NCBI RefSeq assembly: GCF_004354085.1
Contig: NZ_SMSE01000001.1
Span: 1,293,724 to 1,357,723, forward strand
Origin: Seongchinamella unica
GTDB lineage: Bacteria; Pseudomonadota; Gammaproteobacteria; Pseudomonadales; Halieaceae
Reading direction: 5' to 3'
Length of the DNA stretch: 64,000 nucleotides
A model generated the notes under the pieces. It worked only from the letters and a program-made list of their open reading frames with translations. It had not been told where the DNA came from and did not search any database. The translations under genes were made by a program, and so were the position numbers. Position 1 is the stretch's first letter, and every line of letters begins with the position of its first letter. Positions 1 to 64,000 of this stretch are shown here, in pieces.

Positions 1-2
1 CG

Positions 3-107
3 GGCCTGTCAGCGGCAGTGGCTGACTTTACCCGCCGGGAACGGCCACACACCGAAGCCTATAAGAAAGAAGCGGAAACCCTGCTGCCCTTCAAGCAGGC
101 GCCCTGA
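3..107 (+). CDS. C-terminal end of an unidentified protein (partial)
   Basis: An open frame runs in from the left edge and stops at TGA 105-107, giving 34 residues ending ETLLPFKQAP. The 5' part lies outside the window, so the start and family cannot be determined. It converges on the DUF938 gene 24 bases away, with no clear hairpin between them. The charged, helix-like tail (FTRRERPHTEAYKKEAE) is compatible with a soluble protein, but no motif is recognisable. The only support is the open frame reaching the edge and the sensible convergent spacing. Confidence 0.45.
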   Translation, partial: GLSAAVADFTRRERPHTEAYKKEAETLLPFKQAP

Positions 108-131
108 CACGGCACCGCAGGCTGGGCCCGC

Positions 132-731
132 TCAGGCTTTGCGCCAGGCCAGCAAACGGTTATTGGCAGGCATCTCGACGTCGGAGCGCGGGACAAAACC
201 CGCCGCCGCGGCCAGCGCGTCCACTTTTTCGACATCGCGGATGGCGCTATAGGGGCTTTGCTGCGCCAGCCAACCGTCAAACCTGGCATTGCTGTCCGAG
301 GTGTACTGCCCGCCGTAATTAAAGGGACCGTAAATCGCCAGCAGGGTGTCGGCCCCGGCGCGCTCGCCGAGTTCGGCAAACAGATCCTGTACCGACGCCC
401 AGGGCATGATGTGCAGGCTGTTGGCGGTAAAAACAGCGTCGGGTATTTTCGCCCCCGGCCAGGGGCGCTGACTGACATCCAGGGCGTACGGGGGGAGCAG
501 GTTCGCTCCACTGAAGGCATCGCAGCGCGGTTTCAGTACAGCCAGGTGCTGCTGCACCTCCGTAGGCTGCCACTGGAGGTGTGGCAAATGACCGGCAAAC
601 CAGCTGGCATGCTGGCCAGTGCCGGAGCCTATCTCCAGCACCCGTAGGCGGTCGACGAATAGTTCCCTCAGGACCTCGAGAATCGGGCCCTTGTTGTTTT
701 CGCAAGCCTGGGAAAAGGGCAGCCTCTCCAC
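132..731 (-). CDS. DUF938 family SAM-dependent methyltransferase-like protein
   Basis: A 199-residue protein of the DUF938 family, a class I methyltransferase fold of unknown substrate. The N-terminus PFSQACENNKGPIL is the family signature, followed by the SAM-binding glycine loop GSGTGQ at residues 35-40 and a later LHIMPW segment. The start is GTG at 731, chosen because the family normally begins just before the PFSQACENN motif. It lies 9 bases downstream of yaaA on the same strand, so the two are probably cotranscribed. Family membership is clear; the methylated substrate is unknown. Confidence 0.85.
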   Translation of the reverse strand: MERLPFSQACENNKGPILEVLRELFVDRLRVLEIGSGTGQHASWFAGHLPHLQWQPTEVQQHLAVLKPRCDAFSGANLLPPYALDVSQRPWPGAKIPDAVFTANSLHIMPWASVQDLFAELGERAGADTLLAIYGPFNYGGQYTSDSNARFDGWLAQQSPYSAIRDVEKVDALAAAAGFVPRSDVEMPANNRLLAWRKA

Positions 732-740
732 CGGACAGGC

Positions 741-1526
741 TTACTTTTGCGCCGGTGCCTGATCCCGGGTAAACACCCACTCGTGGGCGGTGGACTCGGC
801 CTTGTTGTAGCGATAGCCGTCCTTGCGGAACTGCTTGATACCTGCCGGATCATTGAGCTCTTTTTCGATGATGAAACGCGCCATCTGGCCGCGGGCCTTC
901 TTGGCGTAAAAGCTGATGACCTTGTACTTGCCGTTCTTGAGGTCCTTGAATACCGGGGTGATGATTTCGGCATCCAGCTGCCGCGCCTTCACCGACTTGA
1001 AGTATTCGTTCGAGGCGAGATTGACCAGCACTGGCGAACCGGATTTTTCCAGCTGCTTGTTGATGGCCTGGTTGATGTCGTCACCCCAGAACTCATAGAG
1101 GTTCTTGCCGCCACGGTTGGCGAACTTGAGCCCCATTTCCAGCCGGTAGGGCTGCATCAGGTCCAGCGGACGCAACAGGCCGTAGAGGCCGGAGAGAATG
1201 CACAGGTGCTTCTGCGCGAAACCCAACTGGGATGCGCTCAGGGTTTCTGCTTCGAGCCCGGTGTATACATCGCCCTTGAACGCCAGCACCGCCTGCTTGG
1301 CGTTATCCAGGCTGAAGGGTGCGGTCCAGTTCATAAACCGGGCGTGGTTGAGCTCGGCAATATTGTCGCTCACGCCCATCAGGGCGCGGATATCGTCGGG
1401 GCTCATTTTACGGGCATCCTCAACCAGCTCTCCCGCACGCTCGATGAACAGCGGCTGGCTCGCCTTGCGGGTGGTCGGGGCAGTGTCAAAATCCAGCGTC
1501 TTCGCCGGCGAAATTACGGTCAGCAT
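741..1526 (-). CDS. yaaA: Peroxide stress protein YaaA (DUF328)
   Basis: 261 residues, close to the roughly 258 of the E. coli protein. It opens with MLTVISPAKTLDFDTAP, the hallmark of the family, and has the conserved YGLLRPLDLMQPYRLEMG segment in the middle. In E. coli YaaA is induced by OxyR and limits damage by lowering free intracellular iron during peroxide stress; the family also binds DNA. The start is ATG 1526. It is divergent from the TRAP transporter genes, with about 100 bases between, and reads into the DUF938 gene. No OxyR site was identified by eye. Confidence 0.95.
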   Translation of the reverse strand: MLTVISPAKTLDFDTAPTTRKASQPLFIERAGELVEDARKMSPDDIRALMGVSDNIAELNHARFMNWTAPFSLDNAKQAVLAFKGDVYTGLEAETLSASQLGFAQKHLCILSGLYGLLRPLDLMQPYRLEMGLKFANRGGKNLYEFWGDDINQAINKQLEKSGSPVLVNLASNEYFKSVKARQLDAEIITPVFKDLKNGKYKVISFYAKKARGQMARFIIEKELNDPAGIKQFRKDGYRYNKAESTAHEWVFTRDQAPAQK

Positions 1527-1625
1527 TACTCAGGGCCTGTAGGTTATTGCAGCGCCGGGGGTGTCCCCTTTAGCGAGGGGGCTATGATACTCTGCACTCC
1601 GTCCAATAAAAAAGACCCGATCCAC

Positions 1626-2138
1626 ATGGCTTTCGTGCGCAAGCTTGTGCAGACCATAGACGCCTTTACCGACCGGTTCGGCCGCGCCCTGGCCTGGCTG
1701 GTGCTGGCAATGGCGCTGCTGATCACCGTTATCGTCGTCATGCGCTACGGTTTTAATACCGGCTCTATTTTTGCCCAGGAACTGGTCACCTACATGCACG
1801 CCACCCTGTTCCTGCTGGGTGCCGGCTATGCCCTCAAACACGGCGCCCATGTCCGGGTGGATATTTTTTACCGGGGTTTTTCCGACCGCGGCCGGGCCTG
1901 GGTAAACGCACTGGGTGGCGTGGTATTCCTTATCCCCCTGTGCCTGTTCATCATCGGCGTAAGCTGGAATTTCGTCAGCGAATCCTGGGCCATGCGGGAA
2001 ACGTCCTCGGAGCTGGGTGGTATCGCCGCGGTCTACGCCCTCAAGGCGCTGATTCCCGCCATGGGTATCAACCTGCTGCTACAGGGCCTGGCGGAAACCC
2101 TGCGCAACGCCCTGGTGCTGGTAGAGGGAGACGCCTGA
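1626..2138 (+). CDS. TRAP transporter small permease (DctQ type)
   Basis: About 170 residues with four hydrophobic segments, the usual size and topology of the DctQ small membrane subunit of tripartite ATP-independent periplasmic transporters. DctQ partners the large DctM subunit, encoded two bases after this stop. ATG 1626 (MAFVRKLVQTID) was preferred because it gives a normal DctQ N-terminus; an in-frame ATG at 1584 would add 14 polar residues. The SVSWNFV/SWAMRETSSE region between the last helices resembles the family. The substrate-binding subunit lies about 1.8 kb downstream on the opposite strand. Confidence 0.9.
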   Translation: MAFVRKLVQTIDAFTDRFGRALAWLVLAMALLITVIVVMRYGFNTGSIFAQELVTYMHATLFLLGAGYALKHGAHVRVDIFYRGFSDRGRAWVNALGGVVFLIPLCLFIIGVSWNFVSESWAMRETSSELGGIAAVYALKALIPAMGINLLLQGLAETLRNALVLVEGDA

Positions 2139-2140
2139 AT

Positions 2141-3502
2141 ATGGAGTATTTATCGCTCTATATGTTCCTGGCGGTCTGTCTGTTGTTGATGCTGGGTTAC
2201 CCCGTCGCCTTCACCCTGGCAGGCACCGCCCTGGCTTTCGCTGCTGGCGGCATCATCGCCGGGGTCTTTGACGCCAGCTTCCTCAACGCTTTCCCCGGCA
2301 GGGTATTCGGCACGATCAACAATACCACCCTGATCGCCGTACCCCTGTTTATTCTGATGGGGACGATACTGGAAAAATCGCGCATCGCGGAAGAACTGCT
2401 GAGCAGCATGTCGCGCGTATTCGGCCGCCTGCAGGGAGGTCTGGGGATCTCGGTGGTCGTGGTCGGCATGTTCCTGGCAGCCAGCACCGGTATTGTCGGC
2501 GCCACTGTTGTCACCATGGGCCTGCTGTCACTGCCCAGTATGCTCCGCGCAGGCTACAGCCCGGCACTGGCCACCGGCACTATATGCGCGACCGGCACTC
2601 TGGGCCAGATCATTCCTCCCTCTATCGCGCTGGTCCTGCTGGGGGACATTCTCGCCAATGCCTACCAGCAGGCCCAGCTCAAAATGAACGTATTCAGCAC
2701 CCAGACGGTGTCCGTGGGAGACCTGTTTGTGGGTGCGCTGATTCCCGGCCTGGTGCTGGTGGCGCTGTACATTATCTACCTGACGGTCTATGCCCGCATC
2801 AGGCCGGATGCGGCACCACCGGCGGAAGAAGACCCGGTCTCGGTGGCCGAGGTACTGCGGGGCCTGTTACCACCGCTCATACTGATCGTGCTGGTCCTGG
2901 GATCTATCCTTGTAGGTGCGGCGACGCCGACGGAAGCGGCCGGGTTTGGCGCTGTGGGCGCTTTGGTGCTGGCAATGGTCCGACGGCAGATGAACCTCGC
3001 CCGCCTCAGGGAAGCCGTGATCGATACCATGGAAGTGACCTGCATGGTGTTCATGATTCTCATCGGCGCCGCTGTGTTCTCGCTGGTATTCCGCGGCTTT
3101 GGCGGGGAAGAGCTCATTCACGGCTTCTTCCTCGATATGCCAGGCGGGGTAATGGGGGCCACCCTGGTGGTGATGCTGGTGATTTTCCTGCTGGGTTTTA
3201 TTCTCGACTTTATCGAGATTACCTTCGTGGTAGTCCCTATCGTCGGCCCGATCCTGTTGGCCATGGGACTGGACCCGATCTGGCTGGGCATCATGATTGC
3301 CCTCAACCTGCAGACCTCTTTCCTCACCCCGCCCTTTGGCTTTGCCCTGTTTTACCTGCGCGGTGTGGCCCCGGATACCGTGTCAACCGGGGCTATCTAC
3401 CGCGGGGTCCTACCCTTTATAATCATCCAGCTGTTGCTGATGACGGCGCTGTGGTTCTGGCCCCAAATGGCTACCTGGCTACCCGCTCTCCTGCAAAAGT
3501 AA
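2141..3502 (+). CDS. TRAP transporter large permease (DctM type)
   Basis: 453 residues, hydrophobic throughout, with about 12 predicted membrane segments: the large DctM subunit that forms the ion-driven substrate channel. Typical features are the glycine-rich VPLFILMGTILEKS segment, GLGISVVVVGMFLAASTGIVGA, and the ending NLQTSFLTPPFGFALFYLRG seen in most DctM proteins. Start ATG 2141 lies two bases after dctQ, so the pair is translationally coupled. TRAP systems usually import organic acids with Na+. The alpha-keto-acid-like binding protein nearby (3926-5092) suggests a small carboxylate, which is inference. Confidence 0.93.
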   Translation: MEYLSLYMFLAVCLLLMLGYPVAFTLAGTALAFAAGGIIAGVFDASFLNAFPGRVFGTINNTTLIAVPLFILMGTILEKSRIAEELLSSMSRVFGRLQGGLGISVVVVGMFLAASTGIVGATVVTMGLLSLPSMLRAGYSPALATGTICATGTLGQIIPPSIALVLLGDILANAYQQAQLKMNVFSTQTVSVGDLFVGALIPGLVLVALYIIYLTVYARIRPDAAPPAEEDPVSVAEVLRGLLPPLILIVLVLGSILVGAATPTEAAGFGAVGALVLAMVRRQMNLARLREAVIDTMEVTCMVFMILIGAAVFSLVFRGFGGEELIHGFFLDMPGGVMGATLVVMLVIFLLGFILDFIEITFVVVPIVGPILLAMGLDPIWLGIMIALNLQTSFLTPPFGFALFYLRGVAPDTVSTGAIYRGVLPFIIIQLLLMTALWFWPQMATWLPALLQK

Positions 3503-3536
3503 CCATTAACCCTACAGATTACTCAGGCGTAAGCGC

Positions 3537-3929
3537 ATGAACGACATCGACAGCACCCCCGTGCCTCAGGGAGACCTGGCCCTGCAAACCGTGGCCATGC
3601 CCAAGGACACCAATCCCAACGGGGATATCTTCGGTGGCTGGCTGATGTCTCAAATGGACATCGCCGGTATGGTGACCGCCGCTGAGGTCGCCGGCGGGCG
3701 CGTCGCAACCGTGGCCATTGACGCCATGGCATTTCTGACGCCGGTACACGTGGGGGCAGTCGTCTCCTGCTACTGCGACGTACTCGAGATCGGCCGCAGT
3801 TCGATTCGCATCGTCGTGGAAGTATGGATCAACTCACAGCACGACGGTGAGCCAATCAAGGTGACGGAAGGCGAGTTTGTGTTCGTGGCCATCGACGACA
3901 ATGGCCGAACCCGCGCAATCCAGCGTTAA
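3537..3929 (+). CDS. YciA-like acyl-CoA thioesterase (hotdog fold)
   Basis: 130 residues of the acyl-CoA hydrolase family (YciA/BFIT type hotdog fold). The motif MPKDTNPNGDIFGGWLMSQM carries the conserved Asn/Asp-containing NxxGDIFGGW signature around the active site, followed by the TVAIDAMAFLTPVHVG strand-helix region. Such enzymes hydrolyse a range of acyl-CoAs to free acid and CoA. It begins 34 bases after dctM on the same strand and overlaps the convergent dctP gene by four bases. Its position inside a TRAP locus is unusual and no functional link is proven. Confidence 0.9.
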   Translation: MNDIDSTPVPQGDLALQTVAMPKDTNPNGDIFGGWLMSQMDIAGMVTAAEVAGGRVATVAIDAMAFLTPVHVGAVVSCYCDVLEIGRSSIRIVVEVWINSQHDGEPIKVTEGEFVFVAIDDNGRTRAIQR

Positions 3930-5092
3930 AAGTCCTCGTCTTCCAGCACCACGTCACGCAGGTTGATGTAGGACTGCTCGGAAATGTGGTGATAGTTGCG
4001 CACGCCCTTGTAGAAATCCGAGTAGGACGCATAGACCTTGGCTGCCATCGGGTCATTGGTGGCCAGCTTGTCCAGCGCCTCCCGGGTGCCTTCCCATAGC
4101 GCCCTGAGGACGTCATCAGGGAAACGACGCAGCTCCACACCGTGGTCTTCAATCAATTCCCGCAGGGCTTCGTTATTACGCCCGGTGTACTCGTCGAGCA
4201 TGTCCTGGCTCGAGGCGCGGGCCGCATAGCGCACAATGGCCTGCAAATCCTCTGGCAACGCGGCCAGGGACTCCTTGTTGACGATAAATTCGAGCACCGA
4301 ACCGGGCTCGTGCCAACCCGGGTAGTAGTAATATTTCGCCACCTGGTGGAAGCCCAGTATCCGGTCATTGTAAGGCCCGACCCACTCGAGGGCATCGATA
4401 ACCCCGGTTTGCAGTGAGGTATAGAGCTCGCTGCCCGGCAGGGTGACGGAAGTGCCACCGGCGGCGGTAAACACCTCACCTGCGAGGCCGGGAATGCGCA
4501 TTTTCAGGCCCTGCAGATCCTCGATGGAATTGATCTCCTTGTTGAACCAGCCGCCCATCTGCACCCCGGTACTGCCGCCGCCCATGGGCACCAGGTTAAA
4601 GGGCGCGTAGGCCTCTTCCCAGAGCTCCAGTCCACCACCGTAGTGCAGCCAGCCAAAGGTTTCCTGGGCATTGAGGCCGAAGGGAACCGCCGTAAAAAAC
4701 ACCGATGACGGCACCTTGCCCTTCCAGTAATAGGCGGCGCCGTGACCGGCGTCGGCAACGCCCTGGGATACGGCATCGAATACACCGAGGGCGGGAACGA
4801 TTTCACCTCCGCCATAGACCCGTATTTTCAGGCGGCCGTTACTCATTTCGTCGACCATCCGGGAGAGGTTTTCCGCCGCCGAGCCGAGGCCGGGGAAGTT
4901 CTTGGGCCAGGTAGTGACAAGCTTCCACTCGAAGTATTCGTCAGAGCCGGCCAGCGCCTCTCCCCTGTGGCCGCCCGCTGTCTGTCGACCCGCGTTATCG
5001 GTGGCCCACAGGGCGATCACGGCCACCAGGGCCGCCACCAGAAGGAGTATGATAATGGGCGTAAAGCGCTTTTCCGCTGGAGCCAAGTTCAT
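3926..5092 (-). CDS. TRAP transporter substrate-binding protein (DctP family, TakP-like)
   Basis: 388 residues. The N-terminus (MNLAPAEKRF, then a hydrophobic stretch at about residues 12-30) has no clear signal-peptidase site and may be an uncleaved membrane anchor. The mature domain starts EYFEWKLVTTWPKNFPG and contains GGGSTGVQMGGWFNKEI and ALEWVGPYND, typical of the alpha-keto-acid/lactate-binding DctP group. ATG 5092 was chosen over an upstream in-frame start at 5161 because that extension reads into uvrD. It faces the dctQM genes across the thioesterase gene, so the transporter is split into two convergent units. The exact ligand is not known. Confidence 0.9.
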   Translation of the reverse strand: MNLAPAEKRFTPIIILLLVAALVAVIALWATDNAGRQTAGGHRGEALAGSDEYFEWKLVTTWPKNFPGLGSAAENLSRMVDEMSNGRLKIRVYGGGEIVPALGVFDAVSQGVADAGHGAAYYWKGKVPSSVFFTAVPFGLNAQETFGWLHYGGGLELWEEAYAPFNLVPMGGGSTGVQMGGWFNKEINSIEDLQGLKMRIPGLAGEVFTAAGGTSVTLPGSELYTSLQTGVIDALEWVGPYNDRILGFHQVAKYYYYPGWHEPGSVLEFIVNKESLAALPEDLQAIVRYAARASSQDMLDEYTGRNNEALRELIEDHGVELRRFPDDVLRALWEGTREALDKLATNDPMAAKVYASYSDFYKGVRNYHHISEQSYINLRDVVLEDEDF

Positions 5093-5105
5093 TGTTATAT
5101 CCCCG

Positions 5106-7259
5106 TTATACCAGCTGCAAATTGGCGTATTGCAGTACCAGCCACTTGCTGCCTTCGGCATCGAAGTTTACTTCCACCCGGGCGCTGCTGCCTCTACCCT
5201 CGAAGTTTAGCACGGTACCCTCACCAAAAATCTGGTGGTAGACCCGCTGGCCGAGACTCAGCCCCGTATCCGGCACAGTGGCCTGGCTGAGACTGCTGAC
5301 GGGGCGCGACACGGTGTTGTTGAGACGCACCTCCTGCAGCAGTTCTGCCGGTATTTCGCGGATAAAGCGGGAGGGTGCATTAAAGTTTTCACTGCCGTGC
5401 AGTCGCCGGGATTCGGCGTAGGTGATCACCAGTTGCTCCATGGCCCGGGTGATACCCACGTAACACAGCCGGCGCTCCTCCTCCAGTCGGCCCGGTTCCT
5501 CGATCGACATGCGGTGGGGAAACAGGTTTTCCTCCATTCCCGCCAGGAACACCAATGGAAACTCCAGGCCCTTGGCCGAGTGCAGGGTCATCAGCTGCAC
5601 GCTGTCTTCGTGTTCGTCAGCCTGGGCGTCACCGGCATCCAGGGCCGCGTTATCGAGAAACTGCTGCAGGGGGGAGGTGTCTTCAGCCTCATCGCTGACA
5701 AACTGCTTGGCTGCGCTCACCAGTTCTTCCAGGTTTTCTACCCGGGCCTGGCCCTTTTCGCCTTTCTCCTTCTGGTGATATTCGATCAGGCCCGCGTGCC
5801 CGATCACGTGCTCCACCAGTTCCTCCAGGCTCAGTTCATCCGTGCCGGAGTCCAGCTCGTTAATCAGCACCTGGAAGCCCTCCAGCGCTGACAATGCCCG
5901 GGCGGGCAGCAGTTTTTCCGCGATCACAGTGTCAATCGCCTGCCACAGGGACAGTTCCCGGCTGCGGGCGCAGCTGCGCACCACATCCATGGTTTTGCTG
6001 CCGATACCCCGCGGTGGCGTGTTGATGACCCGCTCTACCGCAGCGTCATCACCTCGGCTTTGCAGCAGACGCAGATAGGCCAGTGCATTGCGGATTTCCA
6101 GTCGCTCATAAAAGCGCTGGCCGCCGTAAATCCGGTAAGGTATGCCGGCGCGAATCAGGCCTTCTTCCAGCACCCGGGATTGGGCATTGGAGCGGTAGAG
6201 AATGGCCGTGGAAGCGCGATTGTTTCCATTGCTCACCCACTGTTCGATCTGTTCGACGATAAAGCGGGCTTCGTCATGCTCGTTAAAGCCCGCGTACAGG
6301 GTAATGGGCTCACCCTGTTCGCCGGCGGTCCACAGCTCCTTACCGAGGCGGCCGAAGTTGAACGCGATGACGCCGTTGGCGGCCTGCAGGATGGTCTGGG
6401 TGGAGCGATAATTCTGCTCCAGCCGTACCGTGCGAGTACCCTTGAAGTCCTCGCCAAAGCGCTGGATGTTCTCAATCCTGGCACCCCGCCAGCCGTAGAT
6501 AGACTGGTCATCATCGCCCACCGCCACCACCGGAATCTGCTTACCCGCCAGCACCCGCAGCCAGGCGTACTGGATGGTATTGGTATCCTGGAACTCGTCC
6601 ACCAGGATTTGCCGGAACCTGCCCTGGTAATGGGCCAGCACGTCCGGGCTTTGCAGCCACAGTTCGTGGGCTCGCAACAGTAACTCGGCGAAATCCACCA
6701 TGCCCGCGCGTTCACAGGCGGCTTCGTAAGCCCGATACACCTGCAACATGGTCTGGGCATAGAGGTCGCCGTGGGGAGCATCGATATGGTGTGAACGCAG
6801 CCCCTCGTCCTTCTGCGAATTGATGTACCACATGGCCTGTTTTGGCGGCCAGCGGCTTTCATCCAGCTCCAGTTCCCGGCAGACACGCTTGACCAGTCTG
6901 AGCTGGTCATCGCTGTCCAGGATCTGGAAGTTTTGCGGCAGTCCCGCCTCTTTCCAATGAGCCTTCAGCAGGCGATGGGCCAGGCCGTGGAAAGTCCCCA
7001 CCCACATACCGTGGCTGGGTATGCTCAGCATTTCCTCGATGCGGGAGCGCATCTCCCGGGCAGCTTTGTTGGTAAAGGTCACCGCCAGAATCGACCAGGG
7101 GGAGTAGTCCTCGGCGCGAACCAGCCAGGCAATGCGGTGCACCAGTACCCGGGTCTTGCCACTGCCGGCTCCGGCGAGCACCAGCATATTCTGGCTTTCG
7201 GCAGCGACCGCATCACGCTGGGCCTGATTGAGGGGAGAGAGAATATCCGATACATCCAT
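5106..7259 (-). CDS. uvrD: DNA helicase II UvrD
   Basis: 717 residues against 720 in E. coli. This is a superfamily 1A 3'-5' helicase acting in nucleotide excision and mismatch repair. Walker A AGAGSGKT is at residues 29-36, motif II DEFQDTN near 220, the VGDDDQSIYGWRGA motif near 250, and LMTLHSAKGLEFPLVFL and CYVGITRAM toward the C-terminus. The C-terminal tail ends in a UvrD-type Tudor-like segment (GEGTVLNFEGRG). It ends 13 bases before the dctP start on the same strand and is divergent from the SPOR-domain gene. No canonical LexA box was found upstream. Confidence 0.97.
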   Translation of the reverse strand: MDVSDILSPLNQAQRDAVAAESQNMLVLAGAGSGKTRVLVHRIAWLVRAEDYSPWSILAVTFTNKAAREMRSRIEEMLSIPSHGMWVGTFHGLAHRLLKAHWKEAGLPQNFQILDSDDQLRLVKRVCRELELDESRWPPKQAMWYINSQKDEGLRSHHIDAPHGDLYAQTMLQVYRAYEAACERAGMVDFAELLLRAHELWLQSPDVLAHYQGRFRQILVDEFQDTNTIQYAWLRVLAGKQIPVVAVGDDDQSIYGWRGARIENIQRFGEDFKGTRTVRLEQNYRSTQTILQAANGVIAFNFGRLGKELWTAGEQGEPITLYAGFNEHDEARFIVEQIEQWVSNGNNRASTAILYRSNAQSRVLEEGLIRAGIPYRIYGGQRFYERLEIRNALAYLRLLQSRGDDAAVERVINTPPRGIGSKTMDVVRSCARSRELSLWQAIDTVIAEKLLPARALSALEGFQVLINELDSGTDELSLEELVEHVIGHAGLIEYHQKEKGEKGQARVENLEELVSAAKQFVSDEAEDTSPLQQFLDNAALDAGDAQADEHEDSVQLMTLHSAKGLEFPLVFLAGMEENLFPHRMSIEEPGRLEEERRLCYVGITRAMEQLVITYAESRRLHGSENFNAPSRFIREIPAELLQEVRLNNTVSRPVSSLSQATVPDTGLSLGQRVYHQIFGEGTVLNFEGRGSSARVEVNFDAEGSKWLVLQYANLQLV

Positions 7260-7462
7260 CAGCGCATTCTAACCGAGAGGCCGCCGCCACGGGGGGCTTT
7301 TTTCCGTCGATGGCGACCACCTGTCCACCAGGCATGCACAACAGGCGGTGACGAGCCGATTGCCATGGCCCCAACCATCTCGTGCCTGACAATTCGCTAC
7401 AGAAAATGGCGATTAGCTCTGCTACTATCAACTGCATCTGGGGCAATGGGGCAGTGTCCGAA

Positions 7463-8569
7463 ATGGGCAACCGGGACGACGATCACACGCAATGGCGGCA
7501 AGGGGACGAAGACCAGCCCCACAACGACAGCCTGTTCAGCGACTTCGACGACGATGAGTTCGAGGATTCAGATCGTGACAGCGACTTTGCCGCTATTTAC
7601 ACCGAGGTTGAGGAAGAACCCGAACTCCCGGCAGAGGACAACACCTGGGAGCTAATAGGCAGCACCTGGGAGCTGGTAGAAGAGTCCCCGGAGGAGGACG
7701 CCGCTGCAGATATCAGGGAGCGCTGGGACGAGGCCGGCGAATTCGGGTCGGAAGAGCCGGACCTGTGGAACGCGCGCCCCAATCCCCCTGGGGCATTCGA
7801 CGACGAGCCCCCGGACGCCGAGGATACCCTGGCCATGGCGGCTATCGACAGTGAAGACCTCGATGATCCAACCGGGGAAGCGTGGGAGGAGTTCGAGGAT
7901 GACGAGGAACTTGAGGAAGAGGGCGGCGCCGAACTGTCGATATCGCTGGGTATGATTGTGGTCGCAGTCGTCGCCCTGGTACTCATGGGGGCCGGTGGCT
8001 ATGGCGTTATCGAACAACGGGCCGGAATGCAGGAAGAAATCCGCGAACTGCAGGCCAAGCTGGCCACAGCCGCACCGCCCCATGAAGTGGCTGCGGCCAG
8101 GCTGGCCGCAGAGGAGGCCACCGAACGCAGTACCCGGCTTGAGCAGCAGGTGGAGCAACTGGCTCGGGAGAACCGCAGCCTAGAGGCCATTGTCAGTGGC
8201 CTGGAAAAACAATTGACCGCCCAACAGGAGGCAATAAAAAAAGCGCCACCGCCCGCTAAGGCAGCACCTGCCGCCACAGTCAAACCGGCGCCAGCGAAAC
8301 CAGCAACAGGCGGCAGCTCGCCCGCCACTGCCGGCAGCTGGTTCGTCAATTTCAGTTCCTATACCCTGCGCAGCACCGCCGAAAGCTGGGTGAACAAATT
8401 GCAACCTGGCAAGGGTCGGGTAATAGTTACCAGCGGAGACAGTAACGGCCGCACTATCTACCGGGTGCGGGTAGTAGACCTGCCGGACAAAGCCTCAGCT
8501 GAGGCAATAGCCCGATCCCTGGAACAGCAATATGACCTGCCTAAATTGTGGGTGGGCAGATCCGGCTGA
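7463..8569 (+). CDS. SPOR-domain membrane protein with long acidic N-terminal region
   Basis: About 368 residues from ATG 7463; an ATG at 7406 is also in frame and neither has a strong ribosome-binding site. Residues 1-155 are extremely rich in Asp and Glu and probably disordered in the cytoplasm. A single membrane segment follows (about 158-182), then a coiled coil (about 190-260), a Pro/Ala/Lys linker, and a C-terminal SPOR domain (about 293-368) starting SWFVNFSSYT. SPOR domains bind denuded septal peptidoglycan, so a role at the division site, as in FtsN, DamX or DedD, is likely. The acidic region is not typical of those proteins. Confidence 0.85.
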   Translation: MGNRDDDHTQWRQGDEDQPHNDSLFSDFDDDEFEDSDRDSDFAAIYTEVEEEPELPAEDNTWELIGSTWELVEESPEEDAAADIRERWDEAGEFGSEEPDLWNARPNPPGAFDDEPPDAEDTLAMAAIDSEDLDDPTGEAWEEFEDDEELEEEGGAELSISLGMIVVAVVALVLMGAGGYGVIEQRAGMQEEIRELQAKLATAAPPHEVAAARLAAEEATERSTRLEQQVEQLARENRSLEAIVSGLEKQLTAQQEAIKKAPPPAKAAPAATVKPAPAKPATGGSSPATAGSWFVNFSSYTLRSTAESWVNKLQPGKGRVIVTSGDSNGRTIYRVRVVDLPDKASAEAIARSLEQQYDLPKLWVGRSG

Positions 8570-8631
8570 CTTGGCAGAATCAACGTCTGCTGTTAATGTT
8601 TATGCCTCGAAAAACTGGCTGAGATAAGACC

Positions 8632-8991
8632 ATGAAAGCAATCAAGTACACCGCCCTGGCACTGGCCCTGGGCAGCTCCTCCGCCCTTGCTGCAGACTGC
8701 GAAGCACCTGCGCAACCCGAGATGCCGGACGGCTCCACCGCCACCATGGAACAGATGCTGGCCGGCCAGAAAGCCGTCAAGGCATTCCAGGTTGCCAACC
8801 TGGAGTACATGAAGTGCCTGGAACCCGCACTGACCGCCGCTGAAGCCGCGGCCAAGGCAGGGGAAGAAGGTGCCATCGAGAAATACCAGGCAGCCCAGGA
8901 CAGCTATAACGCAGCCGTCTCCGCCGAGGAAGCTGTCGCCGGCGAGTTCAATACCGAAATCCGGGAATACAAGGCCGCCAACCCGAGCTGA
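8632..8991 (+). CDS. Small secreted helical protein, function unknown
   Basis: 119 residues with a standard signal peptide (MKAIKYTALALALGSSSALA, cleaved before ADCEAP). The mature part is about 99 residues, mostly Ala, Glu and Lys in a pattern suggesting two or three long helices, with two cysteines (DCEAP and KCLEP) that could form a disulfide. No known domain is recognised. GAGATAAGACC precedes the ATG. It follows the SPOR gene after 62 bases, and a weak promoter-like pair (TTGGCA 8571, TAATGT 8594) lies between them. It is probably periplasmic. Confidence 0.75.
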   Translation: MKAIKYTALALALGSSSALAADCEAPAQPEMPDGSTATMEQMLAGQKAVKAFQVANLEYMKCLEPALTAAEAAAKAGEEGAIEKYQAAQDSYNAAVSAEEAVAGEFNTEIREYKAANPS

Positions 8992-9027
8992 CCTTTACGG
9001 GTCGCTCGACCCAGAGCGGCCCAACCT

Positions 9028-9423
9028 TCACCCGAGTAGTTCCAGAGGCCCCCACGGTGAGTGGGTCAGGGCCACCGCAATAATGTATGCCGCCGTTGCC
9101 AGTGCAGCCACGTAGGCCAGTAACTGGCTCCGCTTGCTGGTAGCAAAGCGCATGACGGTCATTCCCAGGCCGATATACAGCAACAATGCCAGCACCTTCG
9201 CGACTACCCAGGGTAGCGCCAGTGGCGACACTCCCCAGATGCCCAGCATACCCACCGCCGAGGCAAGCAACACGCTATCGACCAGGTGGGGCAGCACCCG
9301 GCTGATGGGCGCCTGCAAGCGCGGGTTGCCGGTCAATGCCCAGTAGCCGCGCAGGGAGAACCCGGCGACTGAACCCAGCCCGCAGCAGACGTGGACAAAC
9401 TTTAAAATCGTCAATAGCGTCAT
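9028..9423 (-). CDS. SirB2 family integral membrane protein
   Basis: 131 residues with four hydrophobic helices. The opening KFVHVCCGLGSVAGFSLRGYW and the following VLPHLVDSVLLASAVGM are typical of the SirB2 family (HxxxAxxSxxxFxxRG pattern, then PHxxDTxLL). SirB2 proteins are of uncertain function in most bacteria. The start is ATG 9423, only 36 bases from the divergent lipoprotein start at 9459, so the two promoters must overlap. It converges with the small secreted protein gene. Confidence 0.85.
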   Translation of the reverse strand: MTLLTILKFVHVCCGLGSVAGFSLRGYWALTGNPRLQAPISRVLPHLVDSVLLASAVGMLGIWGVSPLALPWVVAKVLALLLYIGLGMTVMRFATSKRSQLLAYVAALATAAYIIAVALTHSPWGPLELLG

Positions 9424-9458
9424 TTCGCCAGTTTACCAGCAACTGTTACAGTAACCCC

Positions 9459-11342
9459 ATGACACCTGCCAGCGTCCAGAGGCTCACCCGACTCGCGATT
9501 ATTGCCGTTACCCTGCTGCTGGCAGCCTGCCGGATGCCGGTAAAGGTCAGCGGACAGGGCTATGTTTTCGGCGAGGACGCCGGGCAGCTTTACCGCGCAG
9601 GCTACACATTCGAGATCAACGAGGATTTCCAGGAGACGTTCTGGCCCGTGCCGGCGCCCGGGTACAGCTTCGGCCGCTGGACGGACATTTGCAATAACCT
9701 CTACGGGCCCTGTGAACTCACGCTGGATGAACCGCTGTGGAGCCGGGACGACAGCATCCCCCTGGGGGCACGTTTTCGCCGGAACTACAGCGGCCCCCTC
9801 GAAATCCGGTACTACGAGACCTACTGGTACGAAGCGACCCGCACACTCTCTGTGCCCCTGTCCCGCGTTGATCTGCGCGGCGCGAACGGCGCTGGCTCGC
9901 CGCGCTACTTCATGGCATCGCCGGACCTTGAGGTCATTGTCCCGGCAGCGCGAGTTGGCCCGGACCTGCTGTTCCCGCTACCAAATGACGAATACCCGCC
10001 CGAAGACTACTGGCTATTTGCCTCGGCAACAGATAGCGAAGGGATTATCGCCAGTGCATCCATCAGCTTCGGGTTGGCCAGCAAGGTCCCTGCCGGAGGC
10101 TTCACAGCCTATGACGGCGCCTCGCCCTGGGCGTCGGCACTGCCCGCCTGCGTAGCGGCAAATACACCCTTCCAGTTATGCTCACTGGCGACCCTGCCAT
10201 TCATCGGCCAGCAGGCTGCGAGTCCCTCGGTCGAGGAGGTACTGGCGCGCACGGTGGTATCCCACCCCTGGATGGGGCGTCGCTTTGAGCAGGTTTTACG
10301 CGCTTTACCGCAGGACATGCTGCCGCTGTTTCGGGGGGCTACGGCCGTTGTGATCGGCGCAGATATTCGCCCGGCATTCTACACCTCGGCCACCGGGGCG
10401 ATTTACCTGGACCCCCAGGATTTGTGGCTCACCCCCGAGGAGCGGCAGACTATCGACTGGGCGCCCGACTACCGGACCGAATATGGCCATGACCTGAACT
10501 TCATTTCCTACGACCTCTATATCAGCGGCAGCGAGGCAGCCTGGACGCCTGCTTACCTGTACGAGGAATTCGAGTCCCGCACGCTGCAGGACATCCTGCT
10601 GCCAGTAGCCACCCTGCTGGTCCACGAGCTGGCCCATGCCAATGACGCCGTGGCACCGGCGCTACTGGGCCTGGTCTCCGATGATGAAACCGTGCTCGAG
10701 GCTGTGCTGCGACTGGAGAACCGGAGTCCTTCACTGCAATTGCTGAACACCTACCCGCTGACGTCTTCCTTCCTGTACCAGCTGGCGGAGATCCTGTACT
10801 TCGGCGCGCCCGTTGCGGAGCCCGTGCTGGAGCTGAGTGCCCGTGGGCTCGGTCTGGAATTTGTCCAGGACGAAGCCAATGCGCTGTACGCCTTCGCCAC
10901 ACCGTACGAGGACACCGCAATGTTGGTGGAAGAAGTTCTGACCCATTACTTTTTCGGTGCCGACAGGCTGGTTTCATTTCTCGATGCGCCGGTGTCCGGG
11001 TCGGGCGACTGCAGCGACTACACCGTGCAATGGAGCAGCATCAATCGGGTCGCCAAACCGGCGGTAAAGGAACGGGCCAGGTTGGTGTTATCAGGCATTC
11101 TTGATGTAGCAGACGTTTCCCGCTACCTCGCTGCCATACCGGAGCCACGAAAACTGCAACGCGGACTGAGTCTGTGTGAAAACCTCGACCGTCTCGCCAG
11201 CGCGCCCGGCGCGCTTCCGGGCAAATTTATCCCGCCGCCGGAGCTGGCGAGAAGGCAGGTTGAGAAAATTCGCAGCCACCGCCAGATGCGCCAGCGTAGC
11301 GGGCGGGGCCGCGCCGGACGGGGGCGCATTGTTCCGCGCTGA
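9459..11342 (+). CDS. Large lipoprotein with InlB-like N-terminal repeat and HExxH motif
   Basis: 627 residues. A lipoprotein signal ending in the lipobox LLAAC places the lipidated cysteine near residue 24. Residues about 30-95 contain PVPAPGYSFGRWTDIC, which resembles divergent InlB B-repeats. The middle and C-terminal parts match no family I recognise. HELAH at residues 389-393, within a hydrophobic helix (ATLLVHELAHANDAVAP), has the HExxH pattern of zinc metallopeptidases; a third ligand cannot be assigned by eye. Several Cys pairs fit an exported protein. The gene converges with the TonB-dependent receptor gene with four bases between stops. Confidence 0.85.
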   Translation: MTPASVQRLTRLAIIAVTLLLAACRMPVKVSGQGYVFGEDAGQLYRAGYTFEINEDFQETFWPVPAPGYSFGRWTDICNNLYGPCELTLDEPLWSRDDSIPLGARFRRNYSGPLEIRYYETYWYEATRTLSVPLSRVDLRGANGAGSPRYFMASPDLEVIVPAARVGPDLLFPLPNDEYPPEDYWLFASATDSEGIIASASISFGLASKVPAGGFTAYDGASPWASALPACVAANTPFQLCSLATLPFIGQQAASPSVEEVLARTVVSHPWMGRRFEQVLRALPQDMLPLFRGATAVVIGADIRPAFYTSATGAIYLDPQDLWLTPEERQTIDWAPDYRTEYGHDLNFISYDLYISGSEAAWTPAYLYEEFESRTLQDILLPVATLLVHELAHANDAVAPALLGLVSDDETVLEAVLRLENRSPSLQLLNTYPLTSSFLYQLAEILYFGAPVAEPVLELSARGLGLEFVQDEANALYAFATPYEDTAMLVEEVLTHYFFGADRLVSFLDAPVSGSGDCSDYTVQWSSINRVAKPAVKERARLVLSGILDVADVSRYLAAIPEPRKLQRGLSLCENLDRLASAPGALPGKFIPPPELARRQVEKIRSHRQMRQRSGRGRAGRGRIVPR

Positions 11343-11346
11343 CTGT

Positions 11347-13548
11347 TCAGAACCGGTAACGCCCCTGCAACGCAAGCGTGCGCGGGCGGCTGAGACTACC
11401 GATTGTGGTCGTACCGGCGGGCACCAGCTGGCCGCCGAAATAAGGAAAACCGAAGCCAAAGGAGCTGGATTCGTCCAGCAGGTTACGCCCCACCAGCGCC
11501 AACTCCCAGCCACCTCCAGGGTCAGCTACGGACAGGCGCAGGTTCACCAGCGTCAGGGCGCCGTCGAGACTCGTCTCTCCAAGCTGCTGGTACTGTTCGT
11601 CCCGGTAGTTGATCGCACCTTCCAGTCGCCACTGCAGCTGGTTTCCCGGCACCGGCAGCACCCAGGACCCATCCACCGAGGCTGACCACTGCGGGGCGTA
11701 GGGCAGGCGTTGGCCGGTGTCGGTTTCCTCGGCATCACTGTAGGTGGCACTGGCGCCCAGTACCAGGTCCGGGGTCACGATCCAGCGGGTCTCCAGTTCC
11801 AGGCCCCGGCTGCGAGCCGGTACCGTGGAGGTAAGAAAGCCCGTACCAATGAATGACACTACCTGGAAGTCATCGATATCGGTATTGAAAACAGCGGCGT
11901 TGAGCAGGCCGCTGCCGCCCGCCAGTTGCCACTTCAGGCCCAGTTCCGTTGTTTCCGCCTCTTCCGTATCGAACTCCGCTTCTTCAGGGACGGCGACATC
12001 ATTGGTAAATCCGCCACTTTTACTGCCATTGGCCCAGGAGAGGTAGCCCATTAATTCATTGCTGACGTCATATTGCAGGCTGAGAGAGCCATCGAGATTG
12101 TGTTCCGAGCGACTGAGGTCGCTGGGTGGCACTTCCGGCGCCAGCAGATCGGCCAGGATATCGGCGAGAAAGCCACCACTGCGCAATCGTTCCCGCCCCC
12201 AGACGGCGTCCTTTTCCTCATCGGTGTAACGCAGTCCCACACCCAGTTGCCAGTCACTGCCCAGGTACAGGCGCAACTGGCCAAATCCCGCCAGCACCCT
12301 CGTATCCTGGTCATAGGTCTTGAGACTGGCAGCATCGATGGGCAACGGCCCCAGGGTATAAGGCGGGGGAAAAGCCGAATCGGTGATATTGGCGTATTCC
12401 AGGGTACTGTCATGGTAATAAACGCCGAGCAGGTAATCGAAGCGTTTACCGGTCGGAGAGGCGAGGCGAAACTCCTGGGTGAACTGCTCATAGTCGCTGG
12501 CGAAAATCGAGGTGAGATAATCCACTGAGAGGAAATCGGTATCGGTCAGCCGGTGGTTGTCATAGTCCGACCAGCCGCTGAGCGAGGTAAATGTCATGTC
12601 ACCCAGACCCTGCTCGTAATGCAGCGTGGCCCGGTGTGTGGTCTGCTCATCGTCCGCTTCACCCTTGCTGCCATAGGAAGTAAAGGCGTGTTTGTCCCGA
12701 TCCAGTCCGATGTCTGCGCCGGGATCCATCCCCAGCATAAAGCCGAGCTGATCCACATCGGGCTGGAAAGTGTCTCCGCGGATACGCAGATCGTCGTACT
12801 GGTAGCTGGCATAAAGATCGCCGTCATTACCGAGTACAAAACTGGCGCCTATCCTCAGCGTCGATTGTTCGCGCTCCGGCACTTCATTACCGGTGGCCCG
12901 GTTATCGACGTAACCGGCCTCGTCCACGTAATTAAACGCCAGGCGATAATTACCCAGGGCACTGGGCAGGTCGACGGCGCCAGTGGTATAGACACTGCCA
13001 AACTCGGTTTCGTAGTCGGCCTGCAGATAACCGGCCAGTTCATCTCCCGGCCGCACGCTGACGATACTCAGTGCCCCCAGGCTGGTGTTTTTGCCCAGCA
13101 GGGTGTTCTGGCTGCCCTTGATCACTTCCACTCGCTCGAGGTCGAACAGCGAAGCCTGGAACTCGCGGATGCGGCCAGTCCAGATGCCGTCGATAAACAG
13201 CCCTACCGACTGGTCCAGGCTTTCGCTGGCAGAGCCGGTACCGAGGCCGCGAACGGTCACCTGGGCAAGATTCTGGGGGGTGTGCTGGATCACCAGGCCC
13301 GGCACCGAGTCAGCAAGGTCGGTGGTCGTTCTAATGGTGAAGTTGTCTATCAGGGCAGCGTCGACGACGCTGATGCTGATGGGTATGTCCTGAACGTTTT
13401 CTGTCCGCTTCTGGGCAGTGACCAGTACTTCTTCCAGCACCAGCAACTCCGCTGCCTGGGCTGAAAAATGAGAGTTGGCCAGTAATAAGGCAAGGCCACA
13501 GGGTCTCAGCCGTCCCCTGAAGGGGAGCCATCGATAATGAGCAGACAT
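11347..13548 (-). CDS. TonB-dependent outer membrane receptor
   Basis: 733 residues from ATG 13548, which is followed by a signal peptide ending SAQA; the open frame continues upstream but that part reads like non-coding sequence. The mature N-terminus LEEVLVTAQKRTENVQDIPI is a TonB box plus plug-domain start of the kind common in marine gammaproteobacteria. The plug carries PGLVIQHTPQNLAQVTVRGLG and the barrel ends TLALQGRYRF, with the C-terminal aromatic residue needed for assembly. It imports an unknown ligand using TonB-ExbBD energy; no tonB gene is nearby. It lies 68 bases after the barrel protein gene and may be cotranscribed with it. Confidence 0.93.
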   Translation of the reverse strand: MSAHYRWLPFRGRLRPCGLALLLANSHFSAQAAELLVLEEVLVTAQKRTENVQDIPISISVVDAALIDNFTIRTTTDLADSVPGLVIQHTPQNLAQVTVRGLGTGSASESLDQSVGLFIDGIWTGRIREFQASLFDLERVEVIKGSQNTLLGKNTSLGALSIVSVRPGDELAGYLQADYETEFGSVYTTGAVDLPSALGNYRLAFNYVDEAGYVDNRATGNEVPEREQSTLRIGASFVLGNDGDLYASYQYDDLRIRGDTFQPDVDQLGFMLGMDPGADIGLDRDKHAFTSYGSKGEADDEQTTHRATLHYEQGLGDMTFTSLSGWSDYDNHRLTDTDFLSVDYLTSIFASDYEQFTQEFRLASPTGKRFDYLLGVYYHDSTLEYANITDSAFPPPYTLGPLPIDAASLKTYDQDTRVLAGFGQLRLYLGSDWQLGVGLRYTDEEKDAVWGRERLRSGGFLADILADLLAPEVPPSDLSRSEHNLDGSLSLQYDVSNELMGYLSWANGSKSGGFTNDVAVPEEAEFDTEEAETTELGLKWQLAGGSGLLNAAVFNTDIDDFQVVSFIGTGFLTSTVPARSRGLELETRWIVTPDLVLGASATYSDAEETDTGQRLPYAPQWSASVDGSWVLPVPGNQLQWRLEGAINYRDEQYQQLGETSLDGALTLVNLRLSVADPGGGWELALVGRNLLDESSSFGFGFPYFGGQLVPAGTTTIGSLSRPRTLALQGRYRF

Positions 13549-13616
13549 CAATTTATATCCCGGGGCGGGACGGAAATGGTCTACCTGGTCAGCTGCCGCT
13601 GTCGTCGAAACAGGCC

Positions 13617-14432
13617 TCAGAATCGGTAATCCAGAAACAGGGTGGGTCCTTTGAAATCGATGTTGTATTCGTTCTCTCGCCGGGACGATTTTTCCTGGGT
13701 GAGGTCGAGTTTGACGTACTGATAGCCAAGCGTCAGCGACCAGTGATCGCCCATGCCGTAGGCAATACGCGGGTGAATGTAGGTAAAGCCGCCGTCGTAA
13801 TCGCCGTAGTTGGCACTGAGCCAACCGGCGTAGAGCCCCATACCCCACTTGTGGTTCAGCCTGTAGTAGGCCTGCAGTCGAAGGTTGGGCAAGGGTGCCA
13901 GCAGCTCACTGCTGCCGGTGGTCGCCTCCCGCTCGATATTTCCCACAAACGCCCGACCCCTGATGGAGGTTTCCAGGTCGATTGCATGAATGCCTCCCCC
14001 GACCAGGACCTCGGCATTGGCGTTGCTGTAGGCCGAATACATTACGTCCAGGATATAGGTGTCGATACTGAGTTCGGTGTCAACAGAAGCGCCCGCCTGG
14101 AATTCCTTGCCATCGAAGTTAAAGTCTTCTTTCACTGCGCGACGACCGTTCTGGTCAAACTGGTAGGCGAGGCCAACCAGCATCCACCGGGGCTTGAAGC
14201 GCCAACGCCCCTCGAGTGCCCAGCTCAAGTCATCGTGCTTGATGCCCAGGTCATCGAGGTCGACTTTCACCTCCGGCAAGGCGCCCACCGTTGCCCGCAG
14301 ATCCGCATCCACGGTCTGGTAGGCCATGCCAATGCCCACCATATCCCTGACGTGAAAATCCCCCGGCTCTTCCGCTGAAAAGCCCGAGGTGGCAACCAGT
14401 AGCAGCAAAAGCAGCGAAGATCGGAAGTTCAT
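13617..14432 (-). CDS. Outer-membrane beta-barrel protein, function unknown
   Basis: 271 residues with a signal peptide (MNFRSSLLLLLLVATSGFSA). The mature protein alternates polar and apolar residues as in beta strands and ends TLFLDYRF, the C-terminal Phe signature of outer-membrane barrels. The estimated strand number (8-12) and the overall look resemble OmpW/OmpA-like small barrels, but no family is certain. ATG 14432 was chosen because the frame upstream of it encodes no credible sequence. It sits between glmS and the TonB-dependent receptor gene on the same strand, suggesting a two-gene outer-membrane unit. Confidence 0.82.
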   Translation of the reverse strand: MNFRSSLLLLLLVATSGFSAEEPGDFHVRDMVGIGMAYQTVDADLRATVGALPEVKVDLDDLGIKHDDLSWALEGRWRFKPRWMLVGLAYQFDQNGRRAVKEDFNFDGKEFQAGASVDTELSIDTYILDVMYSAYSNANAEVLVGGGIHAIDLETSIRGRAFVGNIEREATTGSSELLAPLPNLRLQAYYRLNHKWGMGLYAGWLSANYGDYDGGFTYIHPRIAYGMGDHWSLTLGYQYVKLDLTQEKSSRRENEYNIDFKGPTLFLDYRF

Positions 14433-14544
14433 AGTGTTTTCCCAGAAGCTTGAATTTCTGCGGGACCCACAACTGCAAAACGTATTGAGCCCACTGAGAG
14501 TTTGATTATGCCGGCTCCCGGGCCCTTTGAATAGTTGTTCTCTG

Positions 14545-16374
14545 CTACTCCACCGTGACCGACTTCGCCAGGTTGCGCGGCTTGTCGACGTCAGTGCCCT
14601 TCTGCACGGCAACGTGGTAGGACAGCAGTTGCAGGGCCACCGTGTAGACGATGGGTTTTACCACCTCCGGACAGTGGGGCATGTTAAGCACCCGAACCCG
14701 GGGTTCACTGGCGAAACCGGCCTGGCGATCGGCGAATACAAACAGCTCGCCACCCCGGGAGCGAACCTCCTCCAGGTTTGACTTCAATTTTTCCAGCAGG
14801 TCATCGCCGGGGGCCACGGCAACCACAGGCATGTTGTTATCCACCAGCGCCAGCGGCCCGTGCTTGAGCTCACCGGCCGGGTAGGCCTCGGCATGGATGT
14901 AGGAGATCTCCTTGAGTTTGAGGGCGCCCTCCATGGCTATCGGGTATTGAATCCCGCGACCCAGGAACAGTGCGTGGTGTTTGGCGATAAAGGCTTCGGA
15001 CAAATCCTCTATGTCGCGATCCAGTTCCAGGGTCTCCTGCACATACTCTGGCAATCGTTGCAGGGCGTTGACCAGATCCGTGGCCCTGTCCTCGCTGAGA
15101 CCGCGGCGCCTGCCCAGGGCAATGGTCAGCATTAACAGCGCTACCAACTGGGTGGTAAACGCTTTGGTGGAGGCTACACCAATCTCGACACCGGCCCGGG
15201 TCAGGAACACCAGATCGCTTTCCCGGACCAGGGAACTGTTGTCCACGTTGGCTATTACCAGTGAGGCGAGGAAATCGCCCGGCGCCGCATCTCGCAGGGC
15301 GGCGAGCGTATCGGCCGTTTCACCCGACTGGGAAATGGTGACCAGCAGGGTGTTGTCATGCTGGACCCGTTTGCGGTAGCGGAACTCCGAAGCCACCTCC
15401 ACCTGGCAGGGAAGCCCCGCCAGTTCCTCCAGCCAGTAACGAGCCACCATGCCGGCGTGGAAACTGGTGCCGCAGGCGACAATCTGTACGGCCTGAACCT
15501 TGTCGAATACTGCTGCAGCGCCTTCCCCGAACAGTTCGTCGGCAACCCGGTGCCGGGCATCGAGGGCCAGGGTTGCGGCGAGGGCGCGGGGCTGCTCGTA
15601 GATTTCCTTGAGCATGTAATGGTCGAACGCGCCCTTGTCAGCGGATTCAACGGCTTCATCGATGCGGATTTTCTCCCTGCGAACCCGCTCGCCCGCCTCG
15701 TTCCAGATACTGATGTCCGCCGGAGTCACCAGCGCCAGGTCTCCCTCCTCCAGATAGATAAAGCGGTCTGTCACCTGGCGCAGTGCCATCGGGTCCGAAG
15801 CCAGGAAATTCTCGCCGATGCCCACCCCGATCACCAGTGGGCTGCCCTGTCGGGCGCCGACGACCTCGTCCGGATGTTCCACATCAATCACTGCCAGCGC
15901 GTAGGCACCCTCCAGCAGCGACACCGTTTCTCGCATGGCATCCACCAGCCCAAGCCCTTGAATCAGATGCGAATGAAGTAAGTGAACAATCACTTCGGTG
16001 TCGGTGGCGGAAACAAACTGATAGCCCTGCTCCTGCAGCCGGGCGCGTAACTGCTGGTGGTTCTCAATAATACCGTTGTGCACCAGGGCGACTCGCGCAC
16101 CGGACGTATGGGGATGGGCATTCACCGCCGACGGCTCGCCATGGGTCGCCCAACGGGTATGGGCGATACCGGTACAGCCGTAATAGGGCTCTAACTGCTG
16201 GGCCCGTTCAAGCTCAGCCACCTTACCCAGCTGCTTGTGCAGCAACAGGTTTCGCTCATTATCCAGCAGGGCCAGGCCGGCGGAATCGTATCCCCGGTAC
16301 TCCAACCGGCGCAATCCCTCCAGCAGAATTTCCGAGACTTCCCGGCGTGCTGCCGCCGCGACGATGCCGCACAT
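14545..16374 (-). CDS. glmS: Glutamine-fructose-6-phosphate aminotransferase (isomerizing)
   Basis: 609 residues, matching the E. coli length. It converts fructose-6-phosphate and glutamine to glucosamine-6-phosphate, the first committed step to UDP-GlcNAc. Cys2, exposed after Met removal, is the glutaminase nucleophile ([10 protein letters not shown]), followed by [12 protein letters not shown]. Two SIS sugar-isomerase domains fill the C-terminal half ([17 protein letters not shown]), and the protein ends KSVTVE as in most GlmS. It starts two bases after glmU, so glmU-glmS form an operon. No glmS ribozyme was seen, as expected for a proteobacterium. Confidence 0.98.
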
Positions 16375-16376
16375 AA

Positions 16377-17747
16377 TCAGCCCTCCCCGTCTTTTTTGCC
16401 GGGACGCTGCCAGCCGGCGATATTGCGCTGCCGGGCGCGGCTGACCGCGAGCTCATTTTCTGCCACCGCCCGGGTCACGGTAGAGCCGGCCCCGACAAAG
16501 CCACCGTCCGCCACTTCCAGTGGCGCCACCAGCGTGCTGTTGGAACCGATAAACACGCCGTCTCCCAAATGGGTCCGGTGTTTGTTAACGCCATCATAGT
16601 TACAGGTAATGGTGCCGGCGCCAACATTCACCCCGTCGCCCATCTCACAATCACCAATGTAGGTCAGGTGATTTACCTTGCTGCCCACGCCAATGCTGGC
16701 TTTCTTGGTTTCCACAAAATTGCCCACACGCGCTTCTTCAGCCAGCACCGTGCCCGGCCGCAGCCGCGCAAAGGGCCCGACACTGGCTCTGGCGCCCACT
16801 ACCGCCTCTTCCAGATGGCTCATGGCATGAATGGTCGCGCCCGCCGCCACCTCCGTGTTGCACAACACGCAGTTGGGACCTACGCGGACACCGTCACCAA
16901 GAGTAACCTCGCCCTCTATCACCACGTTGACGTCAATCCTGACATCCTGGCCACAGCGCAGGCTGCCGCGGACGTCCAGCCGTGACGGATCAGCGAGATA
17001 CACCCCTTCCCGCAACAGGGCATGGGCCTGGCGCAACTGAAACTCGCGCTCCACCTGGCTCAGCTGCAGACGGTCATTGACACCGAGAATTTCCAACTCG
17101 GAACCGGCGAGCTGGGTATGCACCTGACTCCCCTCGGCCACCGCCATGGAGAGCACATCCGGCAGGTAATACTCCCCCTGGCTATTGGCATTGCCAACGG
17201 CCGGCAGGTATTTATTCAGGTCACTGGCGGGCGCAGCCAGCACTCCGCTGTTTATTTCGTTTATTTCCAGCTGGTCAGCGGTTGCATCCTTGTGTTCTAC
17301 AACCTCCAGCAGGGCGCCATCGGCGTCGCGCAGTATTCGGCCGTAACCAGCCGGGCTACCCACCCGGGCGGTCAACAGCGCCGGCCCCTCCCGGGCCTGT
17401 TCAACCAGGGCGCGCAAGGTTTCCGGGCTGAGCAAGGGCACGTCGCCATACAGCACCAGTACGGCGCTTTCCGGTTTTACGGCCGGCAGGGCCTGCAGCA
17501 CAGCGTGGCCTGTGCCCAACTGCTGTTCCTGCCGCACCCAGTTCAGCGCCTGGCCAGCCATGGCTGCCTCGACGGCCCCGGCACCGTGGCCAACCACCAC
17601 ATGGATCGCCGCAGGCGCCAGTTCCCGTGCCGTGTCCACCACATGCTGCAACATGGGCCGCCCGGCGACCGGGTGCAACACTTTGGGAAGGGAAGATTTC
17701 ATGCGGGTGCCCTGCCCCGCAGCGAGGATAATAACTTCGAGATTCAT
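16377..17747 (-). CDS. glmU: Bifunctional GlcNAc-1-P uridyltransferase / GlcN-1-P acetyltransferase
   Basis: 456 residues, the same as E. coli. The N-terminal uridyltransferase domain has [20 protein letters not shown] from residue 7 and VLYGDVPLL. The C-terminal half is a left-handed beta-helix of hexapeptide repeats with the acetyltransferase motif ending [20 protein letters not shown]. It makes UDP-GlcNAc for peptidoglycan and LPS. First gene of the glmU-glmS operon, with start ATG 17747. Upstream, 32-50 bases before the start, lies one copy of a TGTCA-N9-TGACA palindrome shared with the divergent TrmB-type regulator. Confidence 0.98.
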
Positions 17748-17778
17748 GTCCCTGTTCCAGGCTGGCCCCGGGGCCAGA

Positions 17779-17797
17779 TGTCAGTAATTATTTGACA
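17779..17797. promoter_or_regulatory. Putative operator A (TGTCA-N9-TGACA) between glmU and the TrmB-type gene
   Basis: A perfect 5-bp inverted repeat, TGTCA and TGACA, separated by an AT-rich 9-base spacer. It lies 32-50 bases upstream of the glmU start. An identical arrangement recurs 73 bases away at 17852-17870, about seven helical turns. The repetition of both arms and spacer length suggests a dimeric regulator binding both. The TrmB-family protein encoded next door is the obvious candidate, by inference. Confidence 0.6.
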
Positions 17798-17821
17798 ATG
17801 TTTTTCCGATAAGCGCATATT
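17792..17821 (+). promoter_or_regulatory. Candidate sigma-70 promoter for the TrmB-type regulator
   Basis: TTGACA at 17792-17797 is a perfect -35 hexamer. With an 18-base spacer it is followed by CATATT (17816-17821), a fair -10. It would start transcription near 17828, upstream of operator B, and its -35 overlaps operator A. The spacing is acceptable but the -10 is imperfect. Confidence 0.35.
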
Positions 17822-17851
17822 AATCTTACAAATATTCAATACAACGCCTTT

Positions 17852-17870
17852 TGTCACAAATAAATTGACA
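17852..17870. promoter_or_regulatory. Putative operator B (TGTCA-N9-TGACA) at the TrmB-type gene start
   Basis: Second copy of the palindrome, here extended to a 6-bp arm pair TTGTCA/TGACAA (17851-17871). The right arm ends four bases before the ATG at 17875, and no Shine-Dalgarno sequence is visible between. Binding here would block transcription or translation initiation of the regulator, which points to autoregulation. Confidence 0.6.
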
Positions 17871-17874
17871 ACAA

Positions 17875-18615
17875 ATGAAGTTCGATAGCCTGCACCAGCT
17901 CGGCCTTGACGACCGGGAGATCAGTATCTACCGGGCCCTGCTGCGGCTGGGGCCTGCCTCCATTCGCGATGTGGCCGCCGAGTCAGGGGTAAACCGGGGC
18001 AGCACATACGAAACCCTCAAGCAGCTGGCGGGCAAGGGAGTGGTCAACTATTTTCCCCGGGGACGACGTCGGGTATTCCAGGCAGAAGAGCCAGAGCAGC
18101 TATTACAGTTGGGCGAACGACGACAGCAGGCCCTCTCCCAGGCCATGGAACAACTGCGAACCGAGGTGATTCCGGAGCTCAAACAGTCACGGGCCGAATT
18201 CAGCCCGGGTAATGTGCGCTTTTACGAAGGCGATGACGGTGTAGAGCTGGTACTGCGGGACATTCTCGACTCCACCGCTGCCGACCCGGAGCGCGGTTAT
18301 TCGGTCATCTCCACCAAAACCCTGCGGGAGCATCTCTATCGCCCCTTTCCCAACTTCACCCGGCAACGGGAAAGTCGCGGCATCCGGGTGCGGGTCATAG
18401 CCGTTGGTGAGGGGGGTGACGAGGCCGAGTACGCCGAGCGCAAGTGGTTGCCCGCCAGTGATACCTCCGATGCGTCTTACATCGCCATTTACCCGCCCAA
18501 GGTGGCCATGATCACATTGGCAGACAAGGATTATCCGGTCGTGGTCATCATCGATTCAGCTGCTATCGCATCCACCCAGCAAATCCTGTTCGATACCCTG
18601 TGGGGACTGCTGTAA
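17875..18615 (+). CDS. TrmB-family transcriptional regulator
   Basis: 246 residues. The N-terminal winged helix-turn-helix (about residues 8-75: LGLDDREISIYRALLRLGPA, IRDVAAESGVNRGSTYETLK) matches the TrmB family, which in archaea senses sugars and controls sugar transport and metabolism. A coiled-coil linker follows (about 80-115). The C-terminal half (about 120-246) looks like the PLD-like ligand domain of TrmB relatives. It is divergent from glmU-glmS with twin palindromes between, so control of amino-sugar synthesis is the likely role (inference). aguBA follows after 213 bases and is another possible target. Confidence 0.82.
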   Translation: MKFDSLHQLGLDDREISIYRALLRLGPASIRDVAAESGVNRGSTYETLKQLAGKGVVNYFPRGRRRVFQAEEPEQLLQLGERRQQALSQAMEQLRTEVIPELKQSRAEFSPGNVRFYEGDDGVELVLRDILDSTAADPERGYSVISTKTLREHLYRPFPNFTRQRESRGIRVRVIAVGEGGDEAEYAERKWLPASDTSDASYIAIYPPKVAMITLADKDYPVVVIIDSAAIASTQQILFDTLWGLL

Positions 18616-18828
18616 CGACGGGCTAGTTTTTCTCAAGTTTCCTAACCTGTGTTGGTCGAAGAATCGATGGCCACGTCAGCGGCGCCGGTTGCGACCTGCC
18701 GCAAGGCCTGGAAACGGCGCTGGCGATGCTGTCCCGACTATACTAGTAACCCCATGAGGGTAATCCCTGCTGACAGATTTTCTTCTATGCTGGATCCCCC
18801 ACGGTAAGCGCCAGTAAAGGATACAGAC

Positions 18829-19710
18829 ATGAGCCGCATCGTCACTTTCGCCGCGACCCAACTCAGCATCGGCTGGGACATCGAGGCCAACATGGAGAAG
18901 GCTGAAAAAGCCGTGCGCGACGCCCATGCAGCGGGCGCCCAGGTGATACTGCTGCAGGAGCTGTTCGAGGCGCCCTATTTCTGTAAAACACAGCAATACA
19001 GGTACCTTGACCTGGCCAAACCGCTGATCGGCAATCCGCTGATTGATCGTTTCTCAAAACTGGCCGCGGAGCTGGCAGTGGTGCTGCCCATCAGCTACTA
19101 CGAGCGCGATACCAACACTTTCTTCAATTCACTGGTGATGATCGACGCCGACGGCAGCGTGCTGGACAATTACCGCAAGAGTCATATTCCGGATGGCCCG
19201 GGTTACTGCGAGAAGTTTTATTTCACCCCGGGGGACACCGGTTTCAAAGTGTGGAAAACCCGTTACGGTGTATTCGGCGCGGGGATCTGCTGGGACCAGT
19301 GGTTTCCGGAAACCGCCCGTTGTTGTGCGCTGATGGGCGCCGAAGCCATGTTCTATCCAACCGCTATAGGCTCCGAACCCCAGGATCCCAGCCTGGACTC
19401 CAGCGGCCACTGGCAGAGGGTCATGCAGGGGCATTCGGCCGCCAATATCCTCCCGGTGATTGCCTCCAACCGCACCGGGGTCGAACAGGACGATGGCATC
19501 AGTACCACCTTTTACGGATCTTCATTCATCACCAACCACACCGGTGAGAAGATCGCCGAGGCTGGGCGCGACGAGGAGAAGATCCTGGTCGCTTCCATCG
19601 ACCTGGAAGAGTCTGCAAGCTACCGCCGCGCCTGGGGCCTGTTCCGCGACCGCCGCCCGGAACTTTACAGCGCCATTGGTCACAACGCCTGCGGACACAA
19701 CGTCGAATGA
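18829..19710 (+). CDS. aguB: N-carbamoylputrescine amidase
   Basis: 293 residues of the nitrilase superfamily. The catalytic triad is visible as Glu44 (LLQELFEAPYF), Lys117 (YRKSHIPDG) and Cys154 (GAGICWDQWFPE). It hydrolyses N-carbamoylputrescine to putrescine, CO2 and ammonia, the second step of agmatine degradation. AAAGGA sits about eight bases before ATG 18829. Its stop overlaps the aguA start in an ATGA arrangement, so the two are one operon. The 213-base gap upstream holds no gene; TATACT at 18739-18744 is a possible -10. Confidence 0.97.
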   Translation: MSRIVTFAATQLSIGWDIEANMEKAEKAVRDAHAAGAQVILLQELFEAPYFCKTQQYRYLDLAKPLIGNPLIDRFSKLAAELAVVLPISYYERDTNTFFNSLVMIDADGSVLDNYRKSHIPDGPGYCEKFYFTPGDTGFKVWKTRYGVFGAGICWDQWFPETARCCALMGAEAMFYPTAIGSEPQDPSLDSSGHWQRVMQGHSAANILPVIASNRTGVEQDDGISTTFYGSSFITNHTGEKIAEAGRDEEKILVASIDLEESASYRRAWGLFRDRRPELYSAIGHNACGHNVE

Positions 19711-20807
19711 ACGCAGCGCTTGAGTCCACACCGCGGGCGGATGGCTTCCGCATGCCGGGAGAGCACGAACCGCAGCAGGCGGTGCTGATGGCATGGCCGG
19801 AACGCGGCGATAACTGGCGCAATAACGCGGGCCCCGCGCAACGAGCCTTTACCGCGGTGGCTGCAGCGATAGCCGAAGCGACCCCGGTAACGATGCACGC
19901 CAGCGCGAGCCAGCTCGAATTGGCCCGCAGTGTGCTGCCGGCCAATGTCGCGGTCGTGGAACTACCCTGCAACGACAGCTGGATGCGCGACATCGGCCCC
20001 AGTTTTGTGGTCAATGAGGCCGGCGAAATCCGCGGCGTCGACTGGGCGTTCAACGCCTGGGGCGGTGCGGTCAATGGCCTCTATGACGACTGGGCAGACG
20101 ACGATGCACTGGCAAGCCGGGTACTTTCCCTGCGCAACGAGGGGCGCTACCGGGCACCCTTGATCCTGGAGGGCGGTGCTATTCACGTGGACGGTGAAGG
20201 CACCTGCATCACCACCGCCGAATGTCTGTTACACCCCGGGCGTAATCCCGGGCTGGACCAGTCGCAGATCGAGGGCCTGCTCTGCGACTACCTCAACGTG
20301 GACAAGGTCATCTGGCTGCCCCGCGGTTTGTACAATGACGAAACCGACGGCCATGTGGACAATATACTGCACGTGGTAAAACCCGCTGAGGTGGTACTCA
20401 CCTGGTGCGATGACCCGGCGGACCCGGTATACGATATCTGTCGGCAGTGCCTGGCCACCCTGGAAACGGAGAAAGACGCCAGGGGGCGCGAGTTTACCGT
20501 ACACAAGCTACCCATGCCCGGACCGCTGTATATCAGCGAGGAAGAAGCGGCCGGGGTGACGCCTTCGGCGGGCATGGAACGAGCGGCCGGGGAGCGACTG
20601 GCGGCCTCCTACGCCAACTTCCTGATTACCAACCAGCGGGTGGTGTTCCCGCTGCTGGACCCGGCACACGACGATCAGGTGAAGGGCAAACTGACCAGCC
20701 TCTTCCCGGGCCGGGAAATCGTCGGCGTCCCCGGCCGGGAAATCGTCCTGGGCGGCGGCAACATTCACTGCATCACCCAGCAGATCCCGGCCACAGGCGA
20801 GAATTGA
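19707..20807 (+). CDS. aguA: Agmatine deiminase
   Basis: 366 residues of the peptidyl-arginine-deiminase-like guanidino-modifying family. It converts agmatine to N-carbamoylputrescine. The N-terminus RMPGEHEPQQAVLMAWPER, the central NDSWMRDIGPSFVVN, LEGGAIHVDGEGTCI and the C-terminal catalytic Cys355 (GGGNIHCITQQIP) are all present. It is translationally coupled to aguB by a four-base overlap. It converges with the di-heme lipoprotein gene, with 13 bases between the stops. No arginine decarboxylase is nearby, so agmatine comes from elsewhere or from uptake. Confidence 0.97.
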   Translation: MNAALESTPRADGFRMPGEHEPQQAVLMAWPERGDNWRNNAGPAQRAFTAVAAAIAEATPVTMHASASQLELARSVLPANVAVVELPCNDSWMRDIGPSFVVNEAGEIRGVDWAFNAWGGAVNGLYDDWADDDALASRVLSLRNEGRYRAPLILEGGAIHVDGEGTCITTAECLLHPGRNPGLDQSQIEGLLCDYLNVDKVIWLPRGLYNDETDGHVDNILHVVKPAEVVLTWCDDPADPVYDICRQCLATLETEKDARGREFTVHKLPMPGPLYISEEEAAGVTPSAGMERAAGERLAASYANFLITNQRVVFPLLDPAHDDQVKGKLTSLFPGREIVGVPGREIVLGGGNIHCITQQIPATGEN

Positions 20808-20820
20808 GCCGCGACGGGCC

Positions 20821-23538
20821 TCAGGGCCGGTCCAGTGCCAGCCGCCGGCCACTGCCCGGAGGAACACAGCTGAAGGTCAATACATTTCCCGCCACCAGCG
20901 CCGCCTCCCGCAGCGCGCTCGCGCCCCACTCCTGGCCAGCGCTATCGATGTAGGTGTGGTCGTCAAACAAGGCCGAAAAGCGCGTCCGGTCAAGCACCCC
21001 GCGAACAATGAGATCGCACTCCGGTAACGGCCCGGTGACATTCGCGCGCTGTTCCAGCAGGTCCAATCGATCCAGAACCGCCTCTTCCACACCTGTGGCG
21101 AGGGTGACCTGTTGCCCGACCACCGGCGCCATATTGCTGTCCGCAGCCATGACGAAGCGCACCACATCCAGCTGGTTGTCTGCCACTGGCGGCGGAAAGT
21201 TGAAGGTTGAGGTGGCAAAGAAATCCAGTAAAGACGCTATGGAGCCATCGTGAAGGTAGCCGAACCCCCTGATCTGGTTCCCCCGGTAGCGGCGATCACC
21301 AAAATTACCCGAGGTACCAAACATGCCCACCTTGGCATAGGCGTTGCGAAAACTCGGCACCTTGAAATTTTCCGCAATTCCCTGTCCCTCAAAGCTCATC
21401 AGGCCGGCGGTACCAAAGTGTCGTTGTTCCGGATCCAGGCTATGACAGTGATTACAGCTCCCGGTGCCGGTAATATTGTCCACGTTGAAGTAAATATCAC
21501 GACCCCTGGCCTGGCCGGTGGTGAGGCGGTTGTCCAGCCTGCGAACCGGATTGGGCGGCGGTGTCAGGGCCATCGCAAAGTCGGTGAAGGCCTGCATATC
21601 CCTTTCCGGTAGTTCTTCGCTACGGCCCACCAGGCCGACAAACGCCGGATTAAACTCCTTGAAAGCCGCAGCCTCAATACTTTCCAACTCCCCGTTAACC
21701 CGCTGACGGTTCTGGCCAGTGCGGTCCCCTCGCCAGTGCTGCGGTCCGCTGTCGGCGATACCACGCAGGGTTTGGGTGGTCATGGGACCCTTCATGGGGT
21801 GGAAGTTGAGGGTAGTCTTGATGCTGCGGGTCACGTAGTCGTTGGGATTGGGCTGCAGGGAAGCATCGGGATTACCCAGGTCCCAGGCCAGGTGATCCAG
21901 ATCACCGAATACATGACAGCTGGCACAGGCGGAGGTGCCGTTGGCCGAGGTTTCCCGAGCGTCATAGAGGAATTGACGACCAGCGATGATCTTGTCCGGC
22001 TCCGGGGTAAACAGGACCTGCCGATCCAGCATGTTTCCGCTCGCGGTGTCCCAGAGGGAAATGGCATTGTCAAAGCGCGTGTATACCGCAAGATGTACGC
22101 CATCTTGCGTCAGCGCCAGTCCGGCGGGACCGCCTCCGGGTAAATCTGCCTGCAGCGCGATGGAAGGTTCATAACTCCCCGTCCGTAATTGCTCAGTGGG
22201 GATGGATGCCACCTTGCCGGAGCCAAACGCCGCCACGTAGAGCCTTGTGCCATCGGGGCTGACCACCATACTGGTTGGCTGGCTCAGGCTTTTCTGCACC
22301 TGTAATGGCGGATAGATCGCGCCTTCTGCCACATCAAAATCGATATGCGAATTCAGGTGATTGGACACCACCCGATTTCCGCTCAACACCGAAATGCGGC
22401 TCTCGGCAATATGGCCCCTGACTGTAGTGGCTGTCTCCCCCGACCCCTCGAAGCGGATATGGTTGAGCGATGCGAGATTACTGACATAAAGCTCGCCGCT
22501 CACCGGGTTAACCGCCATATTGAACAGCACCGTGCCTATCCCCGACTGCTGTCTGATCACCCCGGGTATCTCGGCAGCCGCGTCGATAGCAAAGACATCC
22601 AGGTCAGGCAGATCGAACATGACTTGTGCAGACCAGTCCCTGCCCGACTCATCAGTCCAGCGGGACCCGACTTTCCTGACGATCAGGCCCGTGTCCGGCT
22701 GCAGCTTGCCGTCGATATTGGTTGCCGGCGGCGGCTTCGCACCTGCTACCACGTCCTGGGCAAGCGTGGTGGTACCGTTCCCTGACATGAACGCGGCGGC
22801 ATACACGGTTTGACCGTCTGGCGCGACCGCCAGCGCTCTCGGGCTGTCCGCAAACAGATTGACGATAGCCAGGGGGTTACCGTTCAGGCTGCCGTCCAGC
22901 GCATCACGGTCATAGACCCACACATCCGCCCGACCCAGGCCTGCGCGAGTCAGGTGGTCGGGGCGGAACCGGGGGTGATTTTGCCCGCGGTAAGCGGCAG
23001 TGATAAATGCGCGACGCCGTTCGGGACCGGCGAAAACAATATCCCGCGGTTCGTCTCCCACCTGCAGGGTCTGTTGCACACGGGGGATATCATCCAGACG
23101 GACGATACTGACCGAATCGCTGAGGTGGTTGACCACCCAGGCTTCGTTATCGTTGGCAAATGCCACGGCCACCGGCTCCAGGCCCACCATCACGCTACCC
23201 AGCAGGTCCAGGCCTCCCGCACTGAGCCCGTAGATTTCGAGGCAGTTAGCCGGTGTGTTGGTCACCAGCAAGCGACTGCCGTCGGGACTGATGGCAACAG
23301 GCCGCACCGGCCCGCTCTCGAACAGAACGTAATTTGCAGTTGAGTCGGCCCGCAGGGTGGCGCCAGCCGAACCACAGGAAAAGGCGGCACGGGGTTCCGG
23401 CGCCGGATCCGTGGGAGAACCCGGATCCACCGGTTGGCCCGGGTCAGGGGCGGGGGCCCCGGTGCCCGTGTTTCCGGATCCCCCGCCGCAGCCAATTGGG
23501 AGTCCCAGCAGGCAGGCGATTAAAACCGCACGTATCAT
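20821..23538 (-). CDS. Beta-propeller / di-heme cytochrome c peroxidase-like lipoprotein
   Basis: 905 residues. A lipoprotein signal (MIRAVLIACLLGLPIGC) is followed by a Pro/Gly/Asp-rich spacer. Residues about 75-520 contain YVTN/YncE-type beta-propeller repeats (PVAISPDGSRLLVTN, PTSMVVSPDGTRLYVAAFG). The C-terminal third has two c-type haem sites, CASCH at residue 538 and CNHCH at residue 695, in an arrangement like MauG/CcpA peroxidases (MKGPMTTQTLRGIADSGPQHWRGD). It is probably anchored in a membrane and acts in periplasmic or surface redox chemistry. The substrate is unknown. The atp operon terminator lies behind its start. Confidence 0.85.
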   Translation of the reverse strand: MIRAVLIACLLGLPIGCGGGSGNTGTGAPAPDPGQPVDPGSPTDPAPEPRAAFSCGSAGATLRADSTANYVLFESGPVRPVAISPDGSRLLVTNTPANCLEIYGLSAGGLDLLGSVMVGLEPVAVAFANDNEAWVVNHLSDSVSIVRLDDIPRVQQTLQVGDEPRDIVFAGPERRRAFITAAYRGQNHPRFRPDHLTRAGLGRADVWVYDRDALDGSLNGNPLAIVNLFADSPRALAVAPDGQTVYAAAFMSGNGTTTLAQDVVAGAKPPPATNIDGKLQPDTGLIVRKVGSRWTDESGRDWSAQVMFDLPDLDVFAIDAAAEIPGVIRQQSGIGTVLFNMAVNPVSGELYVSNLASLNHIRFEGSGETATTVRGHIAESRISVLSGNRVVSNHLNSHIDFDVAEGAIYPPLQVQKSLSQPTSMVVSPDGTRLYVAAFGSGKVASIPTEQLRTGSYEPSIALQADLPGGGPAGLALTQDGVHLAVYTRFDNAISLWDTASGNMLDRQVLFTPEPDKIIAGRQFLYDARETSANGTSACASCHVFGDLDHLAWDLGNPDASLQPNPNDYVTRSIKTTLNFHPMKGPMTTQTLRGIADSGPQHWRGDRTGQNRQRVNGELESIEAAAFKEFNPAFVGLVGRSEELPERDMQAFTDFAMALTPPPNPVRRLDNRLTTGQARGRDIYFNVDNITGTGSCNHCHSLDPEQRHFGTAGLMSFEGQGIAENFKVPSFRNAYAKVGMFGTSGNFGDRRYRGNQIRGFGYLHDGSIASLLDFFATSTFNFPPPVADNQLDVVRFVMAADSNMAPVVGQQVTLATGVEEAVLDRLDLLEQRANVTGPLPECDLIVRGVLDRTRFSALFDDHTYIDSAGQEWGASALREAALVAGNVLTFSCVPPGSGRRLALDRP

Positions 23539-23643
23539 TATCAGTCTCGAGGTTGCGCGCCAGAGGAGGACAGTAGCGTATCAAGGGCCAGGGGCCAAGA
23601 GACAGGCGACCTTTGCGCTTTTTCATCAGTACTCTGAAACGAA

Positions 23644-23672
23644 AAAAGCCCCGGCTTTGAACCGGGGCTTTT
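23644..23672 (-). terminator. Intrinsic terminator of the atp operon
   Basis: AAAAGCCCCGG (23644-23654) and CCGGGGCTTTT (23662-23672) form an 11-bp perfect stem with a 7-base loop. It lies 40 bases beyond the atpC stop. Read on the minus strand the stem is followed by more T residues, as expected for a rho-independent terminator. The symmetry means it could also act in the plus direction. Confidence 0.9.
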
Positions 23673-23711
23673 CCAGTGCTCTGGCCTGCCAGCAGGCCGG
23701 CGGGGCAAGGC

Positions 23712-24140
23712 CTAACCCCGGCCCGCCCGGTTTTTCATCTTGCGCAGTGTCGCCAGCTGGGCGGCGGCCTCGGCCAGCTGCGCCGAGGCGCGGCCGTAAT
23801 CGAATTCGCCGGACTGGTTGGCCAGGGCGTGCTCCGCCTCGCGGCGGGCTTCCTCGGCGGCGGCCTCGTCCACGTCATCCGCGCGCAGGGCGGTGTCGGC
23901 GAGGATGGATACCACGCCGGGCTGCACTTCCAGGAAGCCGCCGGATACATAGTACACCTGTTCATCACCGTCCTGGGTGACGATACGCACCGGGCCGGGC
24001 ACCAGGTTGGTCAACAGCGGCGCATGGCCGTAGCTGACACCCAGCTCACCCTCGCCGCCGGTGGCCACCAGCATTTCCACCAGGCCGGAGAAGATCTCTT
24101 CTTCGGCGCTAACGATGTCGCAGTGAATTGTCATTGCCAT
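23712..24140 (-). CDS. atpC: ATP synthase F1 epsilon subunit
   Basis: 142 residues. The N-terminal beta sandwich starts [19 protein letters not shown] and contains [19 protein letters not shown]; the C-terminal pair of helices is Ala-rich ([20 protein letters not shown]). Epsilon couples the rotor to the catalytic hexamer and inhibits ATP hydrolysis. It is the last gene of the atp operon, 29 bases after atpD, and is followed by a strong terminator. ATG 24140 is used; an internal ATG two codons later is also possible. Confidence 0.97.
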
Positions 24141-24169
24141 ATTCCTGGCCTCTCTAAACTACGACTGAC

Positions 24170-25612
<1,443 letters not shown>

Positions 25613-25635
25613 TTACCCTGACCCCAAATATGTTT

Positions 25636-26499
25636 TTAACTGATCGCCGCGGCGCCGCTGACAATCTCAGACAGCTCCTGGGTAATCGCCGCCTGGCGCG
25701 CCTTGTTGTAGATCAGCTGCAGGTCATCAATCAGCTCGCCGGCGTTTTCGGTGGCGTTCTTCATCGCCAGCATCCGTGCGGCCTGCTCACAGGCGCCGTT
25801 CTCGACAACCGCCTGGTATACCTGGGACTCGATATAGCGGGTCAGCAGGCCTTCCAGCAGTTCTTTCGCGTCGGGCTCGTAAATGTAGTCCCAGTGGTGC
25901 TTCATCTCGTCGGACTCTTCCGCCTCCAGGGGCAGCAACTGCTCCACGGTAGGCCTTTGAGTCATGGTGTTGACGAATTCGTTGCTCACCAGGAACAGGC
26001 GATCAATCCTGTCTTCAGCGTAGGCGTCCAGCATGGCTTTTACACCACCGATCAGGTCTGCCACCGAGGGCTCTTCACCCAGGTCGCGAACGGCTGCGGT
26101 GACGTTGCCGCCATAGCTGTTGAAAAACGCTGTGGCTTTGGCGCCGATCAGGCTGAGATCGATCTCGATGCCCTGATCGTTCCACTCTTTCATCGACTTC
26201 ACGGTCGCCTTGAACAGGTTGATGTTCAGGCCACCGCAGAGACCACGATCAGTGGACACCACGATATAACCGACACGCTTAACCTCGCGCTGCTCCATGT
26301 ACATGTGCTTGTACTCGGGCGCTGCGTTGGCGATATGACCAACAACCGAGCGCATGCGGCGGGCGTAAGGCTTGCCCAACTGCATGCGATCCTGAGCCCT
26401 GCGCATTTTGGAAGCAGCAACCATTTCCATGGCGCTGGTGATCTTCTGCGTGCTCTGGATGCTCGAGATCTTGGTGCGGATTTCTTTTCCGGCTGCCAT
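25636..26499 (-). CDS. atpG: ATP synthase F1 gamma subunit
   Basis: 287 residues, the E. coli size. It forms the central rotor shaft. The N-terminal helix [20 protein letters not shown] is diagnostic, as are [17 protein letters not shown]-like residues ([12 protein letters not shown]) and the C-terminal helix [21 protein letters not shown]. The start is ATG 26499, six bases after the atpA stop. No insertion or truncation is apparent. Confidence 0.98.
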
Positions 26500-26505
26500 A
26501 GCGAA

Positions 26506-28050
26506 TTACCAGGTCTGAGTCGACTTGAACTTCTCGATCGCGGCCTTGAAGCTCGCCTCGATCTCGTCGTTGTAGTCCCCGCTCTCGACGATGCTGTTCA
26601 TCAGGTCGCCGTGCTCGGCGTGCATGTAGGACAGCAGGGCGTGTTCGAAGTCACCAATCTTGGCGACATCGATGTCATTCAGGAAGCCTTCATTGGCAGC
26701 GTACAGCACCAGGCCCATTTCAGCGATAGACTGGGGCGAGTACTGCTTCTGCTTCATCAACTCGGTAACGCGCTCACCGTGATCAAGCTGGGCTTTGGTG
26801 GCGTCATCCAGGTCAGAGGCAAACTGTGAGAAAGCCGCCAGTTCACGATACTGGGCCAGTGCGGTACGAACACCGCCAGACAGCTTCTTCATGATCTTGG
26901 TCTGGGCTGCACCACCAACACGGGATACGGAGATACCGGCGTTCATCGCAGGACGGATACCGGCGTTGAACATGTCCGCTTCCAGGAAAATCTGGCCGTC
27001 GGTGATGGAGATCACGTTGGTCGGTACGAATGCAGAAACGTCACCGGCCTGGGTTTCAATCACCGGCAGGGCCGTCAATGAACCGGTCTTGCCTTTGACT
27101 TCACCGTTGGTGAACTTCTCGACGTACTCGGCGTTAACCCGGGCAGCACGCTCCAGCAGGCGCGAGTGCAGGTAGAACACGTCACCGGGATAAGCCTCAC
27201 GTCCCGGCGGACGACGCAGCAACAGGGATATCTGGCGATACGCCCAGGCCTGCTTGGTCAGGTCATCGTAAATGATCAGGGCGTCTTCACCGCGGTCGCG
27301 ATAGTACTCACCCATGGTGCAACCGGCAAACGGTGCCAGGTACTGCATGGCAGCCGGGTCAGACGCAGTAGCAGCCACAACGATGGTGTGTTCCATTGCG
27401 CCGTGCTCTTCCAGCTTGCGCACAACGGCGGCGACCGAGGATGCCTTCTGGCCAACCGCGACGTAGACGCACTTAATGCCGGAGCCTTTCTGGTTAATGA
27501 TGGCGTCAACCGCGATCGCAGTCTTACCGATCTGGCGGTCACCAATAATCAGCTCGCGCTGTCCGCGGCCGATGGGCACCATGGAGTCAACCGCCTTCAG
27601 GCCGATCTGCACGGGCTCGTCTACTGACTGACGGGCGATAACGCCGGGAGCTACTTTCTCCAGGGCATCGGTCATGGCAGCATTAACGGGGCCCTTGCCA
27701 TCGATGGGGAGACCCAGTGCATCTACCACGCGACCCTGCAGTTCGGGGCCCACGGGTACTTCCAGGATGCGGCCGGTGCAACGGCAGCTCTGGCCTTCTG
27801 CCAGGCCCTTGTAATCACCGAGGATTACCGCGCCGACGGAGTCGCGCTCCAGGTTCAGCGCCATACCATAGACGCCGCCTTCAAATTCAATCATCTCACC
27901 GTACATCACTTCGGCGAGACCGTGGATACGAATAATACCGTCCGTTACGGAAACGACGGTGCCTTCGTTGCGAGCTTCAGACGACACATCGAGCGACTCG
28001 ATGCGCGACTTGATGATCTCGCTAATCTCAGATGGATTCAGTTGCTGCAT
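26506..28050 (-). CDS. atpA: ATP synthase F1 alpha subunit
   Basis: 514 residues, one more than E. coli. Non-catalytic nucleotide-binding subunit with Walker [12 protein letters not shown] and the [20 protein letters not shown] segment carrying the arginine-finger region. The N-terminus [20 protein letters not shown] interacts with the delta subunit. It follows atpH after 22 bases. All signature regions look intact. Confidence 0.98.
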
Positions 28051-28072
28051 GCTCTGTTCCTCAATCCTAATG

Positions 28073-28609
28073 CTAGGAATTCATTGCTTCGGCCAGCTTG
28101 TTAAGCCTGCCGCGCACGGAGCCATCGATCACCAGATCACCGGCCCTGATTAATACGCCACCCAGAAGGTCATGGTCAGTGGAGGTGCTTACCTTCACTT
28201 CGCGCTCGAGTTTCTTGCCCAGTACTTCCGCCAGCTTGTTGGCGGTTTCGTCCGTCAGGTCAAAGGCGGAGACAACTTCCACGTCTATCGACTTCTCCAG
28301 GTTTGACTTGAGCAGTTCAAACTGGGCGGCAATGACCGGCAACAGTGACAGGCGCTTGTTGGAAGCGAGAATGCTGACAAAATTCTTCACTTCCTGGCCA
28401 GTCGCATCGCCGCAAACCTCGTTCATGGTCTGCGCCTGCTGCTCGTCGGTCAGGGACGGATTGTCCAGTACCGCGTCCATGCCCTCGTCCGCGGAAACCG
28501 CAGCGGCAGTGGCCAGCTGTTCGGACCACTGGGCCAGCGTGCTGTGCTCGCGGGCGAACTCGAATGCGGCCTTGGCGTAGGGGCGTGCCAGTGTGCTTAG
28601 TTCAGCCAT
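28073..28609 (-). CDS. atpH: ATP synthase F1 delta subunit
   Basis: 178 residues from ATG 28609 ([19 protein letters not shown]); the frame is open further upstream, but that part overlaps atpF and does not resemble the family. Delta connects the stator stalk to the top of F1. The C-terminal [20 protein letters not shown] and [20 protein letters not shown] segments are characteristic. It begins 13 bases after the atpF stop. Confidence 0.97.
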
Positions 28610-28622
28610 AGCTCCCTCGCGA

Positions 28623-29093
28623 TTACAGCTCTGAGGCCAGCTTCTCGACCAGCTCGTTGTGAGCCTCCCGGTCGATAGCGGCACCCAGAACCTTTTCGGC
28701 GCCGGCCAGAGACAGGGCCGCAACCTGACCACGCAACTGTTCGCGTGCACGGTTGGTTTCCTGCTCGATCTCTGCCTGGGCAGATGCCTTCACTCGATCT
28801 GCCTCGACAGTCGCTGCGTCCTTGGCCTCTTCAACCAGTTGCGCGGCGCGCTTGTTAGCGGCGTCGACAATGCCCGCAGCCTCTTCCTTGGCTTCCTTCA
28901 GGCGTTCGACCGCCTTCTCTTTCGCCAGTTCGAGGTCGTGGCTGGCGCGGTCAGCGGCAGCCAGGCCGTCGGCAATCTTTTTCTCGCGCTCTTCCATCGC
29001 GGCCATAATGGGCGGCCACACGTACTTCATGCAGAACAACACGAAGCCTGCAAACGCGATCATCTGTCCAATAAGCGTAAGATTTATATTCAC
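28623..29093 (-). CDS. atpF: ATP synthase Fo b subunit
   Basis: 156 residues, the E. coli length. One N-terminal membrane helix ([20 protein letters not shown]) is followed by [22 protein letters not shown], then a long Ala/Glu/Lys coiled coil that makes the peripheral stator stalk as a dimer. Only one b-type gene is present, so the stalk is a homodimer rather than the b/b' type of photosynthetic bacteria. It starts 68 bases after atpE. Confidence 0.97.
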
Positions 29094-29161
29094 GCTCTTC
29101 TCCTCACAGGTTGTTGGGGGCCGCTCGAAACCACCGTGGCCCCGTTAAACAATGTCTCTTA

Positions 29162-29398
<237 letters not shown>

Positions 29399-29433
29399 CT
29401 AGAGTTTAAAGAACCAAGTTGATTGAAAGTTGA

Positions 29434-30318
<885 letters not shown>

Positions 30319-30348
30319 CTATAGGAACTCTTGCGTCTATCTCTCATT

Positions 30349-30732
30349 TCACCGGCTGCGCGCGAGCAGCAACCAGCTACCAATAATTTGTATCGCCAGC
30401 ATTGCCAGGTAACCGGCAAATACGGCCAGGCCGCTAATCGGCCGCACCGTTGCAAAGACAACGGCAAACCCGGCAGCGCTCAGCATGAACTTGCCGATTT
30501 CCCCAGCGTAGCTGGACCGGGCCACTGCCCTGGCAGACTTCGCACCCCGCCAGCGAAAGGCCAGCCGGGCGAAATATGCCTGCGGGATAATGGCTATCGC
30601 AGCGCCGGCGGCGAGCGACCAGGCCAACACGTGATCGTATGCCCATAAAGGAACGCACACTAGTGTCAGGACCGCCAGTTGAGCCAGAGTGATGCGATGG
30701 ACGGGAGGACGTGCTATTTCAGCAGCGGGCAT
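30349..30732 (-). CDS. atpI: ATP synthase accessory protein AtpI
   Basis: 127 residues with four hydrophobic segments and a GEIGKFMLSAAGFAVVF motif, the pattern of AtpI, which assists c-ring assembly and Mg2+ supply in some bacteria. The central region AAIAIIPQAYFARLAFRWRGA matches the family. It is the first gene of the atp operon and its start, ATG 30732, lies downstream of a very good sigma-70 promoter (30798-30826). Confidence 0.9.
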   Translation of the reverse strand: MPAAEIARPPVHRITLAQLAVLTLVCVPLWAYDHVLAWSLAAGAAIAIIPQAYFARLAFRWRGAKSARAVARSSYAGEIGKFMLSAAGFAVVFATVRPISGLAVFAGYLAMLAIQIIGSWLLLARSR

Positions 30733-30797
30733 AAATGCCTCTCGTAACTCACCTCACCCATAGCCGCACGGCTTTCATCCTCGTTCAGGGCGCGCGC

Positions 30798-30826
30798 ATT
30801 ATAGGGTGATTGAGGGGTGGGTTCAA
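30798..30826 (-). promoter_or_regulatory. Sigma-70 promoter of the atp operon
   Basis: On the minus strand TTGAAC (30826-30821), a 17-base spacer and a perfect TATAAT (30803-30798). It lies 66 bases upstream of the atpI start. Transcription should begin near 30791. The same -35, spacer length and -10 occur in front of mnmG (35353-35381). Confidence 0.8.
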
Positions 30827-30857
30827 CCAGACGAAGGTCGCTATCCAAATTAAAACC

Positions 30858-30875
30858 CTGTGCTTTTGTGCACAG
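30858..30875 (-). terminator. Possible terminator downstream of parB
   Basis: CTGTGC and GCACAG make a 6-bp perfect stem around a 6-base loop. On the minus strand it is followed by GGTTTTAATTT, a modest T-rich tract. It lies about 145 bases beyond the parB stop and just upstream of the atp promoter, the right place to separate the two operons. The short stem makes this tentative; an operator is an alternative. Confidence 0.45.
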
Positions 30876-30985
30876 TTTCCCGACACGTTTGTGGGGATAT
30901 AGCCGCAATTTCCGGCGGTTTGGCTTATTTTGTGTGTTGATTGTTTTTTATCCACCAGATGCTGTGGAACCGCCTCCACCTCGGT

Positions 30986-31005
30986 ATTCCCGCGCAGGCG
31001 GGAAT
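30986..31005. repeat. ATTCCC-N8-GGGAAT palindrome (dRS3/REP-like)
   Basis: ATTCCCGC, four bases (GCAG), GCGGGAAT: an 8-bp perfect inverted repeat 15 bases after the parB stop. It matches the ATTCCC-N8-GGGAAT pattern of the dRS3 repeats known from Neisseria and similar intergenic palindromes scattered in many proteobacteria. Only one copy was noticed in this window. It may also stabilise the 3' end of the parAB transcript. Confidence 0.6.
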
Positions 31006-31019
31006 CTGTGCCTCGGCGG

Positions 31020-31913
31020 TCATTTAATATGCGCCAGTATCCCGTCCAGCTCATCCAGCGAGCTGTAATTAAGTACCAGCTTGCCCTTGCCCTTGGCGCT
31101 GTGCTGGATCTGTACCCGGGTGCCCAGTCGCTGGGACAGGTCGTCCTGCAGGTGGCGGATATTGGGGTCAATGGTTTTATCCGGCCTGGGCTTGTCTTTG
31201 GTCGAGAGCGTATTGCGCACCAGGGCCTCGGTCTGGCGCACCGACATGCCCTTGCCCACCACCTGGGCGGCGGCATGGGACTGGTCACCTCCCTCCAGCC
31301 CCAGCAGGGCCCGGGCATGGCCCATTTCCAGGTCGCCGTGTTCTACCAGGCGGCGAACATCATCCTGCAGGGTCATCAGGCGCAGCAGATTGGTCACCGT
31401 GGAGCGGGATTTGCCGACCGCATCGGCCACCTCCTGCTGGGTGAGTTCAAATTCCTGCTGCAATCGCTGCAGCGAAGCCGCTTCCTCAATGGGATTGAGG
31501 TCTTCCCGCTGGATATTCTCGATCAACGCCATGGCGATAGCGGCCTCGTCGGGCACATCGCGAATCACCGCCGGGATGGTGTCGAGGCCCGCCAGCTGGG
31601 TGGCCCGCCAGCGACGTTCGCCGGCGATGATCTCGTACTTGCGATCAGAAATGGGGCGCACGACGATGGGCTGCATCACCCCCTGGGCCCTGATGCTGTC
31701 AGCCAGTTCCTGCAGGGACTCGGGCTCCATATCGCGGCGCGGCTGGTACTTGCCCCGCTGTATCAGGTCTACCGCAAGCTCTTTCAGGGTTTTATCCGGG
31801 TCGGCGGCAACGTCTGCCAGCGGACTATCGGCGACCTCGGCGGCTTCACTGGCGGCGGCACTGGCACCCAAAAGGGCGTCGAGGCCTCTTCCAAGGGAGC
31901 GTTTTTTCGACAT
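31020..31913 (-). CDS. parB: Chromosome partitioning protein ParB
   Basis: 297 residues. A CTPase-clamp DNA-binding protein that loads at parS. The N-terminus KKRSLGRGLDALLG is the ParA-stimulating motif; residues about 60-130 hold the CTP/ParB-Srx fold with IAGERRWRATQLAG and ENIQREDLNPIEEA; a helix-turn-helix follows (LTQQEVADAVGKSRSTVTNLLRL). The C-terminal dimerisation domain ends LDGILAHIK. It starts 12 bases after parA. Its predicted targets, two perfect parS sites, lie in recF at 61805 and 62444. Confidence 0.97.
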   Translation of the reverse strand: MSKKRSLGRGLDALLGASAAASEAAEVADSPLADVAADPDKTLKELAVDLIQRGKYQPRRDMEPESLQELADSIRAQGVMQPIVVRPISDRKYEIIAGERRWRATQLAGLDTIPAVIRDVPDEAAIAMALIENIQREDLNPIEEAASLQRLQQEFELTQQEVADAVGKSRSTVTNLLRLMTLQDDVRRLVEHGDLEMGHARALLGLEGGDQSHAAAQVVGKGMSVRQTEALVRNTLSTKDKPRPDKTIDPNIRHLQDDLSQRLGTRVQIQHSAKGKGKLVLNYSSLDELDGILAHIK

Positions 31914-31925
31914 CCTGACTCTCCG

Positions 31926-32753
31926 TTACTCTGCTGCCGGGGCCGGCGCGGTGACACCAGCCGCGGCAGCGCCTGACGCCCGGGCCAGCTTCTCCTCGCG
32001 GCGGATTATTTCTCCCGCCAGGGCCATGTAGGCCTTGGAGCCGCGGGAGAACTTGTCGTAATACATGGCGGGAATGCCATGGCTGGGTGCTTCCGCCAGT
32101 CGCACATTGCGCGGTACCACCGTGCGATAGACCTTGTCCCCGAAATGACTGTGCAACTGGTTGGACACCTCGTTGGTGAGGCTGTTGCGCGGGTCGTACA
32201 TGGTGCGCAGTATGCCTTCAATCTGCAGCTGCGGGTTTACCGTCTCGGCAATCTGGGAAATGGTGCGTACCAGGTCAGACAAACCCTCCAGGGCAAAGTA
32301 CTCACACTGCATGGTGATGATCACCCCGTCCGCTGCCACCAGCGCGTTCAGGGTCAGCATGTTCAGTGATGGCGGGCAGTCGATCAGCATATAGTCGTAG
32401 GCGCCTGAGACCTCGATGAGCGCCGCCCGCAGCCGGCGTTCCCTGTGTTCCACCTGGATGAGCTCCACCTCGGCCGCCGTCAGGTCACTGTTGGAGGGCA
32501 GCACATCGTAACCGCTGTCGGCGGCGTGCCGGGCCACCTGGCTAACCGGCGCGCGATTCACCAGCACATCATAAATACTGCGCTCGACAGCATACTTGTC
32601 GATGCCGCTACCCATGGTGGCATTACCCTGGGGATCGAGGTCTACCAGCAATACACGTTTCTTCATGGCGGCCAGGGAGGCGGCCAGATTGACGCAAGTC
32701 GTTGTTTTGCCGACACCCCCTTTCTGGTTCGCAATTGCGATAATTCTTGCCAC
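31926..32753 (-). CDS. parA: Chromosome partitioning ATPase ParA (Soj)
   Basis: 275 residues of the deviant-Walker ParA/MinD family. It opens [19 protein letters not shown] with the signature Lys at residue 11 and contains [16 protein letters not shown] and LIDCPPSLN. ParA ATP dimers bind nucleoid DNA and move ParB-parS complexes. The start is GTG 32753. A short tail rich in Ala follows the ParA core. It lies between rsmG and parB in the usual order. Confidence 0.97.
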
Positions 32754-32781
32754 AAGATCCCCTGGTGTGTTGTTGGCGCTG

Positions 32782-33459
32782 TTAGTCGCGCAAAGTCATA
32801 TCCACCAGGTGCCGCTGCTCCCCCAGCCCTGGCACCTCCAGTGGGTGCACGGCCTGCAACTGGCAACGGTCTGCCACCGCGGCAATTTCTGCCTCTGGAT
32901 AAGCGCCTTTCATGGCGAAAAAGTGTCCGCCGGGTGCCAACAGGTGCTGGCAACCGGTGACCATATCCTCCAGAGAGGCAAACGCCCGGGAGAGCACCGC
33001 ATCGAAGGGGCCCTGGTCAAAAGACTCCACCCGCGCCTGGTGAACGGTCATATTATCCAAGCCCAGCGCAGTTTTCACCTGAAACAGGAATCGGGTCTTC
33101 TTGCCGTTGCTGTCAAGCAGATGAAACTCCCTGTCGGGAAAGAGTATGGAGAGCGGAACACCGGGCAGGCCGCCACCGGTGCCGACATCGATCAACCGCT
33201 GCCCACTGACGTAGGGAGCGATAGACAGGCTGTCAAGCAGGTGGCGGGTCACCATTTGCTGCGGATCCCGCACAGCGGTGAGATTGTAGGCCCGGTTCCA
33301 CTTGATCATCAGCGCCAGGTAGGCCAGCAGCTGGCGCTGCGAACCCTCCCCGCTCACGACCCCCAGGCGCTCACAGCCCCGGGCCAGCTGACTGCCTATG
33401 GCTGGTTCCAAGTCAGGCAAGCTTGCGGGAATCTCCGCCGCTGACGGCCCCGAGCGCAC
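32782..33459 (-). CDS. rsmG: 16S rRNA (guanine-N7) methyltransferase RsmG
   Basis: 225 residues. Methylates G527 of 16S rRNA. The signature [20 protein letters not shown] (SAM loop), [17 protein letters not shown] and [12 protein letters not shown] are present. As annotated from ATG 33459 it overlaps the end of mnmG by 47 bases; a start a few codons downstream would shorten the overlap. It is cotranscribed with mnmG (gidA) in front and parA behind, the classical gidAB-parAB order. Confidence 0.95.
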
Positions 33460-35320
33460 CGCGCTTCTTCAGGTAAATCAGCAACAGCGACACGGCAGCC
33501 GGGGTGACTCCGGGTATTCGCCCGGCGCGCGCCAGGGTCTCCGGGCGGGCGTCGCCCAGCTTCTGCTTGACCTCGTTGGACAGGCCGTCCACCTGCTCAT
33601 AGTCGAGATCGGCCGGCAGCCTGGTGTTTTCATGTCGGCGCAGTCGGTCGATTTCCTCCTGCTGGCGATCGATGTAACCGGCGTACTTGGCCTGGATGGC
33701 CACCTGCTCCGCAGCCTGCCGGTCGGGTGTCGGGTCGCCCTTGAGGCTGGCGATGTCGGCGTACTCCAGTTCCGGGCGCTTGAGCAGGTCCGCCAGCGAA
33801 TACTCCCGGGCCAGAGGGCTGGTCAGCTTGGCGGCCAGTTGCGCCGCTTCCGGGCTCCCGGGCTGTATCCAGGTGCTGCCCAGGCGGGCAGCCTCGGCGG
33901 CAATGGCCTCGCGTTTCTCTGCAAAGCGCTGCCAGCGGACATCGCCGACCAGGCCCAGTTGCCGGCCCTTTTCGGTAAGTCTCAGGTCGGCGTTGTCTTC
34001 CCGCAGCAACAGGCGGTGCTCGGCCCGGGAGGTGAACATGCGATAGGGCTCGACGGTGCCCATGGTGATCAGGTCATCCACCAGCACCCCGATGTAGGCC
34101 TCGTCGCGACGCGGACACCAGGGCTCTTCACCACGGACCGCAAGCGCGGCGTTCAGGCCGGCCAACAAACCCTGGGCCGCGGCTTCCTCGTATCCGGTCG
34201 TCCCGTTGATCTGGCCGGCAAAGTAAAGTCCCGGCAGTGCTTTGGTCTCCAGGGAGTACTGCAGGTCGCGAGGGTCGAAAAAGTCGTACTCGATGGCGTA
34301 ACCGGGCCGGGTGATGTGGGCATTCTCAAACCCCTTGATGGAATGCACCAGGTCGATCTGCACGTCGAATGGCAGGCTGGTGGAAATACCATTGGGGTAT
34401 AGCTCCGGTGTCGTCAGGCCTTCGGGCTCGATAAACACCTGGTGGGAATTCTTGTCGGCAAAACGGTGAATCTTGTCTTCCACACTGGGGCAATAGCGCG
34501 GGCCGACACCCTCGATCACCCCGGAAAACATCGGCGAGCGGTCGAGGCTGGCGCGAATAATATCGTGGGTGCGCTCATTGGTGTGGGTGATCCAGCAACA
34601 GCGCTGCTCCGGGTGCTCGGATACATCGCCGATAAAGGACATTACCGGCAGGGGCTTATCGCCCCACTGCTCCTCCAGTCCGGAAAAGTCCACCGTGCGG
34701 GCATCAATACGCGGCGGCGTACCTGTCTTGAGGCGCTCCACCCGGAAGGGCAATTCCCGCAGGCGCCGGGCCAGGGCAATGGAGGGCGGGTCACCGGCGC
34801 GGCCACCGGCACTGTTTTCCAGCCCGATGTGCAATTTGCCGCCAAGAAACGTGCCGGTCGTCAGCACCACCCGCGGCGCCCGAAACGTCACCCCCATCTG
34901 GGTAATGGCTCCGGCGATGCTACCGTTCTCGATCAGCAGGTCATCCACCGGCTGCTGGAAAATGCTCAGGTTTTCCTGGCTTTCAAGAATCTGGCGGATG
35001 CTATTCCGATACAGCACCCGGTCGGCCTGGGCGCGGGTTGCCCGCACCGCGGGCCCCTTGCGCGAGTTCAATACCCGAAACTGGATGCCGGCCCGGTCAG
35101 TGGCGCGGCCCATGGCGCCACCAAGGGCGTCTACCTCCTTCACCAGGTGGCTTTTGCCGATACCGCCGATCGCCGGGTTGCAGGACATCTGGCCCAGGGT
35201 ATCGACACTGTGGGTCAACAGCAGGGTACGACAGCCCATGCGGGCTGCCGCCAGGCAAGCCTCGGTCCCGGCGTGGCCACCACCGATCACGATGACATCG
35301 AACTGTTGCTTGAATTCCAC
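33413..35320 (-). CDS. mnmG: tRNA uridine-34 carboxymethylaminomethyl-modifying enzyme, FAD subunit
   Basis: 635 residues, the usual length. With MnmE it installs cmnm5U34 or nm5U34 in tRNAs. The FAD-binding [14 protein letters not shown] starts near residue 10, and [31 protein letters not shown] and [14 protein letters not shown] are all present. The start is GTG 35320 with AAGGG about ten bases upstream. It heads the mnmG-rsmG-parA-parB operon. Its normal partner gene mnmE is 19 kb away, beyond a block of accessory genes. Confidence 0.97.
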
Positions 35321-35352
35321 TCGGGTCTACCCTTCAGGCATTTGGGGGCGCG

Positions 35353-35381
35353 ATTATACGTGGGCCGGTGCCGGTGTTCAA
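35353..35381 (-). promoter_or_regulatory. Sigma-70 promoter of the mnmG-rsmG-parAB operon
   Basis: Minus strand TTGAAC (35381-35376), a 17-base spacer and TATAAT (35358-35353), 33 bases before the mnmG start. Apart from the spacer sequence it is identical to the atp operon promoter. The spacing and hexamers are near optimal. Confidence 0.8.
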
Positions 35382-35512
35382 AAATTGTTCGACTGTAAAA
35401 ATGCCGTCCGGGCGACCTTGGACAAGCCTTCTACAGCCCGTGTAAAGTGGCCATTGCCGCGGCCCGGAGCCCGCCACTTCCCACTCATTCGATTATCAAG
35501 GGTAGTACTACT

Positions 35513-36766
35513 ATGGATTGGTTGCTGACATTCCTGGCTGTTTTCAACGTCGCCTCGATGTATACCGTTTTCAGCCCGCGGGTGAAACCGCGCAAGGCTG
35601 TACCCTGGGGAACCTTCGCTACCGCCCTGCTGGCGACCGAGCTGGCGTGGATCTGGTTACCGCTGCAGGCTCTTCTGGCCTGGTTGCTGGCGCTGGCCGG
35701 GGCTACTGATTCCAACCTGGGCTCGCTGGCAATGCTGGTGCTGGCAGTGAGCTGGGGCGGCCTGGTCTGGAGCATCTGGAAATCAACCCACGCCCGGGAC
35801 ACGGTCGAGGGCGCTCTGCTGGACAGGATCGGCTACGGCTATCGTGCCGAGATCCCGGCTGAGCGCAGCAGCGAATTGCGGCGGGAGGTCAGCTTCGACG
35901 ACTGGCGCGACCCGCGCCCCACCCCCGTCCCCGGTGTCGAGGTGCTGCGCAATATCCCCTATGGACCCCACGGCGTGCACCAGCATCTGGATATCTACCG
36001 GCCCCAGGTTATCCCCGAGGGCGGCTGCCCGGTGCTGTTGCAGATACACGGCGGCGCCTGGATGATCGGCGACAAGAAACACCAGGCACTGCCACTGATG
36101 TACCACCTGGCCAGCCGCGGCTGGATCTGCGTGGCGGCCAATTATCGACTCAGCCCCAGCGTCGCCTTCCCTACCCACTTGCTGGACTGCAAGAAAGCGC
36201 TCTGCTGGATTCGTGAAAATGGTGACGAATACGGCATGGATACGGATTTCATTGCTGTCACCGGCGGCTCCGCCGGTGGTCATCTCACGGCCCTGATGGG
36301 GCTTACTGCCAATCGTCCCGAGCTGCAGCCGGACAACCCCGACACGGATACCACCCTGCAGGCGGCGGTCCCTTTTTACGGGGTTTACGATTTCCTGGTA
36401 CGTTATGACCAGCACCCCAATCGTCAGGTTTACCAGAAGTTCCTTAACGGCAAGGTCATGCATGAAACCGTGGAGGAAAACCCGGAACTATGGGACCTTG
36501 CTTCTCCGGTTGTCCAGGTCCACCGGGACGCCCCTCCCTTCATGATTCTACACGGCACTCACGACAGCCTGGCCTCGGTCAGGGATGCACAGGTATTCGC
36601 CCAGAAACTGGAAGAGGTCTCGCAACAGCCCGTGGTATATGTGGAGATGCCGGGAGCAGAGCATGCCTGGGAGTTGATACACTCCCTGCGCACGGAACAT
36701 ACAGTGGACGGAGTACACCGGTTTCTGGAGTGGGCACTGGCGCGACACCGGAAGGGCAATGGCTGA
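35513..36766 (+). CDS. Membrane-anchored alpha/beta hydrolase (esterase/lipase)
   Basis: 417 residues. Residues 1-105 contain three hydrophobic segments (WLLTFLAVFNVASMYTVF, FATALLATELAWIWLPLQ, SLAMLVLAVSWGGLVW), so the enzyme is membrane bound. The catalytic domain has the oxyanion motif HGGAW, nucleophile GGSAGG, an acid in HGTHDS and His in GAEHAWE, typical of the hormone-sensitive-lipase/BD-FAE-like group. Close relatives occur beside mycobacterial-type lipid metabolism. The start ATG 35513 was chosen over an upstream frame extension. First gene of the accessory block after mnmG, which is divergent. Confidence 0.85.
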   Translation: MDWLLTFLAVFNVASMYTVFSPRVKPRKAVPWGTFATALLATELAWIWLPLQALLAWLLALAGATDSNLGSLAMLVLAVSWGGLVWSIWKSTHARDTVEGALLDRIGYGYRAEIPAERSSELRREVSFDDWRDPRPTPVPGVEVLRNIPYGPHGVHQHLDIYRPQVIPEGGCPVLLQIHGGAWMIGDKKHQALPLMYHLASRGWICVAANYRLSPSVAFPTHLLDCKKALCWIRENGDEYGMDTDFIAVTGGSAGGHLTALMGLTANRPELQPDNPDTDTTLQAAVPFYGVYDFLVRYDQHPNRQVYQKFLNGKVMHETVEENPELWDLASPVVQVHRDAPPFMILHGTHDSLASVRDAQVFAQKLEEVSQQPVVYVEMPGAEHAWELIHSLRTEHTVDGVHRFLEWALARHRKGNG

Positions 36767-36850
36767 ACCGGCCAGGTTCCCGCGCAGTACACAGCGCTGC
36801 GCGGTAGTGACGGGCAGTCGCCGCGCTTTGGCTGGAGAGTCTTGCGAGTC

Positions 36851-37702
36851 TCAGTCTCCTGAGCCGCCCTGGACCCGCTGATCGCACCAGGCCAGCAAGT
36901 CCGCTATCACCTGTTCCCGCTCCGGTTCATTCAGAATCTCGTGATAGAGCTGCGGGTAAAGCTTCAGCTGTTTGTCTGCCGAGCCCACGGTCTCAAACAG
37001 GAACTGCGCTCCCGCCGGAGATGCCATGGAGTCCTGTTCCCCGTGCATGATCAGCAGCGGCAGGTGGATTTCCCCAGCCCGTTGCTGGACTTCGTTCATC
37101 GCTTTGAACAGCTCGGAAACAAAGCCCGCTGACATCTTGCCGTGATTGACCAGCGGGTCCTCGGTATAGGCTTTTACCACTGCCGGGTCTCGACTGACAC
37201 CGGCGGCATCAAGCTGTAATACCCCCAATCGCGGAGCGATAAGCGACAGCAGGCGGATAATCGCCAGCTGCAGGAAACCCGGTTCCAGGTCGCTCATTAT
37301 CGCAGGGCCTGACAACGCGCAGGCGACAAAGTCCTGCTGGTGGCGCAGCAGGTAGCAGCTGCTGATCAAACCGCCCATGCTGTGACCGAACAGAATCATC
37401 GGCAATCCCGGGAAACGTGCGATCACCTGTTGCCGGAAACGCTCCAGGGTTTCCAGGTGGTCGTCGAAGCTGGCCATGTGGCCATACTCTCCGTCGGAAC
37501 GACCGTGGCCAATGTGATCCAGCGCCGCAACCGCATAACCGGAAGCGCAGAACCGCTCAGCCACTGCGGCGTATCGACCACTGTGCTCACCGGCACCATG
37601 AACCAGCAATATCACTGCCCGGGGTTCCTGGTCGGGCAGCCAGTACTGGTAGTACACCGAGTGCCCGGCCGCGCCCTCTAGTTTTCCTTCCTGATGTTGC
37701 AC
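36851..37702 (-). CDS. Monoacylglycerol lipase-like alpha/beta hydrolase
   Basis: 283 residues of the serine aminopeptidase S33/monoglyceride lipase group. The oxyanion motif VHGAGEHSGRY, nucleophile FGHSMGGLIS, acid in MHGEQDSMA and His in LYHEILNE are visible. It probably hydrolyses monoacylglycerol or lysophospholipid; the natural substrate is unknown. It is soluble, with no signal peptide, and lies nine bases after the stop-proximal end of the next hydrolase gene's transcript, so both minus-strand hydrolases are probably cotranscribed. Confidence 0.88.
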   Translation of the reverse strand: MQHQEGKLEGAAGHSVYYQYWLPDQEPRAVILLVHGAGEHSGRYAAVAERFCASGYAVAALDHIGHGRSDGEYGHMASFDDHLETLERFRQQVIARFPGLPMILFGHSMGGLISSCYLLRHQQDFVACALSGPAIMSDLEPGFLQLAIIRLLSLIAPRLGVLQLDAAGVSRDPAVVKAYTEDPLVNHGKMSAGFVSELFKAMNEVQQRAGEIHLPLLIMHGEQDSMASPAGAQFLFETVGSADKQLKLYPQLYHEILNEPEREQVIADLLAWCDQRVQGGSGD

Positions 37703-37711
37703 GCGCCCTCC

Positions 37712-38773
37712 CTATCCCTCTTCGTCGAGGAATTTTCCAATTTCGTCCCAGGCCTCGCAGGCCTCGGGAAGCTGAGGATAAAACATATGCCAGACATGGA
37801 CCACATGCTGCCAGCTCTGCAGCCTTGCCGGTGATCCCTGGGATACCGCCCGGTTCACGTACCGGCGCCCGTCATCACACAGCATCTCTGCCTCGCTGAC
37901 ATGTACCAGGGTGGGGGGCAGGTCATGGAGATCCCTGAACACCGGTGAAATTGTCGGATGTGCCGGTGTGGTGCGGTTCTGAAACAGGCCGACCCAGAGC
38001 AGTAGCGGCCGGGGAAACCTGGCCAGGCCCCGTAGCATGGGGCCGAGCATGGCGTCGGTCTCGATATTGCCTTTCATGCTCGGTGAGCCCAGGGTGGCAT
38101 CGGTCAGGGGTGACAGGGCAACGACGGCGTCCGCCTTGCGGCTGCCGTGGTCCCTGGACCACGCCGACATCATCAGCGCCAGGTTACCGCCAGCCGAATC
38201 ACCCGCCAGATAGGCCTTGTGGGCGGTGGACGGTCCCTCGGGACCATTGGCCAACATCCATTCGTAAGCGGTGCGACAGTCCTCTACACCTGCCCTGCGC
38301 GAGTGTTCCGGCATCAGGCGGTAGTCTATCGCCAGCACAGCGCAGCCGGAGACCTCGGAAAATCGACTGGTTATATTGCGGTGACTCCGGGGACTGCCCA
38401 TGACAAACGCACCACCATGGATATAAAGCAGTCGCCGCAGGCTATCGGCACCGGGTGCCTGCACCCACTCGGCGGCAACGCCGGCTGCATTTGCCGGTGT
38501 GAAGCTGGCAGACAGGTCCAGGCCATCGGAGATCTGGTCCATATACTGGCGCATCAGGCGCAACTGGTCCTTGCGCGGCGCCTCACGGACAGACCCCATT
38601 CCCACACCCAGCGAAGCAACCACCTCAGCGTGGGCTTCACTGGGTGGTCGCCCCAGGCCGAACTGCTCTCCCGGGGGCTGGTCGTACTTACCCAGATCAG
38701 GCCCATTGAGATACACCCGGGTGACAACTGCCACTACTGCCAGTATCACCAGCACCAGCCAGATCCAAATCAT
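37712..38773 (-). CDS. Hormone-sensitive-lipase family esterase (alpha/beta hydrolase)
   Basis: 353 residues from ATG 38773, where a GGAA box precedes the start and the protein begins with a membrane helix (MIWIWLVLVILAVVAVVTRV); longer versions from 38851 or 38899 are possible. The family IV motifs are clear: HGGAFVMGSPRSHR (oxyanion) and GDSAGGN (nucleophile Ser), with acid and His in EAEMLCDD and HVVHVWHM. It resembles short-chain esterases such as LipN/Est. Membrane-anchored like the 35513 protein. First gene of a two-gene minus-strand unit. Confidence 0.85.
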   Translation of the reverse strand: MIWIWLVLVILAVVAVVTRVYLNGPDLGKYDQPPGEQFGLGRPPSEAHAEVVASLGVGMGSVREAPRKDQLRLMRQYMDQISDGLDLSASFTPANAAGVAAEWVQAPGADSLRRLLYIHGGAFVMGSPRSHRNITSRFSEVSGCAVLAIDYRLMPEHSRRAGVEDCRTAYEWMLANGPEGPSTAHKAYLAGDSAGGNLALMMSAWSRDHGSRKADAVVALSPLTDATLGSPSMKGNIETDAMLGPMLRGLARFPRPLLLWVGLFQNRTTPAHPTISPVFRDLHDLPPTLVHVSEAEMLCDDGRRYVNRAVSQGSPARLQSWQHVVHVWHMFYPQLPEACEAWDEIGKFLDEEG

Positions 38774-38925
38774 CAGTACATTTCCGGAAAGCCAAGGAAC
38801 CCGCATTCTGTGCGCCGCGACCATTTGATACAAGTACCCGCGGCGGGTCATGCTTGTGCAAGCTACCGGGTTTTGGTTAGCATGCAGGGGCAAGATCAAA
38901 TAATAATCAACATGGAGTCAGCTGT

Positions 38926-40920
38926 ATGTCTGGATATCATGTAATACCTCCCTTGCTCGGACTGGCCGGCCTGGTCGTCGCTTTCATTATTTATCACATC
39001 ATGATTCGCCATAACCACGGTGATGGCGTCGTCAAGAAAATTGGCGACCAGATTCACCTGGGCGCCATGGTGTTTATGCAGCGCGAGTACAAGATGCTCG
39101 CCATCTTTGGCCTGGTGTTACTGGTGGGCATCTTCGTTTCACCGCTGGGTGCAAATACCGCCATCGCCTTCCTGGTGGGTGCGCTGTCGTCGGCGATCGC
39201 CGGCTTCCTCGGCATGTTCGCCGCCACCAAGGCCAACGTGCGAACCGCGGTGGCGGCCCACAATCACGGCCAGGACCTCGCCTTGTCCATTGCCTTTTAC
39301 GGCGGATCCATCATGGGTTTGTGTGTCGCTTCCCTGGGCCTGATCGGCCTGGGCAGCCTGTACTGGTACTTCGGCGGCGACCCACACACCGCTCACGCCA
39401 TTCATGGTTTCGGCATGGGAGCCTCGGTCGTCGCCCTGTTCTCCAGGGTTGGCGGCGGCATCTTCACCAAGAGTGCCGACGTGGGTGCGGACCTCGTAGG
39501 CAAGGTGGAAGCCGGAATCCCGGAGGACGACCCCCGCAATCCGGGGGTGATTGCTGATAACGTGGGCGACAACGTGGGTGATATCGCCGGTATGGGATCA
39601 GACATTTTTGAATCCTACTGTGGCTCCATGATCGCCTGTATCGCCATCGCTTCAACCATGGCCATCTCGGCGGATGAAAAGGACGCGATGATGTTCCTGC
39701 CACTCAGCCTTGCCTCCATCGGCCTGCTGGCATCGCTGGCCGGTATTTTCATCGTTCGCGCTCGCAGCTCCGCGGCCCCGGAAGTCGCCCTGAGAACCGG
39801 TACGCTCGCCGCCCCGGTGGTGTTCGCCGCCATGGCCTACTTCCTTATCCAGGCAATGGGTCTGGGCACCAACATCTGGTATTCGGTCGTGGCCGGTGCG
39901 GTCGGTGGTGTCCTGATCGGGCTGATAACCGAGTACTACACCGGCTCCAAACCGGTCATACGAATAGCCAAGTCAGGCGAGACAGGGCCGGCAACGGTCA
40001 TGATCACAGGTCTGGCGGTTGGCATGCAGTCGGTGGTACTGCCGATTCTGTTCCTCGCCGCCATTATCTGGGTCTCGACCAGCATGTCCGGCTTGTACGG
40101 CGTGGGCATTTCAGCCGTGGGCATGCTCGCCACGGTGGGTATTACCATGGCCATCGATGCCTATGGGCCGGTGGCGGATAACGCCGGCGGTATCGCTGAA
40201 ATGGCGGGCATGGGCGAAGAAACCCGCAAAATCACCGACGGACTCGACGAAGTGGGTAACACCACGGCTGCCATCGGCAAGGGCTTTGCCATTGGCGCCG
40301 CGGCCCTTGCCGCGCTGGCGATCATTGCCGCCTTTGTGGAAACCGTGGAGGTCAACAATCCCGGCTTCGCGCTGGAGATTTCCGACCCGACGGTGTTGGT
40401 GGGCATGTTCATCGGCGGTACCGTGCCATTCCTGATCGCGTCCATTACCATGACCGCAGTCGGTGAGGCCGCCTTCGACATGATTACCGAGATCCGCCGC
40501 CAGTTCCGGGAAATTCCCGGCTTGCTGGAAGGCAAAGCCGAGCCTGACACCGCCCGCTGCGTCGACATCGCCACTTCAGCGGCGCTGCGGAGGATGATAG
40601 GCCCTGGCGCTATCGCGGTCGCCACGCCGATAGTGGTGGGGTTCGGGCTTGGCGCCACCGCGCTCGGCGGGATGCTCGGCGGTGCCCTGCTGGGCTGTGT
40701 GTTGATGGCTCTGATGATGGCCAACGCCGGTGGCGCCTGGGACAACGCCAAGAAATATGTCGAAAAAGGCAATCTCGGCGGCAAGGGCTCCGACACCCAC
40801 GCGGCGACCGTCGTCGGCGACACCGTGGGCGACCCCTTCAAGGATACCTCCGGTCCTTCGATGAACATTCTCATCAACGTGATGGCTATTGTCAGCCTGG
40901 TGATTGCGCCGCTGCTCTGA
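38926..40920 (+). CDS. hppA: K+-dependent membrane pyrophosphatase, probably Na+-pumping
   Basis: 664 residues, about 16 membrane helices. It couples hydrolysis of pyrophosphate to cation export. The PPi-binding core [21 protein letters not shown] and [10 protein letters not shown] is intact. [10 protein letters not shown] carries Ala448 and Gly451, the K+-dependent type (K+-independent enzymes have Lys and Thr there). The gating Glu229 (IFESY) sits one turn earlier than in plant H+ pumps, which is the Na+-pump position. The start ATG 38926 has GGAG ten bases upstream. Followed by a GC-rich hairpin. Ion choice is inference. Confidence 0.93.
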
Positions 40921-40928
40921 GCCTGTCC

Positions 40929-40953
40929 CGGTGGGGCCACCCGGGCCCCACCG
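40929..40953 (+). terminator. Hairpin downstream of hppA, likely terminator
   Basis: CGGTGGGGCC (40929-40938), a 5-base loop and GGCCCCACCG (40944-40953) form a perfect 10-bp GC-rich stem nine bases after the hppA stop. The following CTTATCG lacks a good T run, so it may work poorly or need Rho. Confidence 0.6.
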
Positions 40954-41005
40954 CTTATCGCTGCAGTTTCCCTAAGATACAATCTCACGGCCAAAGAAGA
41001 GCGCC

Positions 41006-41410
41006 GTGCCTGCACTGACCGCCGCCGAGAAATCCGAACTGCTATCGAAGATGTGTCACTACATCCCCCAAGCCCGTCACCTTGGGGTTCACCTTGTTGC
41101 GCTGGATGACCAGGAGATCACCCTGTGCCCGCCCTACCGGAAGGAACTGGTCGGTCAGCGGGACCTGCGCATGGACTACTCGGCCGCGGCTCTGCACCTG
41201 ATCGCCAAGATAGAACAAACGGTTATACCAAAAACCACAAATTTCTCACTCGACTACCTGCGACCCACCCGGCTGCAGGATACTTACGCGCAATGCGCTC
41301 TTACCCGACAGGGTCGCCAGGTCGCAAATGTAAGTATCACCGCCTGGCAGGAACGTCGGGACCGACCCTGTGCCATTGCCAGGGCGCATTTCCTCATACC
41401 CGAACAATAA
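41006..41410 (+). CDS. PaaI-like hotdog thioesterase family protein
   Basis: 134 residues starting at GTG 41006, with GAAGAG five bases upstream. Hotdog-fold pattern: an N-terminal helix, [22 protein letters not shown], then the [10 protein letters not shown] helix and [18 protein letters not shown] strand region where PaaI-type enzymes carry the DYL/RP motif. The usual catalytic Asp is not obvious, so it may bind rather than hydrolyse acyl-CoA. It is transcribed away from hppA and leads to the SnoaL-like gene 22 bases on. Confidence 0.75.
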
Positions 41411-41432
41411 CCAGTAATAAGGAGTAACGAAG

Positions 41433-41909
41433 ATGGCTCGCTGGAAACGCAAGGAAATCGAAAAGGCCTTCGACAAGTTCCAGGCCGCCGCGCTCAAGGG
41501 CGCACAAACCAGTGACTGGAGCGACTGGTCCAACTGTTTCACCGAGGATGCCACCTACTTTGAACATAATTACGGGCGCTACTGGGGACGACAGCGTATT
41601 CACGACTGGATAACCGACACCATGAACCAGTGGCCCGCCAGCAGTATGACGGCATTCCCGGTGCGCTGGTACAGCATCGATGTAGAAAAAGGCTGGGTGT
41701 TTGCGGAAGTCATGAACCGCATGGAAGACCTGGGCGACGGTAAAATCTACGAGGAGCCCAATATCACTATTCTCCACTACGCCGGGAACGGGCTGTTCAA
41801 ATACGAGGAGGATGCCTACAACCCGCACAATATGGGTGTCATGATCGGCCAGTGGCTGGCCGCCCGGGAGGCCCTGGAAAAGACGGCCGACAAAGCCAGC
41901 GGGGACTGA
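41433..41909 (+). CDS. SnoaL/NTF2-like domain protein
   Basis: 158 residues with the cone-shaped NTF2-like pattern: an N-terminal helix (RKEIEKAFDKFQAAALKG), WSNCFTEDATYFEHNYGRYWG, IHDWITDTM, and later strands (WVFAEVMNRMEDLGDGKIYEE). Members include polyketide cyclases, isomerases and ring-hydroxylating dioxygenase beta-like proteins. AAGGAG precedes the ATG at about seven bases. Together with the thioesterase in front and the acyl-CoA dehydrogenase behind, a role in lipid or terpenoid/steroid metabolism is plausible but unproven. Confidence 0.82.
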   Translation: MARWKRKEIEKAFDKFQAAALKGAQTSDWSDWSNCFTEDATYFEHNYGRYWGRQRIHDWITDTMNQWPASSMTAFPVRWYSIDVEKGWVFAEVMNRMEDLGDGKIYEEPNITILHYAGNGLFKYEEDAYNPHNMGVMIGQWLAAREALEKTADKASGD

Positions 41910-42223
41910 GCCCAAGGGCTCAACACCCAGCGCAAGATCGTGCTGCGTTTCGACAGGCGAGTCCGGCGCTGGGTTATCCCGGAGGGGTGTTAAAGTGCGA
42001 ACGTCCCTGTTCGCTGGCGTGCAACCTTGCACAAACCGAAGTATTTCAAAAACCGCGCTCACAATCGATTACGGCGGATTACCGCTGTTGGTGACATCGA
42101 TCGATCAAGTGTTGCCCAGACTGCGGCTGGTCAAGCAGTTAAGTGACGCTTGAATATTAAATGGTTATACTCAAAAATTCTGCCACACCGCCGCAGCGCG
42201 TTATACAGGAGCCAACCGCCGCC
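41910..42223. other. 314-base non-coding gap before the plus-strand acyl-CoA dehydrogenase
   Basis: No credible gene. Contains an interrupted inverted repeat (ACCCAGCGC near 41925-41933 and GCGCTGGGT at 41966-41974, 32-base loop) of unknown meaning, and at its right end a promoter (42143-42171). GC is lower toward the right. Confidence 0.6.
42143..42171 (+). promoter_or_regulatory. Sigma-70 promoter for the plus-strand acyl-CoA dehydrogenase
   Basis: GTGACG (-35, four of six), a 17-base spacer and TATACT (-10, five of six). It lies 53 bases before ATG 42224. The spacing is optimal. Confidence 0.5.
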
Positions 42224-43372
42224 ATGCAGTTCACCGACCAGCACAACGAAATTCGTCGCACCGTCTCCCAGTTTGTCGAAAAGGAAATCAACCCGAACGT
42301 GGAAGAGTGGGAAGAGGCAGGTATTTTCCCGGCCCATGAGGTATTCAAGAAGGCCGGTGAACTGGGCCTGCTGGGCATCCACAAGCCCGAGGAATACGGT
42401 GGCCTGGGCCTGGACTACAGTTATGCCATGGTCGCTCAGGAGGAATGGGGGGCAGCCAACCACGGCTCAGTACCGCTGGCCATCGCGGTGCAGACAGACA
42501 TGGCTACACCCGCCCTGGCGCGCTTTGGCAGCGACGAACTGAAGCGGGAGTTCCTTACTCCCGCCATCGCCGGGGAAATGGTAACCGCTATCGGCGTCAG
42601 TGAACCCCACGCCGGCTCGGATGTAGCCGCGATAAAAACCACCGCCCGCAAGCGCGGTGGCGACTACGTGATCAATGGCACCAAAATGTGGATTACCAAT
42701 TCCACCCAGGCGGACTACATTTGCCTGCTGGCCAATACCTCCGATGACCAGAAGCACCAGAACAAGTCACTGATCATTGTCCCTACCAGTACGCCCGGGT
42801 TTTCAACGTCACCGCGGCTTAACAAGCTGGGTATGCGCGCTTCGGATACCGCACAGTTGTTTTTTGACGATGTCGTCGTGCCCCAGCGTTACCTTATCGG
42901 AGAGGAAGGCATGGGTTTCACCTACCAGATGATGCAGTTCCAGGAGGAGCGATTGGCGGGTGCGGCAATCACCATCAAGGGCCTGGAGAACTGTATTCGC
43001 GACACCGTGGAATACACCAGCCAACGAGAGGCTTTTGGCAAGCCACTGCTGGATAACCAGATCATCAACATGAAGCTTGCGGAAATGCAGATGGAAGTAG
43101 AGTCCCTGCGAGCAATGATTTACCGCGCCTGTGAAATGTACATCAACGGTGAAGATCCCACCTTACTGGCCTCCTATTCCAAATTGAAAGCCGGCAAACT
43201 CAGTAACAGCATCCCCACCGAGTGCCTGCAGTTCTGGGGTGGTATGGGCTATATGTGGGACAATCCTGTGGGCCGGGCCATGCGCGATATGCGCCTGACC
43301 TCCATCGGCGGCGGCGCCGATGAAGTCATGCTGGGCATTATCGGCAAGCGCATGGGATTAATGGCCCGCTGA
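42224..43372 (+). CDS. Acyl-CoA dehydrogenase (IVD/LCAD-type active site)
   Basis: 382 residues. FAD-dependent dehydrogenase with VSEPHAGSDVAAIKTTA and MWITNSTQADYICLL in the middle domain and the C-terminal RDMRLTSIGGGADEVMLGII. The general-base Glu of medium-chain enzymes is replaced by Gly in IGGGADE, while Glu242 in QEERLA occupies the helix-G position used by isovaleryl- and long-chain acyl-CoA dehydrogenases. AGGAG lies 13 bases before ATG 42224. It converges with the second acyl-CoA dehydrogenase gene, with its terminator spanning its stop codon. Substrate not known; a branched acyl-CoA is plausible. Confidence 0.9.
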   Translation: MQFTDQHNEIRRTVSQFVEKEINPNVEEWEEAGIFPAHEVFKKAGELGLLGIHKPEEYGGLGLDYSYAMVAQEEWGAANHGSVPLAIAVQTDMATPALARFGSDELKREFLTPAIAGEMVTAIGVSEPHAGSDVAAIKTTARKRGGDYVINGTKMWITNSTQADYICLLANTSDDQKHQNKSLIIVPTSTPGFSTSPRLNKLGMRASDTAQLFFDDVVVPQRYLIGEEGMGFTYQMMQFQEERLAGAAITIKGLENCIRDTVEYTSQREAFGKPLLDNQIINMKLAEMQMEVESLRAMIYRACEMYINGEDPTLLASYSKLKAGKLSNSIPTECLQFWGGMGYMWDNPVGRAMRDMRLTSIGGGADEVMLGIIGKRMGLMAR

Positions 43373-43385
43373 GCGGGCGCGTTTT
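43364..43385 (+). terminator. Terminator hairpin including the acyl-CoA dehydrogenase stop codon
   Basis: GCCCGC (43364-43369), loop TGA which is the stop codon, GCGGGC (43373-43378), then GCGTTTT. A tight 6-bp GC stem with a short T run. It ends transcription immediately after translation. Confidence 0.5.
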
Positions 43386-43403
43386 CCAGCGGCGCCGGTC
43401 CCC

Positions 43404-44546
43404 TTAAAGACCCATCTGGCGCACCGCCAGGTCACGCATGATTTCCTCGGAACCACCGCCGATTGCGAACACCTTTACCTCCCGATAAATCCGTTCCACC
43501 GGATTACCGCGCAGGTAAGCGGCACCTCCGAAAATCTGCATGGCTTCCGATGCGACAAACTCAAGGGCTTTGGTGGCGGCGAACTTGCCCTTGCAGATTT
43601 CCGCTACCGGCATATGGCCTTCGTTGATCTGCCAGCAGATCATGGTGCCGTAGGATTCGATCTGGTCGATCCTGGCGGACATCTCGGCAATCTTGTGGCG
43701 AATGACCTGGTGCTTGATCAGCGGTTTGCCAAAGGTCTCGCGCTCCTTCGCCCAGGCAATGGATTCCTCCAGGCAGGTCTTCATCATGCCCAGGGCACCG
43801 GCAATCATGGACAGGCGTTCGTAATTGAAATTCTGCATGATGGCGATAAACCCGTGGTTTTCTTCGCCCATCAGGTTTGCAGCAGGTACCCGGCAGTTAT
43901 CAAAATACAGGGTGGCCTGGTCGGAAGCCCACCAACCCATTTTTCGATCCAGCGGTGTGCGGCTGAATCCCGGTGTGTCGGCGTCAACAAAAAACAGGGA
44001 AATACCCACCAGGCCTTCGCCACCGGTGCGAGCGCCGACAACAAAGTAGTCGCCCTTCATACCGCCGGTAATAAACGTCTTGACGCCGTTGATGACCCAC
44101 TCGTCACCCTCCCGCACTGCCGTCGTCTGCATATTGGCAACGTCAGAGCCCCCACCGGGTTCTGTAATTGCCAGGCATGAGCCCTTGCGGCCGAGCACGA
44201 TATCCTCCAGGCAACGTTCGCGAATTTCCTCGTTGGCCAGGTGTTCAATGGGACCGATGGAAATACTGCGTCCCCCTACTCCTGCCCATACCCCGGTACC
44301 GCCCGCCTTTGCCATTTCCTCTGCGGCTGCAAATCGCATAAAGGCGTCATCAAACCCCAGACCACCGTGTGCCTCGGATACGCCAAAGCCGAAGTAGCCC
44401 ATACTTCCCAGCTCTTCGTGCAGTCGCCAGGGAAAGTCTGCGGCCTCATCCCATTCATCGATATTGGGCTTTATTTCAGTTTCAACATAGCGTTTGACGG
44501 TTTCCCGAAACGCCCGGCGCTCTTCGGTCTCGAACGGGTTTTGCAC
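43404..44546 (-). CDS. Acyl-CoA dehydrogenase, AtuD-like
   Basis: 380 residues from GTG 44546, with GAGGG nine bases upstream. FAD-binding TEPGGGSDVANMQTTA and VINGVKTFITGG are present. The base Glu is Glu243 (NYERLSMIAGALG), the isovaleryl-CoA dehydrogenase position; the medium-chain position is Gly (FAIGGGSEEI). As the last gene of the operon with the AtuA-like protein, carboxylase and hydratase, it fits the role of citronellyl-CoA dehydrogenase (AtuD) or another 3-methyl-branched acyl-CoA. It lies 15 bases after the biotin carboxylase gene. Confidence 0.9.
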   Translation of the reverse strand: MQNPFETEERRAFRETVKRYVETEIKPNIDEWDEAADFPWRLHEELGSMGYFGFGVSEAHGGLGFDDAFMRFAAAEEMAKAGGTGVWAGVGGRSISIGPIEHLANEEIRERCLEDIVLGRKGSCLAITEPGGGSDVANMQTTAVREGDEWVINGVKTFITGGMKGDYFVVGARTGGEGLVGISLFFVDADTPGFSRTPLDRKMGWWASDQATLYFDNCRVPAANLMGEENHGFIAIMQNFNYERLSMIAGALGMMKTCLEESIAWAKERETFGKPLIKHQVIRHKIAEMSARIDQIESYGTMICWQINEGHMPVAEICKGKFAATKALEFVASEAMQIFGGAAYLRGNPVERIYREVKVFAIGGGSEEIMRDLAVRQMGL

Positions 44547-44561
44547 GATTTGTTCCCTCTG

Positions 44562-46553
44562 TTATTCCTGTTCGCTGATTTCCAGTACCAGGGCGCCGGA
44601 AGCCAGCTGCTGTCCGGCGCTTGCCTGCACATGGGTGACAATGCCCGTCACCGGCGTGGATAGCCGGTGTTCCATTTTCATGGCCTCTATCACGGCCACG
44701 TCCTGGCCGGCCTTCACCCTGTCCCCAACGCCAACAAACACCTCCATGAGATTACCGTGCATGGGCGCAACAATGGTGCCGCTACCGCCAGCGCTGTCGG
44801 CGCCACCGGTGAAAGCCAGTTGGTTGCTAAGGTTGGCCAGTTCTCCACGAAGCTGCACGCTCACCTGGCCGTAACCGGGATAGGCGTATCGAACATCAAG
44901 TTGCACCTGGTCAATACACACACGGGCCTCGTTTTGCTGCGCGGCGATCCACTGCAGGTTGATTATTCGCTCATCGATCGTGACGCAGTACCGGTCTGGC
45001 GACAATTCTTCGAGGTACACATCCACCGGGTTCTCCTGGTCGCCAAAGCGGTAGTGGTTGCGCATGGCCCGGGTACCCTTGAAGCCACTCATGGCCGGCA
45101 GGCAAGCGGGCACTGTCAGCGCAGCCTGATCAATGGATGAGCGGTACAACAGACAGGCGCCTACGGCCATCTGTTCGACCGCCGCCGTGGCCGGTTCCCC
45201 AAAGCTGTCGGGGTAGTTTTCGGCGATAAACGCTGTCGTTGCCTCTCCATTGATAAACGCCTCTTTACCCAGCACATCGATCAGGAAGGCCCGGTTGCTG
45301 GGTACTCCCAATAAACTGGTCTTCTGCAACGCCCGCAGCAGCCGGCGCCGGGCAATGTCCCTGTCCTCACCCCAGGCAATAATCTTGGCCACCATGGGGT
45401 CGTAGAAAGGCGATATTTCCTGGCCCTGCAATAAGCCGTGATCCACCCGGATACCCTCGCCAGCCGGCGGGTCCCAGAGGTGGGCAGTGCCGGTCGCCGG
45501 CAGAAAATCATTGGCAGGGTCTTCGGCATAGAGCCGCACCTCAATAGCATGACCGTGGAGTTTTACCTCTTCCTGGGTGAGGGGCAGTGAGTATCCCTGT
45601 GCAACCTTGAACTGCAGGGCGACAAGGTCCTGACCTGTGATCATCTCGGTAACCGGGTGCTCCACCTGCAGGCGGGTGTTCATTTCCAGAAAATAGAAAT
45701 CGCCACCGGCATCCAGCAGGAATTCCACCGTACCCGCACCGACATAGTTAATACTTTCAGCGGCATTCACCGCCGCCTGACCCATAGCCTCGCGTAGCTG
45801 GGGTGTCATCACCGGACAGGGAGCCTCCTCAACCACTTTCTGGTGACGGCGCTGCACGGAGCAATCCCGCTCTCCAAAATGGATGACATTGCCCTGACTG
45901 TCGCCAAACACCTGGATTTCAACGTGGCGCGGCTGGATCAGGGCCTTCTCGAGAATCAATTCACCAGAACCGAAGGCATTTTCCGCCTCTGACCGGGCGG
46001 ACGCGATGGCCACCGGCATCTCGTCCAGCGATTGCACCAGGCGCATACCGCGACCACCACCGCCCGCCGCTGCTTTCACCATAATCGGCACACCGAGGTT
46101 TTCGGCGGCCGCCAGCAGGGCAGCGTCAGACTGGTCCGAACCCTGGTACCCGGGAATACAGGGCACCTCTGCCGCCAGCATGCGGCGCTTTGACGCTGCC
46201 TTGTTACCCATGATCTCGATGGCCTCGGGACCCGGACCGATAAAGACGATACCGGCATCAACACAGGCCTGGGAAAAGGCGGCATTTTCCGCAAGAAAGC
46301 CGTAACCCGGGTGAATGGCCTGGGCACCAGTGCTGGCAGCCGCGGCGAGAATCCTGTCCATATCCAGGTAGGATTCACCGACCGGCGCGGGGCCGATCAG
46401 CACCGCTTCATCAGCCAACTTCACATGCGGCGCCTGGGAATCCGCCTCGGAATAAACCGCGATGGCCCGATAGCCCTGCTGTTGCGCACCGCGAATGACC
46501 CGCACCGCAATCTCACCGCGGTTTGCCACCAGAATACTGTCGAACTGTCTCAT
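44562..46553 (-). CDS. Acyl-CoA carboxylase alpha subunit (biotin carboxylase + biotin carrier)
   Basis: 663 residues, the size of methylcrotonyl-CoA and geranyl-CoA carboxylase alpha subunits (LiuD/AtuF). Biotin carboxylase domain: ILVANRGEIAVRVIR, ATP-grasp loop AAAGGGGRGMRLV, EMNTRLQVEHPVTEM. The C-terminal biotinyl domain has the biotin Lys626 in IEAMKMEH. The ATG at 46553 overlaps the TGA of the hydratase gene (TGATG), so translation is coupled; a TTG one codon earlier is less likely. Which acyl-CoA is carboxylated is set by the beta subunit encoded two genes upstream. Confidence 0.95.
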   Translation of the reverse strand: MRQFDSILVANRGEIAVRVIRGAQQQGYRAIAVYSEADSQAPHVKLADEAVLIGPAPVGESYLDMDRILAAAASTGAQAIHPGYGFLAENAAFSQACVDAGIVFIGPGPEAIEIMGNKAASKRRMLAAEVPCIPGYQGSDQSDAALLAAAENLGVPIMVKAAAGGGGRGMRLVQSLDEMPVAIASARSEAENAFGSGELILEKALIQPRHVEIQVFGDSQGNVIHFGERDCSVQRRHQKVVEEAPCPVMTPQLREAMGQAAVNAAESINYVGAGTVEFLLDAGGDFYFLEMNTRLQVEHPVTEMITGQDLVALQFKVAQGYSLPLTQEEVKLHGHAIEVRLYAEDPANDFLPATGTAHLWDPPAGEGIRVDHGLLQGQEISPFYDPMVAKIIAWGEDRDIARRRLLRALQKTSLLGVPSNRAFLIDVLGKEAFINGEATTAFIAENYPDSFGEPATAAVEQMAVGACLLYRSSIDQAALTVPACLPAMSGFKGTRAMRNHYRFGDQENPVDVYLEELSPDRYCVTIDERIINLQWIAAQQNEARVCIDQVQLDVRYAYPGYGQVSVQLRGELANLSNQLAFTGGADSAGGSGTIVAPMHGNLMEVFVGVGDRVKAGQDVAVIEAMKMEHRLSTPVTGIVTHVQASAGQQLASGALVLEISEQE

Positions 46554-47362
46554 CAAGCGTTCCCTGTGTTATTCCATGCGGGCCTGCGCTTCTCGGCAAA
46601 CGCCGCCAGTCCCTCTCGGGCCTCCTCCGCCAACAGGCAGTCAGCAAACTGCTCAGCGGCAAACTGCACCAGTTCATCACCATCAAGCTGGGTAGCAGCA
46701 TTGATAATCTGCTTGGTGGCGGCAATGGCACCGGGAGCACCCGCGCGGGCTTCCTGCAATAGTTGAGCCGCCCTGACCTCCAGGGCCTCGGCGTCCTCCT
46801 CCACGAAATGAACCAGTCCCAGCCGCCCTGCTTCCTCACCGTTGAACCTTGCGGCAGTCAACATGATGCGGCGCGCCTGCGACTGGCCAATGCGCCCGAT
46901 GATGACAGGAGCAATTTGTGCCGGCGGAATACCCAGGGTGACTTCAGTCAGGGCAAAACGGGCGTCCCGGGTGGTCATAGTGACATCCGCCAGGCAGGCG
47001 AGGCCAAGCCCACCCGCCATGGCGGCGCCCTCTATCATCACCAGGAACAACTGGGGCATGGCCTGTATGGCCTTCATCAGTCGACCGAAATCGGCATTGA
47101 AGCGGACAATCTCATCCCTGTCGGCGTCATTCTGGAAGACGGTCTTGAACATTTTCAGATCACCGCCTGCGCAGAAAATACCGCCCTTGCCGCGCAGGAT
47201 GACAAAGCGGATGTCTTTTTCCCCGGCTAGCGCTTCCAGCACCCGGGCCAGGTCATCGGCTACCGGCGTTGACAGCGCGTTGCGCACATCGGGACGGTTA
47301 AACCAGATGGTGAGGGTATCTTCCTGTTGTTCCAGCAATAGGTGTTCTACATCAGGTAGCAT
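46553..47362 (-). CDS. Enoyl-CoA hydratase, methylglutaconyl/isohexenylglutaconyl type
   Basis: 269 residues from ATG 47362, with GGAG about ten bases upstream; the frame is open further but that stretch antisenses the carboxylase gene. Crotonase fold with the oxyanion loop CAGGDLKMF. As in LiuC/AtuE-type hydratases, one of the two catalytic Glu positions is Gly (AGGLGLAC) while the other remains in FALTEVTLGIPPAQIAPVI. It would hydrate a glutaconyl-type product of the carboxylase. Coupled to the biotin carboxylase gene behind and 32 bases after the carboxyltransferase gene. Confidence 0.92.
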   Translation of the reverse strand: MLPDVEHLLLEQQEDTLTIWFNRPDVRNALSTPVADDLARVLEALAGEKDIRFVILRGKGGIFCAGGDLKMFKTVFQNDADRDEIVRFNADFGRLMKAIQAMPQLFLVMIEGAAMAGGLGLACLADVTMTTRDARFALTEVTLGIPPAQIAPVIIGRIGQSQARRIMLTAARFNGEEAGRLGLVHFVEEDAEALEVRAAQLLQEARAGAPGAIAATKQIINAATQLDGDELVQFAAEQFADCLLAEEAREGLAAFAEKRRPAWNNTGNA

Positions 47363-47394
47363 GGATATCTCCAGATTCTCGGTAACCAATGCCG

Positions 47395-49017
47395 TTACAT
47401 GCGGCCAACGCCGAAGGTATTGGGGTGGGTGGTGCGGTTGCGGGCTTCCCAACAGGTCTGCAACACGAAGCCAAGTACCTTGCGGGTGTCGCGGGGATCG
47501 ATAATGCCGTCGTCCAGCATTCTCCCCGAGGTGTAGAAGGCATCGGACTGCTTGTTGAAATGGGCGATAATTTTCGCTTCCTGCGCTTCGATCATTTCCG
47601 GCGGCACTTCGATACCCTTGCGCCTGGCGCCGGCGAGCATCACTTCGGACATGGTCCTGGCGGCAGACTCGCCGCCCATGACGCCGATATTGATATTGGG
47701 CCAGCTGAACAGGAAATCGGGGTCGTACCCCTGGCCGCACATGCCATAGTTGCCGGCGCCAAAACTGGCACCGATCATAAAGGTAATGCGTGGAACCCGG
47801 GCATTGGTTACCGCCTGGATCATCTTGGCGCCGTGCTTGATCATCCCCCCCTGCTCGAATTGGGTACCCACCATGTAGCCGGTAATATTCTGCAGGAAAA
47901 CCAGGGGGATATCCGACTGGTCGCACAGCTGGATGAACTGGGCACACTTGGTGGCACCGGAATTGTCGATGGGACCATTGTTACCGATGATGCCTACCGG
48001 CATGCCGTATACCCTGGCCTGCATGCAGACGGTGGCGGCACCATACCCGGGTTTGAAGTCGAGTATGTCTGAACCGTCGACGATACGGGCAACCACCTCG
48101 CGGACATCGTACGGCTGACGATAATCGGAGGGCACTATGCCCAGCAATTCCTCGATCTCGTAAACCGGCTCGTCGAATTTCCGCGGTGGCATGTTGGGAC
48201 ACAGCCGATTCCAGTCCAGCCGTTCCATGAGCTCGCGGCAAATAGCAATGCCATGGCCATCATCTTCCGCCAGGTACTCCACCAGCCCGGACACCGTCGA
48301 GTGCATTTGGGCGCCACCGAGTTCGGCGTCATCGGCTTCCTCGCCGGTCGCCGCCTTGAGCAGAGCGGGCCCCGCCAGGTAGGCCTTGCCGTTGCCTTTC
48401 ACCCCGATAACGTAATCGCTCAACCCGGGCATATAGGCACCACCTGCCGCCGAAGCTCCGTGCAATACGACAAAGGTTGGAACGCCTGCAGCGCTGAGGC
48501 GGGCCAGCCGGGCGAACACTCCGCCCCCGTCCATCCACATCTCCACCTCGTATTCCATCAGGTTGGCTCCCGCGCTTTCCACCAGGTGCACCAGGGGAAG
48601 TTTCTTCTCTCTGGCAATCTCCAGCAACCGGTTGGCTTTTTTGGTCGAAAGCGCAGTCATGGCGCCGGCATTGATGCCGGCGTCGTCCACCATCACCATG
48701 CAGCGGGTTCCGGCAATATAGCCAATCCCGGCTATGGTACTGCAGCCGGGCACAGAGACATCCCGGTCCTCGGTGTCCACCGTGAATCCGGCCATATTCA
48801 AGAGTTCCAGGAAAGGCATGCCCGGATCCAACAGTCGCGACAATCGCTCCCTGGGTAGTATCTGGCCGCGTTTTTCAAAGCGGGGCAAACTTTTGTCAGA
48901 CAGGGTCGCGGCCCGGTCCAGGATCTCCCGCAGCGTCCCGACTGACGCCAGCATGTCCTCGCGATTCCTGCGGAATTCCCCGGAATCTGTATTTATCTTG
49001 GAAAGAAATTGCGTCAT
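47395..49017 (-). CDS. Acyl-CoA carboxylase beta subunit (carboxyltransferase), AtuC/LiuB-like
   Basis: 540 residues with the two crotonase-like halves of acyl-CoA carboxyltransferases. Features include LVHLVESAGANLMEYE, GASAAGGAYMPGLSDY, and in the second half GASFGAGNYGMCGQGYDP, GGESAARTMSEVML and the ending DDGIIDPRDTRKVLGF. The region around GGGVFARLARLSAAGVP differs from the FFNQANMS-like stretch of typical methylcrotonyl-CoA carboxylases, so specificity may differ. It follows the AtuA-like gene by 25 bases. Confidence 0.93.
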   Translation of the reverse strand: MTQFLSKINTDSGEFRRNREDMLASVGTLREILDRAATLSDKSLPRFEKRGQILPRERLSRLLDPGMPFLELLNMAGFTVDTEDRDVSVPGCSTIAGIGYIAGTRCMVMVDDAGINAGAMTALSTKKANRLLEIAREKKLPLVHLVESAGANLMEYEVEMWMDGGGVFARLARLSAAGVPTFVVLHGASAAGGAYMPGLSDYVIGVKGNGKAYLAGPALLKAATGEEADDAELGGAQMHSTVSGLVEYLAEDDGHGIAICRELMERLDWNRLCPNMPPRKFDEPVYEIEELLGIVPSDYRQPYDVREVVARIVDGSDILDFKPGYGAATVCMQARVYGMPVGIIGNNGPIDNSGATKCAQFIQLCDQSDIPLVFLQNITGYMVGTQFEQGGMIKHGAKMIQAVTNARVPRITFMIGASFGAGNYGMCGQGYDPDFLFSWPNINIGVMGGESAARTMSEVMLAGARRKGIEVPPEMIEAQEAKIIAHFNKQSDAFYTSGRMLDDGIIDPRDTRKVLGFVLQTCWEARNRTTHPNTFGVGRM

Positions 49018-49042
49018 GGGTTAATCCTCAGGCGCAGGGTTG

Positions 49043-50851
49043 TCATAGGTTGAATTGCTCCGCCAGGGAGCGGGGCACCATGATGGACTCGCTCAACAGC
49101 AATTGGGCATAGCCCTTGCCCTGTGGATCGGTGCGCAAACTGGCAACACCGCCACCCCCCAGGACATCGTGGAGAAGAAAGTTGAAGGCATGACAACCGG
49201 GCAGGTAGAAGCGTTGCACCGGCGCTGATTGCTCAGGCTCCAGGAAATGGGCAAAGTATTCGGACACTCGCCCGACGGTTAACTGGGCGGCAATGAAAGG
49301 TACAAACTCAGGGTGGCGGGCAATAATTCCGATATTCGCCTTATTGCCCTTGTCACCGCTTCTTCCAAAGGCCAGTGACTCCAGCGACACCGCTACTGCA
49401 TCGCTGCCCACCTCTTCCTCCGGGGCTTGATGGGCAACTGTTGCGTCGGGGTCATAGGCCGTTTGCACTTCATCCTGCAAGGTAGCGACCTGGCCTTCCA
49501 CATCCACGCTGATGTCCAGCTCCTCTTTGGCTACGATCATGGAGAACAGGCGCACTACGGGTGAGGGTTTGGGTCTGGCCCCGGCAAAGCCGGTGAGGCC
49601 CGGTGGTGCGGTCAGGGCCATACCCACCATTTCCTTGAGCAGGACCCCGATGCCCTTGGGACTGGGATGTTTGGCGGCAATCTTGATGTCCACTTCCCGG
49701 ACCGGTCCCACCCGACGGGCGGCACCGAACTGCGATTCGGCACCAATAATCTCAACGCAAGTCTCGGTAAAATCGGGCAGGCCAGCCTGTTCCAGGACCA
49801 TGCGGCAACGTTGGAACAGGGTCTCGGCGAATTTCTCTGCCTTGCGATCGGCATCACGCCCATACAGGGTCCAGATGTGCCCGCCGCGAAAACCATCCGC
49901 GTAGGTTGCACTCACTTTGTACCCGAGCGGCGCCCCAAGGCCCCTCGCCCCGGTGACCGAAACCCGGTCCGGGCCAGTCTGCTCCAGGGTCACGCCGCTG
50001 AAGTCGCAGGCCACATCGGGCAGAAGGTAGGCCTGGGGATTCCCTATCTCATAAAGCATCTGCTCTGCCACAGTACCGACGGTAACCGCTCCGCCGGAGC
50101 CCTCCGGCTTGGTGATAGTCACCCTGCCACTGGCCTCGATTTCAGCAAGCGGATAACCCGCCTGCGGTAACGTATCAACGACCTGTTCCCAGTCTGTGTA
50201 GTTGCCGCCGGTAGCCTGGGTCCCACACTCAAGAATGTGGCCGGCGAGGCTGGCCTGGGCCAGCTGGTCAAAATCCCCGCGCTGCCAGCCAAACGCGTGA
50301 ATACAGGCCCCCAGAGTGACTGCACTGTCCACACATCGACCAGTGATCACGATATCAGCCCCCGCATCCAGGGCAGCGGCAATCGGGAAGGCGCCGAGAT
50401 AGGCGTTAATACTGGCAACCCTGTCCGCATCGGGAAAGGGCTCTCCGTTGAACATTTCCCTGACCCCACTGGCAGCGAACTCATCGGCGCGAGCGAGCAG
50501 GTCATCACCGTTGACCACGGCGACTTTCAGCGCCAGGCCCTGCTCCCGGATTAATGTCCGTGCCGCGGCACCACAGGCCTGGGGATTGACACCGCCCGCA
50601 TTGGCGATGAGCTTCACTCCCTGCTCAGCAATCGTTGCGAGATTGGGCTTGAGCACGGCGCCGATAAAGTCGGTGGCATAACCCATACTGTCATCAGCGG
50701 CCCGGGCGCGGGCCATAATCGACATGGTTACTTCAGCCAGGTAATCGTAAACCAGGTAATCCAGTCTGCCGGTGGCCAGCAGCTGCGGAGTTGCCATTGC
50801 GGCATCCCCCCAAAAACCGGATGCACCGCCGATACAAATGCTATCTTTCAT
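49043..50851 (-). CDS. AtuA family protein (DUF1446)
   Basis: 602 residues. The N-terminal DUF1446 domain (to about 450) begins CIGGASGFWGDAAMA and contains ANAGGVNPQACG, VITGRCVDSAVTL and LGYKVSATYADGFRGG. The C-terminal AtuA-like domain carries SLESLAFGRSGDKGNKANIG. AtuA is essential for acyclic terpene use in Pseudomonas, but its reaction is not established. Start ATG 50851. First gene of the carboxylase operon and divergent from the TetR regulator across 88 bases holding a 20-base palindrome. Confidence 0.93.
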   Translation of the reverse strand: MKDSICIGGASGFWGDAAMATPQLLATGRLDYLVYDYLAEVTMSIMARARAADDSMGYATDFIGAVLKPNLATIAEQGVKLIANAGGVNPQACGAAARTLIREQGLALKVAVVNGDDLLARADEFAASGVREMFNGEPFPDADRVASINAYLGAFPIAAALDAGADIVITGRCVDSAVTLGACIHAFGWQRGDFDQLAQASLAGHILECGTQATGGNYTDWEQVVDTLPQAGYPLAEIEASGRVTITKPEGSGGAVTVGTVAEQMLYEIGNPQAYLLPDVACDFSGVTLEQTGPDRVSVTGARGLGAPLGYKVSATYADGFRGGHIWTLYGRDADRKAEKFAETLFQRCRMVLEQAGLPDFTETCVEIIGAESQFGAARRVGPVREVDIKIAAKHPSPKGIGVLLKEMVGMALTAPPGLTGFAGARPKPSPVVRLFSMIVAKEELDISVDVEGQVATLQDEVQTAYDPDATVAHQAPEEEVGSDAVAVSLESLAFGRSGDKGNKANIGIIARHPEFVPFIAAQLTVGRVSEYFAHFLEPEQSAPVQRFYLPGCHAFNFLLHDVLGGGGVASLRTDPQGKGYAQLLLSESIMVPRSLAEQFNL

Positions 50852-50911
50852 AGATACCGCCTGATTTCAGCACTGGGTCGCGTGGACCGCTGCCATTGAA
50901 AAACAATGCGA

Positions 50912-50931
50912 TACTAAATTATTATTAAGTA
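50912..50931. promoter_or_regulatory. Putative TetR operator between the AtuA-like and TetR genes
   Basis: TACTAAATTA followed directly by TTATTAAGTA: a 20-base inverted repeat with eight of ten pairs matched. It lies 61-80 bases before the AtuA-like gene and 9 bases before ATG 50940 of the regulator. This is the usual place and shape for a TetR-type site controlling a divergent operon. Confidence 0.55.
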
Positions 50932-50939
50932 ACACTCAA

Positions 50940-51683
50940 ATGCTTTCAGGCGACCCACAGATGAACAGGACCGAGCTCAATAAATCACGCAGTCGACTGG
51001 AACAGCGCGAGGCCGACATCATGAACGCCGCGACCAGCCTGTTCGCCGAAAAGGGCTTCCACGGCACCTCAACCCGAAAAATCGCCGCCGCTGCAGGGGT
51101 TTCCGAGGGCACACTGTTCCACTACTTCGCGACCAAGAACGTCCTGTTGCAGGCGATCCTGGATAACTTCTACGCCGAGTTGATCGAGAGTGCCCAGGAG
51201 GGTATCAGAAAAATCATGGGTACTCGTGACCGGCTACTGTTCCTCGCCAGGAACCACCTGCGCATTCTGATGGACCAGCAGGCGCTGATGGCACGGCTGA
51301 TACAGGTATACCTTTCGGTGGATGTGAATTACTACAGGGATTACAAAAACTCGCTCCTGCACCAACTCAACTACCGTTACACCCGTATTTTCGACGGTGT
51401 CATTATGGAAGGCATGGAGCGAGGCTACATCCGGGAAGACCTGGAATTGTCTGCGATTCGCGACTTGTTCTTCGGCGGTCTGGAGTACGGCATGCGCACA
51501 CTGATGGGGCGCAAATCCAGCAAGAAAAAAATCGATGCCCATGTGGAGGCGATTGTTCAGCCACTGTGGGAGAGCATGCAGGTCGCTGAAACAACGGCGG
51601 GCGGTAAAAACGTAACAGACAGTCGTCTGGAACAGGCCTGCGAGAGACTGGAAAAAATTGCCGCGCGGATGGAGAAAAGCTGA
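50940..51683 (+). CDS. TetR family transcriptional regulator
   Basis: 247 residues from ATG 50940, or 240 from ATG 50961; neither has a convincing Shine-Dalgarno. The N-terminal helix-turn-helix (AATSLFAEKGFHGTSTRKIAAAAGVSEGTLFHYF) is standard. The C-terminal ligand domain has the aromatic-rich YYRDYKNSLLHQLNYRY helix and ends in a Lys-rich tail. It is divergent from the AtuA-like operon and probably represses it until a terpenoid or acyl-CoA is present, as AtuR does in Pseudomonas (inference from position). Confidence 0.9.
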   Translation: MLSGDPQMNRTELNKSRSRLEQREADIMNAATSLFAEKGFHGTSTRKIAAAAGVSEGTLFHYFATKNVLLQAILDNFYAELIESAQEGIRKIMGTRDRLLFLARNHLRILMDQQALMARLIQVYLSVDVNYYRDYKNSLLHQLNYRYTRIFDGVIMEGMERGYIREDLELSAIRDLFFGGLEYGMRTLMGRKSSKKKIDAHVEAIVQPLWESMQVAETTAGGKNVTDSRLEQACERLEKIAARMEKS

Positions 51684-51720
51684 TATCGGCAGAGGTCACC
51701 GCGACCAGACTGCGCCACGC

Positions 51721-52743
51721 TCAGTGCAGGAAACGATCTTTCAATCTGGCGATCTTGTCTTCATCCAGATCCAGCGCTGACTCGTAAAAGTGCTCCCTGG
51801 AAGCAAAGTGCCGCCGGATTTCCTCAAAGCAGGCGTGAATGTAATCCGGCCTGACTTCCATCAATGGGCGCAGCACGTGCTCTGGCACTACCTCCCCGGA
51901 TTCGTCCCTGAACTGGCTGGATAACTGTTTTAATTCTTCTTCAATAGGCAGGTACCGATTGGTCAGCAGGTAGTCCTCAACGATGGATTCCTCATCGACC
52001 CCGAGCACATCCAGGATCAGGGCGGCACCAAATCCTGTGCGATCCTTGCCCGACGCACAGTGAATCAGGGTCGGATGATCCCCGGCCAGAATCAATTGGA
52101 ACATTTCACAATACCTGGGCATCTGGCTGGCAACAAAGTCCCGGTTCATCTCTTCCATGAAACTGGAGGCATCATCTACCGCGATAATTCCCTGGTGAAG
52201 GTTTTCCATAAAACTGGTCCGACTACCGGGGGTTATCGGCAAGCTGGCGATCCTGTGGCTACTTTCGTGCCCAAGAAAAGTCGGCTCCAGTTCCTGCTCC
52301 AACACCTGACGGAAATCACACACCAGGGTCAGTCCCAGGCGCCTGACGTAATCGAGGTCCTCGTCGGTCAAACGCGACATCTTGCTGGAACGGTAAAGCT
52401 TGCCCCACTTCAGTTGCCGACCACATGCAGTCTGGTATCCCCCCAGATCGCGAAAATTTGGGGTACCTGCCAGGGGCAGTCGACGCTCCGCCAGGATCGC
52501 AGTCTCCCCCTGACCCGAACGAAGACAAAAATAATGCCGGACAGACTTGTCAGGATTAGGGACCAGCGCCTGCTCGCCACGGGTGCTGAGAATTGGCGTC
52601 CCGGGACTGTCCTGTCGGTAAAAATATTCCGGATCATCGGACATGTAAATACTGACCCGATGCCCGGGTTCAAGGGTGCGCCAGTGTAACTCATAGTCCT
52701 GCTCGGCATTGCGTTCCACATGACAGGCGCTCAAATCAAACAT
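51721..52743 (-). CDS. Tyrosine/serine protein phosphatase (PF13350 type)
   Basis: 340 residues. An N-terminal strand-rich domain (about 1-105) precedes the phosphatase domain, which begins GTPNFRDLGGYQT. The P-loop HCASGKDRTG has the nucleophile Cys229. This form, with Lys-Asp in the loop, occurs in MptpB-like and lipid-phosphatase relatives, so the substrate could be a phosphoprotein or phosphoinositide-like lipid. It begins 23 bases after a kinase-like gene on the same strand and converges with the TetR gene. Confidence 0.88.
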   Translation of the reverse strand: MFDLSACHVERNAEQDYELHWRTLEPGHRVSIYMSDDPEYFYRQDSPGTPILSTRGEQALVPNPDKSVRHYFCLRSGQGETAILAERRLPLAGTPNFRDLGGYQTACGRQLKWGKLYRSSKMSRLTDEDLDYVRRLGLTLVCDFRQVLEQELEPTFLGHESSHRIASLPITPGSRTSFMENLHQGIIAVDDASSFMEEMNRDFVASQMPRYCEMFQLILAGDHPTLIHCASGKDRTGFGAALILDVLGVDEESIVEDYLLTNRYLPIEEELKQLSSQFRDESGEVVPEHVLRPLMEVRPDYIHACFEEIRRHFASREHFYESALDLDEDKIARLKDRFLH

Positions 52744-52766
52744 TCACATCACGCTCCATCTCCGGC

Positions 52767-53780
52767 TCACGTTAACCTGGCCAATAATCCCGGTACCAGG
52801 CGTTCGAGACGCCACAGGGTAGCCAGGGCCAGGTCTACCTGTTCGCTACCGATTTGCCGTTGTCGGCTATCCTCGATATCAATCGAGCGCCCGACGTTGT
52901 ACATCAGCCAGTTTAGCCAATCTCCCTGTACGCAGTGCAAGGCCGCTTCGACCTCATCAACTGATCCTCTTCCCCCCGCCCGCAGGTAGGCCGACAGCAT
53001 TTGATCAAACCGATATTCACTGAAGTCCAGGGTGATGCCGCTCCAGTCCAGGGATTCCAGGACAATCTCATGGGTCGGGTTCAACCGATGGGCTGACTCC
53101 CAGTCGATAATCAACGGCTGGTCGTCACCGGTCCACAGGACATTTTTATGATCCATATCGCCATGACTGACAACCGTATGCTGCGACAGGAACCCGGCGG
53201 CCTGCTCATGTCGATTGATCAGGCGCAAGAACAGGCTTGTGCCTCGTTCCAGTTCAGCGGCGCGGCTCGAATTCCTGCGGTGGGCAAAGTGCACCAGGGT
53301 ATGCAGTCGGTCCTCGCTCAGCACCGCATATTCCTCGCCCGCCAAACCAGGGACGTCCAGGTCGGCCCTGTGCATGGCCGCAAAAAGTTCAGCAACCTGT
53401 TCGGCATGTCTGCAATCGATATCCTCTCGGTGCAGGGCCCTGGCTTCCACCCAGGGGTAAACCAGATAACCTGAGGCATCGATCAGTTGCAGGTACCGAC
53501 CCTCCTGCTGGAGAGCAACCACGGCGGGGATATCGCAATGGGAAAAACGGGCGGCAACGCTTTCGGAAAGTTCAAAATGCCGGGCGGTAGGCTCATCCCG
53601 GGGATCAAGGTCGGCTGATAGCTGCTTGATCGCATAACAGCCGCCAGCGGTCTCCAGCCGCCACATGCTGTGGTGTAAGCCTCCACTGACTGGCTCGGGG
53701 GTAGACAGCGGAAAGCCCAACTGCAGGGTATCACACAGTTGCTGCAGGTGAGTCGGATTATCGGCAAGAGGTAAATTCAC
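52767..53780 (-). CDS. Aminoglycoside phosphotransferase/choline kinase-like protein
   Basis: 337 residues from GTG 53780, chosen because GAGGAG lies eight bases upstream; a TTG start at 53816 would add 12 residues. Kinase-fold motifs: N-lobe YAIKQLS, catalytic loop SHGDMDHKNVLW with Asp208, and the metal-binding LIIDWESAH. Relatives include SrkA, homoserine kinase II, and LvaA/ACAD11 domains that phosphorylate hydroxyacyl-CoAs. The substrate is unknown. It is paired with the phosphatase gene. Confidence 0.82.
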   Translation of the reverse strand: MNLPLADNPTHLQQLCDTLQLGFPLSTPEPVSGGLHHSMWRLETAGGCYAIKQLSADLDPRDEPTARHFELSESVAARFSHCDIPAVVALQQEGRYLQLIDASGYLVYPWVEARALHREDIDCRHAEQVAELFAAMHRADLDVPGLAGEEYAVLSEDRLHTLVHFAHRRNSSRAAELERGTSLFLRLINRHEQAAGFLSQHTVVSHGDMDHKNVLWTGDDQPLIIDWESAHRLNPTHEIVLESLDWSGITLDFSEYRFDQMLSAYLRAGGRGSVDEVEAALHCVQGDWLNWLMYNVGRSIDIEDSRQRQIGSEQVDLALATLWRLERLVPGLLARLT

Positions 53781-54294
53781 GCAGCCTGCTCCTCGGGTGA
53801 CACCCAGTGTACCCAAATGAGCGCAGTTACCAATGATGCAAATCGATTGGATTGGAGAATCTGTGCGGCCCTGTTTTGTTTTTACTTATTAAGTTAAATA
53901 TTTATTAGGTATGTATATAAGGATTATTGTTGTTGTAATTATTAGGGCCCCCTTGAGCTGTGGTTAACCTGATTAAATCCAATTAATTCAACATCTTGTG
54001 GTAAGCATAAGCACCGCTGAAAACCCTGAGTCTGGCGGTGAAAAGCACTGATAAACGTGAGGATGGAATGGGGATAAATCGCGCCGCTTTTTCCTTCGTC
54101 GGTCGGCAGCTGACTTATCCCTGTTGTCTGCAGCCATTTATCCCGTGGTGATTCAAGCTGTTGTCCCCAGCACGCTATCTGGCCCCTGCCGTCAGTAACA
54201 AGTGATGTACTACCAGTGGACAAGTTGTTGCCCGGGTAAGCGCAAGGCATAACCCTGTGGATAGGGTCGGGATCGTTTGTGGTTTGCAGGGGGA
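53781..54294. other. 514-base non-coding gap: AT-rich tract and DnaA-box-like sites
   Basis: 53873-53946 is strongly AT-rich (TATTAAGTTAAATATTTATT and similar). To its right are sites with one mismatch to the DnaA box TTATCCACA: TGTGGTTAA at 53959-53967, TGGGGATAA at 54069-54077, and TGTGGATAG at 54256-54264, all read on the opposite strand. An open frame at 53942-54250 looks spurious. The gap lies next to mnmE, where the region upstream of mnmG would have been before the accessory block came in. Confidence 0.5.
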
Positions 54295-55677
54295 TTACTT
54301 ACCGATGCAGAAACTGGAGAAGATTTCGCCGAGAAGTTGATCGGAACTCACTGCGCCGGTGATTTCCCCCAACGCATTCTGGCATTCCCTGAGATCCTCG
54401 GCCAACAGTTCCCCGGCGCCGGCATTTTCCAGTTGCGCCCGACCCGCGGCCAGGGCATTGGCGGCTTTTTCCAACGACAGTAAATGTCGGCGCCGGGCAC
54501 TGAAGCTGCTTTCCTCACCTTCGGTATAACCCATGCACTGCTTCAGGTGGGATTTGAGCAGGTCCATGCCGGCGCCGGTTTTGGCGGATAATTCAATGAC
54601 CGGGGTGCCGCCATGATCACTGATGTTCGGATCGCGTCCGCTCAGGTCGCATTTATTGTGGACCACACTGATGGCGATATCACGGGTCAGGTGGTCGTGG
54701 ATCTCCGGCCAGATTATTCGTGGATCGTCATCGTTATGGGCCGGATCCGAGCCATCCACGACCAGCAGGATATGGTCGGCGGACTCCATTTCCGTCCATG
54801 CCCGGCGAATCCCCTCTTTTTCCACCTCATCGGCGCTGTCGCGCAGTCCCGCTGTGTCGACTATGTGCAGGGGCATGCCGTCTATCTGGATATGCTCGCG
54901 CAATACATCGCGTGTGGTGCCTTCAATCGCGGTAACGATTGCGCTGTCCTGGCCGGACAGGGCATTGAGCAGGCTGGATTTGCCGGCATTGGGCCTGCCA
55001 GCGATCACCAGCTTCATTCCTTCCTGTAGCAACGCACCCTGTCTGGCCTGGGCCTGTACCCGGTCCAGTTGATCGATAATGGCCAACAGCTGTTCACTGA
55101 CCTGGCCGTCCTGGATAAAGTCGATTTCCTCCTCCGGGAAATCGATAGCTGCCTCCACATATACCCGCAGCCGGGTGACCAGGTCCACCAGTGCAGTAAT
55201 TTCGCGGGAAAAAGCACCCTGTAATGAACGATTGGCATTCAGTGCAGCCTGCTCGGTCGTACTATTGATCAGGTCGGCGATAGCTTCCGCCTGGGCCAGG
55301 TCAAGCTTGTCGTTGAGAAAGGCGCGTTCGGAAAACTCGCCGGGCCGCGCCTGCCTGGCGCCCCGATCGGTGCAGGCCCTGACAATCAGGTCGAGAATGA
55401 CCGGACCGCCGTGGCCCTGGAGTTCAATCACATCTTCACCGGTAAAGGAGTTGGGCGCGGGAAAGTAGATTGCTATGCCCGAATCGATAGGCTGTCCGGC
55501 GGAATCAACAAACTGGCAGAACCGGGCATGCCGCGCTGGCAGTGTGTTACTGGTGATCGCCTGGCCAATAGCCAGCGCATGTTTGCCCGAGAGGCGCACA
55601 ATACCCACCCCACCCCTGCCGGGGGCGGTGGCTACTGCAACGATGGTTTCGGCGCCAGTATCGGTCGGATCAGTCAT
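54295..55677 (-). CDS. mnmE: tRNA modification GTPase MnmE
   Basis: 460 residues. With MnmG it modifies U34 of tRNAs. The N-terminal formyl-THF-binding domain precedes a G domain with GRPNAGKSS (about 229-237), [14 protein letters not shown] and NKCDLS. The C-terminus ends FCIGK, the conserved C-[LIV]-GK. It is the last gene of the rpmH-rnpA-yidD-yidC-mnmE transcript, and starts 43 bases after yidC. Confidence 0.98.
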
Positions 55678-55720
55678 ACCGACAGTATACCGTTCCGCTG
55701 CCTGACGGAAATCCGGCGGC

Positions 55721-57421
55721 TCAGCTTTCGGCGTTTTCGATCTGCCTGGTGATCACGTATTGCTGGGCCATGGACAACAGGTTGTTGACCACCCAGTACA
55801 GCACCAGACCGGCAGGGAACCAGAGGAAAAAGAAGGTGAATACGATAGGCAGCCACTGCATGATCTTGGCCTGCATGGGGTCAGTGGGCGGCGGGTTGAG
55901 TTTCTGCATGAACCACATACTGGCGCCCATCAGTACAGGCAGGACGAAGTAGGGGTCCATCACCGACAGGTCGTTAATCCACAGGGCAAAAGGTGCATGG
56001 CGCAGTTCGACGCTTTCCATCAATACCCAGTACAGGGCGATGAATACCGGCATTTGCACCAGGATAGGCAGGCAGCCCCCCATGGGATTGACCTTTTCCT
56101 TTCGGTACAACTCCATCATGGCCTGGGACTGCTTTTGTTTGTCGTCCGCGTACTGCTCGCGGATATCCATCATTTTGGGTTGTACCTTGCGCATGCGCGC
56201 CATGGACCGGTAGCTGGTAGCGGAGAGCTTGAAGAAGGCTGCCTTTACCAGAACGGTCAGCAGGATGATGGCCACACCCCAGTTACCCACCAGGGCAAAG
56301 ATTTTATTCAACAACCAGAACAGTGGCTGGGCGATCCACCATAACCAGCCGTAGTCCACGACCAGGTCCAGGTAGGGGGAGATCTCGGCAAGGCGGTACT
56401 GGTCTTTGGGGCCGGCGTAAAACTGGGCGCCGGTCTGACCGGACTGACCCGGGTCCAGAGTCAGCGCGGGACTGGTGAAGCCGGCAATATTAAAGCCGGC
56501 AGAGGTCACCCGGGTGCTGTAGGTATGGCTCTGCTCGGCGTTGGGAATCCAGGCACTGAGAAAATAGTGTTGCAACATGGCAATCCAACCGCCGGGCAGT
56601 TGTGCCTTGAAGGGCTCTTCGCGCATGTCTTCGAAGCTGAATTTGGTAAAACGCTCATCCGGCTGGGTGATGGCAGCCCCCAGAAACGGTTGCATGCCCA
56701 TACCGGAGTTGCTGTCTGACGGCGCTGGACTGCTGTCGCGCTTGATCTGGCCGAACAGGTTGGCGTGCCAGCGACTGTCGCTGTTGTTTTCTACCAGGTA
56801 GTCCACCTGGACAAGGTAGTCACCCCGGGTGAAAGTGAAGCGCTTGGTGACATTCACATCACCCTCACCCTGCCAGTGCAGGTTTACCACAAGCTTGTCC
56901 TGGCCTGCTGCCATTTCATAACTGTCTGCGCTGGCGGTGAAAGTCGCCCTTCCATTGCTGTCGATACCGTTGGTGCCGATCAGGCCGCTCTGGGCAATAT
57001 AGGTGCGCTGTTCATTTTGCTCCAGCAACACAAATGGAATATCGGGGTTATCAATTTTTTCCAGGTGTCGGGGTAGGGCCAGCTCTATGATGTCACCACC
57101 CTGCAGATCAATAGCCAGCTGCAGGCTATCGGTCCTGACCAGAACGATGCGGCCAGTGTTCGTGGCAGTGCTGGGGGTATCAGGTGTGTCGGTCGACGCA
57201 GCTGATTGCGGGGCTGTTGGTACATCCTCGTCATTGACGGACACCGGTTCATCGACAACCCCGGGAAGTTCAGCGGGCTGGGAGTCTCCATTGGCAATCA
57301 GGCGGGTCGTCTGGGCATCTGCCGCCTGGGTTCTCTCGTCCTTGAAGGCAACCCATTCGGTGAGCAGCATGAAGGAGAGAACGGCGATCGCGCCAATAAG
57401 CAATGAGCGTTGCAAATCCAT
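55721..57421 (-). CDS. yidC: Membrane protein insertase YidC (Oxa1)
   Basis: 566 residues. An N-terminal signal-anchor ([20 protein letters not shown]), a low-complexity linker of Thr/Asp/Pro, the periplasmic beta-sandwich of Gram-negative YidC, and the conserved five-helix core with [20 protein letters not shown] and [20 protein letters not shown]. It inserts and folds inner-membrane proteins. It starts 15 bases after yidD. Confidence 0.98.
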
Positions 57422-57436
57422 AGTGATATCTGTGGC

Positions 57437-57664
57437 TTAGTGTGAGTGGCTGCAGGGAGGCACCGGATCGATGCCCCCCTCATGCCAGGGATGGCATCTA
57501 GACAGGCGGCGGATTGCCAACCAGCTTCCTTTTATTACCCCGTGTTCGGCGATGGCCTGCTGGGCGTAGCTGGAGCAACTGGGATAAAAACGGCAGTTGT
57601 TGCCCAGGAATGGACTCAGCAGGACCTTGTAACAGGTAATAAGGTAGATAAAGAAGCGACGCAT
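57437..57664 (-). CDS. yidD: Membrane protein insertion efficiency factor YidD
   Basis: 75 residues, start ATG 57664 overlapping the rnpA stop (TGATG). Contains [17 protein letters not shown] with the two conserved Cys and the end segment [18 protein letters not shown], diagnostic for the DUF37/YidD family. It helps YidC-dependent insertion. The frame is open upstream but that portion lies inside rnpA. Confidence 0.95.
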
Positions 57665-58047
57665 CAGGGTTCCATGCCTTGGCTGGGTTGGGACGCATGG
57701 CGGATCAGTTTCTGCCACTGCTGCCGCAATATAGTTGATAGCTCTGCATTATCCAACTGATCCAAGCCGCGCCGGGCCAGTAAAATGACGTCCAGTGGCG
57801 GTTCGGAGGGAGGCAGGTGACGGAATACTTCCCGTGCTATCCGTTTTATCCGGTTACGTTGCACCGCCAACCGGACATTTTTTTTGGCTATAACTAAACC
57901 CAGGCGATGCCCGGGTTCATTATTGGTTCGTGCCAGAAGCAGTAATTGCTTGTGCGAGGCTCTCGCCTCGGCGCCGTCAAATACCCGGCTGTAATCTTTG
58001 GCATTGAGTAGGCGCCTGGCTTTGCCGAAACTGTAGTCAGCACCCAC
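57664..58047 (-). CDS. rnpA: Ribonuclease P protein component
   Basis: 127 residues. The RNA-binding RNR motif is [18 protein letters not shown], and the N-terminus [18 protein letters not shown] is typical. It assists the RnpB RNA in processing tRNA 5' ends. The start is GTG 58047, just after rpmH. The coding order rpmH-rnpA-yidD-yidC is universal in this group. Confidence 0.96.
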
Positions 58048-58062
58048 CCAGAGTGGTGTCCG

Positions 58063-58197
58063 TTAAGCGGACAGGACCTTGCGGCCCTTGGCGCGACGGC
58101 GATTCAGGACTGCGCGACCGCCCTTGGTGGCCATGCGGGAGCGGAAACCGTGGGTGCGCTTGCGCTTCAGTACGCTGGGCTGAAATGTTCTTTTCAT
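58063..58197 (-). CDS. rpmH: 50S ribosomal protein L34
   Basis: 44 residues: [20 protein letters not shown] and so on, ending [11 protein letters not shown], which is the full and normal L34. The start is ATG 58197; the apparent longer frame to 58434 is non-coding. It is the first gene of its operon and its promoter lies 81-109 bases upstream. Confidence 0.98.
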
Positions 58198-58277
58198 GAC
58201 TCTATTCCAATTGGTTGATGTGGTGGGCCTGGGTATTCCGCAAAGGGAACAGCCACTGGCCTGAAAAAAGGTGGGGT

Positions 58278-58306
58278 ATTCTATTGAAATGCCGGTGTTA
58301 ATACAA
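58278..58306 (-). promoter_or_regulatory. Candidate promoter of the rpmH operon
   Basis: Minus strand TTGTAT (58306-58301), a 17-base spacer and TAGAAT (58283-58278). The -10 matches five of six, the -35 three of six. Its position 81 bases before rpmH and within the rpmH-dnaA gap is typical. Confidence 0.45.
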
Positions 58307-58440
58307 TGCAGGTGGCTGCTTTTTTTAAGGGCCGTTTGGGGTAGTGTTGCCGCTCTTTCGGCAAATTTTGAACCCGGTTCCGATGCCAGCCCGTCTCTTC
58401 GACCTATCCCAGATAGCTCGCGGCTTACAGCCATCGCCCC

Positions 58441-58620
58441 ACAATTTTTTCAGTAGTTGTATACAGGATATCCACAGATAAAGTTATCAAAATATATTTT
58501 TGCTGGGTTGGTCAAAAAATAGCCTCAAACACAATAAAGTATTGAAATAAAAGAATAAAAAATTTTAATAGAGGCGGAAAATATGTGTGGATAAGTGGCG
58601 AAAGCGGGAGTATTATCTCT
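58441..58620. other. oriC: Probable oriC (rpmH-dnaA intergenic region)
   Basis: The rpmH-dnaA gap of about 520 bases is the standard origin position in pseudomonad-type genomes. A perfect DnaA box TGTGGATAA lies at 58586-58594 (minus orientation), and ATATCCACA at 58468-58476 has one mismatch. Between them, 58476-58570 is very AT-rich (TTGAAATAAAAGAATAAAAA), suitable for unwinding. More degenerate boxes may be present. The presence of dnaA, dnaN, recF and gyrB in order and parS sites nearby support this. Confidence 0.75.
58542..58569 (+). promoter_or_regulatory. Candidate dnaA promoter
   Basis: TTGAAA (58542-58547), a 16-base spacer and TTTAAT (58564-58569). The perfect DnaA box just downstream (58586-58594) would place DnaA binding over early transcription, consistent with the autoregulation known for dnaA. 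In such AT-rich DNA the match could be chance. Confidence 0.35.
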
Positions 58621-58717
58621 CCACCGATCAGGGGAAAATCAGATCGGTGAAAAAATAAATTGAATCATAATCTGACGAGAGCAGGCGCGCGTTCTTGGGC
58701 GCCTCAAGGGGAAAGTT

Positions 58718-60160
58718 TTGCCTGGCGTGGTATGGAAGCAATGCGTCGACAGACTCCAGGATGAATTGCCTTCACAGCAGTTCAATACATGGATCAGGCC
58801 GTTACAGGCCAGTACCGACGGACAATCACTGACACTTTTTGCCCCCAACCGGTTTATCAAGGATTTCGTGTCCGACAAATTCGCCCAGCGGATTTCCGAG
58901 CTGTTGGCGGAACTGGAGCCAGGGGGCGACCTGGACGTGGTACTGGAAATAGGCGGCCAGGCCCGGTCCGCTTCCCCGGTTGCTGCGCTCACACCGGCAA
59001 CCATGCCGGTGGCGAACGATATGCCACCGGCGGTATCCGGTTCGGCGGTGTCCAGCGGCGGCATTGGCAGTGGCAATTATGCTTTGCGCCGCGGCCATAA
59101 TGGCGAGCGGCAGGCGGAAATCGAAGGATCACTGCAACACCAGCAAAACCTGGTGGATACCTACACGTTCGATAATTTTGTCGAGGGTAAGTCAAACCAG
59201 CTGGCGCTGGCGGCAGCCAGGCAGGTGGCGGAGAACCCCGGCGATTCCTATAACCCGTTATTTTTGTATGGTGGGGTCGGTCTCGGCAAGACGCACTTGA
59301 TGCACGCCGTTGGTAATGCACTCAAACGCACCAAACCCAATGCCAAGATCGTGTACCTGCACTCTGAACGCTTTGTGGCCGACATGGTAAAAGCGCTACA
59401 ACTGAATGCCATCAGTGATTTCAAGCGTTATTACCGCTCGGTGGATGCGCTGCTGATCGACGATATTCAGTTTTTTGCCAAAAAAGACCGCTCGCAGGAA
59501 GAATTTTTTCATACCTTCAATGCGCTGCTTGAAGGGGGGCAGCAGATGATTCTCACCTGCGACCGTTACCCCAAGGAAATCGATGGTCTCGAGGAGCGAC
59601 TCAAATCGCGCTTCGGTTGGGGCCTGACTGTCGCGGTAGAGCCTCCGGAACTGGAAACCCGGGTTGCAATTCTGATGAAAAAAGCCACCCAGGCACGCAT
59701 TGATCTGCCCCCGGAGTCCGCGTTCTTTATTGCCCAGAGAATTCGCTCCAATGTCAGGGAGCTTGAAGGCGCGCTCAAAAGGGTGATAGCGAGTGCTCAC
59801 TTCACCGGTAAAAACATCGATATTGACCTGATCAAGGACAGCCTCAAGGATTTGCTGGCCCTGCAGGACAAACAGGTCAGCCTGGATAATATTCAGCGTA
59901 CCGTGGCGGAATATTACAAGATCAAGGTAGCGGATTTGATGTCCCGCCGTCGCAGTCGATCGGTGGCCCGGCCTCGCCAGGTGGCCATGGCATTGGCCAA
60001 GGAACTTACCAATCACAGCCTGCCGGAAATTGGCGACAGTTTTGGAGGCAGAGATCACACGACAGTTCTTCATGCATGTCGTAAAATCAAGGAACTTCGT
60101 GAAACCAATTCAGATATTCGCGAAGACTATAAGAATTTGCTGCGATCGCTCACTACCTGA
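58718..60160 (+). CDS. dnaA: Chromosomal replication initiator DnaA
   Basis: 480 residues from TTG 58718, preceded by AAGGGG at six bases; a GTG at 58727 is farther from that site. Domain I ([20 protein letters not shown]), a variable linker, then the AAA+ domain with Walker A GGVGLGKT (185-192), LLIDDIQFF and the sensor regions, and the C-terminal DNA-binding helix-turn-helix with [17 protein letters not shown]. It binds oriC next door and unwinds it. Confidence 0.98.
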
Positions 60161-60239
60161 GGTAGAAGAGGGAAAGAAGTTTTGTTTTATAATTAAATGG
60201 CCGGCCACGGCTTTTTCGTGTTGAGGAATAACAACGCAT

Positions 60240-61343
60240 ATGAAGTTCACTGTTTCGCGGGACGCCCTTCTCAAGCCCTTGAACCTGGTTGCCGGTGTGG
60301 TCGAACGCCGCCAGACCTTACCGATTCTGGCTAACGTATTGATGGTGCTGGAGGATGATCGCCTGTCCCTGACGGGCACCGATCTGGAAGTCGAGCTTGT
60401 GGGCCGCGTTCAACTGGCGACCGCCGGAGAGTCAGGAGAGCTCACCGTGCCGGCTCGCAAGCTGGTGGACATTTGTAAATCATTGCCGGAAGGCAGTGAA
60501 ATCAGTTTTGCCGCGGAAGATGGCAAGGTTACGGTCAAGTCGGGCCGCAGTCGATTTACCCTCTCCACGTTACCGGCCCGCGAGTTCCCCAATGTGGAAG
60601 ACAGCATGGGAACCCATCAGTTTACGATCAAGCAGGGCCAACTCAAGCGCCTGATTGATCGCACCGGTTTTGCCATGGCCCAGCAGGATGTGCGCTATTA
60701 CCTCAACGGCATGCTCTGGGAGCTGAAAGACAAGCAACTGAAAGTGGTCGCTACTGACGGCCACCGGCTAGCCCTGTGTACCCTGCCCGAGCAAGTCGAT
60801 TCCAGTGAGGACGCCCAGGTTATTCTTCCCCGCAAGGGCGTGCTGGAATTGGCGCGACTGCTGCTGGCAGAGGAAGAGGACATTGCCGTTGTCATCGGCA
60901 GCAACCACATTCGGGCGACCACTGATGAGTTCACCTTTACTTCCAAACTCGTGGACGGCAAGTTTCCCGATTACCAGCGCGTACTGCCCCGCTCGCCCAA
61001 TAAAATTGTGCTTGGATCCCGTGTGGAACTCCGCCAGGCTTTTACCCGCACCGCGATTCTGTCCAACGAAAAGTACCGCGGTGTGCGCCTCAAATTGACG
61101 GATAACAGCCTCGATATTGTCGCCAATAACCCGGAGCAGGAAGAAGCCGAGGAAGCCGTGCCGGTGGATTACCAGGGAGAAGCACTGGAGGTGGGCTTCA
61201 ATGTCAGCTACCTGCTGGATGTGCTGGCGGTATTGAGTGGTGAGCAAGTCAAGTTGTCCCTGTCGGATCCCAATAGCAGCGCACTGCTGGAGGAGTCTGA
61301 TGAGGGCGATTCCCTGTACGTGGTAATGCCCATGCGCCTCTAG
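60240..61343 (+). CDS. dnaN: DNA polymerase III beta sliding clamp
   Basis: 367 residues, one longer than E. coli, with the three clamp domains. The start MKFTVSRDALLKPLNLVAGV and the end VVMPMRL are diagnostic. The dimer ring tethers polymerase III and other factors to DNA. GAGGAA lies nine bases before ATG 60240, and the 79-base gap after dnaA shows no terminator. Confidence 0.98.
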   Translation: MKFTVSRDALLKPLNLVAGVVERRQTLPILANVLMVLEDDRLSLTGTDLEVELVGRVQLATAGESGELTVPARKLVDICKSLPEGSEISFAAEDGKVTVKSGRSRFTLSTLPAREFPNVEDSMGTHQFTIKQGQLKRLIDRTGFAMAQQDVRYYLNGMLWELKDKQLKVVATDGHRLALCTLPEQVDSSEDAQVILPRKGVLELARLLLAEEEDIAVVIGSNHIRATTDEFTFTSKLVDGKFPDYQRVLPRSPNKIVLGSRVELRQAFTRTAILSNEKYRGVRLKLTDNSLDIVANNPEQEEAEEAVPVDYQGEALEVGFNVSYLLDVLAVLSGEQVKLSLSDPNSSALLEESDEGDSLYVVMPMRL

Positions 61344-61380
61344 AGGGCGCATCCCCTCCCCCCGTTCCAGCCGAGCGCTG

Positions 61381-62508
61381 ATGCCAGCCGCCAATACCAG
61401 TCTTTCCCGTCTGCAGATTAACCAGGTACGCAATCTCAAGGGAATCAGGCTGGACCAATTTCAGCGAGTTAATGTCTTCTTCGGGCACAATGGTAGTGGT
61501 AAAACCAGTGTCCTGGAGGCTATTCATTTGTTGGGCATGGCCCGTTCCTTTCGCGGCAGTATCAAGTCCCTGGTCAGCCATGGCGAGGAGTCGTGCACGG
61601 TTTTTGGTGCGCTCAGGCCAGGAAATACCACCCTCGGTGTGCAGCGGAGTGTATCCGGCGAAGTCCGGATCAAAATTGCCGGTACCCCGGTGAGGACCGT
61701 CGCCGAACTGGTCGAGTACCTGCCCCTACAGGTGATCAATGCCAATAGCTTTGACCTGTTGATGGGCGCACCCGGCGCCCGGCGCCGCTATCTGGACTGG
61801 GGAGTGTTCCACGTGGAACATCGTTTTTTTGACCAGTGGCAGCGGTTTCAGCGCGGAATAAAACAACGCAATATGCTGCTGCGCCGTGTTAAAATGGCGT
61901 CCGAAGAGCTGTCCGTGTGGACGCGTGAGCTCGCCCAGTCCGGGGAGGCCCTCAGCCAGTACAGGGAAGCCTATTTCAGGCTACTGTTGCCCCGGTTTAT
62001 CGCGATTATGGCCCGGTTAGCCCCGTCCCTGCAGGGACTGGAGCTGCGCTACAGAAGGGGCTGGGATAAGCAGCTGAGTTATCAGGAGGCCCTGGTGAAC
62101 AGCACGGACTCTGATCTCGAACAGGGCTACACCCATGTGGGCCCCCAGCGAGCAGATATCAGAGTATTGACTGACGGCCACAGCGCGGCAGACACCCTGT
62201 CCAGGGGGCAGCAAAAGCTCGTGGTTTGCGGGTTAAAGCTGGCTCAGGGACAACTGATGTCGGAGATGGGCAAAGGCCATTGCACCTACCTGGTGGATGA
62301 CCTGCCATCTGAACTCGACCGGGAGCACTGCGGCCTGGTGTGTGAATTACTGGCATCCATGCAGGCCCAGGTGTTCATCACCTGTGTACAACAGCGGGAT
62401 ATTGGGGATGTATGGCCTGACCACGATCAACCGGCGTTGGCCATGTTCCACGTGGAACATGGTGAAGTCACGCCTGTTCAGACGGGTGATTCGGCCATTG
62501 ATAAATAG
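61381..62508 (+). CDS. recF: DNA recombination and repair protein RecF
   Basis: 375 residues, about 18 longer than E. coli at the C-terminus. SMC-like ATPase with Walker A GHNGSGKTS (35-43), signature TLSRGQQKLVV and Walker B LVDDLPSELD. It loads RecA at gaps. The protein has the sequence FHVEH twice, at the conserved DWGVFHVEH site and in the extended tail; each is encoded by a perfect parS site. Starts 37 bases after dnaN and ends 21 bases before gyrB. Confidence 0.97.
   Translation: MPAANTSLSRLQINQVRNLKGIRLDQFQRVNVFFGHNGSGKTSVLEAIHLLGMARSFRGSIKSLVSHGEESCTVFGALRPGNTTLGVQRSVSGEVRIKIAGTPVRTVAELVEYLPLQVINANSFDLLMGAPGARRRYLDWGVFHVEHRFFDQWQRFQRGIKQRNMLLRRVKMASEELSVWTRELAQSGEALSQYREAYFRLLLPRFIAIMARLAPSLQGLELRYRRGWDKQLSYQEALVNSTDSDLEQGYTHVGPQRADIRVLTDGHSAADTLSRGQQKLVVCGLKLAQGQLMSEMGKGHCTYLVDDLPSELDREHCGLVCELLASMQAQVFITCVQQRDIGDVWPDHDQPALAMFHVEHGEVTPVQTGDSAIDK
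61805..61820. other. parS: parS site 1 (perfect TGTTCCACGTGGAACA)
   Basis: Exact 16-base parS palindrome inside recF, reading FHVEH in frame. It is the conserved ParB target of pseudomonad-type chromosomes, 3.2 kb from the predicted oriC. ParB is encoded at 31020-31913. Confidence 0.95.
62444..62459. other. parS: parS site 2 (perfect TGTTCCACGTGGAACA)
   Basis: Second exact parS palindrome, 639 bases from the first and in the same reading frame, in the C-terminal extension of RecF (AMFHVEHGEV). Two sites this close form a natural ParB loading centre. Confidence 0.95.

Positions 62509-64000
<1,492 letters not shown>

Follow-up and report, generated by a model that had tools for sequence, protein, structure and literature searches.

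GlmS and GlmU feed the synthesis of peptidoglycan and lipopolysaccharide, and their control differs between bacteria. Described controls of glmS include the glmS ribozyme and the DeoR-type regulator GlmR of Pseudomonas, and the DNA-binding protein NagC belongs to the ROK family, which is unrelated to the TrmB type. In E. coli, NagC activates glmUS, binds two sites and is needed for activation of promoter P1, as described in the part of the NagC study drawn on here (PMC2806358). A further control of glmS is exerted by RapZ-GlmY/GlmZ (PMC7073468). Like the circuit proposed below, RapZ-GlmY/GlmZ, the ribozyme and GlmR balance GlcN-6-P and UDP-GlcNAc, but they are RNA-based or belong to other regulator families.

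Proteins with a TrmB-like DNA-binding domain, effector domain or both occur in all three domains of life, the combination of both being commoner in Archaea, and archaeal members of the TrmB type act as activators when their sites precede the promoter and as repressors when the sites follow it, according to the sections of the article used here (PMC4158304). The TrmB-like matches obtained from the open-licence literature of PubMed Central were archaeal, as judged by title and beginning of the abstract, and no TrmB circuit acting on glmU or glmS was found in this literature, in which subscription papers are mostly missing.

The locus described here shares with the archaeal regulators TrmB, TrmBL1, Tgr and VNG1451C the PF01978 domain, palindromic sites and a tie to sugar metabolism, but differs in its bacterial host, its predicted sigma-70-like promoter and amino-sugar synthesis as the putative target, as far as those sections cover them (PMC4158304). 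The conserved site is TGTCA-N9-TGACA, not one of the TrmB motifs named there, TACT-N3-AGTA, TATCAC-N5-GTGATA and TACT-N7-8-GAGTA (PMC4158304). The 246-aa protein also differs from archaeal TrmB in having no PF11495 effector domain. TrmBL2 (PDB 5bpd, 5bqt) is of similar length and comes closest in fold (lowest Foldseek E 6.4e-12, ~16% identity), but it is titled an archaeal chromatin protein and has no known single-operon role. The arrangement resembles that of NagC, a transcription factor on glmUS with one site beside P1 and a second, separate site; unlike here, NagC uses 23-bp Box sites, its second site is found upstream of the distal promoter and not downstream, and it controls a wider nag/man regulon, as given in the part of that study drawn on (PMC2806358).

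Twin palindromes between glmU and a TrmB-type regulator gene

The features of the locus are given below as positions in the window, which is the whole 64-kb stretch of DNA analysed.

14545-16374, minus strand: glmS, glutamine--fructose-6-phosphate transaminase (TIGR01135, 825 bits)
16377-17747, minus strand: glmU, UDP-GlcNAc diphosphorylase / GlcN-1-P acetyltransferase (TIGR01173, 612 bits)
17779-17797, no strand: O2, predicted distal operator, centre predicted at about +23 of the glmU start site
17792-17797, plus strand: candidate -35 of the regulator gene, TTGACA, inside O2 (right arm), from a consensus scan
17816-17821, plus strand: candidate -10 of the regulator gene, CATATT, from a consensus scan, overlapping the glmU -10 on the opposite strand
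17817-17822, minus strand: predicted glmU -10, TAATAT, 16-bp spacer, from gap alignments and promoter register
17839-17844, minus strand: predicted glmU -35, TTGTAT, weak, 7 bp from O1, TTG conserved at this offset
17852-17870, no strand: O1, predicted proximal operator, centre predicted at about -51 of the glmU start site
17875-18615, plus strand: TrmB-type regulator, 246 aa, with a TrmBL2-like C-terminal domain (PF01978, 52.9 bits)

O2 (TGTCAGTAATTATTTGACA, 17779-17797) and O1 (TGTCACAAATAAATTGACA, 17852-17870) were read from the sequence and recovered by pattern search. Both follow the pattern TGTCA-N9-TGACA and their centres are 73 bp apart in the 127-base gap between the divergent glmU and regulator genes. 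O1 ends four bases before the regulator ATG (17875), and 31 bases separate O2 from the glmU start (17747). The first-pass annotation had reported this twin pattern with its positions, spacing and gap length, all of which proved exact on re-reading.

Exact matches to the pattern within the window were limited to O1 and O2, compared to a mean of 0.06 in shuffled versions, none of which reached at least two matches (0/100). The whole 4.19-Mb genome contained four exact sites including O1 and O2, and the reversed-pattern control gave one. Eight of the nine spacer positions are A/T in both gap sites versus 6/9 and 2/9 in the two others, which may thus be chance matches as their spacers are richer in G+C. 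The same was seen in eight genomes of the genus, each of which had two to five exact sites outside the gap (reversed control, one to four); by eye, at least seven A/T spacer positions were present in every gap site and in no other exact site. A global regulon is not favoured, as exact sites elsewhere are about as frequent as the background and contain more G+C in the spacer, and control by the regulator is probably local. The twin pattern with 40-70 bp between the sites was found in one of 369 genomes of the class, that of the window itself, a sample that is little informative as it holds just five members of the order, own genome included.

The regulator matched the TrmB DNA-binding domain PF01978 over residues 6-74 (52.9 bits, cut-off 25.6), and the regulators of loci L105, L106 and L148 also exceeded this cut-off. 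The effector-binding domain PF11495 was not matched anywhere in the protein at E 0.001, the C-terminal 144 aa matched no Pfam family at E up to 1, and the protein is too short for the region carrying the sugar-binding residues G320 and E326 of archaeal TrmB. All families matched at E 0.001 were TrmB or further helix-turn-helix families, with no ROK family of the NagC type. The predicted model (mean pLDDT 88.1, pTM 0.54) consists of a winged helix-turn-helix, a long helix and an alpha/beta C-terminal domain. Of the nine best PDB matches in a Foldseek search, eight were chains of TrmBL2 and one was TrmB 3qph (E 6e-12 to 2.7e-8); the model thus appears to have the overall TrmB/TrmBL2 fold, but with query TM-scores of just 0.32-0.43 and an unsure placement of the domains. 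A profile search of solved structures aligned mostly the helix-turn-helix part, with TrmB 3qph as best match (E 3.7e-5). In an alignment of 43 regulators (without L162, L168 and L174), N40-R41-G42, L48 and K49 in the helix-turn-helix as well as P157-F158-P159, R151, R165, R189 and K190 were invariant, and the basic residues R151, R165, R189 and K190 would suit a phosphorylated ligand.

Conservation of the palindrome and its co-occurrence with the regulator

A genome scan yielded 85 stretches encoding a relative of the regulator, the best 80 of which were compared. At 72 of these 80 loci glmU adjoins the regulator in divergent order, in Halieaceae, Marinobacterium, Amphritea, Neptuniibacter, Bermanella/Thalassolituus-like bacteria and others. 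O1 is kept at 71 of the 72 (67 exact, four with one mismatch), and the single locus missing it (L114) has a spacer of eight and a shifted regulator frame. A spacer of eight was likewise seen at L266 of genome G029 (contig C165), where regulator remnants accompany a decayed operator as the shifted frame does at L114; G029 has two glmU loci and is perhaps a mixed assembly.

Among the remaining loci, the regulator faces a GlmS-type gene in four (L104, L106, L107, L109), with 32-34% identity to the GlmS of the window; L106 scored above the NCBIfam glmS cut-off and L104 just under it, L107 and L109 being outside that scan. All four keep O1, the seven-base interval and TTG as well as a second site 73 bp away, with a mismatch in one arm in L104 and L107. 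Together with L148:1455-3287 they form a deep side branch in which a divergent GlmS-type protein of ~580-610 aa replaces glmU-glmS. The other four loci are L108, which is cut by a contig end, L110, which has no adjoining glmS, and L105 and L111 of Marinomonas.

Co-occurrence was analysed in 97 genomes, namely the own genome, 60 more of the family and 36 of the order, 33 of which gave a regulator match (the own included, and G029 with remnants only). All 28 family genomes with the regulator carry O1, 26 exactly and two with one mismatch. Among the 33 genomes of the family that lack an intact regulator, 30 yielded a glmU gene, one of them unscorable, and no site with up to one mismatch was present within 400 bp upstream of glmU in any of the 29 scorable ones; some of these genomes are incomplete, so that a few regulators may be missed. 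The association has a Fisher p of 7e-17, though the genomes are not independent, and contrasts within genera therefore weigh more. Both states occur in each of three genera, always with site and regulator present or absent together: G022 versus G044 and G056 in g16, G012 and G051 versus G037 in g6, and G004 versus seven others in g1. G004, which belongs to the genus of the window, has no regulator between glmU and aguB and only a TGTCA-N7-TGACA sequence near the place of O2. Outside the family, the site was absent from all 27 regulator-less genomes of the order that were examined (of 32). By eye, four regulator-less loci (L115, L116, L242, L243) show GTCACA-like half-sites ~20 bases before the glmU -35, which are perhaps an operator remnant or the site of another regulator.

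Since synteny alone could keep the site by an accident of neighbourhood, loci with an unlinked regulator gene provide a test. The genus Marinomonas, to which L105 (Marinomonas sp. MED121) belongs, has the regulator in 47 of 48 genomes and glmU in 47 of 48, and neither glmU nor glmS occurs within ~1.5 kb of the regulator in the 30 loci examined. An exact palindrome was detected upstream of glmU in 47/47 (30/30 and 17/17, one at -242). Upstream of the Marinomonas regulator no site with up to one mismatch was present in the 30 examined of 47, two of which have a sequence with two mismatches. The palindrome therefore goes with glmU. In G065, from another family, the regulator is encoded elsewhere and glmU has an exact site 82 bp in front of it; the 4.5 kb surrounding the regulator contain no site, and the preceding gene is flavin reductase-like by eye. 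In G094, twin exact sites 92 bp apart are found at a GlmS paralogue (glmS by NCBIfam) with the regulator beside it, and the site is absent at the true glmU. Searching the glmU-regulator gaps of relatives for the 19-mer, as the first-pass annotation had suggested, thus revealed a conserved palindrome that tracks the regulator, and its idea that the TrmB-type protein controls glmU gains strong comparative support from conserved gaps, tracking and retention at unlinked genes.

Predicted promoters of glmU and of the regulator gene

Reading towards glmU (or glmS), O1 is followed by seven bases, a -35-like TTG and a -10-like element. For comparison, 125 promoters including the window's own and 47 of Marinomonas (without L105, L111 and L114) were reduced to 121 by merging identical ones; as this set was selected by the palindrome with up to one mismatch, counts of the arms are not evidence, whereas TTG was no criterion. 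TTG stands exactly 7 bp past O1 in 120 of the 121 promoters, and also in 29/29 genomes (L005-L033) whose species partly overlap the set. The lone exception is L110, which has no glmS beside the regulator. Outside the set, G065 (L269) and G094 (L148) have exact palindromes, but GGC and TAT at the seven-base place. The geometry is thus not universal, which slightly lowered our confidence in the overall model presented below.

In a best-hexamer scan, the spacer between -35 and -10 was 16 in Oceanospirillaceae-type (34/35), Thalassolituus-like (6/6) and GlmS-only (5/6) promoters and 17 in 43/46 promoters of Marinomonas, while the 28 promoters of Halieaceae had 16 (14), 14 (nine), 17 (four) or 13 (one). 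The distance between O1 and TTG stays constant though the position of the -10 varies, suggesting that the site is phased to the -35, as expected for a polymerase contact. A consensus promoter scan of the window's gap did not find the glmU promoter. If the usual sigma-70 geometry is assumed, the centres of O1 and O2 would lie near -51 and +23 of the predicted glmU start, itself placed near 17810 (minus strand). A TTGTAA/T-N16-TANNAT sequence within 200 bp of glmU was retained in 11 of 31 regulator-less family loci, indicating that the core promoter of glmU can function in the absence of the protein.

With up to one mismatch allowed and at 72-74 bp from O1, O2 is present in 21/27 Halieaceae, 6/6 Thalassolituus-like and 5/6 GlmS-only loci, but in only one of 38 other glmU-linked loci having O1 and in none of 46 distinct Marinomonas promoters. 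In a tree of 43 regulators, Halieaceae and Thalassolituus-like sequences group together (100/99), and the GlmS-only group and G065 lie across the midpoint; by this layout the twin site is either old and was lost in Oceanospirillaceae, or was gained twice. The first-pass annotation had proposed two operators, possibly with DNA looping. The preserved 72-74 bp spacing wherever both sites exist agrees with this and makes looping possible there, but as a general mechanism it is rejected because O2 is missing from 37 of the 38 other linked loci and all Marinomonas promoters.

In Halieaceae the inner arm of O2 possibly serves as the -35 element from which the regulator gene is transcribed. A consensus scan of 17700-17920 gave the candidate promoter using this arm, with a start predicted near 17828 (plus strand), as the single promoter-like match (mean 0.3 in shuffles). 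TTGACA is found in the inner arm in 26 of 28 Halieaceae gaps, including loci with a degenerate outer arm (L045, L051, L052, L059), and a -10-like hexamer starting with CAT follows at 17-18 bases in 25 of 28. Conservation of this hexamer alone proves nothing, as it overlaps the glmU -10, which could explain it. No such clear regulator-promoter hexamer was found in the two other groups with twin sites. As the Marinomonas regulator is without a site and an own promoter is not recognised outside Halieaceae, autoregulation is not general.

The regulator start abuts O1 (17871-17875) with no visible Shine-Dalgarno sequence, and likewise in most relatives. A promoter of the regulator inside O1 giving a leaderless start was considered, and by eye no convincing -10 was seen. 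At L054, L055 and L058 the regulator ATG lies farther off behind a purine-rich leader, and the distance from O1 to the TTG of glmU is unchanged.

Proposed control of glmUS and competing explanations

In all probability the neighbouring TrmB-type protein uses O1 and O2 as its operators and acts as a dedicated local regulator of glmU-glmS. The palindromes might instead bind another, perhaps global, regulator, with the TrmB-type gene as a mere neighbour. The arms are short and two to five further exact copies occur per genome in the eight genomes of the genus, as this would require; however, the presence of the site tracks the TrmB-type gene (28/28 versus 0/29), the link holds where the genes are unlinked (Marinomonas, 47/47; G065), and the helix-turn-helix residues N40, R41, G42, L48 and K49 are invariant in the 43 regulators, so that we regard this as very improbable. 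Even harder to believe is that the inverted repeats function at the RNA level, as leader hairpins of the regulator or glmU transcript. The position of O1 directly at a regulator ATG lacking a visible Shine-Dalgarno sequence would suit such hairpins, but it is the sequence of the arms that is conserved, without compensatory changes in the 121 promoters (a set chosen by the arms), O1 lies upstream of the predicted glmU start and thus outside its transcript, and Marinomonas keeps the site at glmU without the regulator gene. No Rfam family matched in 14000-20000 of the window.

With somewhat more belief than doubt, we favour overall a model that joins these operators to positive control of glmUS and, in Halieaceae, to autorepression. 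A protein on O1, 7 bp upstream of the glmU -35, would most probably aid RNA polymerase. The divergent promoter of the regulator gene in Halieaceae would be closed by this same binding: O2 covers its putative -35, its leader contains O1, and its candidate -10 shares bases with the glmU -10 on the opposite strand. The bound protein would thereby divert polymerase from the regulator gene to glmUS and steady the level of the regulator, with GlcN-6-P, UDP-GlcNAc or another amino-sugar metabolite probably setting the protein's affinity for DNA. The archaeal rule of activation from upstream and repression from downstream sites would fit O1 and O2, if it can be transferred to bacterial polymerase.

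The opposite sign is rather doubtful, yet a serious competitor: the protein would be a repressor of glmUS, O1 hiding the UP element or holding polymerase and O1 and O2 closing a 73-bp loop, in an end-product feedback by amino sugars. O1 presumably covers the usual place of an UP element, and its occupancy could therefore repress. Moreover, O1 and O2 flank the predicted promoter at 72-74 bp (~seven turns) in the Halieaceae, Thalassolituus-like and GlmS-only groups, the predicted glmU start precedes O2, and a similar core promoter persists in the 11 of 31 regulator-less family loci. Against repression, O2 is absent from most other linked loci and from Marinomonas, a lone site near -51 is an unusual place for a repressor, and occlusion needs no exact 7-bp phasing to the -35. 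Activation is favoured because O1 precedes the -35, keeps its phase with it to the base in almost every case, and suffices alone in two large groups. Tentatively, and as a wider proposal, this bacterial TrmB branch could represent a dedicated end-product-sensing switch for cell-wall sugars that acts on divergent promoters overlapping each other, recruits polymerase at the glmU -35 and hides its own -35, some lineages using a complex on two operators 73 bp apart and others just one operator.

In these marine bacteria, such a circuit would be a protein-based equivalent of NagC, RapZ-GlmZ and the glmS ribozyme. The TrmB family, known from archaeal sugar uptake, would gain a clear bacterial role with a predicted operator described in 121 distinct promoters, and a function is suggested for the regulator of Marinomonas, Marinobacterium, Amphritea, Neptuniibacter and Halieaceae. 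Culturable strains make it possible to test which ligand it binds and whether it activates or represses, and the 7-bp phasing offers a clean case for how a TrmB-type protein may contact bacterial RNA polymerase.

The genes aguB and aguA (agmatine to putrescine; 18829-20807) lie 3' of the regulator, an arrangement seen in part of the relatives only. They were considered as its main target and rejected on this ground, as glmU adjoins in 72 of the 80 loci. On the other side of the locus, an ORF at 13617-14612 overlaps the end of glmS; by eye, its translation probably begins further inside, at a stretch resembling a signal peptide.
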